A DNA stretch of 50,338 bases from Deferrivibrio essentukiensis (GTDB taxonomy: Bacteria > Chrysiogenota > Deferribacteres > Deferribacterales > Deferrivibrionaceae). Location of the stretch: the NCBI RefSeq assembly GCF_020480685.1, contig NZ_JAJAFU010000019.1:1-50338 (forward strand), read 5' to 3'. The translations under genes and the position numbers were made by a program. Below the pieces are notes generated by a model. The model had not been told where the DNA came from and made no database searches. It worked only from the letters and a program-made list of their open reading frames with translations. Positions 1 to 50,338 of this stretch are shown one piece after another. The stretch's first letter is position 1; the number at the start of each line of letters is the position of its first letter.

Positions 1-144
1 TTTTTATTAAACTATTAAATTTAACAAACATTGTTCTAACTGCATTATTACAAACCATAAAACAAACAATCAAATATTAATTCATCCACAATAAAGATAA
101 CGCTATGTAAAAATTTAACTTTTTTATAAAATTTATTCAAAAAT

Positions 145-174
145 TTGACTATTTTTAATATCTTTTTTTATAAT
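145..174 (+). promoter_or_regulatory. Distal sigma-70-type promoter of the lactate operon
   Basis: TTGACT (145-150) and a perfect TATAAT (169-174) are separated by 18 bases. It lies upstream of a second promoter and of the operator at 257-271, so transcripts from it would read through the operator. The flanking sequence from 1 to 228 is extremely AT-rich and shows no coding signal on either strand. Confidence 0.5.
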
Positions 175-228
175 AAACTAACAACAAGAATAACCTAAAA
201 GTTTAATCATCGTATTTATAAAAAATTG

Positions 229-258
229 TTGACATACACAGTGCCTTTTTGTTAATAT
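229..258 (+). promoter_or_regulatory. Proximal sigma-70-type promoter of the lactate operon
   Basis: A consensus -35 box TTGACA (229-234) is followed after 18 bases by TAATAT (253-258), a weaker -10. The predicted start site falls inside the operator palindrome at 257-271, an arrangement typical of repression by a regulator bound at the start site. Confidence 0.5.
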
Positions 259-271
259 TGGTATAACCAAT
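257..271. promoter_or_regulatory. FadR/LldR-type operator palindrome
   Basis: ATTGGT-ATA-ACCAAT is a perfect 6-bp inverted repeat with a 3-bp centre. It contains the TNGTNNNACNA core recognised by GntR-family regulators of the FadR/LldR/PdhR subgroup. It overlaps the -10/+1 region of the proximal promoter and lies 16 bases before the ATG of a lactate-utilisation gene. The sequence is seen directly; regulator identity is inferred, and no GntR gene lies in this window. Confidence 0.6.
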
Positions 272-287
272 TTCAATGGAGTAATTT

Positions 288-779
288 ATGACCAATACCG
301 ATACACTTTTGGAAAAATTCATAGAAAAAGCTAAAGATGTCCAAACTATCTGCATAAAAACTGATAAAGAGGCTTTTAAAAATATTTTAAAAGAGAAAAA
401 TTTTGCTTTTGTAAGTCTTAATACCCCTTTTAAATCTTTTAACAAAGAGTGTGAGTTTGATGAGTCAGGAATTAAAGATGCAATTGTTAATGCTGACTTT
501 GCAATAGCAGAAACAGGGACGCTTGTAGTAGACAGCACTGAAGAAAAAATCAGATTGGCTACTACTTTGGCTGAAAATCTATCTCTCGTAATTTATGCTT
601 CAAATATGGTTGCAAAACTTGAAAATATAGTTTCATATATGAACGATAAAAACAGTGCCGACAATGCATATATCGCATTTATTACAGGTGCAAGCAGGAC
701 AGCAGACATTGAAAGGGTCTTGACGATAGGTGTTCATGGGCCTGTCTCCCTTACTTGCTACATTATAGAAGATTTATAG
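288..779 (+). CDS. lutC: LutC/LldG-like LUD-domain protein, lactate utilisation
   Basis: A 163-residue protein of the LUD (DUF162) family, the small subunit of the non-flavin, iron-sulfur L-lactate dehydrogenase (LutABC / LldEFG), which passes electrons from lactate oxidation to the quinone pool. Family signatures are IAETGTLV at 73-80, ITGASRTADIE at 132-142 and GVHGP at 148-152. It is shorter than Bacillus LutC and consists of little more than the LUD core. A GGAG ribosome site (278-281) precedes the ATG. The next gene begins 12 bases downstream, so both are co-transcribed behind the operator at 257-271. The cytosolic location is inferred from the absence of any signal peptide or membrane segment. 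Confidence 0.85.
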   Translation: MTNTDTLLEKFIEKAKDVQTICIKTDKEAFKNILKEKNFAFVSLNTPFKSFNKECEFDESGIKDAIVNADFAIAETGTLVVDSTEEKIRLATTLAENLSLVIYASNMVAKLENIVSYMNDKNSADNAYIAFITGASRTADIERVLTIGVHGPVSLTCYIIEDL

Positions 780-791
780 GAGTCAACAAAT

Positions 792-2927
792 ATGAAAATA
801 AAGCAGGAAGTTAAAAAGAAATTAAATGATAAAGTACTTTATACAAATCTTAAAAATTTTGCATCCAATTACAAAGTATCAAGGCAAAATGCCCTTACGG
901 GACTTGACTTTTTTAAACTGAGAAATGACATCTACAAATCAAAAGATTTCAGTAAAGAAGAGATTATAGCCCTGTTTGAAGAGTTTAAGCAGCATGTTGA
1001 AAAATCTGGATGTACGGTTTTACACGCAGAAGATGCTTTAACTGCAAATAAACTTATTACTGAAATCTGTAAAAAACATAATGCAGAATATATTGTTAAA
1101 TCAAAATCTATGACAAGCGAAGAGATAAAGCTCAATCATTATCTTGAAAAACAGGGGCTTAAACCGATTGAAACTGACCTTGGAGAGTGGATTTTACAAA
1201 TTGCAGGAGAGCATCCCTCACATATGGTTATGCCTGCAATACACAAAACAAGACAGCAGGTAGCAAAAATTTTTGAAAAACATACAGGGGAAAAGATTAA
1301 CCCCGATGACATAGACAAGATGGTCAAAATAGCAAGAAAATATCTGAGAGAATACTATTTCAAGGCTGCAGTAGGGATAACCGGTGCAAATGTAGCAGTT
1401 GCATCTTCAGGCACAATCGGAATAGTTACAAATGAGGGGAATGCAAGACTATCCTCTACTGTCCCTCCTGTACATATAGTATTGGTAGGATATGAAAAAC
1501 TTGTTAAAAACTTTTCCGATGCAATGAAAATAATAAGACTTTTACCTAAAAGCGCCACCGGTCAAAACATAAGCACATACGTGACATGGATAAAAGGCTC
1601 AAACCCTTCATTTAAAAGCGATACAGGAAATAAACACACTTACTATATATTTCTGGATAATGGCAGGTTGAGCTTCTTTGAACATCCTTTTTTAAAAGAT
1701 GCATTAAAATGTATAAGATGCGGCTCATGTGCAAACGTATGCCCTGCTTATGAAATGGTGGGAGGTCATGTCTTTGGAGATATTTATATTGGTGCAATTG
1801 GACTTATTTTGACTTCGATGCTTCATGATGAAAAGAAAGCAAAAGAAATACTAAGCCTTTGTATCGGCTGCAAAGCCTGCTCTTTCAACTGCCCCGCCGG
1901 GATAGATTTACAATCGATTATCTCAGATTTAAATGTTTATATGGGTAAAAAATATTCAGTTAACCCCGTTAAAAAATTTATTTACTCTGCTGTAATGAAA
2001 AATCCTGCAGTTTTCAAAACAGCAATGAAGACAGCCTCATTTTTACAAAAACCTATGCTTGATGAGACCAAAGAAAATATTAAAAACATTCCTTACATCC
2101 CTAAAGAGCATAATTTTAGAAAATTACCTTCAATTAAGACAAAAACATTTAGCGAGCTTTTCACAGAAAAAAAATTTGGTGAGTTTAAATCTTCAAAAAA
2201 AGTATTTTTCTACCCAGGATGTGCCGTAGAATATTTTTTCCCTGATATGGGGGTATCTATGGTAGAGGTTTTACAAAAAACAGGTTATCAGGTGGATATT
2301 CCTAAAGCTCAAGTCTGTTGCGGACTGCCGGCAATACACGCAGGGGATGGAGAAAGCGGGAAAAAAACAATATTGAAAAATATAAAACATATGGGCAACC
2401 CTGACGATTATGAAGCATTTTTGGTATTGTGTCCAAGCTGTGGAATGGCTATCAAGGAAGATTTTAAAAAATATACCCTCGACTATATTGCAGAATTTAA
2501 AAAATCGGAAAAAATTGGTAAAAAGGTAATGTCATTTGCCAATTTTTTAAAGATAAACAATATCCGCTTTCAAAATGAAGATGATAAAAAGTATACCTAC
2601 CACACACCTTGTCATCAAGGCAGAGGCTTAGGATTTGTGCCGGAAGAATTTTTAAAGGAAACATTCGGAGAAAATTTTATACCTTTAAAGGATAGTGATG
2701 TTTGCTGCGGCTTTGGAGGCTCATTTTCAGTAGATTATCCAGGTATCTCGGCAGGAATCCTTGATAAAAAGATTGAAAATATAATTAACACTAAGGCAGA
2801 CTGTCTATTGACCGACTGCCCCGGATGTGTAATGCAGATTGACGGCGGTCTCAAACAAAAAGGTGTCAATGTAAAGGTAAAACATTTAAGCGAAGTTTTA
2901 AGCAACCTAAAAATCCAAAAAAAGTAA
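792..2927 (+). CDS. LutB-LutA fusion, iron-sulfur lactate dehydrogenase
   Basis: A 711-residue fusion of the two larger subunits of LutABC-type lactate dehydrogenase. Residues about 60-300 form the LUD domain of LutB, with the GANVAVASSGTIG motif near 198-210. Two [4Fe-4S] ferredoxin motifs follow: CIRCGSCANVCP from Cys307 and CIGCKACSFNCP from Cys357. Residues about 470-705 form two cysteine-rich CCG domains of the LutA/GlpC/HdrB type, with VCCGLP, LCPSCG, PCHQGRG, VCCGFGG and DCPGC. Fusion of LutA behind LutB next to a separate LutC is a known arrangement in sulfate reducers such as Desulfovibrio. The protein is expected to oxidise lactate to pyruvate at the cytoplasmic face of the membrane. 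Lactate specificity is family-based; related 2-hydroxy acids are possible. Confidence 0.85.
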   Translation: MKIKQEVKKKLNDKVLYTNLKNFASNYKVSRQNALTGLDFFKLRNDIYKSKDFSKEEIIALFEEFKQHVEKSGCTVLHAEDALTANKLITEICKKHNAEYIVKSKSMTSEEIKLNHYLEKQGLKPIETDLGEWILQIAGEHPSHMVMPAIHKTRQQVAKIFEKHTGEKINPDDIDKMVKIARKYLREYYFKAAVGITGANVAVASSGTIGIVTNEGNARLSSTVPPVHIVLVGYEKLVKNFSDAMKIIRLLPKSATGQNISTYVTWIKGSNPSFKSDTGNKHTYYIFLDNGRLSFFEHPFLKDALKCIRCGSCANVCPAYEMVGGHVFGDIYIGAIGLILTSMLHDEKKAKEILSLCIGCKACSFNCPAGIDLQSIISDLNVYMGKKYSVNPVKKFIYSAVMKNPAVFKTAMKTASFLQKPMLDETKENIKNIPYIPKEHNFRKLPSIKTKTFSELFTEKKFGEFKSSKKVFFYPGCAVEYFFPDMGVSMVEVLQKTGYQVDIPKAQVCCGLPAIHAGDGESGKKTILKNIKHMGNPDDYEAFLVLCPSCGMAIKEDFKKYTLDYIAEFKKSEKIGKKVMSFANFLKINNIRFQNEDDKKYTYHTPCHQGRGLGFVPEEFLKETFGENFIPLKDSDVCCGFGGSFSVDYPGISAGILDKKIENIINTKADCLLTDCPGCVMQIDGGLKQKGVNVKVKHLSEVLSNLKIQKK

Positions 2928-2955
2928 CAAAAAATATTCCTGTTACTCTATTTTT
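2923..2955 (+). terminator. Candidate rho-independent terminator after the lactate operon
   Basis: A 7-bp inverted repeat AGTAACA (2923-2929) / TGTTACT (2941-2947) with an 11-base loop is followed by CTATTTTT. It starts at the lutB-lutA stop codon and ends one base before a GTG codon of the following kinase frame. This argues that the GTG is not that gene's start. The stem is AT-rich, so it may be leaky and act as an attenuator. Confidence 0.45.
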
Positions 2956-2991
2956 GTGCTATTATTTAATAAAAGAGATAGGGGTAGCATT

Positions 2992-5550
2992 TTGCAAAAA
3001 TTTATTTTTAATTTATTTTTAACCGTATTGTTTCTGTTATCCATGTCAATTATGACATATTTTTATTTTGATAAACAATCCTATGATAATCTTATAAACA
3101 ATTACAACTCAAAAATTATCAATGAATTTGAGACAGGATACAACAGCATTTACAAAGTATTTGAAAATACAAGCAAAACTCTATACTCCGCTTATATTAC
3201 AAACAATGAAATTCTTGAGATGTTGTATAAAGGGATGTATTTAAAAAAGGATGAAGATAAATACAGAAAACTTTTAGAGACAAAATTCAGCAGCATATAT
3301 GAGGAATTAAAAAAAATCGGCTTTACCCAAATCCATTTTCACACACACGACGGCTACAGCTTTTTAAGAATGCACATGCCTAACAAATATGGAGATTATC
3401 TCGCAGATATAAGGCCATTAATAAAAAAAATTACCAAAGAGCAAAAATTTATTTCGGGCTATGAAGTAGGTGCGCACGAAGGGGGATTCAGATTTATCTT
3501 CCCTCTTTTTTATAACAATATATATATTGGCAGTGTAGAAACAAGTGTCCCGATAGAAAACTATCTCCAATATCTTTCAAATGAGCTAAAAAGCCGATTT
3601 ACGGTTATATATCATGGAGAAGCACTTAAGCCTATAGACAAACAATTATTCAAGAAAAAGTTTAGAAAAATATCGGATAATAATGACCTTTACTTTGATA
3701 TTAATCTGCCAAATAGTATTCTCGATAAATATGCTTTGGAGATTATAAAAAAAGACCTTTATAAGGGGGATGCCCATATAAAGCCTTTTGCCATAAACTT
3801 TGAAGAGGATAAAAAAATGTGTTCACTTATTTTTATCCCCCTAAATGGGGTTGACGGGCATTATATAGGACATATTGTCAAACACATAGACTCACCCGAA
3901 CTTAGAGTAATAAAAAGGGATTTCTACTATAAAATAGTTTCATCATCTACTATTTTTATCTTTGTAACTGCCTTTATAATATTTGTAATATTAAGAAATA
4001 AAAAACTCTCAAAAGAGATAACATTAAGAAAGAAAGTCCAAAATGATTTGGAAAATATAAATAAAAAATTTGAAATAGTAATAAAAACTAGCGGTCAAAT
4101 TATTTATGATTATAATCTTGATACTGGAGAGATAAAAGGATATGGGGCAATAAAAGAGACTCTGGGCTATTCTGAAGAAGAATTTTCATCCGGAATATAT
4201 GCAAATTTTAAACAGTTTTACCACCCTGAAGATATTGAAAGTGTTAATAAATTTATCAACAGCATTGCAGATAAAGGTAGCAAGGGGCATATTACTTACA
4301 GATTGAAAAGAAAAGACGGCAGCTTTGCAACTTTTCAAGATGAAGCTACATTTGTCCATTTTGATACGGAGCGTCATATCTTTGGCGTAATGAAAGATAT
4401 TACTGAAAAAATTGCAATGGAAGAGCATTTAAAACGTGCACAACAGTTGGAGGCGATAGGGATTTTGGCCGGAGGGATAGCCCACGATTTTAACAATTAT
4501 CTATCAGGCATTTACAACTACCTTGAAGTTTTAAGGCTCAGTTGCCAAGACCCGAAAATTGATTCAATTACTGGAAAGATAATCGGCTCTTTAAGTAGAG
4601 CTAAAAGCCTTACTACTCAGCTTTTGACATTTTCAAAGGGTGGAGAGCCTGTTATAAAAATATTCAATATTAAAAAATTAGTAGAAAATATTGCTGATTT
4701 TGCATTAAGCGGCTCAAGCCTGAAATATACAATCACGAGTGACGATAATTTACTATGCTCTTTGGGGGATGAAAATCAAATAGGACAGGTTATTGAAAAT
4801 ATTTTGATTAATGCAAGACAAGCTGTTGAGTCAAATGGTGAAATCAAAATTGAGCTAAAAAATATCTCTAACGATGAAGCGGTAAGATTTTTTCATAATA
4901 CTGGGCTTAAAAATGACAATTATGTCCTAATTACTATTTCAGACAATGGCAAAGGGATAAATGAGGAAAATTTAGACAAAATTTTTCAACCTTTTTTCAC
5001 TACAAAATCTAAGGGGCATGGGCTTGGACTTTCTATAGCATACAACATTATCAAAAAACACAATGGTGATATAACTGTAAAGTCACAACCTAATGAGGGG
5101 ACAACATTTTATATAGCTATTAAGGCTACAAATGAAAAATGCCCGAAACAGGATATCAAGATTGAACCAAAATCAGACAAAAAATTAAATATTCTCATTA
5201 TGGATGACGAAGAGGAGATACTTGATTCCCTTTCTCAACTTATAAATTTATTGGGGTATAATACTATCCGTGCCAAAAATGGTGAAGAAGCTATTGATAT
5301 TTTTAAAAGATACAAAGAGCAAGGGGATAAAATAGACCTATGCATACTCGATATTACCATAAAAGGTGGTATGGGTGGAAAGGAAACAATCGAAAAGTTA
5401 ATTGAAATCGATAAAAACGTCAAAGCTATTGTTTCAAGCGGTTACTCAGATGATGAGGTAATGGCACATCCTCAAAAATATGGATTTTACAACTCGCTAC
5501 AAAAGCCGTTTAAAATTGAAGATATAACAAAGATATTAAAAGATATGTAA
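2992..5550 (+). CDS. Hybrid sensor histidine kinase (dCache-like, PAS, HisKA, HATPase, receiver)
   Basis: Membrane-bound hybrid kinase. The frame opens at GTG 2956, but the TTG at 2992 is a better start: GGGG lies 7 bases upstream (2981-2984) and the GTG abuts a terminator hairpin. Counting from 2956, a membrane helix (about 15-35) is followed by a periplasmic domain resembling dCache_3 with FHTHDGYSFLRMHMPNKYGD near 130-150, then a second helix near 325-345. A PAS domain covers about 370-480. HisKA has the phospho-acceptor His510 in GGIAHDFNNY. HATPase has DNGKGI and GHGLGLSIA. The C-terminal receiver has Asp799 as its phosphorylation site. Its signal is unknown; its position after the lactate operon may be coincidental. 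No separate response regulator is adjacent. Confidence 0.85.
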   Translation: MQKFIFNLFLTVLFLLSMSIMTYFYFDKQSYDNLINNYNSKIINEFETGYNSIYKVFENTSKTLYSAYITNNEILEMLYKGMYLKKDEDKYRKLLETKFSSIYEELKKIGFTQIHFHTHDGYSFLRMHMPNKYGDYLADIRPLIKKITKEQKFISGYEVGAHEGGFRFIFPLFYNNIYIGSVETSVPIENYLQYLSNELKSRFTVIYHGEALKPIDKQLFKKKFRKISDNNDLYFDINLPNSILDKYALEIIKKDLYKGDAHIKPFAINFEEDKKMCSLIFIPLNGVDGHYIGHIVKHIDSPELRVIKRDFYYKIVSSSTIFIFVTAFIIFVILRNKKLSKEITLRKKVQNDLENINKKFEIVIKTSGQIIYDYNLDTGEIKGYGAIKETLGYSEEEFSSGIYANFKQFYHPEDIESVNKFINSIADKGSKGHITYRLKRKDGSFATFQDEATFVHFDTERHIFGVMKDITEKIAMEEHLKRAQQLEAIGILAGGIAHDFNNYLSGIYNYLEVLRLSCQDPKIDSITGKIIGSLSRAKSLTTQLLTFSKGGEPVIKIFNIKKLVENIADFALSGSSLKYTITSDDNLLCSLGDENQIGQVIENILINARQAVESNGEIKIELKNISNDEAVRFFHNTGLKNDNYVLITISDNGKGINEENLDKIFQPFFTTKSKGHGLGLSIAYNIIKKHNGDITVKSQPNEGTTFYIAIKATNEKCPKQDIKIEPKSDKKLNILIMDDEEEILDSLSQLINLLGYNTIRAKNGEEAIDIFKRYKEQGDKIDLCILDITIKGGMGGKETIEKLIEIDKNVKAIVSSGYSDDEVMAHPQKYGFYNSLQKPFKIEDITKILKDM

Positions 5551-5566
5551 AAAGATACTATCCCCT

Positions 5567-5594
5567 AAAGTACCCTTAAAGTAATTAATACTTT
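5567..5594. promoter_or_regulatory. Three AAAGTA elements phased at 11 bp
   Basis: AAAGTA occurs at 5567-5572 and 5578-5583 and inverted (TACTTT) at 5589-5594, each start 11 bases from the last. The last two form an inverted repeat with a 5-base centre. They lie just upstream of the TTGACA promoter at 5608. This is helical phasing as expected for a regulator binding one DNA face; an AT-rich hairpin terminator is the alternative. Confidence 0.35.
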
Positions 5595-5607
5595 GATTTA
5601 TTACAAA

Positions 5608-5636
5608 TTGACATCTTTTCATTAATAAATTAATAA
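5608..5636 (+). promoter_or_regulatory. Promoter of the kinase-glnE operon, possibly leaderless
   Basis: TTGACA (5608-5613) is separated by 17 bases from TAATAA (5631-5636). The predicted start site near 5643 coincides with the ATG at 5642, and no Shine-Dalgarno sequence precedes that ATG, so the message may be leaderless. Confidence 0.45.
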
Positions 5637-5641
5637 TAAAT

Positions 5642-6772
5642 ATGAAATTAAGCAAGCATATCATTATATTCATACTGCTCTGTGCCACACTTCTTTACAC
5701 TCTCTACTCATACGAAATTTCAAAAGCTATCATTATTTTTAATCTGGCTACGATTACTGCGATACTTTTCATTATAATTTTAGAGGAAAAAGCAAAAAAA
5801 AATTCAAGCATTAATAATTTTATAGGATATTTTAAAATCCCAATTATTATCCACCGTCACAATGGTAAAATTATATCGTCAAATAATGCTGCCAGCTCCA
5901 TTATTGATGAGAAAGTTATAAACCAAGCAATTAATACTTCTTCGGGTAAAACTCAAACGCCAAAAGTTGTAGAGGTGAGCACTCAAAAAGGATTGAGGAA
6001 GTTTAGTGTAGATACTGTATTAATTGAAGAAGACAAATTACTTAGCTACTTCATAGATATTACAGAGCTTAACGAGTTAAAAAAGCAACTTTATCTGTCC
6101 CAAAATCAGGCTGCAATAGGACTCTTGACATCCGGACTGAGTCATGATTTTAAAAATATACTCCAAAATATAAACATATATCTATCTCTAATTAAACAAA
6201 GTAAAAACCATGATGATATTGCTGCATATTGCAACACAATAAAGCAATTAGTAGATGACTCTAATGCTTTTATAAAAAATATTTTGAACCTTTCAAAAAA
6301 CCAAAATAAAGAGTTTGAAAAAATAAATTTAGATAATTTTTTAAAAGAAACGGTTTCGATTATTGAAAAAACTTCAACCTCAAAATTAACAATTTCTTAT
6401 ATGAACTTTGCTACTGAAGTTGCTATCACTACCATCCCTTCTATGCTCAGACAGATACTTATCAATCTTTCTCAAAATGCCATTGAAGCTCTGAAAGATT
6501 CAAACTCAGGGGTGATAAGCATTACTGCTGAAAAGATAAGCATAAAACTGATTGATTTTATAAAAATTGATTTGAAAGATAACGGTAAAGGAATTAAAAA
6601 GTGTGACCTTGATAAAATTTTCAGCCCATTTTATACTACAAATAAAATATCAGGCACAGGGCTTGGTCTTACAATGGCAAAAATTTTAATAAAAGAGCTT
6701 GGGGGATTTATCGAGGCTGACAGCCATGTTGGAGAGTGGACATGTTTTTCAATATATCTGCCGATACGTTAG
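5642..6772 (+). CDS. Membrane sensor histidine kinase upstream of glnE
   Basis: A 376-residue kinase. Two hydrophobic helices (about 7-23 and 29-46) form an N-terminal membrane hairpin with almost no periplasmic loop. A divergent PAS-like region occupies about 55-145, HisKA follows with His168 in GLSHDFKNIL, and the HATPase domain holds the N box (NLSQNAIEAL), DNGKGI and GTGLGLTMAK. It ends by overlapping the start of glnE, so the two are translationally coupled. That suggests a nitrogen-related role similar to NtrB, but the membrane anchor differs from cytosolic NtrB and no ntrC-like gene is adjacent. The coupling is seen in the sequence; the function is inference. No Shine-Dalgarno precedes the ATG. 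Confidence 0.8.
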   Translation: MKLSKHIIIFILLCATLLYTLYSYEISKAIIIFNLATITAILFIIILEEKAKKNSSINNFIGYFKIPIIIHRHNGKIISSNNAASSIIDEKVINQAINTSSGKTQTPKVVEVSTQKGLRKFSVDTVLIEEDKLLSYFIDITELNELKKQLYLSQNQAAIGLLTSGLSHDFKNILQNINIYLSLIKQSKNHDDIAAYCNTIKQLVDDSNAFIKNILNLSKNQNKEFEKINLDNFLKETVSIIEKTSTSKLTISYMNFATEVAITTIPSMLRQILINLSQNAIEALKDSNSGVISITAEKISIKLIDFIKIDLKDNGKGIKKCDLDKIFSPFYTTNKISGTGLGLTMAKILIKELGGFIEADSHVGEWTCFSIYLPIR

Positions 6773-9555
6773 AAGCAAACTTTAACAATTATCTCAATAC
6801 AGTTTTCAAACATTCACTTTTTCTAAAAAACTTTTATAACAAAAATAAGTTAGATAATAAATCAATCATTAATAATCTTCTCAAACAAAGATCCGTAAAA
6901 GAGATTTTAGAAAACTTCAAAAGTGTAGATTACTTGAATTTGGATGAAAAAGAATTTCTCAGTTTTATTAGAAAAATGAAGTATCAGGAATACCTTATTA
7001 TTGCCATTAAAGATTTATGTCTTTCATGTCCCATAAAAGATTTAACGGCACATATCTCATCATTTGCAAAAGCTGCGGTAGAAGTAGCCTATGAATATGC
7101 TCTCAACCAACTGAAACGTGAATATGGAAACCCTCTTGATGAAAACGGCGATGAAATTGGATTTTGTATAATTGCCCTTGGAAAGTTTGGAGGATGGGAG
7201 CTGAACTTTAGCTCTGATATTGACATTATTTATGTTTATGAAACAGAAAAAGGGGAATGCAGCAAGTCCAAGATATCAGTTCACGAATTTTTCTGTAAGC
7301 TCGGTGAAAAGATAAAATATCTCCTTAATGAAAGGACTGAAGATGGTATTGTCTATAGGGTCGATTTGAGATTGAGGCCAGACGGTGATATCGGAGATAT
7401 AGCTCTCCCTTTGAGAAGCTATGAAATATATTATGAAACATATGGGCAAAGCTGGGAAAGGATGATGCTACTAAAAGCTTTGCCTGTAGCGGGAAATGCG
7501 GAATTGGGCTTAAAGTTTCTTGAAAGTGTGAAGCCTTTTGTTTTCAGAAGAAGTATAGACACAAGACTGATAGATGACCTTATCAACATTAAATCAAAAA
7601 TTAACAGCAGAGTAAAACTTAAAAAACAAGATAAAAATGTAAAATTGGGCTATGGCGGGATAAGAGAGATAGAGTTTGTTGTCCAGAGTACGCAAATATT
7701 ATATTACCCTAAAGACAATGACATCTTTAATCGCAACACACTCACTTCCCTTGAGATATTTAAAGAGAAAAAAGTATTCCCTGACAAAGATATAGATGAT
7801 TTAATCATTAGTTACAACTTTTTAAGAAAACTTGAGCACATGGCTCAAATTGAGCTTGAGCAACAAACACATATAGTCCCTGAGAAATCAGAAAATTATC
7901 AAAACTATCTTGAAAGATGCGGTTTTAAAAATAAGGATGAGTTTGAGAAAAAATATTCAGAAATAACTTCGAGAGTAAATAGTATCTTTGAAAATATTTT
8001 AAAAAGTGAATCAAGTGACTCGGATGATTTATTTTTATTTGATGAAGAGTTACAGCTTTCCGATATGGCGGCTATTTTAAAAGGATTAAATATTAATAAA
8101 CCTCAAGAATGTGCTGAAATATTAGATAATATAATTAAAGGTAAAGGGAGAAAAAAAAGATTTGCAAAAGATAGAGAATTACTAAAGAAGATATTGAGCC
8201 TACTTGTAAAAGAACTTCCAGATATAAAAGACCCGGTAGAGACCTTAAAAAATTTTGAAAGATTTTTTTCAGTCACCACTTCAATATATCTTTTTTATGA
8301 TATTTTTTCAGAGTCAGGTACCTTTTTAAAGAAGCTTGTTAATATCTTTTCCCTAAGCCCCTACCTTTCTAATACTATTATACGAAATAACAATGTTCTT
8401 GATTATATATACGATCCTAAACCTTACACATACAATCACCATGAACTATGCAACCAACTTTTCCAAATAGCGGAAAATGCCGGAAATATTGAGTATGAAT
8501 ATGAACTAATAAGAAGAGCACACCAAGAGCTTGTCTTTAATCTCGGATATGCTTACATAAATAAAGATGTAAACGTAATTCAGCTGACAACAAACCTTAC
8601 AAACCTTGCAAAAGCCTGCATATGCCTGGCTTTAAGAAGGGAGTTTGATATCCTTAAGGAAAAGTACGGCAACCCTGCCATAAATGATAAATTTTGTGAT
8701 TTCTTGGTCATAGGGATGGGGAAACTTGGAAGCTATGAAATGAGCTTTGGTTCTGACCTTGATATTATCGTACTTTATGAAGATAAAGGCTACACTGACG
8801 GAAAAATATCTATCACCAATCAAGAGTTTTACTCAAAGCTTATTCAAAGAGCAATTTCATACCTGAGCACTCAGACAGTGTTCGGATATTTATACAAAAT
8901 AGATATGAGATTGCGTCCAAGCGGCTCTTCAGGGACGTTGGTAACGACATTGGACTCTTTTAGAGAATACCAAAAAAATAAAGCTATGTTGTGGGAAAAA
9001 CAGGCACTTATTCGAGCCAGTATAATCAATGAAGATTCTGCAATTTCCAATACTTTCAAACAGATAAAAAATGAGACCCTTTACAGTGGTAGTATCACAA
9101 GCGAGCAAATCGAAGAAATATACGACATGAGACTCAGAATAGAAAGGGAAAAAGGCTCACCTGTCACAAAAAACGACATAAAGTCAGGCTATGGTGGATT
9201 GATTGATATTGAGTTTTCTGTTCAAATGCTACTTTTAAAATATGGTTACACCTTCCCTCAAATACGAAAAACGAATACACATAGCGCGTTGCATGAGCTA
9301 AAAAAAGCTGAACTTATAAAAAGTAGAGATTTTTATGCACTTCATAACAGCTACTTATTTTTTAGAAATCTTGAAAATTTGATAAGAGTTTATAAAAATT
9401 CATCTTCCTCTGTATTACCCAAAGATGATGAAACACTTGAAAAATTAAGTACATTTTTCGGTTATAAGCAAAATGGAGCAGAAAAGTTAATGAACGAATA
9501 TCTCACGGCGAGAAAATCTGTCAGAGCGGCATTTAATAGGCTATTTAGCAAATGA
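6742..9555 (+). CDS. glnE: Bifunctional glutamine synthetase adenylyltransferase/adenylyl-removing enzyme
   Basis: A GlnE of about 937 residues that controls glutamine synthetase by adding or removing AMP in response to PII. Both nucleotidyltransferase domains are present. The N-terminal removase domain has GKFGGWELNFSSDID (Asp161 and Asp163 counted from GTG 6736). The C-terminal transferase domain has GMGKLGSYEMSFGSDLD (Asp674, Asp676). Each is followed by its LRLRP or MRLRP strand and a GYGG segment (GYGGIREIEF, GYGGLIDIEF). The first motif has SSDID rather than the usual GSDxD. The ATG at 6742 is preferred over GTG 6736 because GGAG at 6731-6734 is correctly spaced for it. It overlaps the upstream kinase by about 31 bases. 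Length is normal for the family. Confidence 0.95.
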   Translation: MFFNISADTLEANFNNYLNTVFKHSLFLKNFYNKNKLDNKSIINNLLKQRSVKEILENFKSVDYLNLDEKEFLSFIRKMKYQEYLIIAIKDLCLSCPIKDLTAHISSFAKAAVEVAYEYALNQLKREYGNPLDENGDEIGFCIIALGKFGGWELNFSSDIDIIYVYETEKGECSKSKISVHEFFCKLGEKIKYLLNERTEDGIVYRVDLRLRPDGDIGDIALPLRSYEIYYETYGQSWERMMLLKALPVAGNAELGLKFLESVKPFVFRRSIDTRLIDDLINIKSKINSRVKLKKQDKNVKLGYGGIREIEFVVQSTQILYYPKDNDIFNRNTLTSLEIFKEKKVFPDKDIDDLIISYNFLRKLEHMAQIELEQQTHIVPEKSENYQNYLERCGFKNKDEFEKKYSEITSRVNSIFENILKSESSDSDDLFLFDEELQLSDMAAILKGLNINKPQECAEILDNIIKGKGRKKRFAKDRELLKKILSLLVKELPDIKDPVETLKNFERFFSVTTSIYLFYDIFSESGTFLKKLVNIFSLSPYLSNTIIRNNNVLDYIYDPKPYTYNHHELCNQLFQIAENAGNIEYEYELIRRAHQELVFNLGYAYINKDVNVIQLTTNLTNLAKACICLALRREFDILKEKYGNPAINDKFCDFLVIGMGKLGSYEMSFGSDLDIIVLYEDKGYTDGKISITNQEFYSKLIQRAISYLSTQTVFGYLYKIDMRLRPSGSSGTLVTTLDSFREYQKNKAMLWEKQALIRASIINEDSAISNTFKQIKNETLYSGSITSEQIEEIYDMRLRIEREKGSPVTKNDIKSGYGGLIDIEFSVQMLLLKYGYTFPQIRKTNTHSALHELKKAELIKSRDFYALHNSYLFFRNLENLIRVYKNSSSSVLPKDDETLEKLSTFFGYKQNGAEKLMNEYLTARKSVRAAFNRLFSK

Positions 9556-10112
9556 TTATGAATGAAGTTATTTTTATTCTTAACTATGAGTCATTTAAAG
9601 ATAGACTCTTTGATACTGCACTCAAAACAGCGCCTTACGCCGATAAGATTTGGTTTAGAATCAAGTCCGAAAGTGCGGCTGTAATCTTCAAATTGGCAAA
9701 AGAACTTAGAAATATTTTACCTGATAAGTATCTTATCCTCTCAGAGAGACCGGAAATAGCGCATATTTTAAACTATAATGCAGTCCATCTTAATCACACC
9801 TGTTCAAAACTGATTTGTCTAAAAAAGATATTTACCAAATTGGATTTTGGCTATTCTGCCCACACTATTGCTGAAATTAAAGAAAAACAAGAGTTTGATT
9901 ACTTTACATTGAGTCCCATTTTTATGACAGATAAACCATACGAAGTAAAACCTTTAGGGGTAATAGATGTGAGTAGTATAAACAAAAAAATTTATGCGCT
10001 CGGTGGTATTAACATTTCAAACGTAAATAGCTTAAAAAATAAGGGATACTCAGGCATTGCCGGAATATCCCTTTATAAGTATCTTGAAAGTATCAAAAAA
10101 TTGTTAACCTAA
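9552..10112 (+). CDS. ThiE/TenI-family protein (thiamine phosphate synthase-like)
   Basis: A 186-residue protein with the TIM-barrel pattern of thiamine-phosphate synthase and TenI: ILSERPEIAHILNYNAVHLN corresponds to the NDRVDLA...GVHLG strand, YSAHT to the HS motif, DYFTLSPIFMTDKP to the GPIF.T.TK phosphate loop and ALGGI to the C-terminal phosphate-binding loop. Several catalytic positions are divergent (SER for NDR, SPIF for GPIF), and the N-terminal QLRDK strand is not recognisable, so TenI-type aminase or an altered role is possible. The ATG overlaps the glnE stop, and there are no other thiamine genes nearby. Its stop codon shares 4 bases with that of the convergent iclR gene. Confidence 0.65.
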   Translation: MIMNEVIFILNYESFKDRLFDTALKTAPYADKIWFRIKSESAAVIFKLAKELRNILPDKYLILSERPEIAHILNYNAVHLNHTCSKLICLKKIFTKLDFGYSAHTIAEIKEKQEFDYFTLSPIFMTDKPYEVKPLGVIDVSSINKKIYALGGINISNVNSLKNKGYSGIAGISLYKYLESIKKLLT

Positions 10113-10894
10113 CCGTGAAAACCGAGCCTCTTTGAAATCTCCCTTGCATACTTCTGTACAACAGGTAGGATTTCGTTATTCATTCTCTCATAACTCATCC
10201 TGCAAGCAGGGCCAGTAACGCTAAGAGCTGCAACAGGGACACCCAAATAATCCTTTACAGGCACAGCGATACATCTGACAGACTCTTCAAACTCCTCATC
10301 ATCAAAAGCGTAGTCCTTTTCAGATACAGTTTTAAGATGCTTTTTTAATTCTGGCAAAGAAGTAATAGTATTATCTGTATACCTCTTAAGTCTTGCCCCC
10401 ATATAAACCTTATTAATTTCCTCTTCTGAAGCGTAGGCAAGCTGAATCTTACCAATAGCAGTGCAATAAGCAGGTGCATCTTTTCCTACCCTTGATACAA
10501 TCCTTACTGTCTGGTCAGCTTCAACTATATCAAGATATATTACGGCACCTTCACGCAAAATACCTATATAAACAGACTCCTTTGTCTCAGCTACAATCTT
10601 TTCCATAAAAGGTTTGGCAAGCTTTAGTAGGCCAAGTTTATTAACAAACTTCTGCCCGAGATTAAAAATACCGATGCCAAGTCTGTAGTTTTCGGTAAAC
10701 TGGTTTTGTTCAATATAACCGCGAGATTCAAGAGTAGCAAGAAGCCTAAAAACGTTATTTTTATGCAACCCCAAAGTCTTACTAAGCTCAGTTACTCCGT
10801 ATTCTTCCCTCTTTTCTGAAGTCCTGAAAACTTCAAAAAGCTGAAGGGCATGATAAACTGACTGAACAAGCTTTACGTTTTGTTTATTAGCCAT
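10109..10894 (-). CDS. IclR-family transcriptional regulator
   Basis: A 261-residue regulator. The N-terminal winged helix-turn-helix spans about 8-70, with the family pattern ALQLFEVF and LGLHKNNVFRLLATLESRGY. The C-terminal effector domain spans about 80-258 and includes CTAIGKIQLAY and FEESVRCIAVPV. IclR proteins control catabolic operons and often themselves through small-molecule binding. It reads divergently from the bd-like oxidase pair, and the 264-base gap contains a strong promoter for this gene with a perfect palindrome at its start site. The ligand is unknown. It is a single-gene unit, convergent with the ThiE-like gene with a 4-base stop overlap. Confidence 0.9.
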   Translation of the reverse strand: MANKQNVKLVQSVYHALQLFEVFRTSEKREEYGVTELSKTLGLHKNNVFRLLATLESRGYIEQNQFTENYRLGIGIFNLGQKFVNKLGLLKLAKPFMEKIVAETKESVYIGILREGAVIYLDIVEADQTVRIVSRVGKDAPAYCTAIGKIQLAYASEEEINKVYMGARLKRYTDNTITSLPELKKHLKTVSEKDYAFDDEEFEESVRCIAVPVKDYLGVPVAALSVTGPACRMSYERMNNEILPVVQKYAREISKRLGFHG

Positions 10895-10931
10895 TATTTC
10901 TCTCCATAACTATAATTTATAATCAATAAAA

Positions 10932-10971
10932 TTTGTTAACAAAATATAGCATCAAAATAGAACACTGTCAA
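10932..10971 (-). promoter_or_regulatory. iclR promoter with start-site palindrome
   Basis: On the minus strand TTGACA (10971-10966) and TATATT (10948-10943) are 17 bases apart. The perfect 12-bp palindrome TTTGTTAACAAA (10932-10943) is centred on the predicted start site, a position suited to autorepression by the IclR product. Confidence 0.55.
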
Positions 10972-11100
10972 ATTTTAAATAGCATAAAATTGCAAAAAAA
11001 TTAAAAAAATCTATTTTATTCAGTACACCAATAAATTTTTTTAAAATGAGTGTTATAATTTAACAAAACATACACAAATAAAGAATATATATTAAAAACC

Positions 11101-11153
11101 TTGCATATTTTACCTTTCACATATACAATATATTTATAGAATATTCAAGGAGG
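11101..11153 (+). promoter_or_regulatory. Promoter and strong ribosome site of the bd-like operon
   Basis: TTGCAT (11101-11106) and TACAAT (11124-11129), 17 bases apart, precede a strong AAGGAGG (11147-11153) that sits 5 bases before the ATG at 11159. The rest of the 264-base divergent region is AT-rich and shows no RNA structure I can support. Confidence 0.45.
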
Positions 11154-11158
11154 CAAAT

Positions 11159-12436
11159 ATGAATTATCCCATCTGGATAAGTGAAGCTTTATCAGGAGCT
11201 CAGTTAATTGCAATTATAGCTGTTTTTCACGTATTTATCTCACATTTTGCAGTAGGTATGGGGCTATATGTTGTAATAGCTGAAAAAATTGCCATCAAAT
11301 CAGGTAACTTAGAAGAAAAAATATTTGTCAAAAAGAGCAGTGCATTAATTCTGCTGATTTCTGCAGTGTTAGGTGCACTTACTGGGGTAGGAATATGGTT
11401 TAGTATAGCTCTTGTTTCCCCTGCAGGAACTGCTGCATTAATACATATCTTTGTATGGGGTTGGGCAACCGAATGGGTATTCTTTGTCCTTGAAATATTT
11501 GCAATCCTTGCTTACTACTACACGTGGAATAAGGTCTCTGACAATACACACGTCTTTTTAGGGTGGCTATATTTTATCGGGGCATGGATGAGCCTTGCTA
11601 TAATAGCCGGAATTATTGCATTTCAATTAACACCCGGAACTTACCTTGAAAACAAGAGCTTCTGGGGAGCATTTTTTAATCAAACCTACTTTCCGTCAGT
11701 AATAGGTAGAACAGGGATATCATTTGTATTGGCGGGGATATATGCCACACTTGTGCTTTCATTTACCAAAAATAAAGAGATAAAGGTAAAATATGGCAGA
11801 TTTACGGGATATTTTATAATTGCCGGAGCTGTTTTGACATTTTTGGGGATGTATTGGTGGGTGCAGGCAATACCTGAAAACGTCAGAGAACAATTTTTGG
11901 GCGGCAATGAGATTTTATCAAGCTTCTACAATAACTCTATCTATCTTACAGTAGCCCTTATAGGTCTTGCAGCTATTTTCACGCTTGCTATACCAAAATA
12001 CATGAACATTGCATTTGCATTAGTGCTTCTCATATTAGGTCAGATTAGCTTTGGCTATTATGAATTTACAAGGGAAAGAGTAAGAAAGCCATATGTCATT
12101 AGAGATTTTATGTACTCTAACGGTATATTGAAAAGTGAAGTTGAAAAGATTAAAGATGTTGGTTTTTTAAATTATGATAAATGGGCAACAGTCGGGCAAC
12201 CTAACGACGAAATAGGTAAAGGGCGAGGGATATACAACTCTCAGTGTAGAGTTTGCCATATGCCGAAAGGATTTAACGAAATGTACTCAAAGGTGGAGGG
12301 GCTCACAGCTGAAGACCTTTACGGTATGCTTGATGATTTGGATGCAAATCCGCTTATGCCTCCATTTGCCGGAAATGATGAGGACAAAATGGCACTTTCA
12401 AAGTATCTTGAAAAAATAGGTCAAGGAGGTAAATAA
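11159..12436 (+). CDS. Cytochrome bd-superfamily subunit I with C-terminal cytochrome c domain
   Basis: A 425-residue integral membrane protein of about 9 helices. The N-terminus aligns by eye with CydA: His24 in AVFHVFISHFAVGMG matches the heme b595 ligand (E. coli His19), ATEWVFFVLE (Glu105, Glu112) matches the AIEGLMAFFLE helix, and VRKPYVI at 308-314 matches the GRQPWAI motif. The position of E. coli Glu99 is Trp80, no equivalent of the heme b558 histidine is evident (RTGISF), and the quinol Q-loop is absent. Residues about 350-420 form a class I cytochrome c with CRVCH (363-367) and a likely axial Met400 in LMPPF. This suggests an oxygen reductase or related redox enzyme fed by cytochrome c or another donor rather than directly by quinol. 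Stop and start overlap the next gene. Confidence 0.8.
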   Translation: MNYPIWISEALSGAQLIAIIAVFHVFISHFAVGMGLYVVIAEKIAIKSGNLEEKIFVKKSSALILLISAVLGALTGVGIWFSIALVSPAGTAALIHIFVWGWATEWVFFVLEIFAILAYYYTWNKVSDNTHVFLGWLYFIGAWMSLAIIAGIIAFQLTPGTYLENKSFWGAFFNQTYFPSVIGRTGISFVLAGIYATLVLSFTKNKEIKVKYGRFTGYFIIAGAVLTFLGMYWWVQAIPENVREQFLGGNEILSSFYNNSIYLTVALIGLAAIFTLAIPKYMNIAFALVLLILGQISFGYYEFTRERVRKPYVIRDFMYSNGILKSEVEKIKDVGFLNYDKWATVGQPNDEIGKGRGIYNSQCRVCHMPKGFNEMYSKVEGLTAEDLYGMLDDLDANPLMPPFAGNDEDKMALSKYLEKIGQGGK

Positions 12437-13533
12437 TGGAAAATATATTAATCCCTGCTTTCTCATCCGTTCCTTTATCTTCACCAACATGGCTGTTTGT
12501 ATTTTTCCTCGTATTCACTTTCTTCTTACACATACTCTTTGTAAACCTTACTCTTGGCGGAACAATTCTACTTTTAATATCAAAATACATCAGCAAAGTT
12601 TTTGGAGACAATACATATGACGAAATAGCCGAAGAGATCGGCTATCTTAACACATTTAACATATCTTTTGCAGTCACCTTAGGTGTAGCACCTTTGCTTT
12701 TTTTACAAACTATGTATGAAAACTTCTTTTACACATCATCAATATTGCTGTCATGGAAATGGCTTTTAGTACTTGTTGCTATTATTTTTGCATACTATTT
12801 TTACTACCTCTATAAGTTTAAACCTTGGTATATAAAATTTTCCGGTGGAAAAGGGATAATCTTCATAGTATTTGCTGCAATTATGTTTCTTTACGTTGCA
12901 CTTATATTTGTGACAAATACCACCCTCTCAATGCAACCTGAGCTTTGGACTGAAGTATATTCCGGTAAAATATCCGCCTTCAGTGCCAAGACATTGGTAC
13001 CAAGACTTATTCACTTTGTGTTGGCAACAATAGCATTTAGCGGTTTATTTCTAATGGTGTATTCTAAATTTAGAAAAAACTACTCAGCAACGCTTAAAGA
13101 AACAATGTATAATTTTGGTAAAAAAACTTTCTTCTATACAACACTTGCTCAAATTATAGTGGGGGTATGGTTTCTATTTTCTCATGACAAAAATATCTAT
13201 ATGCTTCTTATGGGTAAAAATATTATCGGAACATTTTTCCTTTTAATCTCAATTATTCTTACAGTTATTGCACTTTTTTATGTATACAAAAACAAAGAAA
13301 ATATCTTCTCACTTAGTGCTCTTGTGCTTCTAATAATAGGCTCGATGGTAATAGTAAGAAGAGTAGTTGAAACGGGTTTTTTTGAAAAATATTTTAAATT
13401 AAGCGAGTTAAACGCCGAGCCATATTGGGGAATTTTTGCAATTTTTGTGATACTTTTAATTTTACTTTTAGCTGTAATTTACTATTCCCTTGTTAGAATT
13501 GGAAAAGATATTAAAGATAAAGCGGGAGCTTAG
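12436..13533 (+). CDS. Second CydA-like membrane subunit of the bd-like complex
   Basis: A 365-residue protein with about 9 membrane helices. It does not resemble CydB. Its N-terminus instead has His32 in FLHILFVNLTLGG, closely matching the CydA heme-ligand helix (HFLFVPLTLG), and PRLIHFVLATIAFSGLFLMV places His193 where E. coli CydA has the b558 ligand His186. So heme-ligand candidates lacking in subunit I are present here. The start codon overlaps the stop of subunit I, and AAGGAGG (12424-12430) lies inside that gene's last codons, so the two are strictly co-translated. The closest described precedent is the CydA plus CydA-prime arrangement of some cytochrome bd relatives. The hydrophobicity and motifs are seen; assembly with subunit I is inference. 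Confidence 0.7.
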   Translation: MENILIPAFSSVPLSSPTWLFVFFLVFTFFLHILFVNLTLGGTILLLISKYISKVFGDNTYDEIAEEIGYLNTFNISFAVTLGVAPLLFLQTMYENFFYTSSILLSWKWLLVLVAIIFAYYFYYLYKFKPWYIKFSGGKGIIFIVFAAIMFLYVALIFVTNTTLSMQPELWTEVYSGKISAFSAKTLVPRLIHFVLATIAFSGLFLMVYSKFRKNYSATLKETMYNFGKKTFFYTTLAQIIVGVWFLFSHDKNIYMLLMGKNIIGTFFLLISIILTVIALFYVYKNKENIFSLSALVLLIIGSMVIVRRVVETGFFEKYFKLSELNAEPYWGIFAIFVILLILLLAVIYYSLVRIGKDIKDKAGA

Positions 13534-13540
13534 CTTCCGC
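13522..13540. terminator. Hairpin holding both convergent stop codons in its loop
   Basis: GCGGGAGC (13522-13529) pairs with GCTTCCGC (13533-13540) over 8 bp with one G-T pair, around the 3-base loop TTA. The plus-strand stop TAG (13531-13533) and minus-strand stop TAA (13532-13530) both fall at the loop. The stem is GC-rich in an AT-rich genome. Short T-rich stretches follow on both strands, so it is a likely bidirectional terminator. Confidence 0.6.
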
Positions 13541-14201
13541 TTCCTTTAAAAATGTCCCATGGCCATTCTTTTGGCAAATCAACGCTAAAAGTCATTTTTT
13601 CTTTTTTTATGGGGTGGACAAGCTCCACCTCTTTATGAATCAGTGCTATTTTGTTTTTACCATATTTGGTTTTACTGCCATATTTAGCATCCCCCACCAC
13701 AGGGTTTCCGATATATGAAAACTGCCCTCTTATCTGATGATATCTGCCTGTTAAAAGCTTTATCTTTACAAGACTCACCCCTTTTACTCTTTCCAAAACC
13801 TCGTATTCAAGTTCGCACTTTTTATAACCATCTTTTTGAGTTTCGGAAATATCCGTCTTAAAATCCTTGTGTTTAAGGTAATGTACTAACTCCCCTTTCG
13901 GCTCTTTCAAACTACCCTCAACCACAGCAAAATATATTTTATTAAATTCCCCTTTCTTAATACTCTCATTCATTCTTTTCAGTGCTTTTTCTGTTTTTGC
14001 CAAAACAACGATTCCGGCAGTCATCAAATCCAATCTATGAACTGCATGTAGAAACACGTTCCCCGGCTTATCATATTTCTTTTTTAACCATTCTTTAACT
14101 TGATCTTCCAGGTTATCTTTATGTTCCAGAGATTTTTGAGTGGCAACCCCAAAAGGTTTGAACGCAACAATCAAATGATTGTCAAAATATATAATCTTCA
14201 C
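13530..14201 (-). CDS. RluA-family RNA pseudouridine synthase
   Basis: A 223-residue enzyme that isomerises uridine to pseudouridine in rRNA or tRNA. The catalytic motif HRLDLMTAG carries Asp58, and the downstream segments GRYHQIRGQFSYIGNPVVGDAKYG match the RluA family core. There is no N-terminal S4 domain, as in the shorter RluA/TruC-like members, so the target base cannot be assigned. The start is GTG and overlaps the stop of the upstream methyltransferase gene (GTGA), indicating a two-gene RNA-modification operon. It converges with the bd-like operon with a 4-base stop overlap. Confidence 0.9.
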   Translation of the reverse strand: MKIIYFDNHLIVAFKPFGVATQKSLEHKDNLEDQVKEWLKKKYDKPGNVFLHAVHRLDLMTAGIVVLAKTEKALKRMNESIKKGEFNKIYFAVVEGSLKEPKGELVHYLKHKDFKTDISETQKDGYKKCELEYEVLERVKGVSLVKIKLLTGRYHQIRGQFSYIGNPVVGDAKYGSKTKYGKNKIALIHKEVELVHPIKKEKMTFSVDLPKEWPWDIFKGSGS

Positions 14202-15025
14202 TTTGAAAGCCAGTAAGAAACAGCTCCAGATGGTATTGGAAGGGTATCTGAACTTATCAAAAGCTCATGACTATAGAAGCTGCCTTTTTTAGTATCAATG
14301 TAAGAACAAAGTATATTTTCCAGGACTTTTGGTGTAAATCCGGGTGTATGGCAAGAAAGAATCACATACCTACAATTATCGGACATAAGCTGAACAACAA
14401 GCTCCATAATTTTGCCCATATCCTTCTCTATTTTGAATACTTCACCCTTACTCCCCCTGCCAAACGTGGGAGGGTCCATTACAAAACCGTTATATTTATT
14501 TCCACGTTTTACTTCTCTCTTTAAAAATTTAATAACATCATCCGTAATCCATCTGACCCTGTTAATATCAAGCCTGTTTAAGTTTACATTCTCTTTTGCC
14601 CAGTCATTTATCTTTTGAGAAGCATCAACATGTGTAACAATAGCACCTGTAGCAATTCCTGCAATTGTAGCACCGCCAGTATAGCCAAATAGATTTAAAA
14701 TCTTATCATCTTTTTTTGAGTTTTTCTCCATCAGATTCCACGTAGAGATATGCTCAGGGAAAATACCAATATGTCCAAAGTCTGTAAATTTTAATTTGAA
14801 AAAATAATTGTGATATTTAACGACCTTATACTCAACTTTTTTCCCACTAAAATGCCAAACATTTTTTTCACCTCTGTCAAAAGTAGCATCGGCACTACTC
14901 CATACTCTATTATCCTTTCTTTTCGGCCAAAATGCTTGGGCACAAGGTCTATCTATTATCAAATCTCCAAGCTGCTCAAGCTTCCTCTCATCCCCCGAAT
15001 CCAAAACTTTATAAATATTTTCCAT
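14198..15025 (-). CDS. Class I SAM-dependent methyltransferase, RlmI/RlmK-like
   Basis: A 275-residue methyltransferase related to the COG1092 rRNA large-subunit methyltransferases. The SAM-binding motif NLFGYTGGAT is at 111-120, the acidic ribose-binding strand THVDAS at 131-136 and the catalytic loop DPPTFGRG at 184-191. The N-terminal PUA domain of RlmI is absent; residues about 1-90 are a short beta-rich domain. RNA methylation, probably of 23S rRNA cytosine or guanine, is inferred from the family and from coupling with the pseudouridine synthase gene. The 187 bases upstream (15026-15212) are non-coding and carry the divergent lipoprotein promoter. Confidence 0.8.
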   Translation of the reverse strand: MENIYKVLDSGDERKLEQLGDLIIDRPCAQAFWPKRKDNRVWSSADATFDRGEKNVWHFSGKKVEYKVVKYHNYFFKLKFTDFGHIGIFPEHISTWNLMEKNSKKDDKILNLFGYTGGATIAGIATGAIVTHVDASQKINDWAKENVNLNRLDINRVRWITDDVIKFLKREVKRGNKYNGFVMDPPTFGRGSKGEVFKIEKDMGKIMELVVQLMSDNCRYVILSCHTPGFTPKVLENILCSYIDTKKGSFYSHELLISSDTLPIPSGAVSYWLSK

Positions 15026-15164
15026 ACATATTCCTCTTATAATTTTTCAATAACTTCTAACATGTAATAAAATAATGGGCAAATAATTTTTATTTCATTT
15101 GCATTATTGTGTAAACAACAAACCGCTATAAAAACAAACTGCTTCATGGTTTAAAACTATTTAG

Positions 15165-15193
15165 TTGATTTCACAGATTAAACATTTTATCAT
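15165..15193 (+). promoter_or_regulatory. Promoter of the 15213 lipoprotein gene
   Basis: TTGATT (15165-15170) and TATCAT (15188-15193) are spaced by 17 bases. A ribosome site GAGGTG (15202-15207) lies 5 bases before the ATG. Confidence 0.4.
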
Positions 15194-15212
15194 ACTTGAA
15201 ATGAGGTGATAT

Positions 15213-15836
15213 ATGAAAAAAATAATAATCATTGCTCTTATCGTTCAATTATTTTACGGATGCATGAAAAATGTAAATAATGCCAACTATTCCGACATTG
15301 TCTTTAACCCTCAAAACAGTTTTTCCAGAGAATTGAAAGCGAAATACACAAACGAGTTGAATCAGATAGCTCAAAAACTATCTGAGTATGGACTAAAAGT
15401 CCAACAGGACGGTTTAGGATTTACAAAAGGCTCTACATGCAAAGATTGTATTTATGATGAAGGTGATTTTTGGATGTTTATCTCCCTTGAGCATGCTTCT
15501 GTAGATGCAAATAAAAACATAAATATAAAAATCAGAGGGATTAATGTTGCCCAAAAAGTTGTAAAAGACACCTTTTTTGCACTAAAGGATATCGATTTAA
15601 ACAAACTTTTGGCGGAAAAAAGTTTTAAAGGTTTTTTAATCAGCGGGACATACGGAATATATAAAAGCATCAATGAAAGGATCAAACCCAAAGATTTTGA
15701 GACAGTAGATGTGTATATCCCTAAAATTACACTCATTCAATACAAAAACAATACCCTGTCCTTAAATGAAATTTTAAATTATTCACAAGGTTATGCAGCA
15801 AAGTTTGGTAGCAAAAACTACGAAAAAATATTTTAA
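15213..15836 (+). CDS. Hypothetical lipoprotein
   Basis: A 207-residue protein I do not recognise. The N-terminus is a lipoprotein signal (MKKIIIIALIVQLFYGC, lipidation at Cys17), so the mature protein is anchored to an outer- or inner-membrane face. A central CKDC pair (near residues 75-78) could form a disulfide. The rest is mixed alpha/beta with many Lys and Asn, ending without a membrane segment. It is transcribed alone and ends 12 bases before the convergent DUF4405 gene, sharing a bidirectional terminator with it. Confidence 0.65.
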   Translation: MKKIIIIALIVQLFYGCMKNVNNANYSDIVFNPQNSFSRELKAKYTNELNQIAQKLSEYGLKVQQDGLGFTKGSTCKDCIYDEGDFWMFISLEHASVDANKNINIKIRGINVAQKVVKDTFFALKDIDLNKLLAEKSFKGFLISGTYGIYKSINERIKPKDFETVDVYIPKITLIQYKNNTLSLNEILNYSQGYAAKFGSKNYEKIF

Positions 15837-15840
15837 AAAA

Positions 15841-15859
15841 GAAGGCCTTATCGGCCTTC
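15841..15859. terminator. Bidirectional rho-independent terminator
   Basis: GAAGGCC (15841-15847) and GGCCTTC (15853-15859) form a perfect 7-bp GC-rich stem with a 5-base loop. On the plus strand it is followed by TTTC, and on the minus strand by CTTTTTTAAAATATTTT. The stop codon of the minus-strand gene lies in the loop, so its last codons form half of the stem. Confidence 0.8.
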
Positions 15860-16699
15860 TTTCATAATTTTAAACAAATCTATTGGCGTTACTCCAATTT
15901 GAGCAGCCATATCCTTCATAAGACTTTTTTCATCAAACTTTATCCCAGCCTTTTTGAGGTTGGAAAAAGCTAAATTTTTATCAAGTCCATATTCCTCAAT
16001 TACACTCAATATATTCTTTTTACCGAGCCCCGAACCTTCAGCAGGCATCTTTTCTTCAACTTTAGAAGTTTCAGGCTTTACTTCATTAATATCTGCCCCA
16101 ATTTCAGCATCTTTAATTAACAGATAAATATCCTGAGGTGTTTTATTGTTTTTCTTTGCAATCTGCAGCAAAGTTTCGTTTTCATTGTCATACTTAATGC
16201 CATTTTTATTTAAAATTTCTTTTACCTTTGTAAAATCCAAATCCATCTTTTTGGAAAAGTTTTTAAGCCCTACAAGCTCAGCATGCCCAAAAGGGGGCTC
16301 CCCATATTTGTCAGCCCAATAGTCATCTACATCGGACTGCCATATAAAAAGGTCGCTAAAAGGGGAAACCTTGTAATAAGCACCCATAAAAACTGCCGTA
16401 GTTATTATTAAAGCCACAACAAAATTTGGGGTAAACAATACAAAATTCTTTGCTCTGTTTTTCAGGTACTGCATTATTGCCTTCCAGTTAAGGTATATGT
16501 GTAAAATAGAAACAATAAGAAACAATAATGAAGTAGCGGTATGAAGCTCACCGTATTGACTTTTGTTAAGTCCAAGAAGCTGCCACCCTCCCCAATATGC
16601 AACTCTACCTTCAGGAACTATAATTAAAATAAGTCCTGTGTAGCACATGACTAAAAATGACAACAAGGTTGTCAATGATACAATTTTTCTAAAACTCAT
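15848..16699 (-). CDS. DUF4405 membrane protein with a duplicated C-terminal tail
   Basis: A 283-residue protein. Three membrane helices (about 8-28, 52-72, 91-110) carry His53 and His67 spaced like heme ligands of small cytochrome b561-type proteins, the pattern of DUF4405. After a short extracytoplasmic segment, residues about 143-196 and 231-281 are two copies of one motif: a helix, GIKYD or GIKFD, then IAxxxxxTPxDxxxxIK. The copies are separated by a Glu/Pro/Ser linker. A role in membrane electron transfer is plausible but not shown, and the repeats may bind a protein partner. AAGGAGG lies just before the ATG. It is transcribed alone. Confidence 0.7.
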   Translation of the reverse strand: MSFRKIVSLTTLLSFLVMCYTGLILIIVPEGRVAYWGGWQLLGLNKSQYGELHTATSLLFLIVSILHIYLNWKAIMQYLKNRAKNFVLFTPNFVVALIITTAVFMGAYYKVSPFSDLFIWQSDVDDYWADKYGEPPFGHAELVGLKNFSKKMDLDFTKVKEILNKNGIKYDNENETLLQIAKKNNKTPQDIYLLIKDAEIGADINEVKPETSKVEEKMPAEGSGLGKKNILSVIEEYGLDKNLAFSNLKKAGIKFDEKSLMKDMAAQIGVTPIDLFKIMKEGR

Positions 16700-16808
16700 T
16701 CTACTGCCTCCTTAATATTAATTAATCAAACAATAAGCAAATCACATACCAGATATATAACCTTAATTTACCATAGTTTTTCTATCTTTACCGTATAAAT
16801 ATTACACA

Positions 16809-17978
16809 ATGAGTAACAAAGTTACACAAAAAATTATAGCTTTATTCAGTTTTATTAGCTATTACTTTAATATGAAGTCTACTTTAAAAAAAATACTAAC
16901 ATCTTTTTTGCTCTCAATTCATTACTTCAATAAAAACAATCTCATACTCAACGCCGGAGCACTTACATTTTACTTTATCATATCACTTGTCCCTGTGTTT
17001 TTATTAATTTTGACAATCTCAAACATTATTGCCATCTCAAATGCAGAAGTTATTTTCAATATCCTAAACTCAATGAAAAATTTAAATGAAGAAGCTGTTT
17101 CATTCTTTTACAAAATAATATCGAATTCTAAAAGTATAAATATTTTCTCTTTTGGAATTTCGGGCATTATTTCAATTTTGTTAACATCCTTGCTGTTTTC
17201 TAAGAGTTTGAATATCTCTTTTGTAAATATTATGGACATAAAGCAGAAAAAATTAGTAGGGATATTGCTCCCTTTTTTGCTAAACATATCTGGGCTTATA
17301 ATCTTATTAACGGCTCTATTACTAAAAGTCGGACTTTTGTTTGTCCACAAATTATTATTTAAGTATGTAAACATTGATTTGAGCTATATTGTTACAATCT
17401 TAAGCAACCTTCTTTTGGCACCAAAGCTACTGGTATTTTTGATAATTTTTCTAAGCTACTATTTTTTGTCCGGAAGGAAGTTTTCTTTTAAAACCTCATT
17501 TTTTATGGCTTTACTATTCTCCTTTTCAATTTATTTGCTTAACAGACTTTATTTTGTCTTCATAAGTATAAACTATTATAAAGCAGTCTACGGGCAAATA
17601 GGGCTCGTGATTTTTAGTCTTTACTGGCTTTACTTTATATTTATTTTATATCTTTTTTTCGCACAGTTTGGAGCTTGTCTGACAGATTTCAAAATTTATA
17701 CTACCAAATTTTGGATACAAAAGGGGAGAAAATTAAACAAACTATACAATAAGATTTTTCCCGAAAACTTAGATAAAAACTTTTTATCGATAGAAGAAAG
17801 AGAGGATATATTAAAGCTTAAGAATTCCAATCTGTTAATAGTTGAAGGGTACATTAAGATTAAAAACAACGGCAAAACAATACTCAAACAGGCCGGAGAT
17901 TTAGTGAAAATAGATGATGATAATATAGACAAAATAGCAGATATAGCTAATTTACAGGTTATAAGTTTAAAGGATTAA
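16809..17978 (+). CDS. YihY/BrkB-family membrane protein
   Basis: A 389-residue protein of the UPF0761/YihY family (once wrongly called RNase BN). Six hydrophobic helices lie between about 45 and 300, beginning with the hallmark NAGALTFYFIISLVPVFL, and the late segment YGQIGLVIFSLYWLYFIF is also typical. The soluble tail of about 85 residues (KNNGKTIL) resembles a winged-helix remnant found in longer members. The function is unproven; a transporter role is usually suggested. ATG 16809 has no ribosome site and lies about 10 bases after TATAAA (16794-16799), so the message may be nearly leaderless; Met22 is an alternative start. It overlaps the convergent ABC gene by 20 bases. Confidence 0.8.
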   Translation: MSNKVTQKIIALFSFISYYFNMKSTLKKILTSFLLSIHYFNKNNLILNAGALTFYFIISLVPVFLLILTISNIIAISNAEVIFNILNSMKNLNEEAVSFFYKIISNSKSINIFSFGISGIISILLTSLLFSKSLNISFVNIMDIKQKKLVGILLPFLLNISGLIILLTALLLKVGLLFVHKLLFKYVNIDLSYIVTILSNLLLAPKLLVFLIIFLSYYFLSGRKFSFKTSFFMALLFSFSIYLLNRLYFVFISINYYKAVYGQIGLVIFSLYWLYFIFILYLFFAQFGACLTDFKIYTTKFWIQKGRKLNKLYNKIFPENLDKNFLSIEEREDILKLKNSNLLIVEGYIKIKNNGKTILKQAGDLVKIDDDNIDKIADIANLQVISLKD

Positions 17979-18903
17979 AACATTTGTAATTATTTTCAAA
18001 TACCGGCTTTTTATTTTTGCATATTTCAAGTTTTCTTGGGCACCTGTCATAAAAAATACACCTATTTTCATAAATTTCCGTATTATTTGTAATTTCACCG
18101 GGAATAGTTGTCAGTATATCCTTCTTTTCTTCAAGTGTAGGAATACATCTATTTAAAAGCTCAGTGTAGGGATGTTTGAATCTTTTTATTTTCAAATCTT
18201 CCTTGCTGACAATCTCTAAAATTTCCCCTGCGTAAATCACAGCAACTCTGTCAGCAATATTAATGATAAGATTTAGATCATGCGTTATAAAAAGTATGCT
18301 CAAATTGTAATTTTTGTTAAGATTTTTCAACAAATCTATAATACTTGACTGAACAGTTACATCAAGAGCAGTGGTAGGCTCATCTGCTATTAAAATTTCA
18401 GGATTAGTAGCAAGTGCAAGTGCTATCATTACCCTCTGATTCATCCCCCCACTTAAATTGTGGGGATAACTGTCAAGGCGCTGGTCAGGATGGTCAATTT
18501 CAACCTTTTTAAGCAACTCGATTGCTATCCTCTTTGCTTGACTTGCATTTATATCAGGATTTGAATTTCTTATAGTTTCGATTATTTGATTTTTTATTGT
18601 AAAGACAGGATTAAGACAAGATGTAGGGTTTTGAAATATCATGGAAATTTTTTTACCGCGAAACTTATGGACATTATCTTCATCAATCACTGTCTTCTCA
18701 AAAATTATGTCTCCTGATAACTTTTTAATTGGAAAAGCAGTTAACCCTAAAACAGTTTTCCCGAGAACAGTTTTCCCACTCCCCGATTCCCCTACAAGAC
18801 CTAAAATCTCTCCACCGTCGATAGTTAAGGAAATATTTCTCAAAATATAAATTCTTTTATTGATATTTTCCAAAATTACATTTAGATTTCTTATTTCCAA
18901 CAT
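17959..18903 (-). CDS. Oligopeptide/dipeptide-type ABC transporter ATPase (OppD/DppD-like)
   Basis: About 314 residues from the ATG at 18903; the frame opens at 18966, but the first 21 codons overlap the divergent gene and precede the domain. Walker A is GESGSGKT (38-45), with signature LSGGMNQRVMIALALA, Walker B ILIADEPTTALD and a downstream switch histidine in FITHDL. The C-terminal oligopeptide-transporter extension with CIFYDRCPRKLEICK is the Cys-rich HPY-type tail. This is the DppD/OppD subtype that imports peptides, nickel or related solutes with two permeases, a binding protein and a DppF partner. None of those is nearby, so it is an orphan subunit. Confidence 0.85.
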   Translation of the reverse strand: MLEIRNLNVILENINKRIYILRNISLTIDGGEILGLVGESGSGKTVLGKTVLGLTAFPIKKLSGDIIFEKTVIDEDNVHKFRGKKISMIFQNPTSCLNPVFTIKNQIIETIRNSNPDINASQAKRIAIELLKKVEIDHPDQRLDSYPHNLSGGMNQRVMIALALATNPEILIADEPTTALDVTVQSSIIDLLKNLNKNYNLSILFITHDLNLIINIADRVAVIYAGEILEIVSKEDLKIKRFKHPYTELLNRCIPTLEEKKDILTTIPGEITNNTEIYENRCIFYDRCPRKLEICKNKKPVFENNYKCFNPLNL

Positions 18904-18918
18904 AGTAGAAAATAATAT

Positions 18919-18946
18919 TTGAAAAAAATAAGAATGTCCATAGATT
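18919..18946 (+). promoter_or_regulatory. Candidate promoter of the 18954-dnaG-rpoD operon
   Basis: TTGAAA (18919-18924) and TAGATT (18941-18946), 16 bases apart, place the start site at about 18953, right at the ATG (18954). No Shine-Dalgarno sequence precedes that ATG, so the operon message may be leaderless. Confidence 0.35.
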
Positions 18947-18953
18947 AAATTAC

Positions 18954-19499
18954 ATGACAAAAGCACTGATTTTTAATGATATATTCATAAATAACAATAA
19001 ATTGGCAAAAACTTTGTCACCTTATTTTAAGTTTGAAATCTATGAAAGGCACGACGACATAAACAGCTTTTCATGTTTGATAGGAATCGGGAGCGGTTGT
19101 TTTCAACTACTTGAAAAAGCTGAAAAAAATAAGTTTAAAAAGGATATCTTTCTGATTTCATGCTATCTGGATTTTGACAGATTCTTACATTGGACACTGA
19201 AAGCAAACAATAAAGAGATTTCCCAAAAGATAGGTATTGATGATGAAACTATCAACAAAGAATACTCTTTATCAGAGCTTGCAGGTAAAAAATATTTTCT
19301 TAATAAGAATAAATTTGAATGCAAATTTCATTTGATTTACAGCCTTGATAATAAAATGTTTGATACAAATGATGCCTTAAAGATTGTTGATTTAATAGAT
19401 TACCCAAGACTGCACATCTTTGAAGAAGGCGGGTTTGCACCTATCTTAAAATTTCCGGAGTACATCTCAAATCTGATTTTAGGGGAGTGTAAAGAATGA
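18954..19499 (+). CDS. Degenerate alpha/beta-hydrolase-fold protein (BioH/BioG-like)
   Basis: A 181-residue protein whose layout follows a short alpha/beta-hydrolase. LIGIGSG at 42-48 sits where the nucleophile elbow GxSxG should be but has Gly at the serine position. HLIYSLDNKMFDTNDALKI (126-144) matches the acid-loop strand. LHIFEEGGFAP (153-163) matches the usual GGHAP histidine loop but has Phe161 instead of His. The lid region is nearly absent, so catalysis by the standard triad looks impossible. It heads the dnaG-rpoD operon (ATGA overlap with dnaG). The resemblance is by eye; it could be a distinct family with coincidental similarity. Confidence 0.5.
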   Translation: MTKALIFNDIFINNNKLAKTLSPYFKFEIYERHDDINSFSCLIGIGSGCFQLLEKAEKNKFKKDIFLISCYLDFDRFLHWTLKANNKEISQKIGIDDETINKEYSLSELAGKKYFLNKNKFECKFHLIYSLDNKMFDTNDALKIVDLIDYPRLHIFEEGGFAPILKFPEYISNLILGECKE

Positions 19500-21199
19500 T
19501 TCCTGACAGTGTTAGGGAAGAAATTTTAGAAAGAGTAAATATATTAGAGCTTATAAGCCAATATGTAGAGCTTAAAAAAAGTGGTAAAAATTATATGGGG
19601 TTATGCCCATTTCATCATGAAAAAACACCTTCTTTTAGTGTAAGTGAAGAAAAAGGACTGTTTCATTGCTTTGGTTGCGGAGCTTCCGGAAATTCCATAG
19701 GATTCATAATGAAAATTCACAATTTTGATTTTGTAGAAGCCTTGGAATTTTTAGGTGAAAAATATGGGATTGAGATCAGAAAGGAAGAGGTAAAAGGGAG
19801 AAAAGAGTTTCTGAGTATAAATGAATTCATTGTCAAAGAAGCAAAAAAAGCACTTTTTAGCTCAAAAAATAAAATTGCTCTCGATTATCTTCTCGGCAGA
19901 AATTTCGATACGGACACCGTGGATGAATTTGACATTGGTTACATCCCTGAAGATTTTGACATAAATTGCCTTTTGAGAAATTTCTCAAAAAATGAACTGT
20001 TTGACAGCGGAAACTTCTTTAATAAACAGGGGAATTTTAGATTAAGGTTTGAAGGGAGATTAATAATTCCAATAAAAAATGAATCAGGAAAGGTTGTGGG
20101 ATTTTCAGGCAGAAGTCTTGACGGTACAATGCCAAAATATGTCAACTCACCCGAGTCAAAATTTTTTAAAAAACGGGAGCTTCTTTACAACTTGAATCTT
20201 GCTAAACAGTATATAAAAGAAAAAAATCAGTCAATAATAGTAGAAGGTTTTTTTGACGTTATAAGGCTTTATAAACATGGATTTAAAAATGTGGTTTCCC
20301 CTATGGGTACTTCCTTTACGAAGGAACAAACGGCAATCTTAAAAAGATTCTCAGATGAAGGGGTAATAATATTTGACGGAGATGAAGCGGGAATAAATGC
20401 CTCATTCAGAGCTATAGATAACTGTATTGCATCTAATTTTTTCCCAAATGTAGTATTTTTACCAAGAGGGGAAGACCCTGACTCTATGCTTAATAAAAAC
20501 GAAGATGAATTTAAAAAACTATTGCAAAAAAAGAAAGATATCCTAATTTTTCTCTTTACGCAAATGTATAAAAAATCGACCACCAATAACCAAAAAAGGC
20601 AAAACTTAATGGATTTATACAAAAAGATTCAAAAGATTAATGACCCTTACAATCGCAATCATTATGAAGAACAACTGGCTAAAGTATTTAACATTGACAA
20701 AAATATCCTTGATGCCGAAGTAAAATCAAAAACATTATTCAAAAAACAAAGTGACCACAAAAATACTAACATGTCATATATTTGCGAAGAAGAATTTATA
20801 ACTTCACTATTTAATCTTTCCGAAGATATTATTGATAACCTAGTCAGTGATATCACCGAAGAGATGTTTGCAAATCAAAAAAACCGAATTATTTTTAAAA
20901 AAGTTGTTGAAATTTTACACAAAGATGGTAATATCGCTGTTCTTTTCAATGATATTGAACACGGGGAAACATTAGCCAATATGACTGCAAGAGTGGACAG
21001 TAATACTGATTCCTACAAAAATGCTTTGATAAATAAATATAAAATAATTAATAACTTCCTTGACCGTGAAAGAAAAAGACTCATTAATCACATCTCCACA
21101 AACAAATTGAATGAAGAAGAGTCAATAAAAATTCTTAAAAATATACAAGATATCTTGGCAAGACAAAAACACATAAATGCCAAACTTTCGGAGGTTTAA
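19496..21199 (+). CDS. dnaG: DNA primase
   Basis: A 567-residue primase that lays down RNA primers for replication. The N-terminal CHC2 zinc finger is intact (Cys37, His40, Cys58, Cys61 within CPFHHEKTPSF and HCFGCGASG). The catalytic core contains the RNAP-basic region FEGRLIIPI...VGFSGR and the Toprim motifs VEGFFDVI, MGTSFT and FDGDEAG. The C-terminal ~150 residues are the variable helicase (DnaB)-binding region. GGGGAG provides the ribosome site, and the ATG overlaps the upstream stop. The placement directly before rpoD is the conserved macromolecular-synthesis arrangement; rpsU, often first in that operon, is replaced here by the pseudo-hydrolase gene. Confidence 0.97.
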   Translation: MIPDSVREEILERVNILELISQYVELKKSGKNYMGLCPFHHEKTPSFSVSEEKGLFHCFGCGASGNSIGFIMKIHNFDFVEALEFLGEKYGIEIRKEEVKGRKEFLSINEFIVKEAKKALFSSKNKIALDYLLGRNFDTDTVDEFDIGYIPEDFDINCLLRNFSKNELFDSGNFFNKQGNFRLRFEGRLIIPIKNESGKVVGFSGRSLDGTMPKYVNSPESKFFKKRELLYNLNLAKQYIKEKNQSIIVEGFFDVIRLYKHGFKNVVSPMGTSFTKEQTAILKRFSDEGVIIFDGDEAGINASFRAIDNCIASNFFPNVVFLPRGEDPDSMLNKNEDEFKKLLQKKKDILIFLFTQMYKKSTTNNQKRQNLMDLYKKIQKINDPYNRNHYEEQLAKVFNIDKNILDAEVKSKTLFKKQSDHKNTNMSYICEEEFITSLFNLSEDIIDNLVSDITEEMFANQKNRIIFKKVVEILHKDGNIAVLFNDIEHGETLANMTARVDSNTDSYKNALINKYKIINNFLDRERKRLINHISTNKLNEEESIKILKNIQDILARQKHINAKLSEV

Positions 21200-21202
21200 C
21201 TT

Positions 21203-23005
21203 ATGGCAAAAAAGATTAAAATCCCTGAGGTAAAGCAATTAATAGCTTTGGGGAAAGAGAACGGATTTATAACATTTGATGAAATTAATGAAATTTTACC
21301 TGAAGATGTATTAACCTCTGAGCTTTTGGATGAAGTAATGATGCTTCTTGCACAGCTTAAAATTGATGTAATCGATAACAAAAATAAAAAAAGTTCTATA
21401 TTCACTCCTCCCGATGAAGATGACGATGATGCTGATTCTGATTTGGTAAGTGATGATGAAGAAGTTGAGAAAGAATCACTTGCCACTGATGACCCTGTAA
21501 GACTTTACTTAAGAGAGATGGGAAATATTCCGCTGTTAAGCAGAGAGGAAGAGGTAGAAGTAGCTAAAGAGATAGAAGAAGGGCAAAAAAAGGTAATAAA
21601 AAGTGTTTTGTCATTCCCTATGACTGCCCAAGAAATTATGGACATAGCCGAAAATATTAAAAACGGCGAAATGAGACTAAAAGATATTATAAATCTTGAT
21701 GATGATTTAGACCTTGAAAGCTCTGACATAGACTTTGAAGAGATGGAGGAAGATGAAATAAAGCTTTACAAGGATGAGAAAGAGGCTCAAATAAGAGCCC
21801 AATATGTCACCATCTTAGAAGATATAGTAGAAAAGCTTAGAGCCAATATGGTAAAAATCAAAAAAATGAAGTCTTCAAATATCAGTATAGACAATATTCT
21901 CACTCTAAAACAGGAAGTAAATGAATCCATTGAGGAAATTGCAACTAATCTGCTAAATATTAAAGTAAATTATAATAGAATATGTGAAATAGCCAACCAA
22001 ATAAAATCAACCTATGAAGATATAAAAGATGCTGAATCTTCAGCGGTAAGAGTTTTGAGTATATTAAAATTTTCAAAGGATGATGATATTACGGCAATAA
22101 CTACTGAGGCTATACAAGAAAAAGCTAAAAGTATGGGACTTTCAAAAAGGGACATTGATCTCCTATTGAAAAAACTGGAAGAATCAAAAAAGACTATAGA
22201 CAACAAACTAAAAAGTCTTGGCTTTGACAAGACAGAGCTCGAAGTGATCTATGAAAGTCTTGTAGAAGGTGAAAGAGATGCTGCTGAAGCAAAATCTAAA
22301 TTAATTGAAGCAAACTTGAGATTGGTTGTAAGTATTGCTAAAAAATATACTAATAGAGGTTTGCAATTTTTAGACCTGATTCAGGAAGGAAATATAGGTC
22401 TTATGAAAGCTGTTGAAAAGTTTGAGTACCAGAGAGGTTACAAATTTTCTACATACGCTACATGGTGGATAAGACAGGCAATCACAAGGGCTATTGCAGA
22501 TCAGGCAAGAACTATCAGAATACCTGTGCATATGATTGAAACTATCAATAAAATGCTTAAAATACAGAGACAACTTCATATAGAGACAGGTAGAGAACCA
22601 ACACCTGAAGAAATTGCAGAAAAAATGGAAATACCTGTTGATAAGGTAAAGAAAGTTTTAAAGATTGCAAAAGAACCTGTATCCCTTGAGACACCTATTG
22701 GTGAAGATGAAGATAGTAACCTTGGGGATTTTATTGAAGATAAAAAGGCAAAAAACCCTCTTGATGAAGTTACATACCTAAAACTGAAAGAAAACACAAA
22801 ACATATATTAGATACCCTTTCACCAAGAGAGGCGAGTGTATTAAGGCTCAGATTTGGCATCGACTGTCCATCAGACCATACTTTGGAAGAGGTAGGTAAA
22901 AGGTTTAACGTAACAAGGGAAAGAATAAGACAGATTGAGGCAAAAGCTCTTAGAAAGCTGAGACATCCTACAAGAAGTAGAATATTAAAGACTTTTTTTG
23001 AATAG
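21203..23005 (+). CDS. rpoD: Primary sigma factor RpoD (sigma-70)
   Basis: A 600-residue housekeeping sigma factor. Region 1.1 (about 1-65) is followed by an acidic stretch (DDDDADSD), region 1.2 ([12 protein letters not shown]), a non-conserved helical insert (about 150-350), then region 2 with [21 protein letters not shown] and [15 protein letters not shown] (-10 recognition), region 3 ([12 protein letters not shown]) and region 4 with [14 protein letters not shown] (-35 recognition). GGAGG precedes the ATG, which begins 3 bases after the dnaG stop. Canonical TTGACA/TATAAT-like promoters found across the window are consistent with this factor. Confidence 0.98.
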
Positions 23006-23013
23006 AGTAAATG

Positions 23014-23087
23014 TTGAAATTTATGACTAAAAAATATTATAATTTAGACAAAAATCAGTTGACAATTATAAAAAAAATATTAATATA
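23014..23087 (+). promoter_or_regulatory. Two tandem promoters ahead of the tRNA gene
   Basis: The first is TTGAAA (23014-23019) - 18 bases - TATAAT (23038-23043). The second is TTGACA (23059-23064) followed by the overlapping -10 candidates TAATAT (23081-23086) and TATAAC (23084-23089). The second would start about 12 bases before the tRNA. The tRNA is therefore independently expressed from rpoD. Confidence 0.5.
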
Positions 23088-23105
23088 ACACTCCGTTTTT
23101 CGGAA

Positions 23106-23179
23106 GGGCCAATAGCTCAGTTGGCTAGAGCCACCGGCTCATAACCGGTAGGTCCCAGGTTCGATTCCTGGTTGGCCCA
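23106..23179 (+). tRNA. tRNA with anticodon CAT (elongator Met, or Ile2)
   Basis: A 74-base cloverleaf folds completely: acceptor GGGCCAA/TTGGCCC, D arm GCTC/GAGC, anticodon stem ACCGG/CCGGT with loop CTCATAA (anticodon 23140-23142), T arm CCAGG/CCTGG with loop TTCGATT, and discriminator A. The 3' CCA is not encoded. The G1-C72 pair and the absence of three GC pairs in the anticodon stem exclude initiator tRNA. Elongator Met is favoured, and a Met tRNA behind rpoD occurs in other bacteria; a lysidine-modified Ile2 tRNA cannot be excluded by eye. Confidence 0.93.
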
Positions 23180-23184
23180 TTTTT

Positions 23185-23212
23185 TGAGTCACAAATAAAG
23201 TCGACTCATTTT
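23185..23212 (+). terminator. Weak candidate terminator after the tRNA
   Basis: TGAGTC (23185-23190) and GACTCA (23203-23208) form a 6-bp stem with a 12-base loop followed by four T. It lies between the tRNA and the nif3-like gene, so partial read-through would supply that gene, for which I see no separate promoter. Confidence 0.3.
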
Positions 23213-23220
23213 GGATTGAT

Positions 23221-24324
23221 ATGTCAGTTGATATTATAAATATATTAAATTTCTTTGAAAAAAGTTTCTCGGATATTACAAGGCAATACGAATGGGATAA
23301 CAGTAATCGACAGATTATTGTTGATTACGGCAAGGTCAAAAAAGTTGCTTTGGCTTTAGACCCTACTAAACAGGTAATTAAAAAAGCAATAGATAAGGGG
23401 TGTGAGTTGCTTATAACTCATCACCCCCTTTTTTTTGGCAAAATCAACTCGATAACAAAAGGTAACTTACTTTCCGACAAAATAATTGTTGCCATTCAAA
23501 ACAAGCTTAATATAGCCTCATACCATACAAACCTCGACTTGGCTGATTTCAGTCTAAACGATTATCTTGCAGAAAAGTTAGACGCGCAAGTGATAGATGG
23601 GTTTATAAAAGAAGGGAGCGAAAAATACTATAAATTTGTCGTTTATACTCCTGTAGGCTACGAAAATAAAATAATCGAAGCATTTGACTTATCAGGTGCA
23701 GGGCAAATAGGAAACTATAAAAAATGTACATTTTCAACAATCGGCACTGGGACATTTGAGCCGGGTAATAATACAAAGCCTTTTATAGGGGAGCACGGTG
23801 TTTTTGAAGAGGTAAAGGAAGCACGAATTGAAACAATAGTCCCTGAAAAAAACTTAAGCAGACTTGTCAAAAACGTTATCAATGCCCACCCTTACGAAGA
23901 GGTTGCATATGATATTTATCCTATAGAAATCAGTAAAACTTATAGTCTCGGAAGGATCTGTAAACTCAACACAAAAACTGACTTAAAGAGCTTTATCAGT
24001 CACATTTCGCAAAAGTTGGGATGTGCAATTAAATACAATTTTTTAGATGATAATTTAATTTTTGATGAATTTGCCGTTGTAACAGGTAGCGGAGCATCAC
24101 TTTGGAAACATTGCAAACAAAAAGGTATAAAGGTATTTTTGACAGGAGATTTAAAGCACCATGATGCACTCGACGCAAAGGAGGAAGGGGTTGTAATACT
24201 TGATGCAGGGCACTATTCTACTGAAAAAATATTTATGGAATACATACAAAAGGTATTAGAAACGAAATTTGGAATAGAAGTTATAACAATCGATGAAGAA
24301 GAAAGCATAAAAATTTGGAGGTAG
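23221..24324 (+). CDS. Nif3-like dinuclear metal-centre protein (YbgI/GTP cyclohydrolase I type 2 family)
   Basis: A 367-residue member of the NIF3 family, the longer form with an inserted PII-like (YqfO/CutA-like) domain. The N-terminal half has the metal ligands His67-His68 in LLITHHPLFF and SYHTNLDLAD; the C-terminal half has LTGDLKHHDALDA and LDAGHYSTE. The insert (about 130-240) includes NAHPYEEVAYDIYPI. Family members are hexameric toroids with two metal ions; the biochemical role is unsettled. It shares an apparent operon with the zinc-ribbon and RNase HI genes downstream. Confidence 0.9.
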   Translation: MSVDIINILNFFEKSFSDITRQYEWDNSNRQIIVDYGKVKKVALALDPTKQVIKKAIDKGCELLITHHPLFFGKINSITKGNLLSDKIIVAIQNKLNIASYHTNLDLADFSLNDYLAEKLDAQVIDGFIKEGSEKYYKFVVYTPVGYENKIIEAFDLSGAGQIGNYKKCTFSTIGTGTFEPGNNTKPFIGEHGVFEEVKEARIETIVPEKNLSRLVKNVINAHPYEEVAYDIYPIEISKTYSLGRICKLNTKTDLKSFISHISQKLGCAIKYNFLDDNLIFDEFAVVTGSGASLWKHCKQKGIKVFLTGDLKHHDALDAKEEGVVILDAGHYSTEKIFMEYIQKVLETKFGIEVITIDEEESIKIWR

Positions 24325-24326
24325 GT

Positions 24327-25040
24327 ATGCTGCAAGAGCTTGAAAATCTAAGAATACTGCAAAAGATTGACAATCAAATCAACGATATAGAGGTATTTTT
24401 ATCCGTAGTACCTAAATCAATCCTTGATTTACAAAAGGCATTTGAAGAAAAAAGTAGCCAATTTGAAGAAATCAATAATCAGATGGTTTCTTCAAAAGAG
24501 GAAAAATTAATGTCTGAAAAGGAGTATGAAGAGAAAAAGAATCTTCTCTCAAATGCTCAAAAAAAACTATCAACTGTAAAAAATAATAAGGAATATGAAG
24601 CTGTATTAAAAGAGCTTGATACTCTTAAAAAAGAAATAAATAATCTTGAATATAAAATATTAGAACTATCTGATAACCTTGAAAAATATACAAAGCAAAC
24701 AGAAGAGTTAAAAGCAGAGATATCAAAAATAGAAGAAGAGCTTAATAAATTAAAAACTGAAAAGGATGAAGCAAATAAAGACAAAATAAATGAGCTCAGC
24801 AGACTAAAGGAAGAGAGAGCTGAAGCTGCAGGGAATATAAAAAAACAGCTCCTTTCAAAGTATGAAACTATCAGAAAAGTTAGAAATAATCTTGCAATTG
24901 TCCGTGTGGAAAATGAAACATGTACGGGTTGTTATATGAAAGTACCACCTCAGCTTTTCGTTGAAGTAAAGAAAAACATTAATATTCAGCAGTGTCCTAA
25001 CTGTCAGAGATTTTTATACTTTATTGAAGAAAGCGAATAA
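24327..25040 (+). CDS. Coiled-coil protein with C-terminal C4 zinc ribbon (CT398/FlgO-like family)
   Basis: About 237 residues. Nearly the whole protein from about 10 to 190 is a long Glu/Lys-rich helical hairpin coiled coil, followed by a zinc ribbon with CTGC and CPNC cysteine pairs (CTGCYMKVPP...QQCPNCQRFLY). This architecture matches the CT398-type family found between nif3-like and rnhA genes in many bacteria. It is thought to bind nucleic acid or partner proteins; the function is not established. The ATG at 24327 is chosen because GGAGG (24317-24321) is 5 bases upstream; the TTG at 24315 overlaps that site and is rejected. Confidence 0.85.
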   Translation: MLQELENLRILQKIDNQINDIEVFLSVVPKSILDLQKAFEEKSSQFEEINNQMVSSKEEKLMSEKEYEEKKNLLSNAQKKLSTVKNNKEYEAVLKELDTLKKEINNLEYKILELSDNLEKYTKQTEELKAEISKIEEELNKLKTEKDEANKDKINELSRLKEERAEAAGNIKKQLLSKYETIRKVRNNLAIVRVENETCTGCYMKVPPQLFVEVKKNINIQQCPNCQRFLYFIEESE

Positions 25041-25042
25041 CA

Positions 25043-25441
25043 GTGAAGTACAAAATTTTTTCTGACGGTGCATCAAGTGGTAATCCTGGTCCTGCAGGAT
25101 GTGGGTATGTTATTTATGACGAAAATAACAATATAGTTGCAGACGAGTCAAAATCACTTGGTATAGCCACTAATAATGTCGCCGAATATTCCGGACTTTT
25201 ATACGCCATTCAAAAGGTTTTGACATTAAACCCTGACTCAATTGAAATTTACCTTGACTCTGAGCTTATTGTTAAGCAAATTAAAGGGGAATATAAAGTT
25301 AAGAACCTTATACTAAAAGAGTATTACGACGAGATAAATAATTTGCTGAAAAATCTTAAATATGAAATAAAGCATATCCCGAGGGAAATGAATAAATATG
25401 CTGACAAACTTGCAAAAAAGGCTTGTGAGGAAAATATTTAA
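25043..25441 (+). CDS. rnhA: Ribonuclease HI family protein
   Basis: A 132-residue RNase H fold enzyme that cleaves RNA in RNA-DNA hybrids. The catalytic acidic residues are visible: Asp8 in FSDGASSGNPG, Glu48 in NNVAEYSGL, Asp72 in LDSELIVKQI and Asp121 in NKYADKLAKKA. The basic handle loop of E. coli RNase HI is missing (KQIKGEYKVKNLIL runs straight through), as in the archaeal and Bacillus-type short RNase HI group. It starts with GTG three bases after the zinc-ribbon stop. The next gene starts at the base after its stop. Confidence 0.93.
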   Translation: MKYKIFSDGASSGNPGPAGCGYVIYDENNNIVADESKSLGIATNNVAEYSGLLYAIQKVLTLNPDSIEIYLDSELIVKQIKGEYKVKNLILKEYYDEINNLLKNLKYEIKHIPREMNKYADKLAKKACEENI

Positions 25442-26722
25442 ATGATTCCTATCTTACTCTTGTCAAATAATATTGACGAGATAAAGACAGTTTCAAAAAT
25501 ATGTCAAAAAAATAACTTAATGTTTATCTTCGTTGATAATGAAGAGCAGTTTAGAAATATACTCTTGAATGAAAAAATTATAGTTTCTATAGTAAACTCT
25601 TCGTTGAGTAAAGAGCCTAAAAAATTAATTGAAGACTTAAGAGAGTCCGGCTGTAATACTTCATTCATATACATTGGAGATAAATCATTTGAAAAGGCAA
25701 GACTTCTATTGAAAGCCGGATTTTATGATTATTTACCTCACGATTACGAAGTAAATGAGCTTGAAAGCTCTATAAATGAGGCAGTGGAAAATGTATTCGC
25801 TTTTGAAAAGATTAAAAGCCTTAGTGAAAATCTCGAACAAACAAATAAGGATCTCGTAAGAAAGACCCAAGAGCTTGAAAATGAAAAGAAAAATCTCAGC
25901 TCTCATATTGAAACATTAAGCAAAATACAAAAATTTGTTAAAGAAATCAGTATAAATAAGGACATTAATCAAATCGTTTCTATAACACTTAAATATCTAA
26001 ATGAAAAATTCTGTGACAGAATAATATTTTTTACCCTTATCGAAGACTTCACTGAAACCATTGCAGGCACTTGTAATATCAGTAAAAGTGTGGTGGAAAA
26101 TATTACATTCGACTTAAAAGATTTAAAGGCTTCACCGTGGGCAACCATTATCTTGGAGCAAAAGTCTAACATTTATATTGAAGCACCTCTTGAAGACGAA
26201 TGGTATAGGGAGTCTAAAATAATCCCTTTTTTCCCATACGGGTTTGCAAAATACCCTCTTGTTTCAAGAGGTAAAGTTTTCGGTACAATTACAATAGCAC
26301 TTAAGGCCGGAGATAAAAAGGAATTGGAAAATGATGAAACATTTATATTCTTTCTTTCGGAGCATGCTGCCATAGCAATCGATAACCTTAAGCTACATAA
26401 AGAACTCCTTGATACTATTGACAATCTTAAAAAGACTCAAGAGCAACTCATTGAGCAAGAAAAAATTACCACTTTGGGTAAATTAGCTGTTAGTGTAAAT
26501 CATGAGATAAACAATCCTCTTTGCTCTATATCGCTAAATATTGAAATATTAAAGAGAAGTTTTTGCGACTTAAATAATGAACAAGTTAAAAAAATCTTTG
26601 AAGCAATAGAGAAAAACATAGACAAGATAAGTAGCATTACAAACAAGATTAATAACATGAAAAAAATTGTCACTAAAGAGTATCTCCCCGGCATAGAAAT
26701 GTTGGATTTTGACAACAATTAA
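25442..26722 (+). CDS. Histidine-kinase-like protein without an ATPase domain (pseudo-receiver, GAF, HisKA)
   Basis: A 426-residue protein. Residues 1-120 look like a receiver fold with the acidic pocket lost (SNNID for the DD pair and IVNSS where the phospho-Asp should be). A coiled coil (125-165), a GAF-like domain (about 170-320) and HisKA with His354 in VNHEINNPLCSI follow. The protein then stops about 35 residues after the HisKA hairpin; no N, G1 or G2 box exists, and the downstream sequence in all frames before the next gene at 26758 is too short to hold one. It may be phosphorylated by another kinase or act as a phosphatase or scaffold. It begins directly after rnhA. Confidence 0.8.
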   Translation: MIPILLLSNNIDEIKTVSKICQKNNLMFIFVDNEEQFRNILLNEKIIVSIVNSSLSKEPKKLIEDLRESGCNTSFIYIGDKSFEKARLLLKAGFYDYLPHDYEVNELESSINEAVENVFAFEKIKSLSENLEQTNKDLVRKTQELENEKKNLSSHIETLSKIQKFVKEISINKDINQIVSITLKYLNEKFCDRIIFFTLIEDFTETIAGTCNISKSVVENITFDLKDLKASPWATIILEQKSNIYIEAPLEDEWYRESKIIPFFPYGFAKYPLVSRGKVFGTITIALKAGDKKELENDETFIFFLSEHAAIAIDNLKLHKELLDTIDNLKKTQEQLIEQEKITTLGKLAVSVNHEINNPLCSISLNIEILKRSFCDLNNEQVKKIFEAIEKNIDKISSITNKINNMKKIVTKEYLPGIEMLDFDNN

Positions 26723-26757
26723 CTAAATTTTTTAATTTTTCTGCCGAAAGGATAATT

Positions 26758-29496
26758 ATGAAAAAACTTATACTTATATTTATATCGCTTGCTATTTTAT
26801 TAAGCTGCTCAAATAAAAAAGAGATTGCCAAGGACAACGTTTCTGAGCAAAAAAATATAGAATCAATCGTAATTGCAAAAACGCCCACCCTTTCCAAAGG
26901 TAATGAATTATTTTTAAACGGCAAGTATGATGAAGCTATCAAGTATTTTGAGCAGGGCTTACAAGAAAATAAAGCTGCCGCTTTTTATAATATGGGGGTC
27001 AGTTTTTTTCTTCTTGAAAATTATGAAGAGAGTAAAAAATATTTTAAGATGGCTTATGAATTGGACAATACTTTCAAAGAGGCATATATCAACTTGGCAG
27101 CTTCCCTTATTCAACTTGGAGAGCTTGACGAAGCTGAAAAAATAATCAAAGAGCTTGAAAATGATACTGATTCATCAAAACTTTTGATAAATGCAGCAAA
27201 TATTTATCTAAAGACCGGTAATACTGCAAAAGCATACTATTATCTTGATAAGGCTTCCAAAGTTGTTCCTGATACACAATTTTATAAAAGCTCCTATGGA
27301 GCCTATCTTTTAAGTATAGGAGAATATTCAAAAAGCATACAAGTTATTGAAAGCATAAAGAATAAAGAATATACTGATTACTTCAATCTCGCACTAAACT
27401 ACTACAATCTGAATGACCACAACAAATCCATAACAAGTGCTAAAAATGCACTGGAAATAAAAAATACAGTTGAAGCTTATGATATCCTTGCAAAAAACTT
27501 CGAGGCTATGAACGACTATATTTTGGCAGCTGAAACATATAGAAATCTTTTAAGACTTACAGATGACGTCGGTTACAAACACAAATATGCTCACGCACTA
27601 TACAAAGGTGGAGATTATAACAGAGCAATTGGTATTTTAAATGCAATTATTAAAGACTATCCTGCAGACAAAGCCTCTTACCTTCTTAAATACAAAATCT
27701 ATGATGAATTGGGTGATACCGAAAACAGCACCAAAACTATAAGTGAGGCATTTAAAAATATAAAAGATAACGAAATAATTTACAAATTCGTATGGCATTA
27801 TCTTGTTAGGCTGGAAAAGATAGATTTTGCAAAAAAAATTATTTTCAATAACAACTTTGACAATGACCTTAAGAATCTTCTAATGAGCCTGTATTACTTG
27901 AAAATCAACAATCTAAATAATGCAAAAATATACTTGGATAAAGTAACCACCACCAAGACAAGGGATTATTACCATCTACTTACATACTATTATATGAAAT
28001 CAAAAAATTATAATTCTGCACTTAATACATTAACAAATATGGATGAAGACACACCCGAAAAGTTATGGTACGAATTTATTGCTAACTGGAATATTAAGAA
28101 TCAAGCTAAGGTAATTGAGTTATCTGAAAAATTTCTTGATAACTTGAGAATATTCAAGAAAAAACCAAAAGTTTCCATTACAATCTCCCCTGTGCTAAAT
28201 GATTTTGACCTTTCATTTCCTTTTAACGGTACTTTTGAAGATATTCTAAGATTATCCCTTACGCCGATTATTATAAATCCTGATGAGATGCTTGATTTTA
28301 TTGCCCTCGGGTATAAACTTCTGCAAGAGAAAGAAAGCAAAAAAGCACTCGAAGAGCTTAAAAAATCAGTAAATTTTGCCACTGCTATTGATGAAAATAA
28401 TAAAGGTTTTAAAGCTTTTATAGAATACGACTTTTTAAACGCCTTAAAACATTTTAAAAATGCGGAAGAAAATTTAAAAAACAATTCAATCATACTATAT
28501 AACATTGGTCTTACATATCTTAATTTAGGTGAAAAACAACTTGCTTTTGACTATTTTGACAGGGCTACAATATTTAACAGATTTACTTTGCAGGCATACC
28601 TTGGTAAAGCGATTCTATTAAAGATTGACGGGGACATTACCAGAAGCTCAAACCAATACGGGCTATTGCTGACAAACTACGACATAATGCTTGCTAACGC
28701 CGAAAAGCTTTTACCATATTTTGAATTCTCTAAATATTATGCTCAAATTGGGCTTGGTAGATACGACACCGTGCTTGATGATTTAATTACTTCGGAAGAT
28801 AAGGTGGAATTTTATAATTACGTAATTAACCTCGCATCTTACTTTAAAAGCAGAGATACAAAATACTTAGACAAAATAAAAGGGCTTAGCACTTTTAGAA
28901 ATGAAGAGATTTACGGCCTACTTAAAATTGTGAGTGAAAGCAATAATACATTTAAGATTCAGACAAATGATATAACTTACAATACAATGCTTGCAAACAT
29001 ACAAGCATCATATGGTCAAAAATACGAATTTAAATTCCCGGAGAATGCGCCATCTCTGAAAGAGGAAATTTACAGAAATATACTATTTAAAGATTACCAA
29101 AATGCATTTAAATTACTTCAAGTATTTTCAAGAAAATATTTTAAAAATTTTGACCTTTACAAGACATCAATGTATTACTTTATGACTATAAACGACAAAA
29201 CAAATGCAGAAGCATCAATGACAGCACTCGAAAAGCTTGGTAAAAAGGATATATATACGGAATATTATAAGATTCTTTATTTTCTAAAATATTTCAACGA
29301 AAAACGTTTAATAAAACAGGTAAATAGCTTTATTGAAAGTTACCCTTATGACTTTAGAGGGATAGCTGCCAATGCAATATTGTCTTTTAGAAATTCAAAC
29401 TTTAAAAACTTGAGAAATGATATTATAAATATGTCAACCATTGAGCCGGAGTTTTTAAAGAAATTATCAGTGGAGATAGAAATTGAAGATTTATAA
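26758..29496 (+). CDS. Large TPR-repeat lipoprotein
   Basis: A 912-residue protein. MKKLILIFISLAILLSC is a lipoprotein signal with lipidation at Cys17. The remainder is a chain of helical repeats: clear TPRs at about 45-120 (GNELFLNGKYDEAIKYFEQG, AAFYNMGVSFFLLENYEESK), further copies at about 125-330 and 540-640 (ILYNIGLTYLNLGEKQLAFDYF), with more diverged ones between. Such proteins scaffold envelope complexes. Nothing catalytic is visible. It lies behind the ATPase-less kinase and before a membrane PH-like protein, all on one strand. The AAAGGA ribosome site is correctly placed. Confidence 0.8.
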   Translation: MKKLILIFISLAILLSCSNKKEIAKDNVSEQKNIESIVIAKTPTLSKGNELFLNGKYDEAIKYFEQGLQENKAAAFYNMGVSFFLLENYEESKKYFKMAYELDNTFKEAYINLAASLIQLGELDEAEKIIKELENDTDSSKLLINAANIYLKTGNTAKAYYYLDKASKVVPDTQFYKSSYGAYLLSIGEYSKSIQVIESIKNKEYTDYFNLALNYYNLNDHNKSITSAKNALEIKNTVEAYDILAKNFEAMNDYILAAETYRNLLRLTDDVGYKHKYAHALYKGGDYNRAIGILNAIIKDYPADKASYLLKYKIYDELGDTENSTKTISEAFKNIKDNEIIYKFVWHYLVRLEKIDFAKKIIFNNNFDNDLKNLLMSLYYLKINNLNNAKIYLDKVTTTKTRDYYHLLTYYYMKSKNYNSALNTLTNMDEDTPEKLWYEFIANWNIKNQAKVIELSEKFLDNLRIFKKKPKVSITISPVLNDFDLSFPFNGTFEDILRLSLTPIIINPDEMLDFIALGYKLLQEKESKKALEELKKSVNFATAIDENNKGFKAFIEYDFLNALKHFKNAEENLKNNSIILYNIGLTYLNLGEKQLAFDYFDRATIFNRFTLQAYLGKAILLKIDGDITRSSNQYGLLLTNYDIMLANAEKLLPYFEFSKYYAQIGLGRYDTVLDDLITSEDKVEFYNYVINLASYFKSRDTKYLDKIKGLSTFRNEEIYGLLKIVSESNNTFKIQTNDITYNTMLANIQASYGQKYEFKFPENAPSLKEEIYRNILFKDYQNAFKLLQVFSRKYFKNFDLYKTSMYYFMTINDKTNAEASMTALEKLGKKDIYTEYYKILYFLKYFNEKRLIKQVNSFIESYPYDFRGIAANAILSFRNSNFKNLRNDIINMSTIEPEFLKKLSVEIEIEDL

Positions 29497-29998
29497 AATT
29501 GATAAAATATACATTTTTTTGCTTGTATCACTTTTAGTTTTGTCATTTTTCTTCGGATATTCACATACTCTGATTGGTGGTAATAATATTAAATATTTTA
29601 TAATTGGATTTCTCATACTGTTTATCATATTCAACCTTATAAATCTCTTGGCAAAAGAAGTAGAAATTACAGATGAATTTATTAGTATCAAATCACTTAC
29701 CGGCGTTCGTAAACTTAACTTCGCGAAAATTGAAGATATCACCCCGTTAAAACTTAAAGGTCGCTATATCTTTATAATAGCAGATAATGAGAAGTACGGA
29801 TTTTTATCCTCAATGTTTGATAATTTTCAAGAAATATTTCAGATTATTAAAGAAAAAGCAAACAGTGAAATACGAGAAAAGTTGTCAAGCATCACCGAAA
29901 AAGATTTTAAATCAAGGAAATTGGTCTTTGTAATATTTATGCTAATGGCAAATCTTTTTTTACTGTTGGCTTCAATTTATAACCTTTTTACTCATTAG
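29483..29998 (+). CDS. Small membrane protein with bacterial PH-like domain
   Basis: A 171-residue protein: two close hydrophobic helices (about 9-27 and 34-53), a beta-rich cytoplasmic segment of about 60 residues (EITDEFISIKSLTGVRKLNF, then YIFIIADNEKYGF) with the look of a bacterial PH domain, a short amphipathic helix and a C-terminal membrane helix (147-167). The TTG start overlaps the TPR gene and has GGAG (29472-29475) 7 bases upstream, implying translational coupling. The function is unknown. Its 3' end overlaps the convergent rsmI by 11 bases. Confidence 0.6.
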   Translation: MKIYKIDKIYIFLLVSLLVLSFFFGYSHTLIGGNNIKYFIIGFLILFIIFNLINLLAKEVEITDEFISIKSLTGVRKLNFAKIEDITPLKLKGRYIFIIADNEKYGFLSSMFDNFQEIFQIIKEKANSEIREKLSSITEKDFKSRKLVFVIFMLMANLFLLLASIYNLFTH

Positions 29999-30806
29999 AT
30001 TTACTTAAGAGAGGGTATACCTCATTCCTCTTAAATCCTAATACCTTTAATATTTCCATAATCTGTTTACTGTTAAAATTCGTATTTTTTAATTTTTTTA
30101 TCAAATCTTGAACCTCAGGTAACTTTTCAGATTCGTTTTTGTCAAAATTATTATCAATTACTATAACAAACTCCCCTTTCAAGGTAATTTTTTCAATATC
30201 TTTAAGTGAACTTATATAGATTTTCTCTTCAAAAATTTTAGTAAGCTCCCTGACAACACATATTTTTTCAAATTTATCAACTAATAAACTAAGTGTATCA
30301 ACAATTCTGTGAGGTGATTCGTATAATACTATAGTTGAATTAATATCTTTTAACTTATTTATCTCTTTTAACTTCTCACCCTTTTTATGACTTAAAAATC
30401 CTTTAAAATAAAAATTATCAGCCGGAAAACCTGACTTGATAAGTGCCACAACAGACGCCGTGGCACCGGGAAGCACTTGAAATTCTATCCCCTCGTCACA
30501 CAACCTTCTCACTAACATTGAGCCTGGGTCAGATATGCAAGGCATACCTGCCTCACTTACCACTGCAATACTTTTACCTTCGAAAAAAAGTTTTAAGACA
30601 ACATCAACACTCTTTTTCTCATTATCTTTATGAAAAGACTTGACCTGATTCTTAATACCGTAATGTGTCAACAGCTTAAGCGTTGAACGGGTATCTTCGG
30701 AAAATATAACATCTACTCCTTTAAGAACATCAAGTGCCCTTAAAGTTATATCCCCAAGATTACCTATTGGTGTCGGGACAAAATATATAGTACCTTTGTT
30801 TTCCAA
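29988..30806 (-). CDS. rsmI: 16S rRNA (cytidine1402-2'-O)-methyltransferase
   Basis: A 272-residue enzyme of the tetrapyrrole-methylase fold that methylates the ribose of C1402 in the ribosomal P site. Family signatures are TPIGNLGDIT near 12-21, SEDTRSTLKLL near 35-45, VSEAGMPCISDPG near 83-95 and the SAM-loop ATASVVALIKSGFP near 115-128. The start is TTG without a clear ribosome site; this agrees with the family's usual N-terminus. It is the last gene of the 13-gene minus-strand run. Confidence 0.93.
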   Translation of the reverse strand: MENKGTIYFVPTPIGNLGDITLRALDVLKGVDVIFSEDTRSTLKLLTHYGIKNQVKSFHKDNEKKSVDVVLKLFFEGKSIAVVSEAGMPCISDPGSMLVRRLCDEGIEFQVLPGATASVVALIKSGFPADNFYFKGFLSHKKGEKLKEINKLKDINSTIVLYESPHRIVDTLSLLVDKFEKICVVRELTKIFEEKIYISSLKDIEKITLKGEFVIVIDNNFDKNESEKLPEVQDLIKKLKNTNFNSKQIMEILKVLGFKRNEVYPLLSKSNE

Positions 30807-30813
30807 GCTGCTG

Positions 30814-31191
30814 CTACTTTACGGTAAAGCTTTTTGAACCTATCAATTTCCCATCTTCAGCATAAATCTCAACTTTCCAATCCCCTTCCCAATTAGGAAG
30901 AATCCTCTTTGAGCTGTAAGTCCTCCATTTGTTACTGTTTACCTCAAGTGGTACTTCGGCGATTATATTATTGTCATATAGCCATATATGTACAACTTTG
31001 GTAGGGAATTTATCTGTCTGTACTTCGGTAAAACAGTATAGTTTACCAATATTTGCTGAAAAAGTTTCGGATACACCAACAGGCTCTCTGTCAACTATAT
31101 CCGTAGCAATTGCCATTCTGCTTATGGTAGTTTCTGCAAATAAATTTAATGCCACTATAAGCATTAATACAGTAAAAATTATTCTCTTCAT
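30814..31191 (-). CDS. DUF2914 secreted protein
   Basis: A 125-residue protein with a cleavable signal peptide (about 1-19, cleavage after LFA) followed by a single DUF2914 beta-sandwich: ATDIVDREPVGVSETFSANIG, then VHIWLYDNN and NWEGDWKVEIYAEDG. The function is unknown; related proteins are periplasmic and often sit in electron-transfer or envelope operons. Here it lies between trxB (11 bases) and rsmI (7 bases). Confidence 0.85.
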   Translation of the reverse strand: MKRIIFTVLMLIVALNLFAETTISRMAIATDIVDREPVGVSETFSANIGKLYCFTEVQTDKFPTKVVHIWLYDNNIIAEVPLEVNSNKWRTYSSKRILPNWEGDWKVEIYAEDGKLIGSKSFTVK

Positions 31192-31202
31192 ACAAACCCC
31201 CT

Positions 31203-32156
31203 CTAAAAATTATCTTCAATATATTTTTCAGCTGATTTTGCAGCTATAGCACCATCTGCAACTGCCGTTACAATCTGCCTTAGTTCTTTCAATCTATTGT
31301 CACCCGCAGAAAATATACCGGGAATATTTGTAGCCATATGCTCATCTGTCTTTATAAAACCTGAATCATCCATTTCAACAATACCCTTCAAAATCTCAGT
31401 ATCAGCTGTCCAACCGATAAAGACAAATACACCATCCACAGTCAAATCAAACTCTTTATCCTCTACCTTATTATAAAGAGTTATTGCCTCTATCTTTTGT
31501 TCACCTTTAACTTCTTTTACCACACAATTATAAACAAACTCCATTTTTGGATTTGCAAAAGCTCTCTCCTGCAATATTTTTGCAGCTCTAAGCTTATCTC
31601 TTCTATGGACTACATAAACCTTTTTTGCAAATTTTGTCAGGTAATGCCCTTCTTCAACAGCAGAGTCACCCCCGCCAATGACTGCTACTACTTTATCCTT
31701 ATAAAAAGCACCATCACAGGTTGCACAAAATGATATCCCTCTACCCAAAAATTTATTCTCACCAGGCACATTTAAATGTAAAGGCTTTGCCCCACTTGCC
31801 ATAATAACCGCTTTTGCTTTAATTTGCATATCGTTAAATGAAACTATTTTATACTTCCCGTCAGATTCAATTTTGCTGCAAATGCCATTTTTTACCTGAA
31901 CTCCAAATTTTCTGGCGTGTTGAAACATTTTTTCAGATAAATCCCCACCCAAAATGCCGTCAGGAAAACCAGGGTAATTTTCTACCATCTCTGTAATTCC
32001 AACCTGACCACCGGGGAAATTTTTCTCTATAACCAATGTGTCAAGATTATCGCGAGCCGCATAGATGCCAGCAGTAAGCCCTGCAGGCCCTCCTCCTATA
32101 ATAACTATATCGTAAACTTCTTTCAAATCGTCATAATTAAAAAACTGCTCCATCAA
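31203..32156 (-). CDS. trxB: Thioredoxin-disulfide reductase
   Basis: A 317-residue FAD enzyme that reduces thioredoxin with NADPH. The FAD-binding GGGPAG is at 21-26, the redox pair Cys144-Cys147 in FCATCDG, the nucleotide-binding GGGDSA at 161-166 and the C-terminal FAD motif FSAGDNR near 285. Length and motif order are normal for low-molecular-weight TrxR. Its ATG overlaps the stop of a thioredoxin-fold gene that has no cysteine. No thioredoxin gene is present in the window. Confidence 0.96.
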   Translation of the reverse strand: MMEQFFNYDDLKEVYDIVIIGGGPAGLTAGIYAARDNLDTLVIEKNFPGGQVGITEMVENYPGFPDGILGGDLSEKMFQHARKFGVQVKNGICSKIESDGKYKIVSFNDMQIKAKAVIMASGAKPLHLNVPGENKFLGRGISFCATCDGAFYKDKVVAVIGGGDSAVEEGHYLTKFAKKVYVVHRRDKLRAAKILQERAFANPKMEFVYNCVVKEVKGEQKIEAITLYNKVEDKEFDLTVDGVFVFIGWTADTEILKGIVEMDDSGFIKTDEHMATNIPGIFSAGDNRLKELRQIVTAVADGAIAAKSAEKYIEDNF

Positions 32157-32680
32157 AATCTCCTTAAAATCTCATTAATCTTTCTTACCGAAGGGATTTT
32201 AGCCTCGTAAATCACCCTGTTGGATGCGTCAATCATATAAAAATGAGGCCAACTTCTTATCCCATAGCTTTTGGCAACCCCATTTATATTAGCACTATAA
32301 GTTATATTTTCAAGTAATTTATATTTACTCTTTGTAAAAAGTTGTTTCAATTCTTCTACACTTTTTGGCTTCTTAATCAAAACAAATATTTCAATACCCA
32401 TGTGTTGAGCAATTAACTTTAAGTCCGGAATAATCTTTAAATAATAGGGGGAATAAACACTCCCTTTGTCAAAAAAAATAAGAAATTTACTATTCTTATA
32501 GTCGTTTAATAAAAACTCTTTCCCATCCAAAGTGTACAATTTTGTTTCAGGGATAATAACCGATACAGGTAACGGATTATTTAACCTATAAGAATACAAA
32601 AAATAAAAAAGGTATCCAACTATAAGATAAACCAGTAAGTTTTTCCCGCCAAAAAGTCTAGGCCTAGACATTGCAGTCAA
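32153..32680 (-). CDS. Membrane-anchored thioredoxin-fold protein lacking all cysteines (TlpA/AhpC-TSA-like)
   Basis: A 175-residue protein with one N-terminal helix (about 14-31) that anchors a periplasmic TlpA-like domain. The fold pattern is clear: FLIFFDKGSVYSPYYLKIIPDL (67-87) aligns with the FWATWCPPC...PDL strand, and SWPHFYMIDASN (143-154) with the cis-proline strand. The CPPC motif is replaced by SPYY, and the whole protein contains no Cys, so it cannot be a dithiol oxidoreductase. The overlap with trxB implies co-expression. The start is uncertain: TTG 32680 or ATG 32671; neither has a strong ribosome site. Confidence 0.75.
   Translation of the reverse strand: MTAMSRPRLFGGKNLLVYLIVGYLFYFLYSYRLNNPLPVSVIIPETKLYTLDGKEFLLNDYKNSKFLIFFDKGSVYSPYYLKIIPDLKLIAQHMGIEIFVLIKKPKSVEELKQLFTKSKYKLLENITYSANINGVAKSYGIRSWPHFYMIDASNRVIYEAKIPSVRKINEILRRF
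32656..32669. repeat. 14-bp perfect palindrome GTCTAGGCCTAGAC
   Basis: A perfect 14-base palindrome with 8 G/C in an AT-rich genome, inside the first codons of the thioredoxin-fold gene (after the ATG at 32671). With no loop it cannot fold as an RNA hairpin; an operator-like or DNA-modification site is possible, or chance. Confidence 0.5.
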
Positions 32681-32944
32681 TTACCATATATCTGATTCGA
32701 TATCCTTGCAGTATTTAGCCACTAATATATCGTTTACAGTGATATCAAAAATTTTGGGTTTTATGATTGAAGTATCTACCTTTTCCAAAAAAAGTTTTCT
32801 CCCGTTTTCAATCTCTTCCTCCAACACTTCAAACAAATTGTCATTCTCAATCCCTTCTTTTACCTTTTCCTGATTATACAAAAAAATATCGGTAGCTATA
32901 GTCCTTGCAAGTCTCTTGGCCCTTTCAATATCATTTATTTTCAT
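32681..32944 (-). CDS. Small conserved hypothetical protein
   Basis: About 87 residues, mostly helical and charged: ERAKRLARTIATDIFLYNQEKVKEG, then an acidic segment ending in CKDIESDIW. Similar small RxARxIAxDI proteins occur next to housekeeping genes in delta-proteobacteria-like genomes, without known function. ATG 32944 is preferred to ATG 32956 because GGGGG lies just before it. The start overlaps the end of nadC by 14 bases, and the stop is immediately followed by the thioredoxin-fold gene. Confidence 0.65.
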   Translation of the reverse strand: MKINDIERAKRLARTIATDIFLYNQEKVKEGIENDNLFEVLEEEIENGRKLFLEKVDTSIIKPKIFDITVNDILVAKYCKDIESDIW

Positions 32945-33782
32945 ATTTACCCCCATATTTAAGGCTTATATCTACACTTTTAATCCCATGAGTAAGACTA
33001 CCTACAGAAATGTAATCAATATCATAATTTATATAGTTATCAATATTTTTAAGCGTTACCCCTCCGGATACCTCAAGCTTAATCTTTTTGCCTGCAATTT
33101 CTCTTGCCTTGGGGATATCATCAATTTCAAAATTATCAAGCATTATGATATCTACTTCAGCAGCAGCCGCCTCAGCTACCTCTTTTAGATTCCTTGTCTC
33201 AACCTCAATTTTAATAGTTGAGGGAATTTTACTTCTGACAGTTTCAACGGCATTTTTTATTCCCCCTGCCGCATCTATATGATTATCCTTAAGCATAACC
33301 CCGTCAAAAAGCCCAAACCTATGGTTGCTCCCTCCGCCAATCTTAACCGCATATTTTTCCAAAACCCTGTGCCCGGGAGTAGTTTTTCTCGTGTCCAAAA
33401 TTTTAATTTTTGAGCCTTCAAGCTTTTTAACATATCTGTTTGTCTCGGTAGCTATAGCCGAAAGCCTTTGCAAAAAATTTAAAGAAACCCTTTCGCCTGA
33501 CAAAATATATTTGGAATCACCCCTTACAAATCCAAACTTTTCCCCTTTTTTAACAAAGTCGCCATCCTTCTTGACAAAATCTACTTCTATATCTTGATTA
33601 AAATGCCAAAAAACCCTTTTGACAATTTCAGTACCGCAAAGGATAAAATTATCTTTTGCCAAAAAGTAGTATTCACCGTTACCCAAAAACTCAGATATAG
33701 CTTCAGTGGTAATATCTCCATGCCCTAAGTCTTCCTTCAAAGCCAATCTTATCAAATCATCGAGTATCAAAAAATTTAGCAT
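32931..33782 (-). CDS. nadC: Nicotinate-nucleotide pyrophosphorylase (carboxylating)
   Basis: A 283-residue quinolinate phosphoribosyltransferase that makes nicotinate mononucleotide in de novo NAD synthesis. Typical motifs are EDLGHGDITTEA (18-29), LDTRKTTPGHRVLEKYAVKIGGGSNHR near 124-150, LKDNHI and VEVETRN, then MLDNF and SGGVTLKNI. The ATG overlaps the valS stop (ATGCTAA). nadA and nadB are not in the window; NAD metabolism is also represented by the NAD(P)HX repair gene upstream in the same run. Confidence 0.96.
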   Translation of the reverse strand: MLNFLILDDLIRLALKEDLGHGDITTEAISEFLGNGEYYFLAKDNFILCGTEIVKRVFWHFNQDIEVDFVKKDGDFVKKGEKFGFVRGDSKYILSGERVSLNFLQRLSAIATETNRYVKKLEGSKIKILDTRKTTPGHRVLEKYAVKIGGGSNHRFGLFDGVMLKDNHIDAAGGIKNAVETVRSKIPSTIKIEVETRNLKEVAEAAAAEVDIIMLDNFEIDDIPKAREIAGKKIKLEVSGGVTLKNIDNYINYDIDYISVGSLTHGIKSVDISLKYGGKYENK

Positions 33783-36409
33783 AACTTTTCCAATCTCTTT
33801 ATTGAGTTTTCTATCTCTTTCAATTTTACCACAATTTCTTCAAATTTTTGTTTATCTTTTTCGACAACTTCTGCCGGAGCTTTTTTCAGATAGTTTTCAT
33901 TTTGCAGTTTTCCGCCATAAATTTTATAATCTTTTTCCAAAGCAGCCTTTTCTTTTTCCAGCCTTTTAATCTCGGCAGAAATATCCACAAGGCCGCCAAG
34001 AGGTATAAATACAGTGTAATCTTTTGCAACATTCATTGCAGCATTATCCATATCATTTTCAATAAATTGAATATCAGTTACCCTGGCTATCCTCTTTATC
34101 AAGTTTTTATTATCATCAAAAAGTTTTTTTAGATTGCTCTCAACAACTTTAACAGATAAATCAAGCTCTTTAGAAGGTGGGACATTGTATTCCCCCCTAA
34201 TATTTCTGACTTTTGAAATCAGCTCAATAACCTTTTCAATATTATAATATTCATTTTCAAAAACGAAGTTAACTTCAGGATAAACCTCTAACATAATACT
34301 CTCTTTTTTACCCACGAAATTGTAGATATATTCCGTGATAAACGGCATAAATGGATGAAGAATTATTAAAGATTTTTCCAAAACATACCTGGCAACCGCC
34401 ACAGCAGCCTCTTTGTTGTTATCGTTAAAGATTCTGTCTTTTATAAACTCGATATACCAGTCACAAAATTTATTCCAAAAGAAATGATAAACGCTTCCGG
34501 CAGCTTCGTTAAAATCATAAGATTTAATAAATTTTTCAACATTTTCAGAAGTGTTGCGCAATTCTTGTAATATCCATTTGTCTTCATCTTCAAGATTGTA
34601 ATCGCTGATATCTTTGTACTCTTTTTCTTCGGAATTTATCAAAATAAATCTTGATGCATTCCATATTTTATTAATAAATGTGTAATAACCTTCTATTCTA
34701 TCTTCAGATAATTTTATATCTCTCCCCTGTGCGGCAAATGCAGCCAAAGTAAACCTAAAGGCATCTGCACCATATTTATCAATGATAATCAGAGGATCTA
34801 TAACATTCCCTTTTGACTTGCTCATCTTTTGACCAAATTGGTCTCTGACAAGGGCATGAATATAAACATCTTCAAATGGAATATCATCCATAAACTTCAA
34901 GCCCATCATTATCATCCTCGCCACCCAGAAAAACAGAATATCAAAACCTGTGACAAGGCAAGATGTAGGGTAAAATTTTTCCAAAGTTTTAGTTTTTTCA
35001 GGCCAGCCCATAGTAGAAAATGGCCAAAGAGCAGATGAAAACCATGTGTCGAGGACATCGGTCTCTTGAGTTAGCGACCTTGAGTGGCATTTTTCACACT
35101 TAGTCGCATCTTCAAAAGAAACGGTAATATGTTCGCAATCATTACAATACCAAGCAGGAATCCTATGCCCCCACCATATCTGTCTTGAAATACACCAATC
35201 TCTGATATTGTACATCCATTCAAAGTATGTTTTCTCCCAATTTTCAGGTAATATTTTAATCCTTTTCTCTTTTACGGCTTCAATAGCCTTCTCTGCCAAA
35301 GGTTTTATCTTTACAAACCATTGCATAGATATTCTTGGCTCAACTACCGATTTACATCTGTAACAGCTCCCAACACTGTGCTTTAAAGGCTCTTGTTTTT
35401 CAAAAAGTCCGAGCTTAGTCAATTCTTCAACAATTTTCTTTCTCGCTTCAAACCTATCGAATCCGTTGAACTTACCACCATTTTCATTTATTTTCCCCGA
35501 ATCGGTAAGCACATTTATCTCTTTAAGGTTGTGTTTCTTACCCAGCTCAAAGTCATTCGGGTCGTGAGCGGGGGTAACCTTAAGAGCACCCGTCCCAAAA
35601 TCCATTTGCACATACTCATCGGCAATTATTGGAATTTCTCTGTTTAAAATCGGCAATATTACTGTCTTGCCCACAAGATGTTTATACCTTTCATCATCAG
35701 GGTGAACAGCAACTGCAGTATCACCAAGCATAGTTTCAGGTCTGGTGGTAGCAATGCATATCTTTTCTTCAGAACCTTTCACAGGGTAAAGTATATGATA
35801 AAGAAAACTATCCTTTTCTTCATGCTCCACTTCCAAATCACTTAACGCAGTATGACACCTCGGACACCAATTTACTATATAATTAGACCTGTAGATAAGT
35901 CCTTCCTGATAAAGCTGAACAAAGACTTTTCTTACTGCCTTTGACAACCCCTCATCCATGGTAAACCTTTCTCTATCCCAATCACAACTTGCCCCAAGCC
36001 TTTTTAACTGATTTATTATCTGGCCGCCTGATTCTTCTCTCCACTGCCATACCCTTTCAATAAACTTTTCTCTTCCAAGGTCATGTCTGCTTAAGCCCTC
36101 TTTTGCCAACATCTTTTCAACCACATTCTGAGTAGCAATACCTGCATGGTCAGTCCCCGGCAACCAAAGCACCTCAAAACCTTTTAATCTGTGAAATCTT
36201 GCAAGTATATCCTGCAATGTATTGTTTAAGGCATGCCCCATATGAAGAGAGCCTGTAACATTTGGCGGTGGTATTACTATTGAATATTTTGGTTTTTTGG
36301 AATTCTCGTCTGCGTGAAAATATTTTTTTTCAAGCCAGTTTGAGTAAATATCCTTTTCAAACTCCTTGGTATCGATTCTGGTAGGTATCTCCTTGTTACA
36401 ATTGCACAT
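33776..36409 (-). CDS. valS: Valyl-tRNA synthetase
   Basis: An 877-residue class Ia synthetase that charges tRNA-Val. The HIGH motif appears as HMGH at 56-59 (PPNVTGSLHMGHAL) and KMSKS at 528-532. The CP1 editing domain (about 190-350) with TTRPETMLGDTAV is present, and zinc-ribbon cysteines (CPRCHTAL, CNDCEHI, CEKCHS) are visible. The last ~65 residues are the tRNA-binding coiled coil. AAGGAG lies 6 bases before the ATG. Length is normal. Confidence 0.97.
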   Translation of the reverse strand: MCNCNKEIPTRIDTKEFEKDIYSNWLEKKYFHADENSKKPKYSIVIPPPNVTGSLHMGHALNNTLQDILARFHRLKGFEVLWLPGTDHAGIATQNVVEKMLAKEGLSRHDLGREKFIERVWQWREESGGQIINQLKRLGASCDWDRERFTMDEGLSKAVRKVFVQLYQEGLIYRSNYIVNWCPRCHTALSDLEVEHEEKDSFLYHILYPVKGSEEKICIATTRPETMLGDTAVAVHPDDERYKHLVGKTVILPILNREIPIIADEYVQMDFGTGALKVTPAHDPNDFELGKKHNLKEINVLTDSGKINENGGKFNGFDRFEARKKIVEELTKLGLFEKQEPLKHSVGSCYRCKSVVEPRISMQWFVKIKPLAEKAIEAVKEKRIKILPENWEKTYFEWMYNIRDWCISRQIWWGHRIPAWYCNDCEHITVSFEDATKCEKCHSRSLTQETDVLDTWFSSALWPFSTMGWPEKTKTLEKFYPTSCLVTGFDILFFWVARMIMMGLKFMDDIPFEDVYIHALVRDQFGQKMSKSKGNVIDPLIIIDKYGADAFRFTLAAFAAQGRDIKLSEDRIEGYYTFINKIWNASRFILINSEEKEYKDISDYNLEDEDKWILQELRNTSENVEKFIKSYDFNEAAGSVYHFFWNKFCDWYIEFIKDRIFNDNNKEAAVAVARYVLEKSLIILHPFMPFITEYIYNFVGKKESIMLEVYPEVNFVFENEYYNIEKVIELISKVRNIRGEYNVPPSKELDLSVKVVESNLKKLFDDNKNLIKRIARVTDIQFIENDMDNAAMNVAKDYTVFIPLGGLVDISAEIKRLEKEKAALEKDYKIYGGKLQNENYLKKAPAEVVEKDKQKFEEIVVKLKEIENSIKRLEKLC

Positions 36410-36421
36410 TTACTTACTCCT

Positions 36422-36664
36422 TTATGAAATTGTATTTTTACTTATATTTTCCAAGTTTAACGTATTTGACAGCAAATTATTAATTTCTGCCATTTTAAAT
36501 TCAAGTACCTGTAATCGATATTGAAGCATCAAATATGTTTCGTCATCCACATCTTCACTAAGCTTTTCAATGGTATGCTCAAGTTCAGCTACAAATAGAT
36601 TTATGTCTTCAAGACTTTCCTTTAAAACCAAAGTTTTAAATTCATCACTGTTATCCATTCTCAC
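36422..36664 (-). CDS. Small acidic coiled-coil protein
   Basis: An 80-residue protein without recognisable domain. It is a helical, acidic, leucine-rich coiled coil (DINLFVAELEHTIEKL, then LMLQYRLQVLEFKMAEI). GTG 36664 has GGAG 9 bases upstream; ATG 36658 is an alternative. It lies 5 bases after the CPXCG gene and 12 before valS. Coding is supported by the tight spacing on both sides and the ribosome site. Confidence 0.55.
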   Translation of the reverse strand: MRMDNSDEFKTLVLKESLEDINLFVAELEHTIEKLSEDVDDETYLMLQYRLQVLEFKMAEINNLLSNTLNLENISKNTIS

Positions 36665-36669
36665 TTATA

Positions 36670-36864
36670 TTAACTCCAAAACCCTTCATCATCATTAATT
36701 TCATCTATATCTACGTCCTTCAAAAGTACTTTGTCAAACATTTCAGAGCACTCTTTGCACTCGTAGTGCATAATATACCAAACATCATTATCCACTATAA
36801 GTTCAGTAGGCTCAAGCTCTTCAAGACTTTGTTTCCCACAGTACGGGCAAAAAATAGGTTCCAT
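36670..36864 (-). CDS. CPXCG-motif cysteine-rich protein
   Basis: A 64-residue small zinc-binding protein: CPYCGKQ at 6-12 and CKEC at 36-39 form a four-cysteine site, followed by an acidic tail. It matches the CPXCG cysteine-rich family of unknown function. It lies between tsaE (11 bases) and the coiled-coil gene (5 bases). Confidence 0.8.
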   Translation of the reverse strand: MEPIFCPYCGKQSLEELEPTELIVDNDVWYIMHYECKECSEMFDKVLLKDVDIDEINDDEGFWS

Positions 36865-36875
36865 CTCTACCTCAT

Positions 36876-37304
36876 TTAATATATTACGTTAAAAATTCTT
36901 GCATTTTTATCTTTTTCTATTTTAATTTCAACTATATCGTCAAAATACTCTCTCAAATCCAATTTATCAGCCCACTCTATAACCGCAATAGCATCATCTT
37001 CAATGTATTCAAAAAAACCTGTCTGCTCTAACTCTTCTATGCTTTCAATACGATACAAATCAAAGTGCAAAAGCCTTTTTCCTTTTTTTGATTCGTAAGT
37101 ATTTAGTATTGTAAATGTCGGGCTTGATGACCCATCAGCACATCCAAAATATTCAGCCAAATATTTCGTAAAAGTAGTCTTGCCTGCCCCCATCTCCCCA
37201 TTTAAAAAGATTGTACCCCTTTTTTCTGAAACCAAAAGGTTATAAACCCATTTTGCAATCTCTTTCGTATCTTCAAGGCTTAAAGATTTTTTACAATAAT
37301 TCAT
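36876..37304 (-). CDS. tsaE: tRNA threonylcarbamoyladenosine biosynthesis ATPase TsaE
   Basis: A 142-residue P-loop ATPase needed with TsaB and TsaD for t6A37 modification of tRNAs. Walker A is GEMGAGKT (36-43), followed by FTKYLAEYFG, SSPTFTILNTYE, LLHFDLYRI and the C-terminal VIEWADKL. All are characteristic of the family. The ATG overlaps the end of the NAD(P)HX repair gene by 14 bases; this pairing of nnr with tsaE is common in bacteria. Confidence 0.95.
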   Translation of the reverse strand: MNYCKKSLSLEDTKEIAKWVYNLLVSEKRGTIFLNGEMGAGKTTFTKYLAEYFGCADGSSSPTFTILNTYESKKGKRLLHFDLYRIESIEELEQTGFFEYIEDDAIAVIEWADKLDLREYFDDIVEIKIEKDKNARIFNVIY

Positions 37305-38796
37305 TCATTGCCACCCACAGATTGTCGCATAAATCAGAAGCTTTAGGAAACATACAGTTATATTTGGTCTCGATATATTTTCCTGTTTTACCATGTATAT
37401 AAACACCTATTTTACAAGCATCTTCTACACTGTAACCTTGGGAAATAAAAGAAGCTATTAACCCTGTCAACACATCACCACTTCCCCCTTTGGCAAGAGC
37501 TGCACTCCCTTCATTAAATATATAAGACTTACCATCAGGGGTAGTAATTATTGTATCAGCACTTTTTAACACCAAACAAACGGAATGCCTAATTGCAAAA
37601 TCTTTACAAATGTTCAATCTGTCTTTTATTAAATCTTCCTTTGTAAAACCTATCAGTCTGCAAAACTCACCGATATGAGGAGTTAATACTGTTCTGAATG
37701 CCAAATATTCAAACCATTCAGGCTTAATCAGATTGATACCGTCTGCATCTATGACAAGTTTATTTTTTGTCTTCTTAATTATATTTTCTATAAACTTGGC
37801 TGTTTCAGTTCTTGTGCCAAGACCAGGGCCTATTGCCAGGCAGCTTTTATCAGCCGTAAAATCAATTACGGCATCCAAGTCTTTCAATGTTAAAAAATCC
37901 TCTGAAACAGTATTAAAACACATAGCTTCCGGTAAATGTCCATGAAACGCATTAATAAAATTTTTTGGTGTAACAACGGTAGTAAGGCCGCTGCCGGAAT
38001 TGATACAGGCCTTCGCAGATAAAATACCAGCACCTATTTTACCGATTGAGCCGGCAATAATAACGGTATGCCCGTAACTCCCTTTATGTGAGTCAGGTTT
38101 TCTTGGTAAAATTCTTGGGACTGTCTCTTTGTTCAGTAAAAAATTATCCGGCTTTGTGAAAGCAACAGAGCTGTCAGGAATTGATATATTTTTAACGATT
38201 ACTTCTCCACAATATGACTTTGCGGGATACATCACATGTGGCAACTTGGGTCTACAAAAAGTAATTGTTTTAAATGTATTTATATTTGTACCCAAAATTT
38301 CAGAAGAGCTACCACTAAGTCCACTCGGAATATCTATGGAATAAATACGTCTATTTGAAGAATTAATTTTTTGTATAAGGGTTTCAATTTCACCTTCCAC
38401 CCGTCTATTAAGTCCCGTTCCAAAAATAGCATCGATAATTGCATCATATTCTAAAAATTCCAAACTTAAGAAATCATCTTGATAAATCCTCACCGGCAAC
38501 TTTAAAAGTATTTCGTAGTTTGTTTTTGCATCCCCTTTTAAATTATCAGAATTTAATGCAACAACATCTACAAAATATCCTCGGTTTACAAGCTGCCTTG
38601 CCACTGCATAGCCGTCCCCGCCATTGTTTCCCGAACCACACACCACACATATTTTCAAAGAACTATCCAGGTCTTTGGCAATCTCTTCTGCCACTGCAAT
38701 AGCCGCATTTTCCATAAGCACAATGGAAGGAATCTTTAACACCTCTATGGCGTGTTTATCAGCAGCTTCCATCTGTTTGGATAAAAGTATTTCCAC
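37291..38796 (-). CDS. nnr: Bifunctional NAD(P)HX epimerase / ADP- or ATP-dependent dehydratase
   Basis: A 501-residue repair enzyme for hydrated NADH and NADPH. The N-terminal epimerase (YjeF_N, about 1-215) contains CVVCGSGNNGGDGYAVARQL and DAIFGTGL. The C-terminal ribokinase-like dehydratase (about 225-500) contains HKGSYGHTVIIAGS, GPGLG, IDADGIN, LTPHIGEF and the catalytic GGSGDVLTG. The start is GTG, directly after the stop of the heptose kinase gene. Both domains look intact. Confidence 0.95.
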   Translation of the reverse strand: MEILLSKQMEAADKHAIEVLKIPSIVLMENAAIAVAEEIAKDLDSSLKICVVCGSGNNGGDGYAVARQLVNRGYFVDVVALNSDNLKGDAKTNYEILLKLPVRIYQDDFLSLEFLEYDAIIDAIFGTGLNRRVEGEIETLIQKINSSNRRIYSIDIPSGLSGSSSEILGTNINTFKTITFCRPKLPHVMYPAKSYCGEVIVKNISIPDSSVAFTKPDNFLLNKETVPRILPRKPDSHKGSYGHTVIIAGSIGKIGAGILSAKACINSGSGLTTVVTPKNFINAFHGHLPEAMCFNTVSEDFLTLKDLDAVIDFTADKSCLAIGPGLGTRTETAKFIENIIKKTKNKLVIDADGINLIKPEWFEYLAFRTVLTPHIGEFCRLIGFTKEDLIKDRLNICKDFAIRHSVCLVLKSADTIITTPDGKSYIFNEGSAALAKGGSGDVLTGLIASFISQGYSVEDACKIGVYIHGKTGKYIETKYNCMFPKASDLCDNLWVAMNELL

Positions 38797-39780
38797 CTAT
38801 CTCTCCATTTCTGCCATAAGATTAAGTTTATCGGCCAGCTCATTGGGTGTTACGGTCGCAGTCCCCATTTTGCCTACAACAATAGAGCCTGCAAGATTTG
38901 ACAGCTTCATAGCATCTATATAGTTTGCACCGGCAGCAATAGCAGCCGTAAATACTGATATAACCGTATCCCCTGCCCCGGTAACATCAAACACCTCTTT
39001 CGCCAGTGCAGGGACTTTTACCACATTGCCAACACTATCAAAAAAAGCCATCCCTTTGCTCCCTCTCGTAATTAAAAGGGTTTCGGGGTTAAGCCTATTC
39101 ATAATTTTCTTTGCAGCCTTAAGCAAAGTAACGTTATCTTTTATATTTACCCCTGAGCCTTCCGAAGCCTCTTTAGTATTAGGAGTGATACATGTCACCC
39201 CTTTATAAAATTTGAAATTTTCAATCTTCGGGTCAACGGTCAACGGAATTTTATTCTCATTTGCAAGTTTACTCACCATCTCAATCAATTTCTTGGTAAC
39301 CACCCCTTTTCCGTAATCAGAGATAATAATTGCTTTAAATTCTTTGATTCTGTTTTTTAAAAAACTTTCAATCTCTTTTATATGTTTACCCGAAAGCTTT
39401 TTATTATCTTCTACATCATATCTGACAACCTGCTGATTTGACGCAATGACTCTCGTCTTAATACTTGTACGCCTGCCGTCATTAAGAAAAAAAGCATTTA
39501 TCTTTTGAGAAGATATAATATTTCTAAATTTTTTACCGGTTTCATCATCCCCCACAACACCGCACAATGTAACATCTACACCGAGAGACTTTAAGTTTGA
39601 AGATACATTGGCAGCTCCACCGGGGACATGAAGCATATTTGAGACCTTAACTACAGGCACAGGAGCTTCCGGAGATATTCTCTCAACATCACCATAGAGA
39701 AAAACATCCAGCATCAAATCGCCAATTACAAGTATTTTGAGATTTTTAAAACTTTCAATGATTTTAATATAATTGTCCAT
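38797..39780 (-). CDS. hldE/rfaE1: D-glycero-beta-D-manno-heptose-7-phosphate kinase (RfaE domain I)
   Basis: About 327 residues, PfkB/ribokinase fold. The N-terminal VIGDLMLDVFLYGDVERISPE and PGGAANVSSNL, and the C-terminal GAGDTV with catalytic Asp (275 counted from TTG 39792), identify the kinase domain of RfaE/HldE, which makes heptose-1,7-bisphosphate for ADP-heptose and LPS core synthesis. The adenylyltransferase (RfaE2) domain is absent, so a separate gene must supply it, as in many non-enteric bacteria. ATG 39780 is preferred over TTG 39792; it begins one base after the Trm112-like gene's stop. Confidence 0.88.
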   Translation of the reverse strand: MDNYIKIIESFKNLKILVIGDLMLDVFLYGDVERISPEAPVPVVKVSNMLHVPGGAANVSSNLKSLGVDVTLCGVVGDDETGKKFRNIISSQKINAFFLNDGRRTSIKTRVIASNQQVVRYDVEDNKKLSGKHIKEIESFLKNRIKEFKAIIISDYGKGVVTKKLIEMVSKLANENKIPLTVDPKIENFKFYKGVTCITPNTKEASEGSGVNIKDNVTLLKAAKKIMNRLNPETLLITRGSKGMAFFDSVGNVVKVPALAKEVFDVTGAGDTVISVFTAAIAAGANYIDAMKLSNLAGSIVVGKMGTATVTPNELADKLNLMAEMER

Positions 39781-39781
39781 G

Positions 39782-39967
39782 CTAATACTCAAGGCTGTTT
39801 TCTACCTCTTTTGCTTCGTCGATAAGCATAACCGGGATATCTTCCTTTATCTCATAAAGCAACTTGCATGAATCACAGACAATATATTTCTCGTCTTTTG
39901 AAAGCCTGACATCCCCTTTACACTTTGGGCAAGCCAAAATATCAAGCAACTCTTTATTTACAGACAT
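39782..39967 (-). CDS. Trm112-family zinc-ribbon protein
   Basis: A 61-residue protein with two CxxC pairs (CPKCKGDV and CDSCKLLYE) and the signature IPVMLIDEA at the C-terminus, identifying the Trm112/YcaR family. Bacterial members are small zinc proteins often encoded near LPS and lipid A genes, which fits the neighbouring heptose kinase gene. AGGGGTG precedes the ATG. It is the first gene of the 13-gene minus-strand run. Confidence 0.9.
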   Translation of the reverse strand: MSVNKELLDILACPKCKGDVRLSKDEKYIVCDSCKLLYEIKEDIPVMLIDEAKEVENSLEY

Positions 39968-39994
39968 AATACACCCCTTTTGATTAATGAGCCT

Positions 39995-40023
39995 AAAATA
40001 TATATTTTTTTATTATAAGTCAA
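39995..40023 (-). promoter_or_regulatory. Promoter of the 13-gene minus-strand run
   Basis: On the minus strand TTGACT (40023-40018) and TATTTT (40000-39995) are 17 bases apart, about 28 bases before the Trm112-like ATG. No other convincing promoter was seen inside the run, but internal ones cannot be excluded. Confidence 0.4.
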
Positions 40024-40059
40024 ATGTATACTTGAAGTTTGATACATACGATTTTCAGC

Positions 40060-40102
40060 TTGACTTTTTGTGCACGTTTTTTGTATGTAAGTGCTTACTT
40101 AC
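40060..40102 (+). promoter_or_regulatory. TetR-type operator over the efflux operon promoter
   Basis: TTGACT (40060-40065) and a poor -10 near 40084 are overlapped by the inverted repeat GTAAGT-GCTT-ACTTAC (40087-40102), a pattern common for operators of TetR-family efflux regulators. It ends 15 bases before the chosen start of the TetR gene, so autorepression of the whole operon is the likely control. Confidence 0.6.
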
Positions 40103-40117
40103 ACTATGGAGGTATAT

Positions 40118-40687
40118 TTGAGTACAAAGGAAAAAATAATCGATGCGGCATTTGGTCTTTTTTCACAAAAAGGCTACCTCGGCACAACAACAAAAGAGAT
40201 TGCCCTTCACGCAGGTGTCTCTGAAGTCACACTTTTCAGGCATTTTGTTTCAAAGGAGAGCATTTTTGAAGAGGTCATACAGAGTAAATCCTTTTTGCCG
40301 GATTTAAAAAACTTGATTCCAAAACTCGAGAATCTCAGTTTAAAAGATACCCTTCTTGAGATAGCAACTGAAAATATCAAAAAACTCATTATGAAAAAAG
40401 GTGCAATAAAAATTTTCTTCTCGGAAGTAGACAGATATCCGGAGAGAGTAAGAGAAAGCCATAATGCCATGGTGGATGAAATGGTCAGAATTTTGACCAA
40501 ATTTTTAATGTCCAAACTGACAAAATATTCAGACAAAGATATGAAATTAATCACAAAAATGTTTTGGTATATAATTTTCGGCTATTTTCTTGAAAATGAA
40601 ATAATTAAAAACGAAGTTTCAGACTTTGACCTATTAAGAAAAATTTTTGACAGAAAAATAGATTTTTTCCTAAATGGAATTTTATAA
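40118..40687 (+). CDS. TetR-family repressor of the RND efflux operon
   Basis: About 189 residues. The N-terminal helix-turn-helix (KEKIIDAAFGLFSQKGYLGTT, then GVSEVTLFRHFVSKE) is canonical TetR. The C-terminal ligand domain is divergent, as usual. The frame opens at GTG 40091, but that codon lies inside the operator; TTG 40118 has GGAGG (40108-40112) 5 bases upstream and removes ten non-homologous residues. The 3' end overlaps an upstream in-frame ATG of the adaptor gene. The inducer is unknown; envelope-stressing compounds are the usual ligands. Confidence 0.9.
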   Translation: MSTKEKIIDAAFGLFSQKGYLGTTTKEIALHAGVSEVTLFRHFVSKESIFEEVIQSKSFLPDLKNLIPKLENLSLKDTLLEIATENIKKLIMKKGAIKIFFSEVDRYPERVRESHNAMVDEMVRILTKFLMSKLTKYSDKDMKLITKMFWYIIFGYFLENEIIKNEVSDFDLLRKIFDRKIDFFLNGIL

Positions 40688-40700
40688 AAATGGAGGATAT

Positions 40701-41777
40701 ATGTTAAAAAAATTATTCATCACAAGCTTTTTACTACTTTTTTTAGTGGCTGCAAACGCACAAGAGATGCCAGCACCACACGTGGATGTCTTTGAAATCA
40801 GCGGGTTTAAGCCATATGTTTTTGAGGCTACTTACCCCGCAAAAGTCAAAGCATATAATGTGGCAACAGTCGTTGCAAAAGTATCAGGCACTATTTTAAA
40901 TCAATCCTTCAAAGAGGGTGAATTTGTTGAAAAGGGTGCACCCCTTTTTAAAATCGACGATGAAATTTACAAAAGTGATGTGGAAATTATCAAATCACAA
41001 CTTGATGTTGCAAAAGTTCAGCTTGAAAAAGCAAAAGCAGATTTTGAAAGGGTAAGTCAATCTTTCAAAGAAAACGTTGTAAGTAAACAAGATTTTGACA
41101 ATGCCAAATTTGCTCTTGAGCAGGCAAAATCAAATATAGCACTAATAAACAGCCAGCTTAAAAAAGCTCAAATTAACCTTGATTATACCAACATATTGGC
41201 TACCGAAAAAGGATATTTGGGGCTGAAAATGGTAAATATAGGCGACTTTGTCACACCGGGGACACCTGTAGTAACCATTACGGACAGCACAAAGGTATAT
41301 GTGGAATTTTCATTACCCGACAAAGATTTTTCCAACCTTAAAAATGACCTTGGGGATTTTTCTAATGTTAATCTAACATTATCCGGGTTTGAAAACTTAA
41401 ACGGTAAAATTACCTTTGTGGATTCAAAAGTCGATGAAGCTACATCTACGGTAAAATTCAGAGGTTTGATTGACAACAAAGACAAATTATTAACTCCGGG
41501 TATATTTGTAAGGGTAAACTTTAAAAGTGTCACTTCCAAAAATCTTGTCAAAATCCCTCAAAAAGCAGTTTTGCAAAATCCTATGGGGACAATCTGCTTT
41601 GTGGTTGAAAATGATGTCGTAGGGGTAAGGCCGCTTCAAATTATAGAAAGTAAAGATGATTTTTATTTCGTGCAAGGTCCTTTCAAACCGAATGACAAGG
41701 TAATTACAAATAACTTTTTCAAGGTAAAACCCGGAACAAAAGTCGTAATTGACAAAGTAATTAAAGAGGTTAACTAA
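40701..41777 (+). CDS. RND efflux periplasmic adaptor (membrane fusion protein)
   Basis: About 358 residues. ATG 40701 is used: GGAGG is 5 bases upstream and a signal peptide follows directly ([13 protein letters not shown]...ANA); the earlier ATG 40674 would add nine residues before it. The AcrA/MexA layout is visible: lipoyl halves ([22 protein letters not shown] and [20 protein letters not shown]) around a helical hairpin (about 75-150) and a beta-barrel domain ([18 protein letters not shown]). It bridges the inner-membrane pump and the outer-membrane channel. There is no lipobox, so the mature form is probably soluble. Confidence 0.93.
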
Positions 41778-41779
41778 CT

Positions 41780-44700
41780 ATGTTTTCTAAATTTTTTATA
41801 GAAAGGCCAAGGTTTTCAACTGTTATTGCAATAACAATAATTTTGTTAGGGCTTATAGCTTTGAAAAATCTACCGGTTAAAGAATATCCCACCCTAACCC
41901 CGCCACTGATAAATATTTCAGCAATTTACCCGGGAGCAGATGCCGATACTATTTCAAAAACAGTTGCTGCCCCCCTTGAAGAGGCTATAAACGGTGTTAA
42001 TGATTTAATTTATATGACAAGTACTGCATCCTCAGGGATTTTATCGATAAGTGCATACTTTGAAATAGGAACAGACCCTGAAATTGCAAAAGTTGACATA
42101 AATAACAGGATTCAAACGGCGCTAAACCTTTTGCCTGAAGCGGTCAGAAGACAGGGGATAGAGGTAAGAGAAAGGACGCCTGACCTTTTGAAAGCATATG
42201 CTTTTGTGTCAGAAGGGGGAAAAAGGTCAGATACGGAAATCAGCAATTATATCCAGATAAACGTTCTTGATGATATCAAAAGGATTAAAGGTGTCGGCGA
42301 TGCGGTAATATTTGGTGAAAAAAAATATGCCGTAAGGGTTTGGATAAAACCTGATAAACTTGCATCTTATAACCTGACACCATTAGAAGTATATCAAGCA
42401 ATTTCATCCCAAAATGAAGAAAATCCAGGAGGAGGTATATCTCAAGAGCCTTTATCCAAAGAATCATCATTTAGCTACACAGTAAAAGGGGAAGGCAGAC
42501 TTAAAACAATAAAAGATTTTGAAAATATCATCATCCGCTCAAACCCTGACGGCTCATCTATCAGGTTAAAAGATTTGGCAGATATAAAGCTTGAATCTGA
42601 AAACTATTATGTAAATGCTTATTACAACAATCAACCGGCTATTCCAATGGGTATATTTCTTGCCCCGGGAGCAAATGCTCTTGAGGTTGCAAAAGCGGTA
42701 GATGAAAAAATTAATGAGCTGTCAAAATCATTCCCAGCAGATATAAAATTTCATGTGCCTTACGATCCTACGGTTTTTATAAATGAATCCATACATGAAG
42801 TAATTTTGACACTTTTGATAGCTGTAGTATTGGTAGTATTTGTAATTTACATTTTCCTTGGTAGTTTCAGAGCTACATTTATCCCTCTCCTTGCGATACC
42901 TGTTTCAATTATCGGTACATTTGCAGGACTTTACGCTCTCGGTTTTTCTATTAACCTACTCACCCTTTTCGGACTTATTCTTGCTATTGGACTTGTAGTG
43001 GATGATGCAATTGTTGTTGTCGAAAACGTAGAGCGAGTTATGCGTGAAGAAAAATTGGGCAGAAAAGAGGCTACAATTAAGGCAATGGAAGAAATCACTA
43101 CACCAATAATTGCAATTGTGCTCGTATTATCTGCTGTTTTTATCCCTGCTTCCTTCATACAAGGGTTTAGCGGTGAGATGTTTAAACAGTTTGCCATCAC
43201 TATATCAATATCAATGATATTAAGCGGTATTGTCGCCTTGACACTTACCCCTGCACTTTGTGCAATGTTTTTGAGGGAAACAGAAAAAAAACCGATTTTA
43301 CCTATCAGGCTGTTTCAAGCATTTTTCCAAAAAGCTACAAATGGATTTACTAAAGGTGTAAAACTCATCATAAAGATGGCAATAATAAACGTACTTGTTT
43401 TTGGAATTGTTATTTTTGCCTCATATAAAATATACAAACTCCTGCCAACAGGTCTTGTCCCTATAGAAGACAAAGGCTCAATATTTACATTAACTTATCT
43501 TATGCCGGGCTCCTCTCTAAAAAGGACAAGTGATGTAATTAACAATGAGGTAGAAAAACAGCTTTTGGCAAACAAATATGTAAAAGAAGAAGTATCTATT
43601 GTAGGTCTTGATTTATCCTCCTTCTCATACAAGACAGATGCAGCCATTACTTTTTCCCAATTGACAGATTGGAGCGAAAGGAAAAATAAAGATGAATCGT
43701 CAATGGCACTTGCAGCAAATTTTATGAGGCAGTTTTCTGCAAGTAAAGAAGCTTTAATCTTTACAGTAAACCCTCCCCCGATAATAGGGATGAGTATGAC
43801 AGGTGGGTTTGAGCTTTATGTCCAGGATAGAACAGGTGCTGACATACAAGTATTAAATAAATATGTTCAGGAAATTGTTGCAAAAGCCAATCAGCGAAAA
43901 GAGTTAATGGGGGTACGTTCTACGCTAAATACTAATGTACCTCAATACAAGATAGAAGTAGACAGAGAAAAGGCAAAAGCACTCGGTGTTTCTATTTCTG
44001 ACATTTACTCTACAATACAGCTGACTTTTGCAAAAGGGTATGTAAATGACTACAACCTTTTTGGAAAGACATACCACGTTAATATTCAAGCAAGCGAAGA
44101 GTTTAGAGATAATATTGACGATTACAGAAATATTTTTGTAAGATCAAACACAGGTAAACTTGTCCCTCTAAGCTCACTCATATCGTTAAAAAGAATAGTC
44201 TCTGCATCAGTAGTGGAAAGATTTAATATGTTTCCCGCTGCAAAAATTTTAGGTGACCCAAAGCCAGGGTTTTCTTCCGGAGATGCTATGAGAGCTATCC
44301 AAGAAGTTGCAAATGAGGTGTTGCCTGAAGGCTACACTACTGCCTGGGCAGGGACTTCTTTTCAAGAGGTAAGGGTAAAACAGTCAGGCAGCACTGCTTA
44401 TATATTTTCTGTCATATTTGTACTTTTAATATTGGTAGCACTTTATGAAAGTTGGATGGCACCTCTTTCCATTATACTATCTATCCCATTTGCTATTTTT
44501 GGAGCACTGCTTGGTGTATTTTTGTTTAGATTGGAAAATGATATCTATCTGCAGGTAGGTATTATTACACTTATCGGGCTTGCAGCTAAAAATGCAATTC
44601 TAATTGTAGAGTTTGCCGAAGAAAGATACAAAAAGATGGGAATGAATATTTTAGATGCAGTTATTGAAGCATCAAAAATCAGATTCAGACCTATTGTGAT

Positions 44701-44890
44701 GACATCATTTGCATTTATTGCAGGGACTGTACCGCTCATTTTAAGCAGTGGCGCCGGTGCCAACAGCAGACACATTATCGGTCATACAGTAGTGTGGGGG
44801 ATGGTAGCAGCAACATTCATTGGCACATTTTTCATTCCTCTGCTTTACTACCTTGTAATAAAAACAAAAATGATATTTAAAAGGAAGTAA
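41780..44890 (+). CDS. RND efflux pump inner-membrane transporter (AcrB/MexB-like HAE1)
   Basis: A 1036-residue proton-driven pump of usual length. The N-terminus [19 protein letters not shown], the [12 protein letters not shown] periplasmic entry, proton-relay Asp408-Asp409 in [14 protein letters not shown] (TM4), and the TM10-11 segment [16 protein letters not shown] all match the hydrophobe/amphiphile RND class. The two large periplasmic domains are present. The substrate cannot be read from sequence; drugs, bile-like or organic compounds are typical. It lies two bases after the adaptor stop and one base before the channel gene, so the tripartite system is complete. Confidence 0.96.
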
Positions 44891-44891
44891 T

Positions 44892-46259
44892 ATGATGAAA
44901 AGAATCTCAATTATAATATTATCACTTACAATAATATCCTGTTCTTTTGCGCCGAAATATTCAAGGCCCGTAATAAATCTGCCTGAAGCAGACAACAAAA
45001 CGAATACAATGATTAATAAAAAATGGTGGGAAGATTTTAAAGATAAAAATCTTGAAAAACTTGTAGAAGAATCGCTGAAAAATAATGATAATCTTTTAAT
45101 TGCCTATGAAAAGATAAATGAGCTTGAAGCAGCCTTTAATCTATCAAAAGCAAATCTCTACCCGTCAATAAATGGCAGTGGCTCCGTAAGCAGATTTCAG
45201 ACAAGTGATGAGGCATCCGTGACCGGAAAAGGATTAAACACAAACGATTACAAACTTTCAGCATCTGCTGTCTTTGAAGTAGACATATTTGGAAAGCTAA
45301 AAAATAAAAGCAAATCTCAGTTATCACTGCTTCTTGCTCAAAAAAGTTATGCTGATACAGTAAAACTTAAACTTATTTCCGATACCATCTCCACGTATCT
45401 TGAAATATGTGCATTAAACCTGCAGATAAACAAACTTAACAGTATAGTTGATAATTACAAAAAAAGTTATGAATACAGACAAAAACAGTTTAGAAATGGA
45501 ATTGTAAGCAACCTCATTCTCAAGCAGGAAGAAGCAAAATTAAATAGCTCCTACCTCACACTTGAAAATATTCTCGGAAGCAAAAAAGTGCTTGAAAACA
45601 CCATCTCATTTATTACAGGCAAACAGCCTGATGAAATATTCAATTCAAAGGAAATAAGCTGTTCAAATTTACCTTCCCCGATACAACTTCCACCAATGTT
45701 GCCATCGGAAATCATTCAAAACAGACCTGATATTATCAGCGCTGAGGAAAATTTGAAGTCAACAAACTTTGAAATAGGTGTGGCAAAAGCAGCATATTTC
45801 CCCTCAATTTCTCTCACCGGCTCTTTAGGTCTTGAAAGTTACGAGCTTTCAAATCTCATGCAGTCCTCGGCAAAATTCTGGAATATTGGAGGCAGTCTAA
45901 CAGCTCCAATATTTGACTTTGGCAGAATAAAGGCAAATGTCAAGGTAGCAAACTCCAGGCAAAAACAGGCATTAATAAACTACATTTATACAGTAAAAAA
46001 TGCATTTAAGGAAATCCATGAAGCATTTATACAGCTTGAAAATATAAGCAAAAAAATTCAGATACAAAAAAGATTGCTTCAGGATTACTACGAAATTTTA
46101 AATATTGCAAAAAGTCAATATGAAAACGGCCTTATTGATTACATAAATGTAATTGATGCCGAAAGAAATATTGAGAACTTAAATATTGAGATAATAAACT
46201 TGAATAAAGAATATCTCAAACAGCAGGTCTTTTTATATAAAGCTATGGGGATAAACTAA
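44892..46259 (+). CDS. Outer-membrane efflux channel, NodT/OprM-type lipoprotein
   Basis: A 455-residue TolC-family factor. The lipoprotein signal ends at Cys17 (ISCSFAPKYSRP). The NodT-type signature WWEDFKDKNLEKLVEESLKNN follows, then long paired helices and the two repeats, with LPSEIIQNRPDIISAEENLKSTNFEIGVAKAAYFPSI typical of OprM. It completes the RND system. GGAAG lies before the double ATG. A start at the second ATG would cost only one residue. Confidence 0.94.
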   Translation: MMKRISIIILSLTIISCSFAPKYSRPVINLPEADNKTNTMINKKWWEDFKDKNLEKLVEESLKNNDNLLIAYEKINELEAAFNLSKANLYPSINGSGSVSRFQTSDEASVTGKGLNTNDYKLSASAVFEVDIFGKLKNKSKSQLSLLLAQKSYADTVKLKLISDTISTYLEICALNLQINKLNSIVDNYKKSYEYRQKQFRNGIVSNLILKQEEAKLNSSYLTLENILGSKKVLENTISFITGKQPDEIFNSKEISCSNLPSPIQLPPMLPSEIIQNRPDIISAEENLKSTNFEIGVAKAAYFPSISLTGSLGLESYELSNLMQSSAKFWNIGGSLTAPIFDFGRIKANVKVANSRQKQALINYIYTVKNAFKEIHEAFIQLENISKKIQIQKRLLQDYYEILNIAKSQYENGLIDYINVIDAERNIENLNIEIINLNKEYLKQQVFLYKAMGIN

Positions 46260-46261
46260 GT

Positions 46262-47053
46262 ATGATTATAGACTTCCACACTCATATTTTCCCTGATCAT
46301 TTGGCTGAAAATGCTCTTAACTTCCTGTCTGAAAAAGGGAAGATATCTCCTTTCACCGACGGGACATTAAATGGTCTTTTGGAATCAATGGAAAAATCAG
46401 GTGTGGATGTCTCAGTAATTTGCAACATTGCTACAAACCCAAAACAATCTGACAACATTTTTAATTTTTGTAAAAAAATCAGGTCGGACAAAATACTGCC
46501 GCTTGGAAGTATTCACCCAGAGTCTGAAAATATCGAAGAATACTTAAAGAAATATAAATCTGAAGGGGTAAAAGGGCTAAAACTTCACCCTGACTATCAA
46601 AATTTTTATATAGATGATAAAAATGTCTATAAGATTTATGAAATATGTAGTGAGCTTGACATTTTTATACTCTTTCATGCAGGTGTTGATATCGGCTACC
46701 CGCCACCCTACCGCGCAACACCTGAAAGGATAAAAAAGGTCATGGATAATTTTCCAAAATTAAAAATTATTGCAGCACACATGGGAAGTTATGAAATGTA
46801 TGATGAAGTTGAAGAATACCTGTTTGGAGAAGATATATATTTTGACACTGCATATTGTCTTGATAAAATGCCGCTAAACTTAATGGAAAAATTTTTCAAA
46901 AAACACCCTATTGAGCGTTTCCTCTTTGCCACAGACTCACCCTGGTGTAGCCAGAAAGAGTATGTCAACATACTATCATCTTTTAATTTTCTAAAAGAAG
47001 AAGATAAGGAAAAGATATTTTATAAGAATGCAAAAGAACTCTTAAAAATTTAA
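46262..47053 (+). CDS. Amidohydrolase-family metal-dependent hydrolase
   Basis: A 263-residue TIM-barrel hydrolase of the amidohydrolase_2 type. Metal-ligand motifs are HTH (His6, His8), LKLHPDYQNF near 115, LFHAG, AAHMGS and the C-terminal FATDSPW. The substrate is unknown; relatives include decarboxylases and lactonases, with superficial likeness to TatD. It starts 2 bases after the channel gene, so it is the last member of the efflux operon, an unusual cargo. Its stop shares 4 bases with that of the convergent deacetylase gene. Confidence 0.85.
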   Translation: MIIDFHTHIFPDHLAENALNFLSEKGKISPFTDGTLNGLLESMEKSGVDVSVICNIATNPKQSDNIFNFCKKIRSDKILPLGSIHPESENIEEYLKKYKSEGVKGLKLHPDYQNFYIDDKNVYKIYEICSELDIFILFHAGVDIGYPPPYRATPERIKKVMDNFPKLKIIAAHMGSYEMYDEVEEYLFGEDIYFDTAYCLDKMPLNLMEKFFKKHPIERFLFATDSPWCSQKEYVNILSSFNFLKEEDKEKIFYKNAKELLKI

Positions 47054-47760
47054 TTTATTAACTCACTTAAGAGTGCAGGCCTTAAACCCTTATTTTTTAA
47101 TGACTCATATATTTTAGGCAAGGCTTCATGCGTATTGTACCCTCTGCCGTTAATGTGAAATATAATAATATCGCCGGGTCTTACTTTCTTTGATATATAC
47201 TTATACATCTTTTCAGCCGAAACATTTTTGTCAGGGTCGCCACTAATTAAATTTGCATGAACAACTTTATAGCCAATACTTTCTACAACCGTTAGGCTTC
47301 TATTGTCATAATTAAAACCCGGAAATCTAAAAAACTTTGTTTTTACTCCCAAAATTTCTATAAGATATTTTTCATTATCCTTTACTTCATTTACAATAGT
47401 TTGATTATCAAGTTTTTGCATATATTGATAATGATTTGCGGAATGGTTTTCTATTTCTATAAAGTCATATTTACTAATCTCTTTCAGCCTGTCTATATTT
47501 CTTTCGGCAAATTTTTTGTTTACAAAGATTGTAACAGGTATCTTATTTTTTATTATAAAATTTAATATTTCTTCATCAAAATAAGCAGGGGTTTTTGTTT
47601 CACACGCATCAAAAGTAAGCGCTACCGCATCAGCGCTATTAAATTTTTTTATTACTTCAGCATTCAAAAATAAAGGGAAACCCAAAATTATTACGAATGT
47701 AAAAATCGCAAAATAAATGCTATTACTACCCCTGTAATAATGCCATCTACAAACGCCCAA
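47050..47760 (-). CDS. Polysaccharide deacetylase (NodB-fold), secreted
   Basis: Up to 236 residues. Motifs: VALTFDACETK with Asp51 as catalytic base (the usual second Asp of TFDDG is Ala, as in a TFDAC subgroup), the metal-binding HSANH (His106, His110), RFPGF and the C-terminal FHINGRG histidine. A hydrophobic stretch (15-34, ending FLNA) acts as signal peptide. The start is unresolved: TTG 47760 puts ten odd residues before the signal and overlaps the upstream gene by 70 bases; AGGGG near 47730 points to a later start, but no ATG, GTG or TTG is suitably placed there. Targets may be peptidoglycan or exopolysaccharide. Confidence 0.8.
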   Translation of the reverse strand: MGVCRWHYYRGSNSIYFAIFTFVIILGFPLFLNAEVIKKFNSADAVALTFDACETKTPAYFDEEILNFIIKNKIPVTIFVNKKFAERNIDRLKEISKYDFIEIENHSANHYQYMQKLDNQTIVNEVKDNEKYLIEILGVKTKFFRFPGFNYDNRSLTVVESIGYKVVHANLISGDPDKNVSAEKMYKYISKKVRPGDIIIFHINGRGYNTHEALPKIYESLKNKGLRPALLSELIN

Positions 47761-47933
47761 GCTGCCCCCTTCAATATCCCTTTCACTGTGTAGTAGTCAT
47801 AACCTTTATACACAATTGAGGCATATCTCAGTATCTTTTTATATTTTGTATTTCTTAAAAAAATAGTCAGTATTGTAAAAAATACACTATAACAGATGGC
47901 GAAAATAAAAATGAATAAGTTGTAGTTAAACAA
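47691..47933 (-). CDS. Small two-helix membrane protein (holin-like family)
   Basis: An 80-residue protein with helices at about 5-26 and 60-77 separated by a basic loop. The segment KGILKGAAWAFVDGIITGVVIAFI resembles small bacterial and archaeal proteins annotated as bacteriophage holin. No phage genes are nearby, so that label implies nothing about lysis here. It overlaps the deacetylase frame downstream and is probably co-transcribed with it. The assignment is tentative. Confidence 0.5.
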   Translation of the reverse strand: MFNYNLFIFIFAICYSVFFTILTIFLRNTKYKKILRYASIVYKGYDYYTVKGILKGAAWAFVDGIITGVVIAFILRFLHS

Positions 47934-48034
47934 GATGACTCCTTAGCATTTCATTCAATTTTAGCATTTACCCACAAAAAAAAATAAATTTCAAGTTCAA
48001 GTTTACAATTTTTATAAATTTGATAGAATTTGAT

Positions 48035-50026
48035 ATGTTAAAAATTATACATATATTCTTGGCAATATTATTTTTTAGCAGTATAGCTTTTGCCGACAAT
48101 CTTTATATATTAGATAATCAAACAAAAATATTTGCATCCAACAATAACTTGAGCACATTCACAATAGGTAAAAAAACATATCTATACAGCAAAGACAATT
48201 ACCTTGATAATAATTCTTCAGTTAAAAAAATTACCCCGTTTAAGCGAAGTATTTTTTATATTCCAAATGACACTTTTTTTGATGAGCAGTGGGGGCTCAA
48301 TAACACGGGGCAGTATGGCTACGTAACAGATTTTGATATAGATTGGCCGGAAGCAATAGATATTTATAATTCAATATCTCCTGAAGATGTTATTGTGGCA
48401 ATACTTGATACAGGTGTTGCATGGAATCATCCGGATTTGAAAGGGAATATTTTGACAGGAGGAGATTTCGGCAATTATGGGTTTAACTTTTGCCCTTCTG
48501 ATAATATCACTGATACATATGACTATGTGGACCATGGCACACATGTAGCGGGGATTATTTCTGCTCTTACCGATAATAATTTTGGAATTGCAGGCATCAC
48601 AGATAACAGAGTAAAAATATTAAATCTAAAAGTTACCTGCAGCAATGAAGAAACTGTCGATTATATCCCTGAATTAAGAGCAATATCAAAAATTTTAGAG
48701 CTCGTGAATAAAGGCTACAATATCAAATTTGTCAATATGAGCTTTGGAGGCACATATTACGATAGTGAGGAGTATGTAGCCATACAAGAATTAATAAATA
48801 AGGGTGTATTTGTATTCGCAGCTGCTGGCAATGATGGAGTAAATGAAAAAAATTACCCGGCCGCATTAAACAATGTAGTATCAGTCGGTGCGGTAAGCAT
48901 GGACGGACAACTTTCAGATTTCAGCAACTTTGGTGATTGGGTAGATATCTACGCGCCGGGAGAATATATTATCTCCACATACAACGATTATCTGGCAAAA
49001 CCTGAAAGTTTAAACCTTTTAGATAACTATCTGGATTTTTATAGAAATGAGTTTAACGGTTTAGAAGATTTAAGCAAAATTCAATTTTCAAGTTCATGGA
49101 GCTTTGACAGTGGAAGCTTTTCAATCACACTTGATAACACAAGTAGTTGCGCAACTTCTTCTACAAAAAATACTTTTATCACTACTCCATTTAAGACTAC
49201 CCCTGATAAAATTTACAGGTATAATAAATTTGTTACGAGAATAAATCTACCTTCAAGCGGGAGCAAACTAAATATTTATTGGTCAGATGATGGCGTCGAT
49301 TGGAACATTATGACTAATCAATCCGGCTTTAATAATTCAGATTATTTTTACTTTGAATCCACACTACCTTCTCAACTATTAAATTCAGATAATATATCAT
49401 TTAAATTTTGCTTTGAAGGAAATACTGGGGATAAAGCTTTTGTGGATGCCATAAGAGTAAGTCTAAGCGATACACCGGATGCATTTTTATTTGAATCAGG
49501 GACATCGATGGCTACCCCCTTTGTAACAGCTGCTGCCGCACTATCTTATCTTGATAACGGATTTTTTGACCCCGAAGATTTGTCAAAGTCAGGCGATGCA
49601 TTATATGACATAAAAGCAGGTGAGATAAAAAAACTCAATTTGTATTCATTATTGAGAGTCAACACTCCACAAAATATACCTTCAAATAATGACTCAGGTG
49701 GAGGAGGTGGCGGATGCTTTATCGCAACAGCTACTTATGGTAGTTACTTAGCCCCTGAAGTTGTAGTCTTAAGACAATTTAGAGATAATTTCTTGCTCAA
49801 ATATGAAATAGGTAAAAAACTTGTGAAAATTTATTACAAATATTCTCCAAAATATGCCAATATAATAAGAAGTAACAGTACATTAAAATTTATATCTATC
49901 TTGATATTGACCCCTATTGTTTTGGCCATAAAATATCCTATATATACAATTATATTTGCACTTGCAGTTTTGGTATCTTTTATTTTGAGGATGAAATATC
50001 AAAGACTTTTTAAGTTAAATAGATAA
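48035..50026 (+). CDS. Subtilisin-family (S8) serine protease with insertion and CFI-box C-terminus
   Basis: About 663 residues with a signal peptide ([20 protein letters not shown]). Triad, numbered from TTG 48020: Asp130 in [13 protein letters not shown], His172 in DHGTHVAG, Ser496 in SGTSMATP; the oxyanion Asn is in FAAAGNDG. Between STYNDY and the Ser motif, where subtilisins have a few residues, about 145 residues of beta-rich sequence are inserted. A poly-Gly linker leads to [21 protein letters not shown], the CFI-box-CTERM domain, then two membrane helices, suggesting surface or membrane retention. ATG 48035 is chosen because the signal peptide starts there; no ribosome site is visible and TATAAA (48013-48018) is only 16 bases upstream. 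Confidence 0.9.
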
Positions 50027-50070
50027 CTTCTTTAGATAGAATCTTGATTAAAATGACTTTCAAGATGTCA

Positions 50071-50338
50071 TCACTTTACCATTTTAGAAAGCAGTAAGAC
50101 AGATAGCGCATAATTGTCACTTGGATTATACTTTCTAAGCACGTCAAAATTTTTAAAAGTTGCCCAATAATCCTGACCGATTTTGTTTATTTTAACCTCA
50201 CCCCGTTTGATATTAAAAGGAAAAATCACACCTCTTTTTCTTAAAAACGATATTTTTGTATAAGTAGTAATAGCGCTGTTTACATTTTTCACCACAACAG
50301 CCTTAGGTTTGCCATAATCCCAGCCATTTTTACTTAAA
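50071..50338 (-). CDS. Lytic murein transglycosylase (MltB-like), 3' fragment at window edge
   Basis: The frame stays open to the right edge and ends at TGA (50073-50071). The visible ~88 residues contain KNGWDYGKP, VKINKIGQDYW and FKNFDVLRKYNPSDNYALSV, the pattern of the C-terminal part of MltB/SLT_2 lytic transglycosylases, which cleave the MurNAc-GlcNAc bond of peptidoglycan. The catalytic Glu region lies outside the window. The apparent GTG start at 50295 is internal. It converges with the protease gene across 44 bases. Confidence 0.7.
   Translation of the reverse strand, partial: LSKNGWDYGKPKAVVVKNVNSAITTYTKISFLRKRGVIFPFNIKRGEVKINKIGQDYWATFKNFDVLRKYNPSDNYALSVLLLSKMVK

Follow-up and report, generated by a model that had tools for sequence, protein, structure and literature searches.

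A CydA-like gene pair in Deferrivibrio essentukiensis with features of a cytochrome c-dependent member of the cytochrome bd superfamily

The window analyzed here, a stretch of 50,338 nucleotides from Deferrivibrio essentukiensis (NZ_JAJAFU010000019.1), contains two closely linked genes that encode relatives of CydA. The first (11159..12436, + strand) specifies subunit I, a CydA-like protein of 425 aa with eight predicted transmembrane (TM) helices and a C-terminal cytochrome c domain predicted to be periplasmic. It is preceded by AAGGAGG (11147..11153, +), from its sequence the likely ribosome-binding site of the gene. The second (12436..13533, +) specifies subunit II, a partner of 365 aa with nine predicted TM helices that is CydA-like and not CydB. 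The two open reading frames overlap by 1 base, the A of TAATG at 12436. Divergent from subunit I lies a gene for an IclR-family regulator (10109-10894, −), which is kept within the genus and absent from more distant loci; as a neighbor in the same genus only, it was rejected as a component of the system. A DUF4405 membrane protein with a long soluble C-terminal part (67 bits; 15848-16699, −) is encoded near the pair, not adjacent to it; DUF4405 is a family related to b-type cytochromes.

Subunit I matched PF01654 (Cyt_bd_oxida_I) over residues 17-225 with 50.1 bits (cut-off 26) and the cytochrome c domain PF13442 over residues 352-417, and its family profile found the solved CydA of Geobacillus thermodenitrificans (5doq_A) with an E value of 1.7e-8. 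For comparison with E. coli CydA we use the customary residue numbers of cytochrome bd, for example Glu74, Glu107 and Glu445. His19, Glu99, His186 and Met393 of CydA are named as such in the literature (PMC5322542). Across 74 aligned members of the subunit I family, H24 (11228..11230, +), E105, E112 and E306 were invariant. Alignments with 5doq_A and with CydA from Deferribacterota placed H24 at the haem ligand His19 and the stretch from E105 to E112 (11471..11494, +) at Glu99/Glu107. The segment E306-R-V-R309-K-P-Y at the periplasmic end of TM8 (12074..12094, +) aligned with AEIGRQPW/AEVGRQPW of CydA, that is with E445-x-G-R-Q-P-W, which contains a haem-ligand glutamate. Since the Glu445-type E306 is present alongside H24, E105 and E112, the oxygen site appears complete in subunit I, and on sequence grounds the residues of the di-haem oxygen site would all reside in this protein. 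The initial annotation had correctly recognized His24, Glu105 and Glu112 as retained but had overlooked E306 and distributed the catalytic ligands over both subunits, which is not supported. The same applies to its view that Glu99 had been lost with Trp80 in its place: the alignment puts E105 at E99, whereas W80 occupies the position of E. coli E74, which is Gly in G. thermodenitrificans.

The spacing of the two glutamates provides a hint at the arrangement of the haems. E105 and E112 are 7 residues apart in 74/74 subunit I sequences, as in G. thermodenitrificans CydA; the corresponding spacing is 8 in 17 of 18 CydA proteins from Deferribacterota, the remaining one giving no match to the search pattern. 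According to a review, an inserted Leu101 displaces this glutamate in the E. coli and mycobacterial CydA proteins, while in G. thermodenitrificans, which is without Leu101, the in-plane haem has His on one side and Glu on the other, and the orthogonal haem serves as the O2 site (PMC8951039). Following this logic, the spacing of 7 suggests by analogy that subunit I should share the haem geometry of the G. thermodenitrificans enzyme.

The elements expected of a canonical quinol oxidase were not found in subunit I. In the alignments, the position of the b558 ligand H186 of CydA is not occupied by His and falls beside the invariant R184, so that the ligand pair H186/M393 is not in place. Furthermore, there is no Q-loop, because the linker between TM6 and TM7 comprises only 11-15 residues in all 74 members. 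Both losses had been proposed from the single sequence and hold for the whole family. The same is true for the fused CRVCH/Met400 cytochrome c: a CxxCH domain is fused in all 82 subunit I sequences, and the haem c motif C363-R-V-C366-H367 (12245..12259, +) is conserved in 100% and the haem c ligand Met400 (12356-12358, +) in 99% of these 82 homologues. An AlphaFold2 model calculated from the family alignment (mean pLDDT 93.6) shows eight long helices with the c domain behind them, and Foldseek searches with this model returned solved CydA chains on top and CydB chains next. The Pro-Trp of GRQPW belongs to the loop that follows TM8, and in CydA this loop faces the periplasm (PMC9846854). Judging from the side on which it lies, the c domain of the model would be periplasmic and take the place of TM9.

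As a single sequence, subunit II had no match in Pfam, NCBIfam or the PDB sequences. Its family profile, when run against the PDB, matched CydA (5doq_A, E 2.4e-8) and none of the CydB chains up to E = 10, though many of these are present; the sole other match was a designed protein (E 0.04). PF01654 was matched by 8 of 70 subunit II members, PF02322 (CydB) was absent for them among the 25 families listed, and three copies from Deferribacterota were found directly by PF01654, below its cut-off. In hhalign comparisons, only columns of the first sequence were used because 50%-gap columns gave values of 60-80% for some reversed controls. The values obtained were 97% for II-I, 95% for I-CydA, 88% for II-CydA and 46% for II-CydB, with less than 1% for reversed CydA/CydB controls and 14.5% (I) and 55% (II) for the self-reversed ones; the CydA and CydB profiles are shallow and these percentages rank the pairs only roughly. 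A bd-superfamily tree with 103 rows resolved subunit I, subunit II, CydA, CydB and OR-N-like proteins as five separate groups, in which the CydB branch was the longest, subunit II had a support of 80 and the order of the others was not resolved. In Foldseek, the AlphaFold2 model of subunit II (mean pLDDT 93.9, nine helices) likewise had solved CydA chains as its top matches, followed by chains of CydB. By all these sequence comparisons, subunit II is CydA-like. Its identification as CydB was rejected, since the profile matches CydA and not CydB and the genome is devoid of PF02322. The initial annotation had described the products of both genes as CydA relatives, the partner being unlike CydB; the PF01654 match of subunit I and the 5doq_A matches of both profiles agree with this, and the HMM search that it had named as a possible refutation spoke against CydB. 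Like subunit I, subunit II has no Q-loop, its TM6-TM7 linker amounting to 9-17 residues.

Which haem ligands does subunit II offer? The protein starts with a CydA-like helix with the motif HILFVNLTLGG, which contains H32 (12529..12531, +) at the position of CydA His19, and H193 (13012..13014, +) aligns with the b558 ligand His186, both as originally noted. H32, R190 and H193 are invariant (70/70) and M304 (13345..13347, +) is Met in 69/70 members, at 21-30% identity across phyla. Of the CydA ligand set, subunit II holds merely the H186-type (low-spin haem) and H19-type histidines. Its TM3 lacks any column enriched in His or acidic residues, there are no Glu ligands, and the E445-type position is variable (E, H, R, D), so subunit II is unlikely to hold the oxygen site. 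It seems from the alignments that only the low-spin haem b site has moved to subunit II, with M304, to which the initial annotation had not drawn attention, as the candidate second ligand. It counts against a relay haem at this place that M304 is located in TM8 whereas M393 of CydA resides in TM7.

Support for a His193/Met304 site comes from five genomes (L172, L173, L219, L220 and L221), in which both residues are lost together, H193 being replaced by Phe and M304 by Phe, Leu or Ala, with retention of H32. In the subunit I partners from L172 and L173, position 29 is Leu; otherwise it is His in 98% of the sequences. The gene order in L172 (1635-5754) and L173 (640-5608) is II - Rieske - cytochrome b - I, and Rieske and cytochrome b genes likewise separate the two subunit genes in the H193/M304-less clusters of L219 (1453-4100), L220 and L221; in L172 and L219 these genes were confirmed by Pfam. 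The five genomes may go back to one shared event. We infer that H193 and M304 together ligate a single low-spin haem b, which would have become dispensable in the Rieske/cytochrome b clade. The sequences from Symbiobacterium (L014/L169) argue against this, as M304 is replaced by Leu and H193 is kept, position 29 of subunit I being Gln. The survival of subunit II without H193 and M304 in one clade could also mean that it never carries haem: subunit I would be catalytic and fed directly by its own haem c, and subunit II would resemble CydB, with H32, H193 and M304 serving structural purposes. Canonical CydB does not contain haem (PMC9846854), and the missing Glu ligands fit such a role. However, conservation of H32, R190, H193 and M304 far above that of the remaining protein, the alignment of H193 with a haem ligand and its loss jointly with M304 speak against a haem-free protein, and we regard this explanation as quite unlikely.

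From a scan of genome contigs that gave 115 relatives, 80 loci were kept, which share 33-86% identity with subunit I. They span over a dozen phyla, with loci in Myxococcota, Thermodesulfobacteriota, Acidobacteriota, Nitrospirota, Zixiibacteriota, Omnitrophota, Verrucomicrobiota, Elusimicrobiota, Deferribacterota and others, and the closest named relative (86% identity) is from a Deferribacteraceae bacterium. Among 51 genomes of Deferribacterota, 10 contained the low-scoring PF01654 match that marks subunit I. A subunit II homologue adjoins subunit I in 76 of the 80 loci, almost always directly downstream; L032 and L063 have it upstream. The distance matrices for the two subunits correlated with r = 0.915 (54 thinned pairs), as compared to a maximum of 0.153 in 2000 shuffles, and common species history contributes part of this correlation. 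The subunits are thus co-inherited, and with pairing retained over 80 loci at 33-86% identity the association of the two genes is more than chance. In one member of the Nitrospirota (L216, 3472-8655), canonical cydA and cydB genes are located directly upstream of the subunit I-subunit II pair on the same strand.

The number and position of the haem c groups vary. While subunit I from the window carries a single fused haem c, L160 and L161 are among the relatives with two c domains. In L185, L186 and L188-L192, subunit I is extended by a multihaem part resembling the cytochrome c3/c7/MtrC families of Pfam, resulting in proteins of 882-886 aa with eight CxxCH motifs in total and with subunit II encoded upstream. 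A similar fusion of subunit I with a multihaem cytochrome is encoded in L063 (6001-8643). In L174-L178 and L193 the c domains are attached to subunit II, after TM8. Frames of 883 aa were considered as fusions of subunits I and II, an arrangement that would be proof of a complex; this was rejected, and they represent subunit I plus a multihaem cytochrome. From the sequences, the repeated gain of c haems is hard to reconcile with quinol as the direct electron donor. The c domain in every subunit I and the missing Q-loop point in the same direction, in line with the original suggestion that quinol is probably not the direct donor, and the donor is probably cytochrome c.

Neither another CydA homologue nor a match for CydB (PF02322) was found in the D. 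essentukiensis genome. Its one haem-copper oxidase is, as read from the sequence, of the cbb3 type, with CcoN and, next to it downstream, a cytochrome c protein of the CcoO/P kind, and these genes lie behind one for an Rrf2-type regulator. A CydD-type exporter was rejected as well, the best match among many ABC proteins staying below the cut-off. No bc1 cytochrome b was found in this genome, i.e. no complex III, which counts against a cytochrome c-dependent enzyme, nor was ActD, indicating that the usual link from quinol to cytochrome c is missing or different. In L213 (1506-5228), a tandem CydA-like pair occurs beside an ActD-cytochrome c fusion, i.e. by genes for alternative complex III. The gap between quinol and cytochrome c in D. 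essentukiensis would be explained if the pair had remained a menaquinol oxidase that uses another quinol site, its cytochrome c domain being regulatory or an alternative point of entry. This is very unlikely given that neither subunit has a Q-loop, that c haems were gained in several lineages and that cytochrome c must be reduced somehow in an organism with a cbb3 cytochrome c oxidase.

Murali and colleagues reportedly describe gene duplications within the branches of the bd superfamily, among which OR-C is a non-quinol branch with haem c motifs. With CxxCH fused in all 82 sequences and no Q-loop, the sequence features of the pair fit the OR-C class. The division of the superfamily into qOR, OR-C and OR-N dates from 2021 (Murali et al., as cited in PMC13189123, PMC11707229 and PMC10839748); OR-C, OR-N and a CydA homologue from cable bacteria are the kind of divergent non-quinol members to which the initial annotation had referred. 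In more than 50 delta-proteobacteria, cydA genes fused to multiple c-type cytochromes were reported in the absence of cydB (Degli Esposti et al. 2015, PMC5322542). Their products are cytochrome c-fused CydA homologues like subunit I and were discarded as improper bd oxidases, and the respective passage does not mention a second CydA-like subunit. The CydA homologue of cable bacteria (CydAh), for which O2 reduction was proposed (PMC13047784), resembles the pair in its periplasmic cytochrome c domain, in its proposed function and in being mostly without CydB. It is listed together with a Rieske protein and cytochrome b (PMC12093952, PMC11247825), and in this set of Rieske/CytB/CydA it resembles the L172/L173/L219 clusters. 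In contrast, the pair in the window has no Rieske or cytochrome b gene nearby, and no such cytochrome b family member is encoded in its genome.

In Nitrospira and Nitrospinota, OR-N CydAA′ is a putative pair with cytochrome c as the likely donor, described as lacking experimental proof (PMC10839748, PMC12342949), and resembles the window pair in both respects, the two CydA-like proteins and the proposed donor. Unlike subunit I, the OR-N-like proteins (L194-L212, assigned by genome and size instead of the published HMM) are devoid of CxxCH and of an E99 equivalent at the E105 position, and those from Nitrospira genomes formed a tree group separate from both subunits. With canonical CydAB (5DOQ, 6RKO), subunit I has the fold and the di-haem ligands in common, the spacing being that of G. 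thermodenitrificans. The pair differs from CydAB by the lack of the Q-loop, of b558 ligands in the catalytic subunit and of CydB, as well as by the added cytochrome c.

We consider it somewhat more probable than an even chance that the pair forms a membrane-bound cytochrome c:O2 oxidoreductase, judging from its features an OR-C-like member of the bd superfamily, in which subunit I houses the oxygen site and subunit II a haem b relay. A periplasmic cytochrome would reduce haem c of subunit I on the periplasmic side, where TM9 of CydA would start. Electrons would then reach a low-spin haem b that substitutes for haem b558 and is coordinated in subunit II by His193 and probably by Met304, and would pass from it to the di-haem site of subunit I, with His24/Glu105 binding one haem and Glu306 the other, where O2 would be reduced to water. 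Haem occupancy of subunit II, this electron path, O2 as the substrate and any proton coupling are what we infer from the conserved residues and from related enzymes. The full evolutionary scenario, a transfer of the low-spin haem b to a second CydA-like subunit that created a c-b-dihaem relay across the interface, followed by loss of the relay haem in the Rieske/cytochrome b clade, is put forward more tentatively, at somewhat less than an even chance. No report of a purified cytochrome c-fused non-quinol enzyme of the bd superfamily was found, nor, in the accessible literature, of enzymatic activity of any member of the family, which also counts against the preferred reading.

The same complex and the same electron path could also serve a detoxifying rather than a respiratory reductase, with NO or peroxide as the substrate. 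Deferribacterota are mainly anaerobic, many of them respire nitrate, and D. essentukiensis already has the cbb3 oxidase. Peroxidase activity is known for canonical bd oxidases (PMC4899803), and Rrf2-type regulators, judged by sequence only, adjoin the pair in several loci. These regulators are however found in a minority of the loci and precede the cbb3 genes, too, no NO-detoxification genes were found adjacent to the pair, and the residues of the site are those of O2-reducing bd oxidases, with no extra conserved residues of the NO type. We therefore deem NO or peroxide reduction unlikely. As a cytochrome c:O2 oxidoreductase, the enzyme would likely enable a mainly anaerobic bacterium, which has a cbb3 oxidase besides, to respire O2 at low concentrations or to remove it.

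The pair is real and widespread; its product, which belongs to a known class, is probably an O2 reductase that depends on cytochrome c. As far as could be checked, the corrected ligand map is new, which by sequence assigns the oxygen site to subunit I and a His186-type site with Met304 as the candidate partner to subunit II. Non-quinol enzymes of the bd superfamily are spread over many phyla, and the pair yields a precise prediction for them: an oxygen site in subunit I, a relay haem in subunit II and cytochrome c as the donor. This bears on the handling of O2 by anaerobes such as Deferribacterota and by cable bacteria, and on the way in which the architecture of a quinol oxidase may have been turned into that of a cytochrome c oxidase via a second CydA-like subunit.
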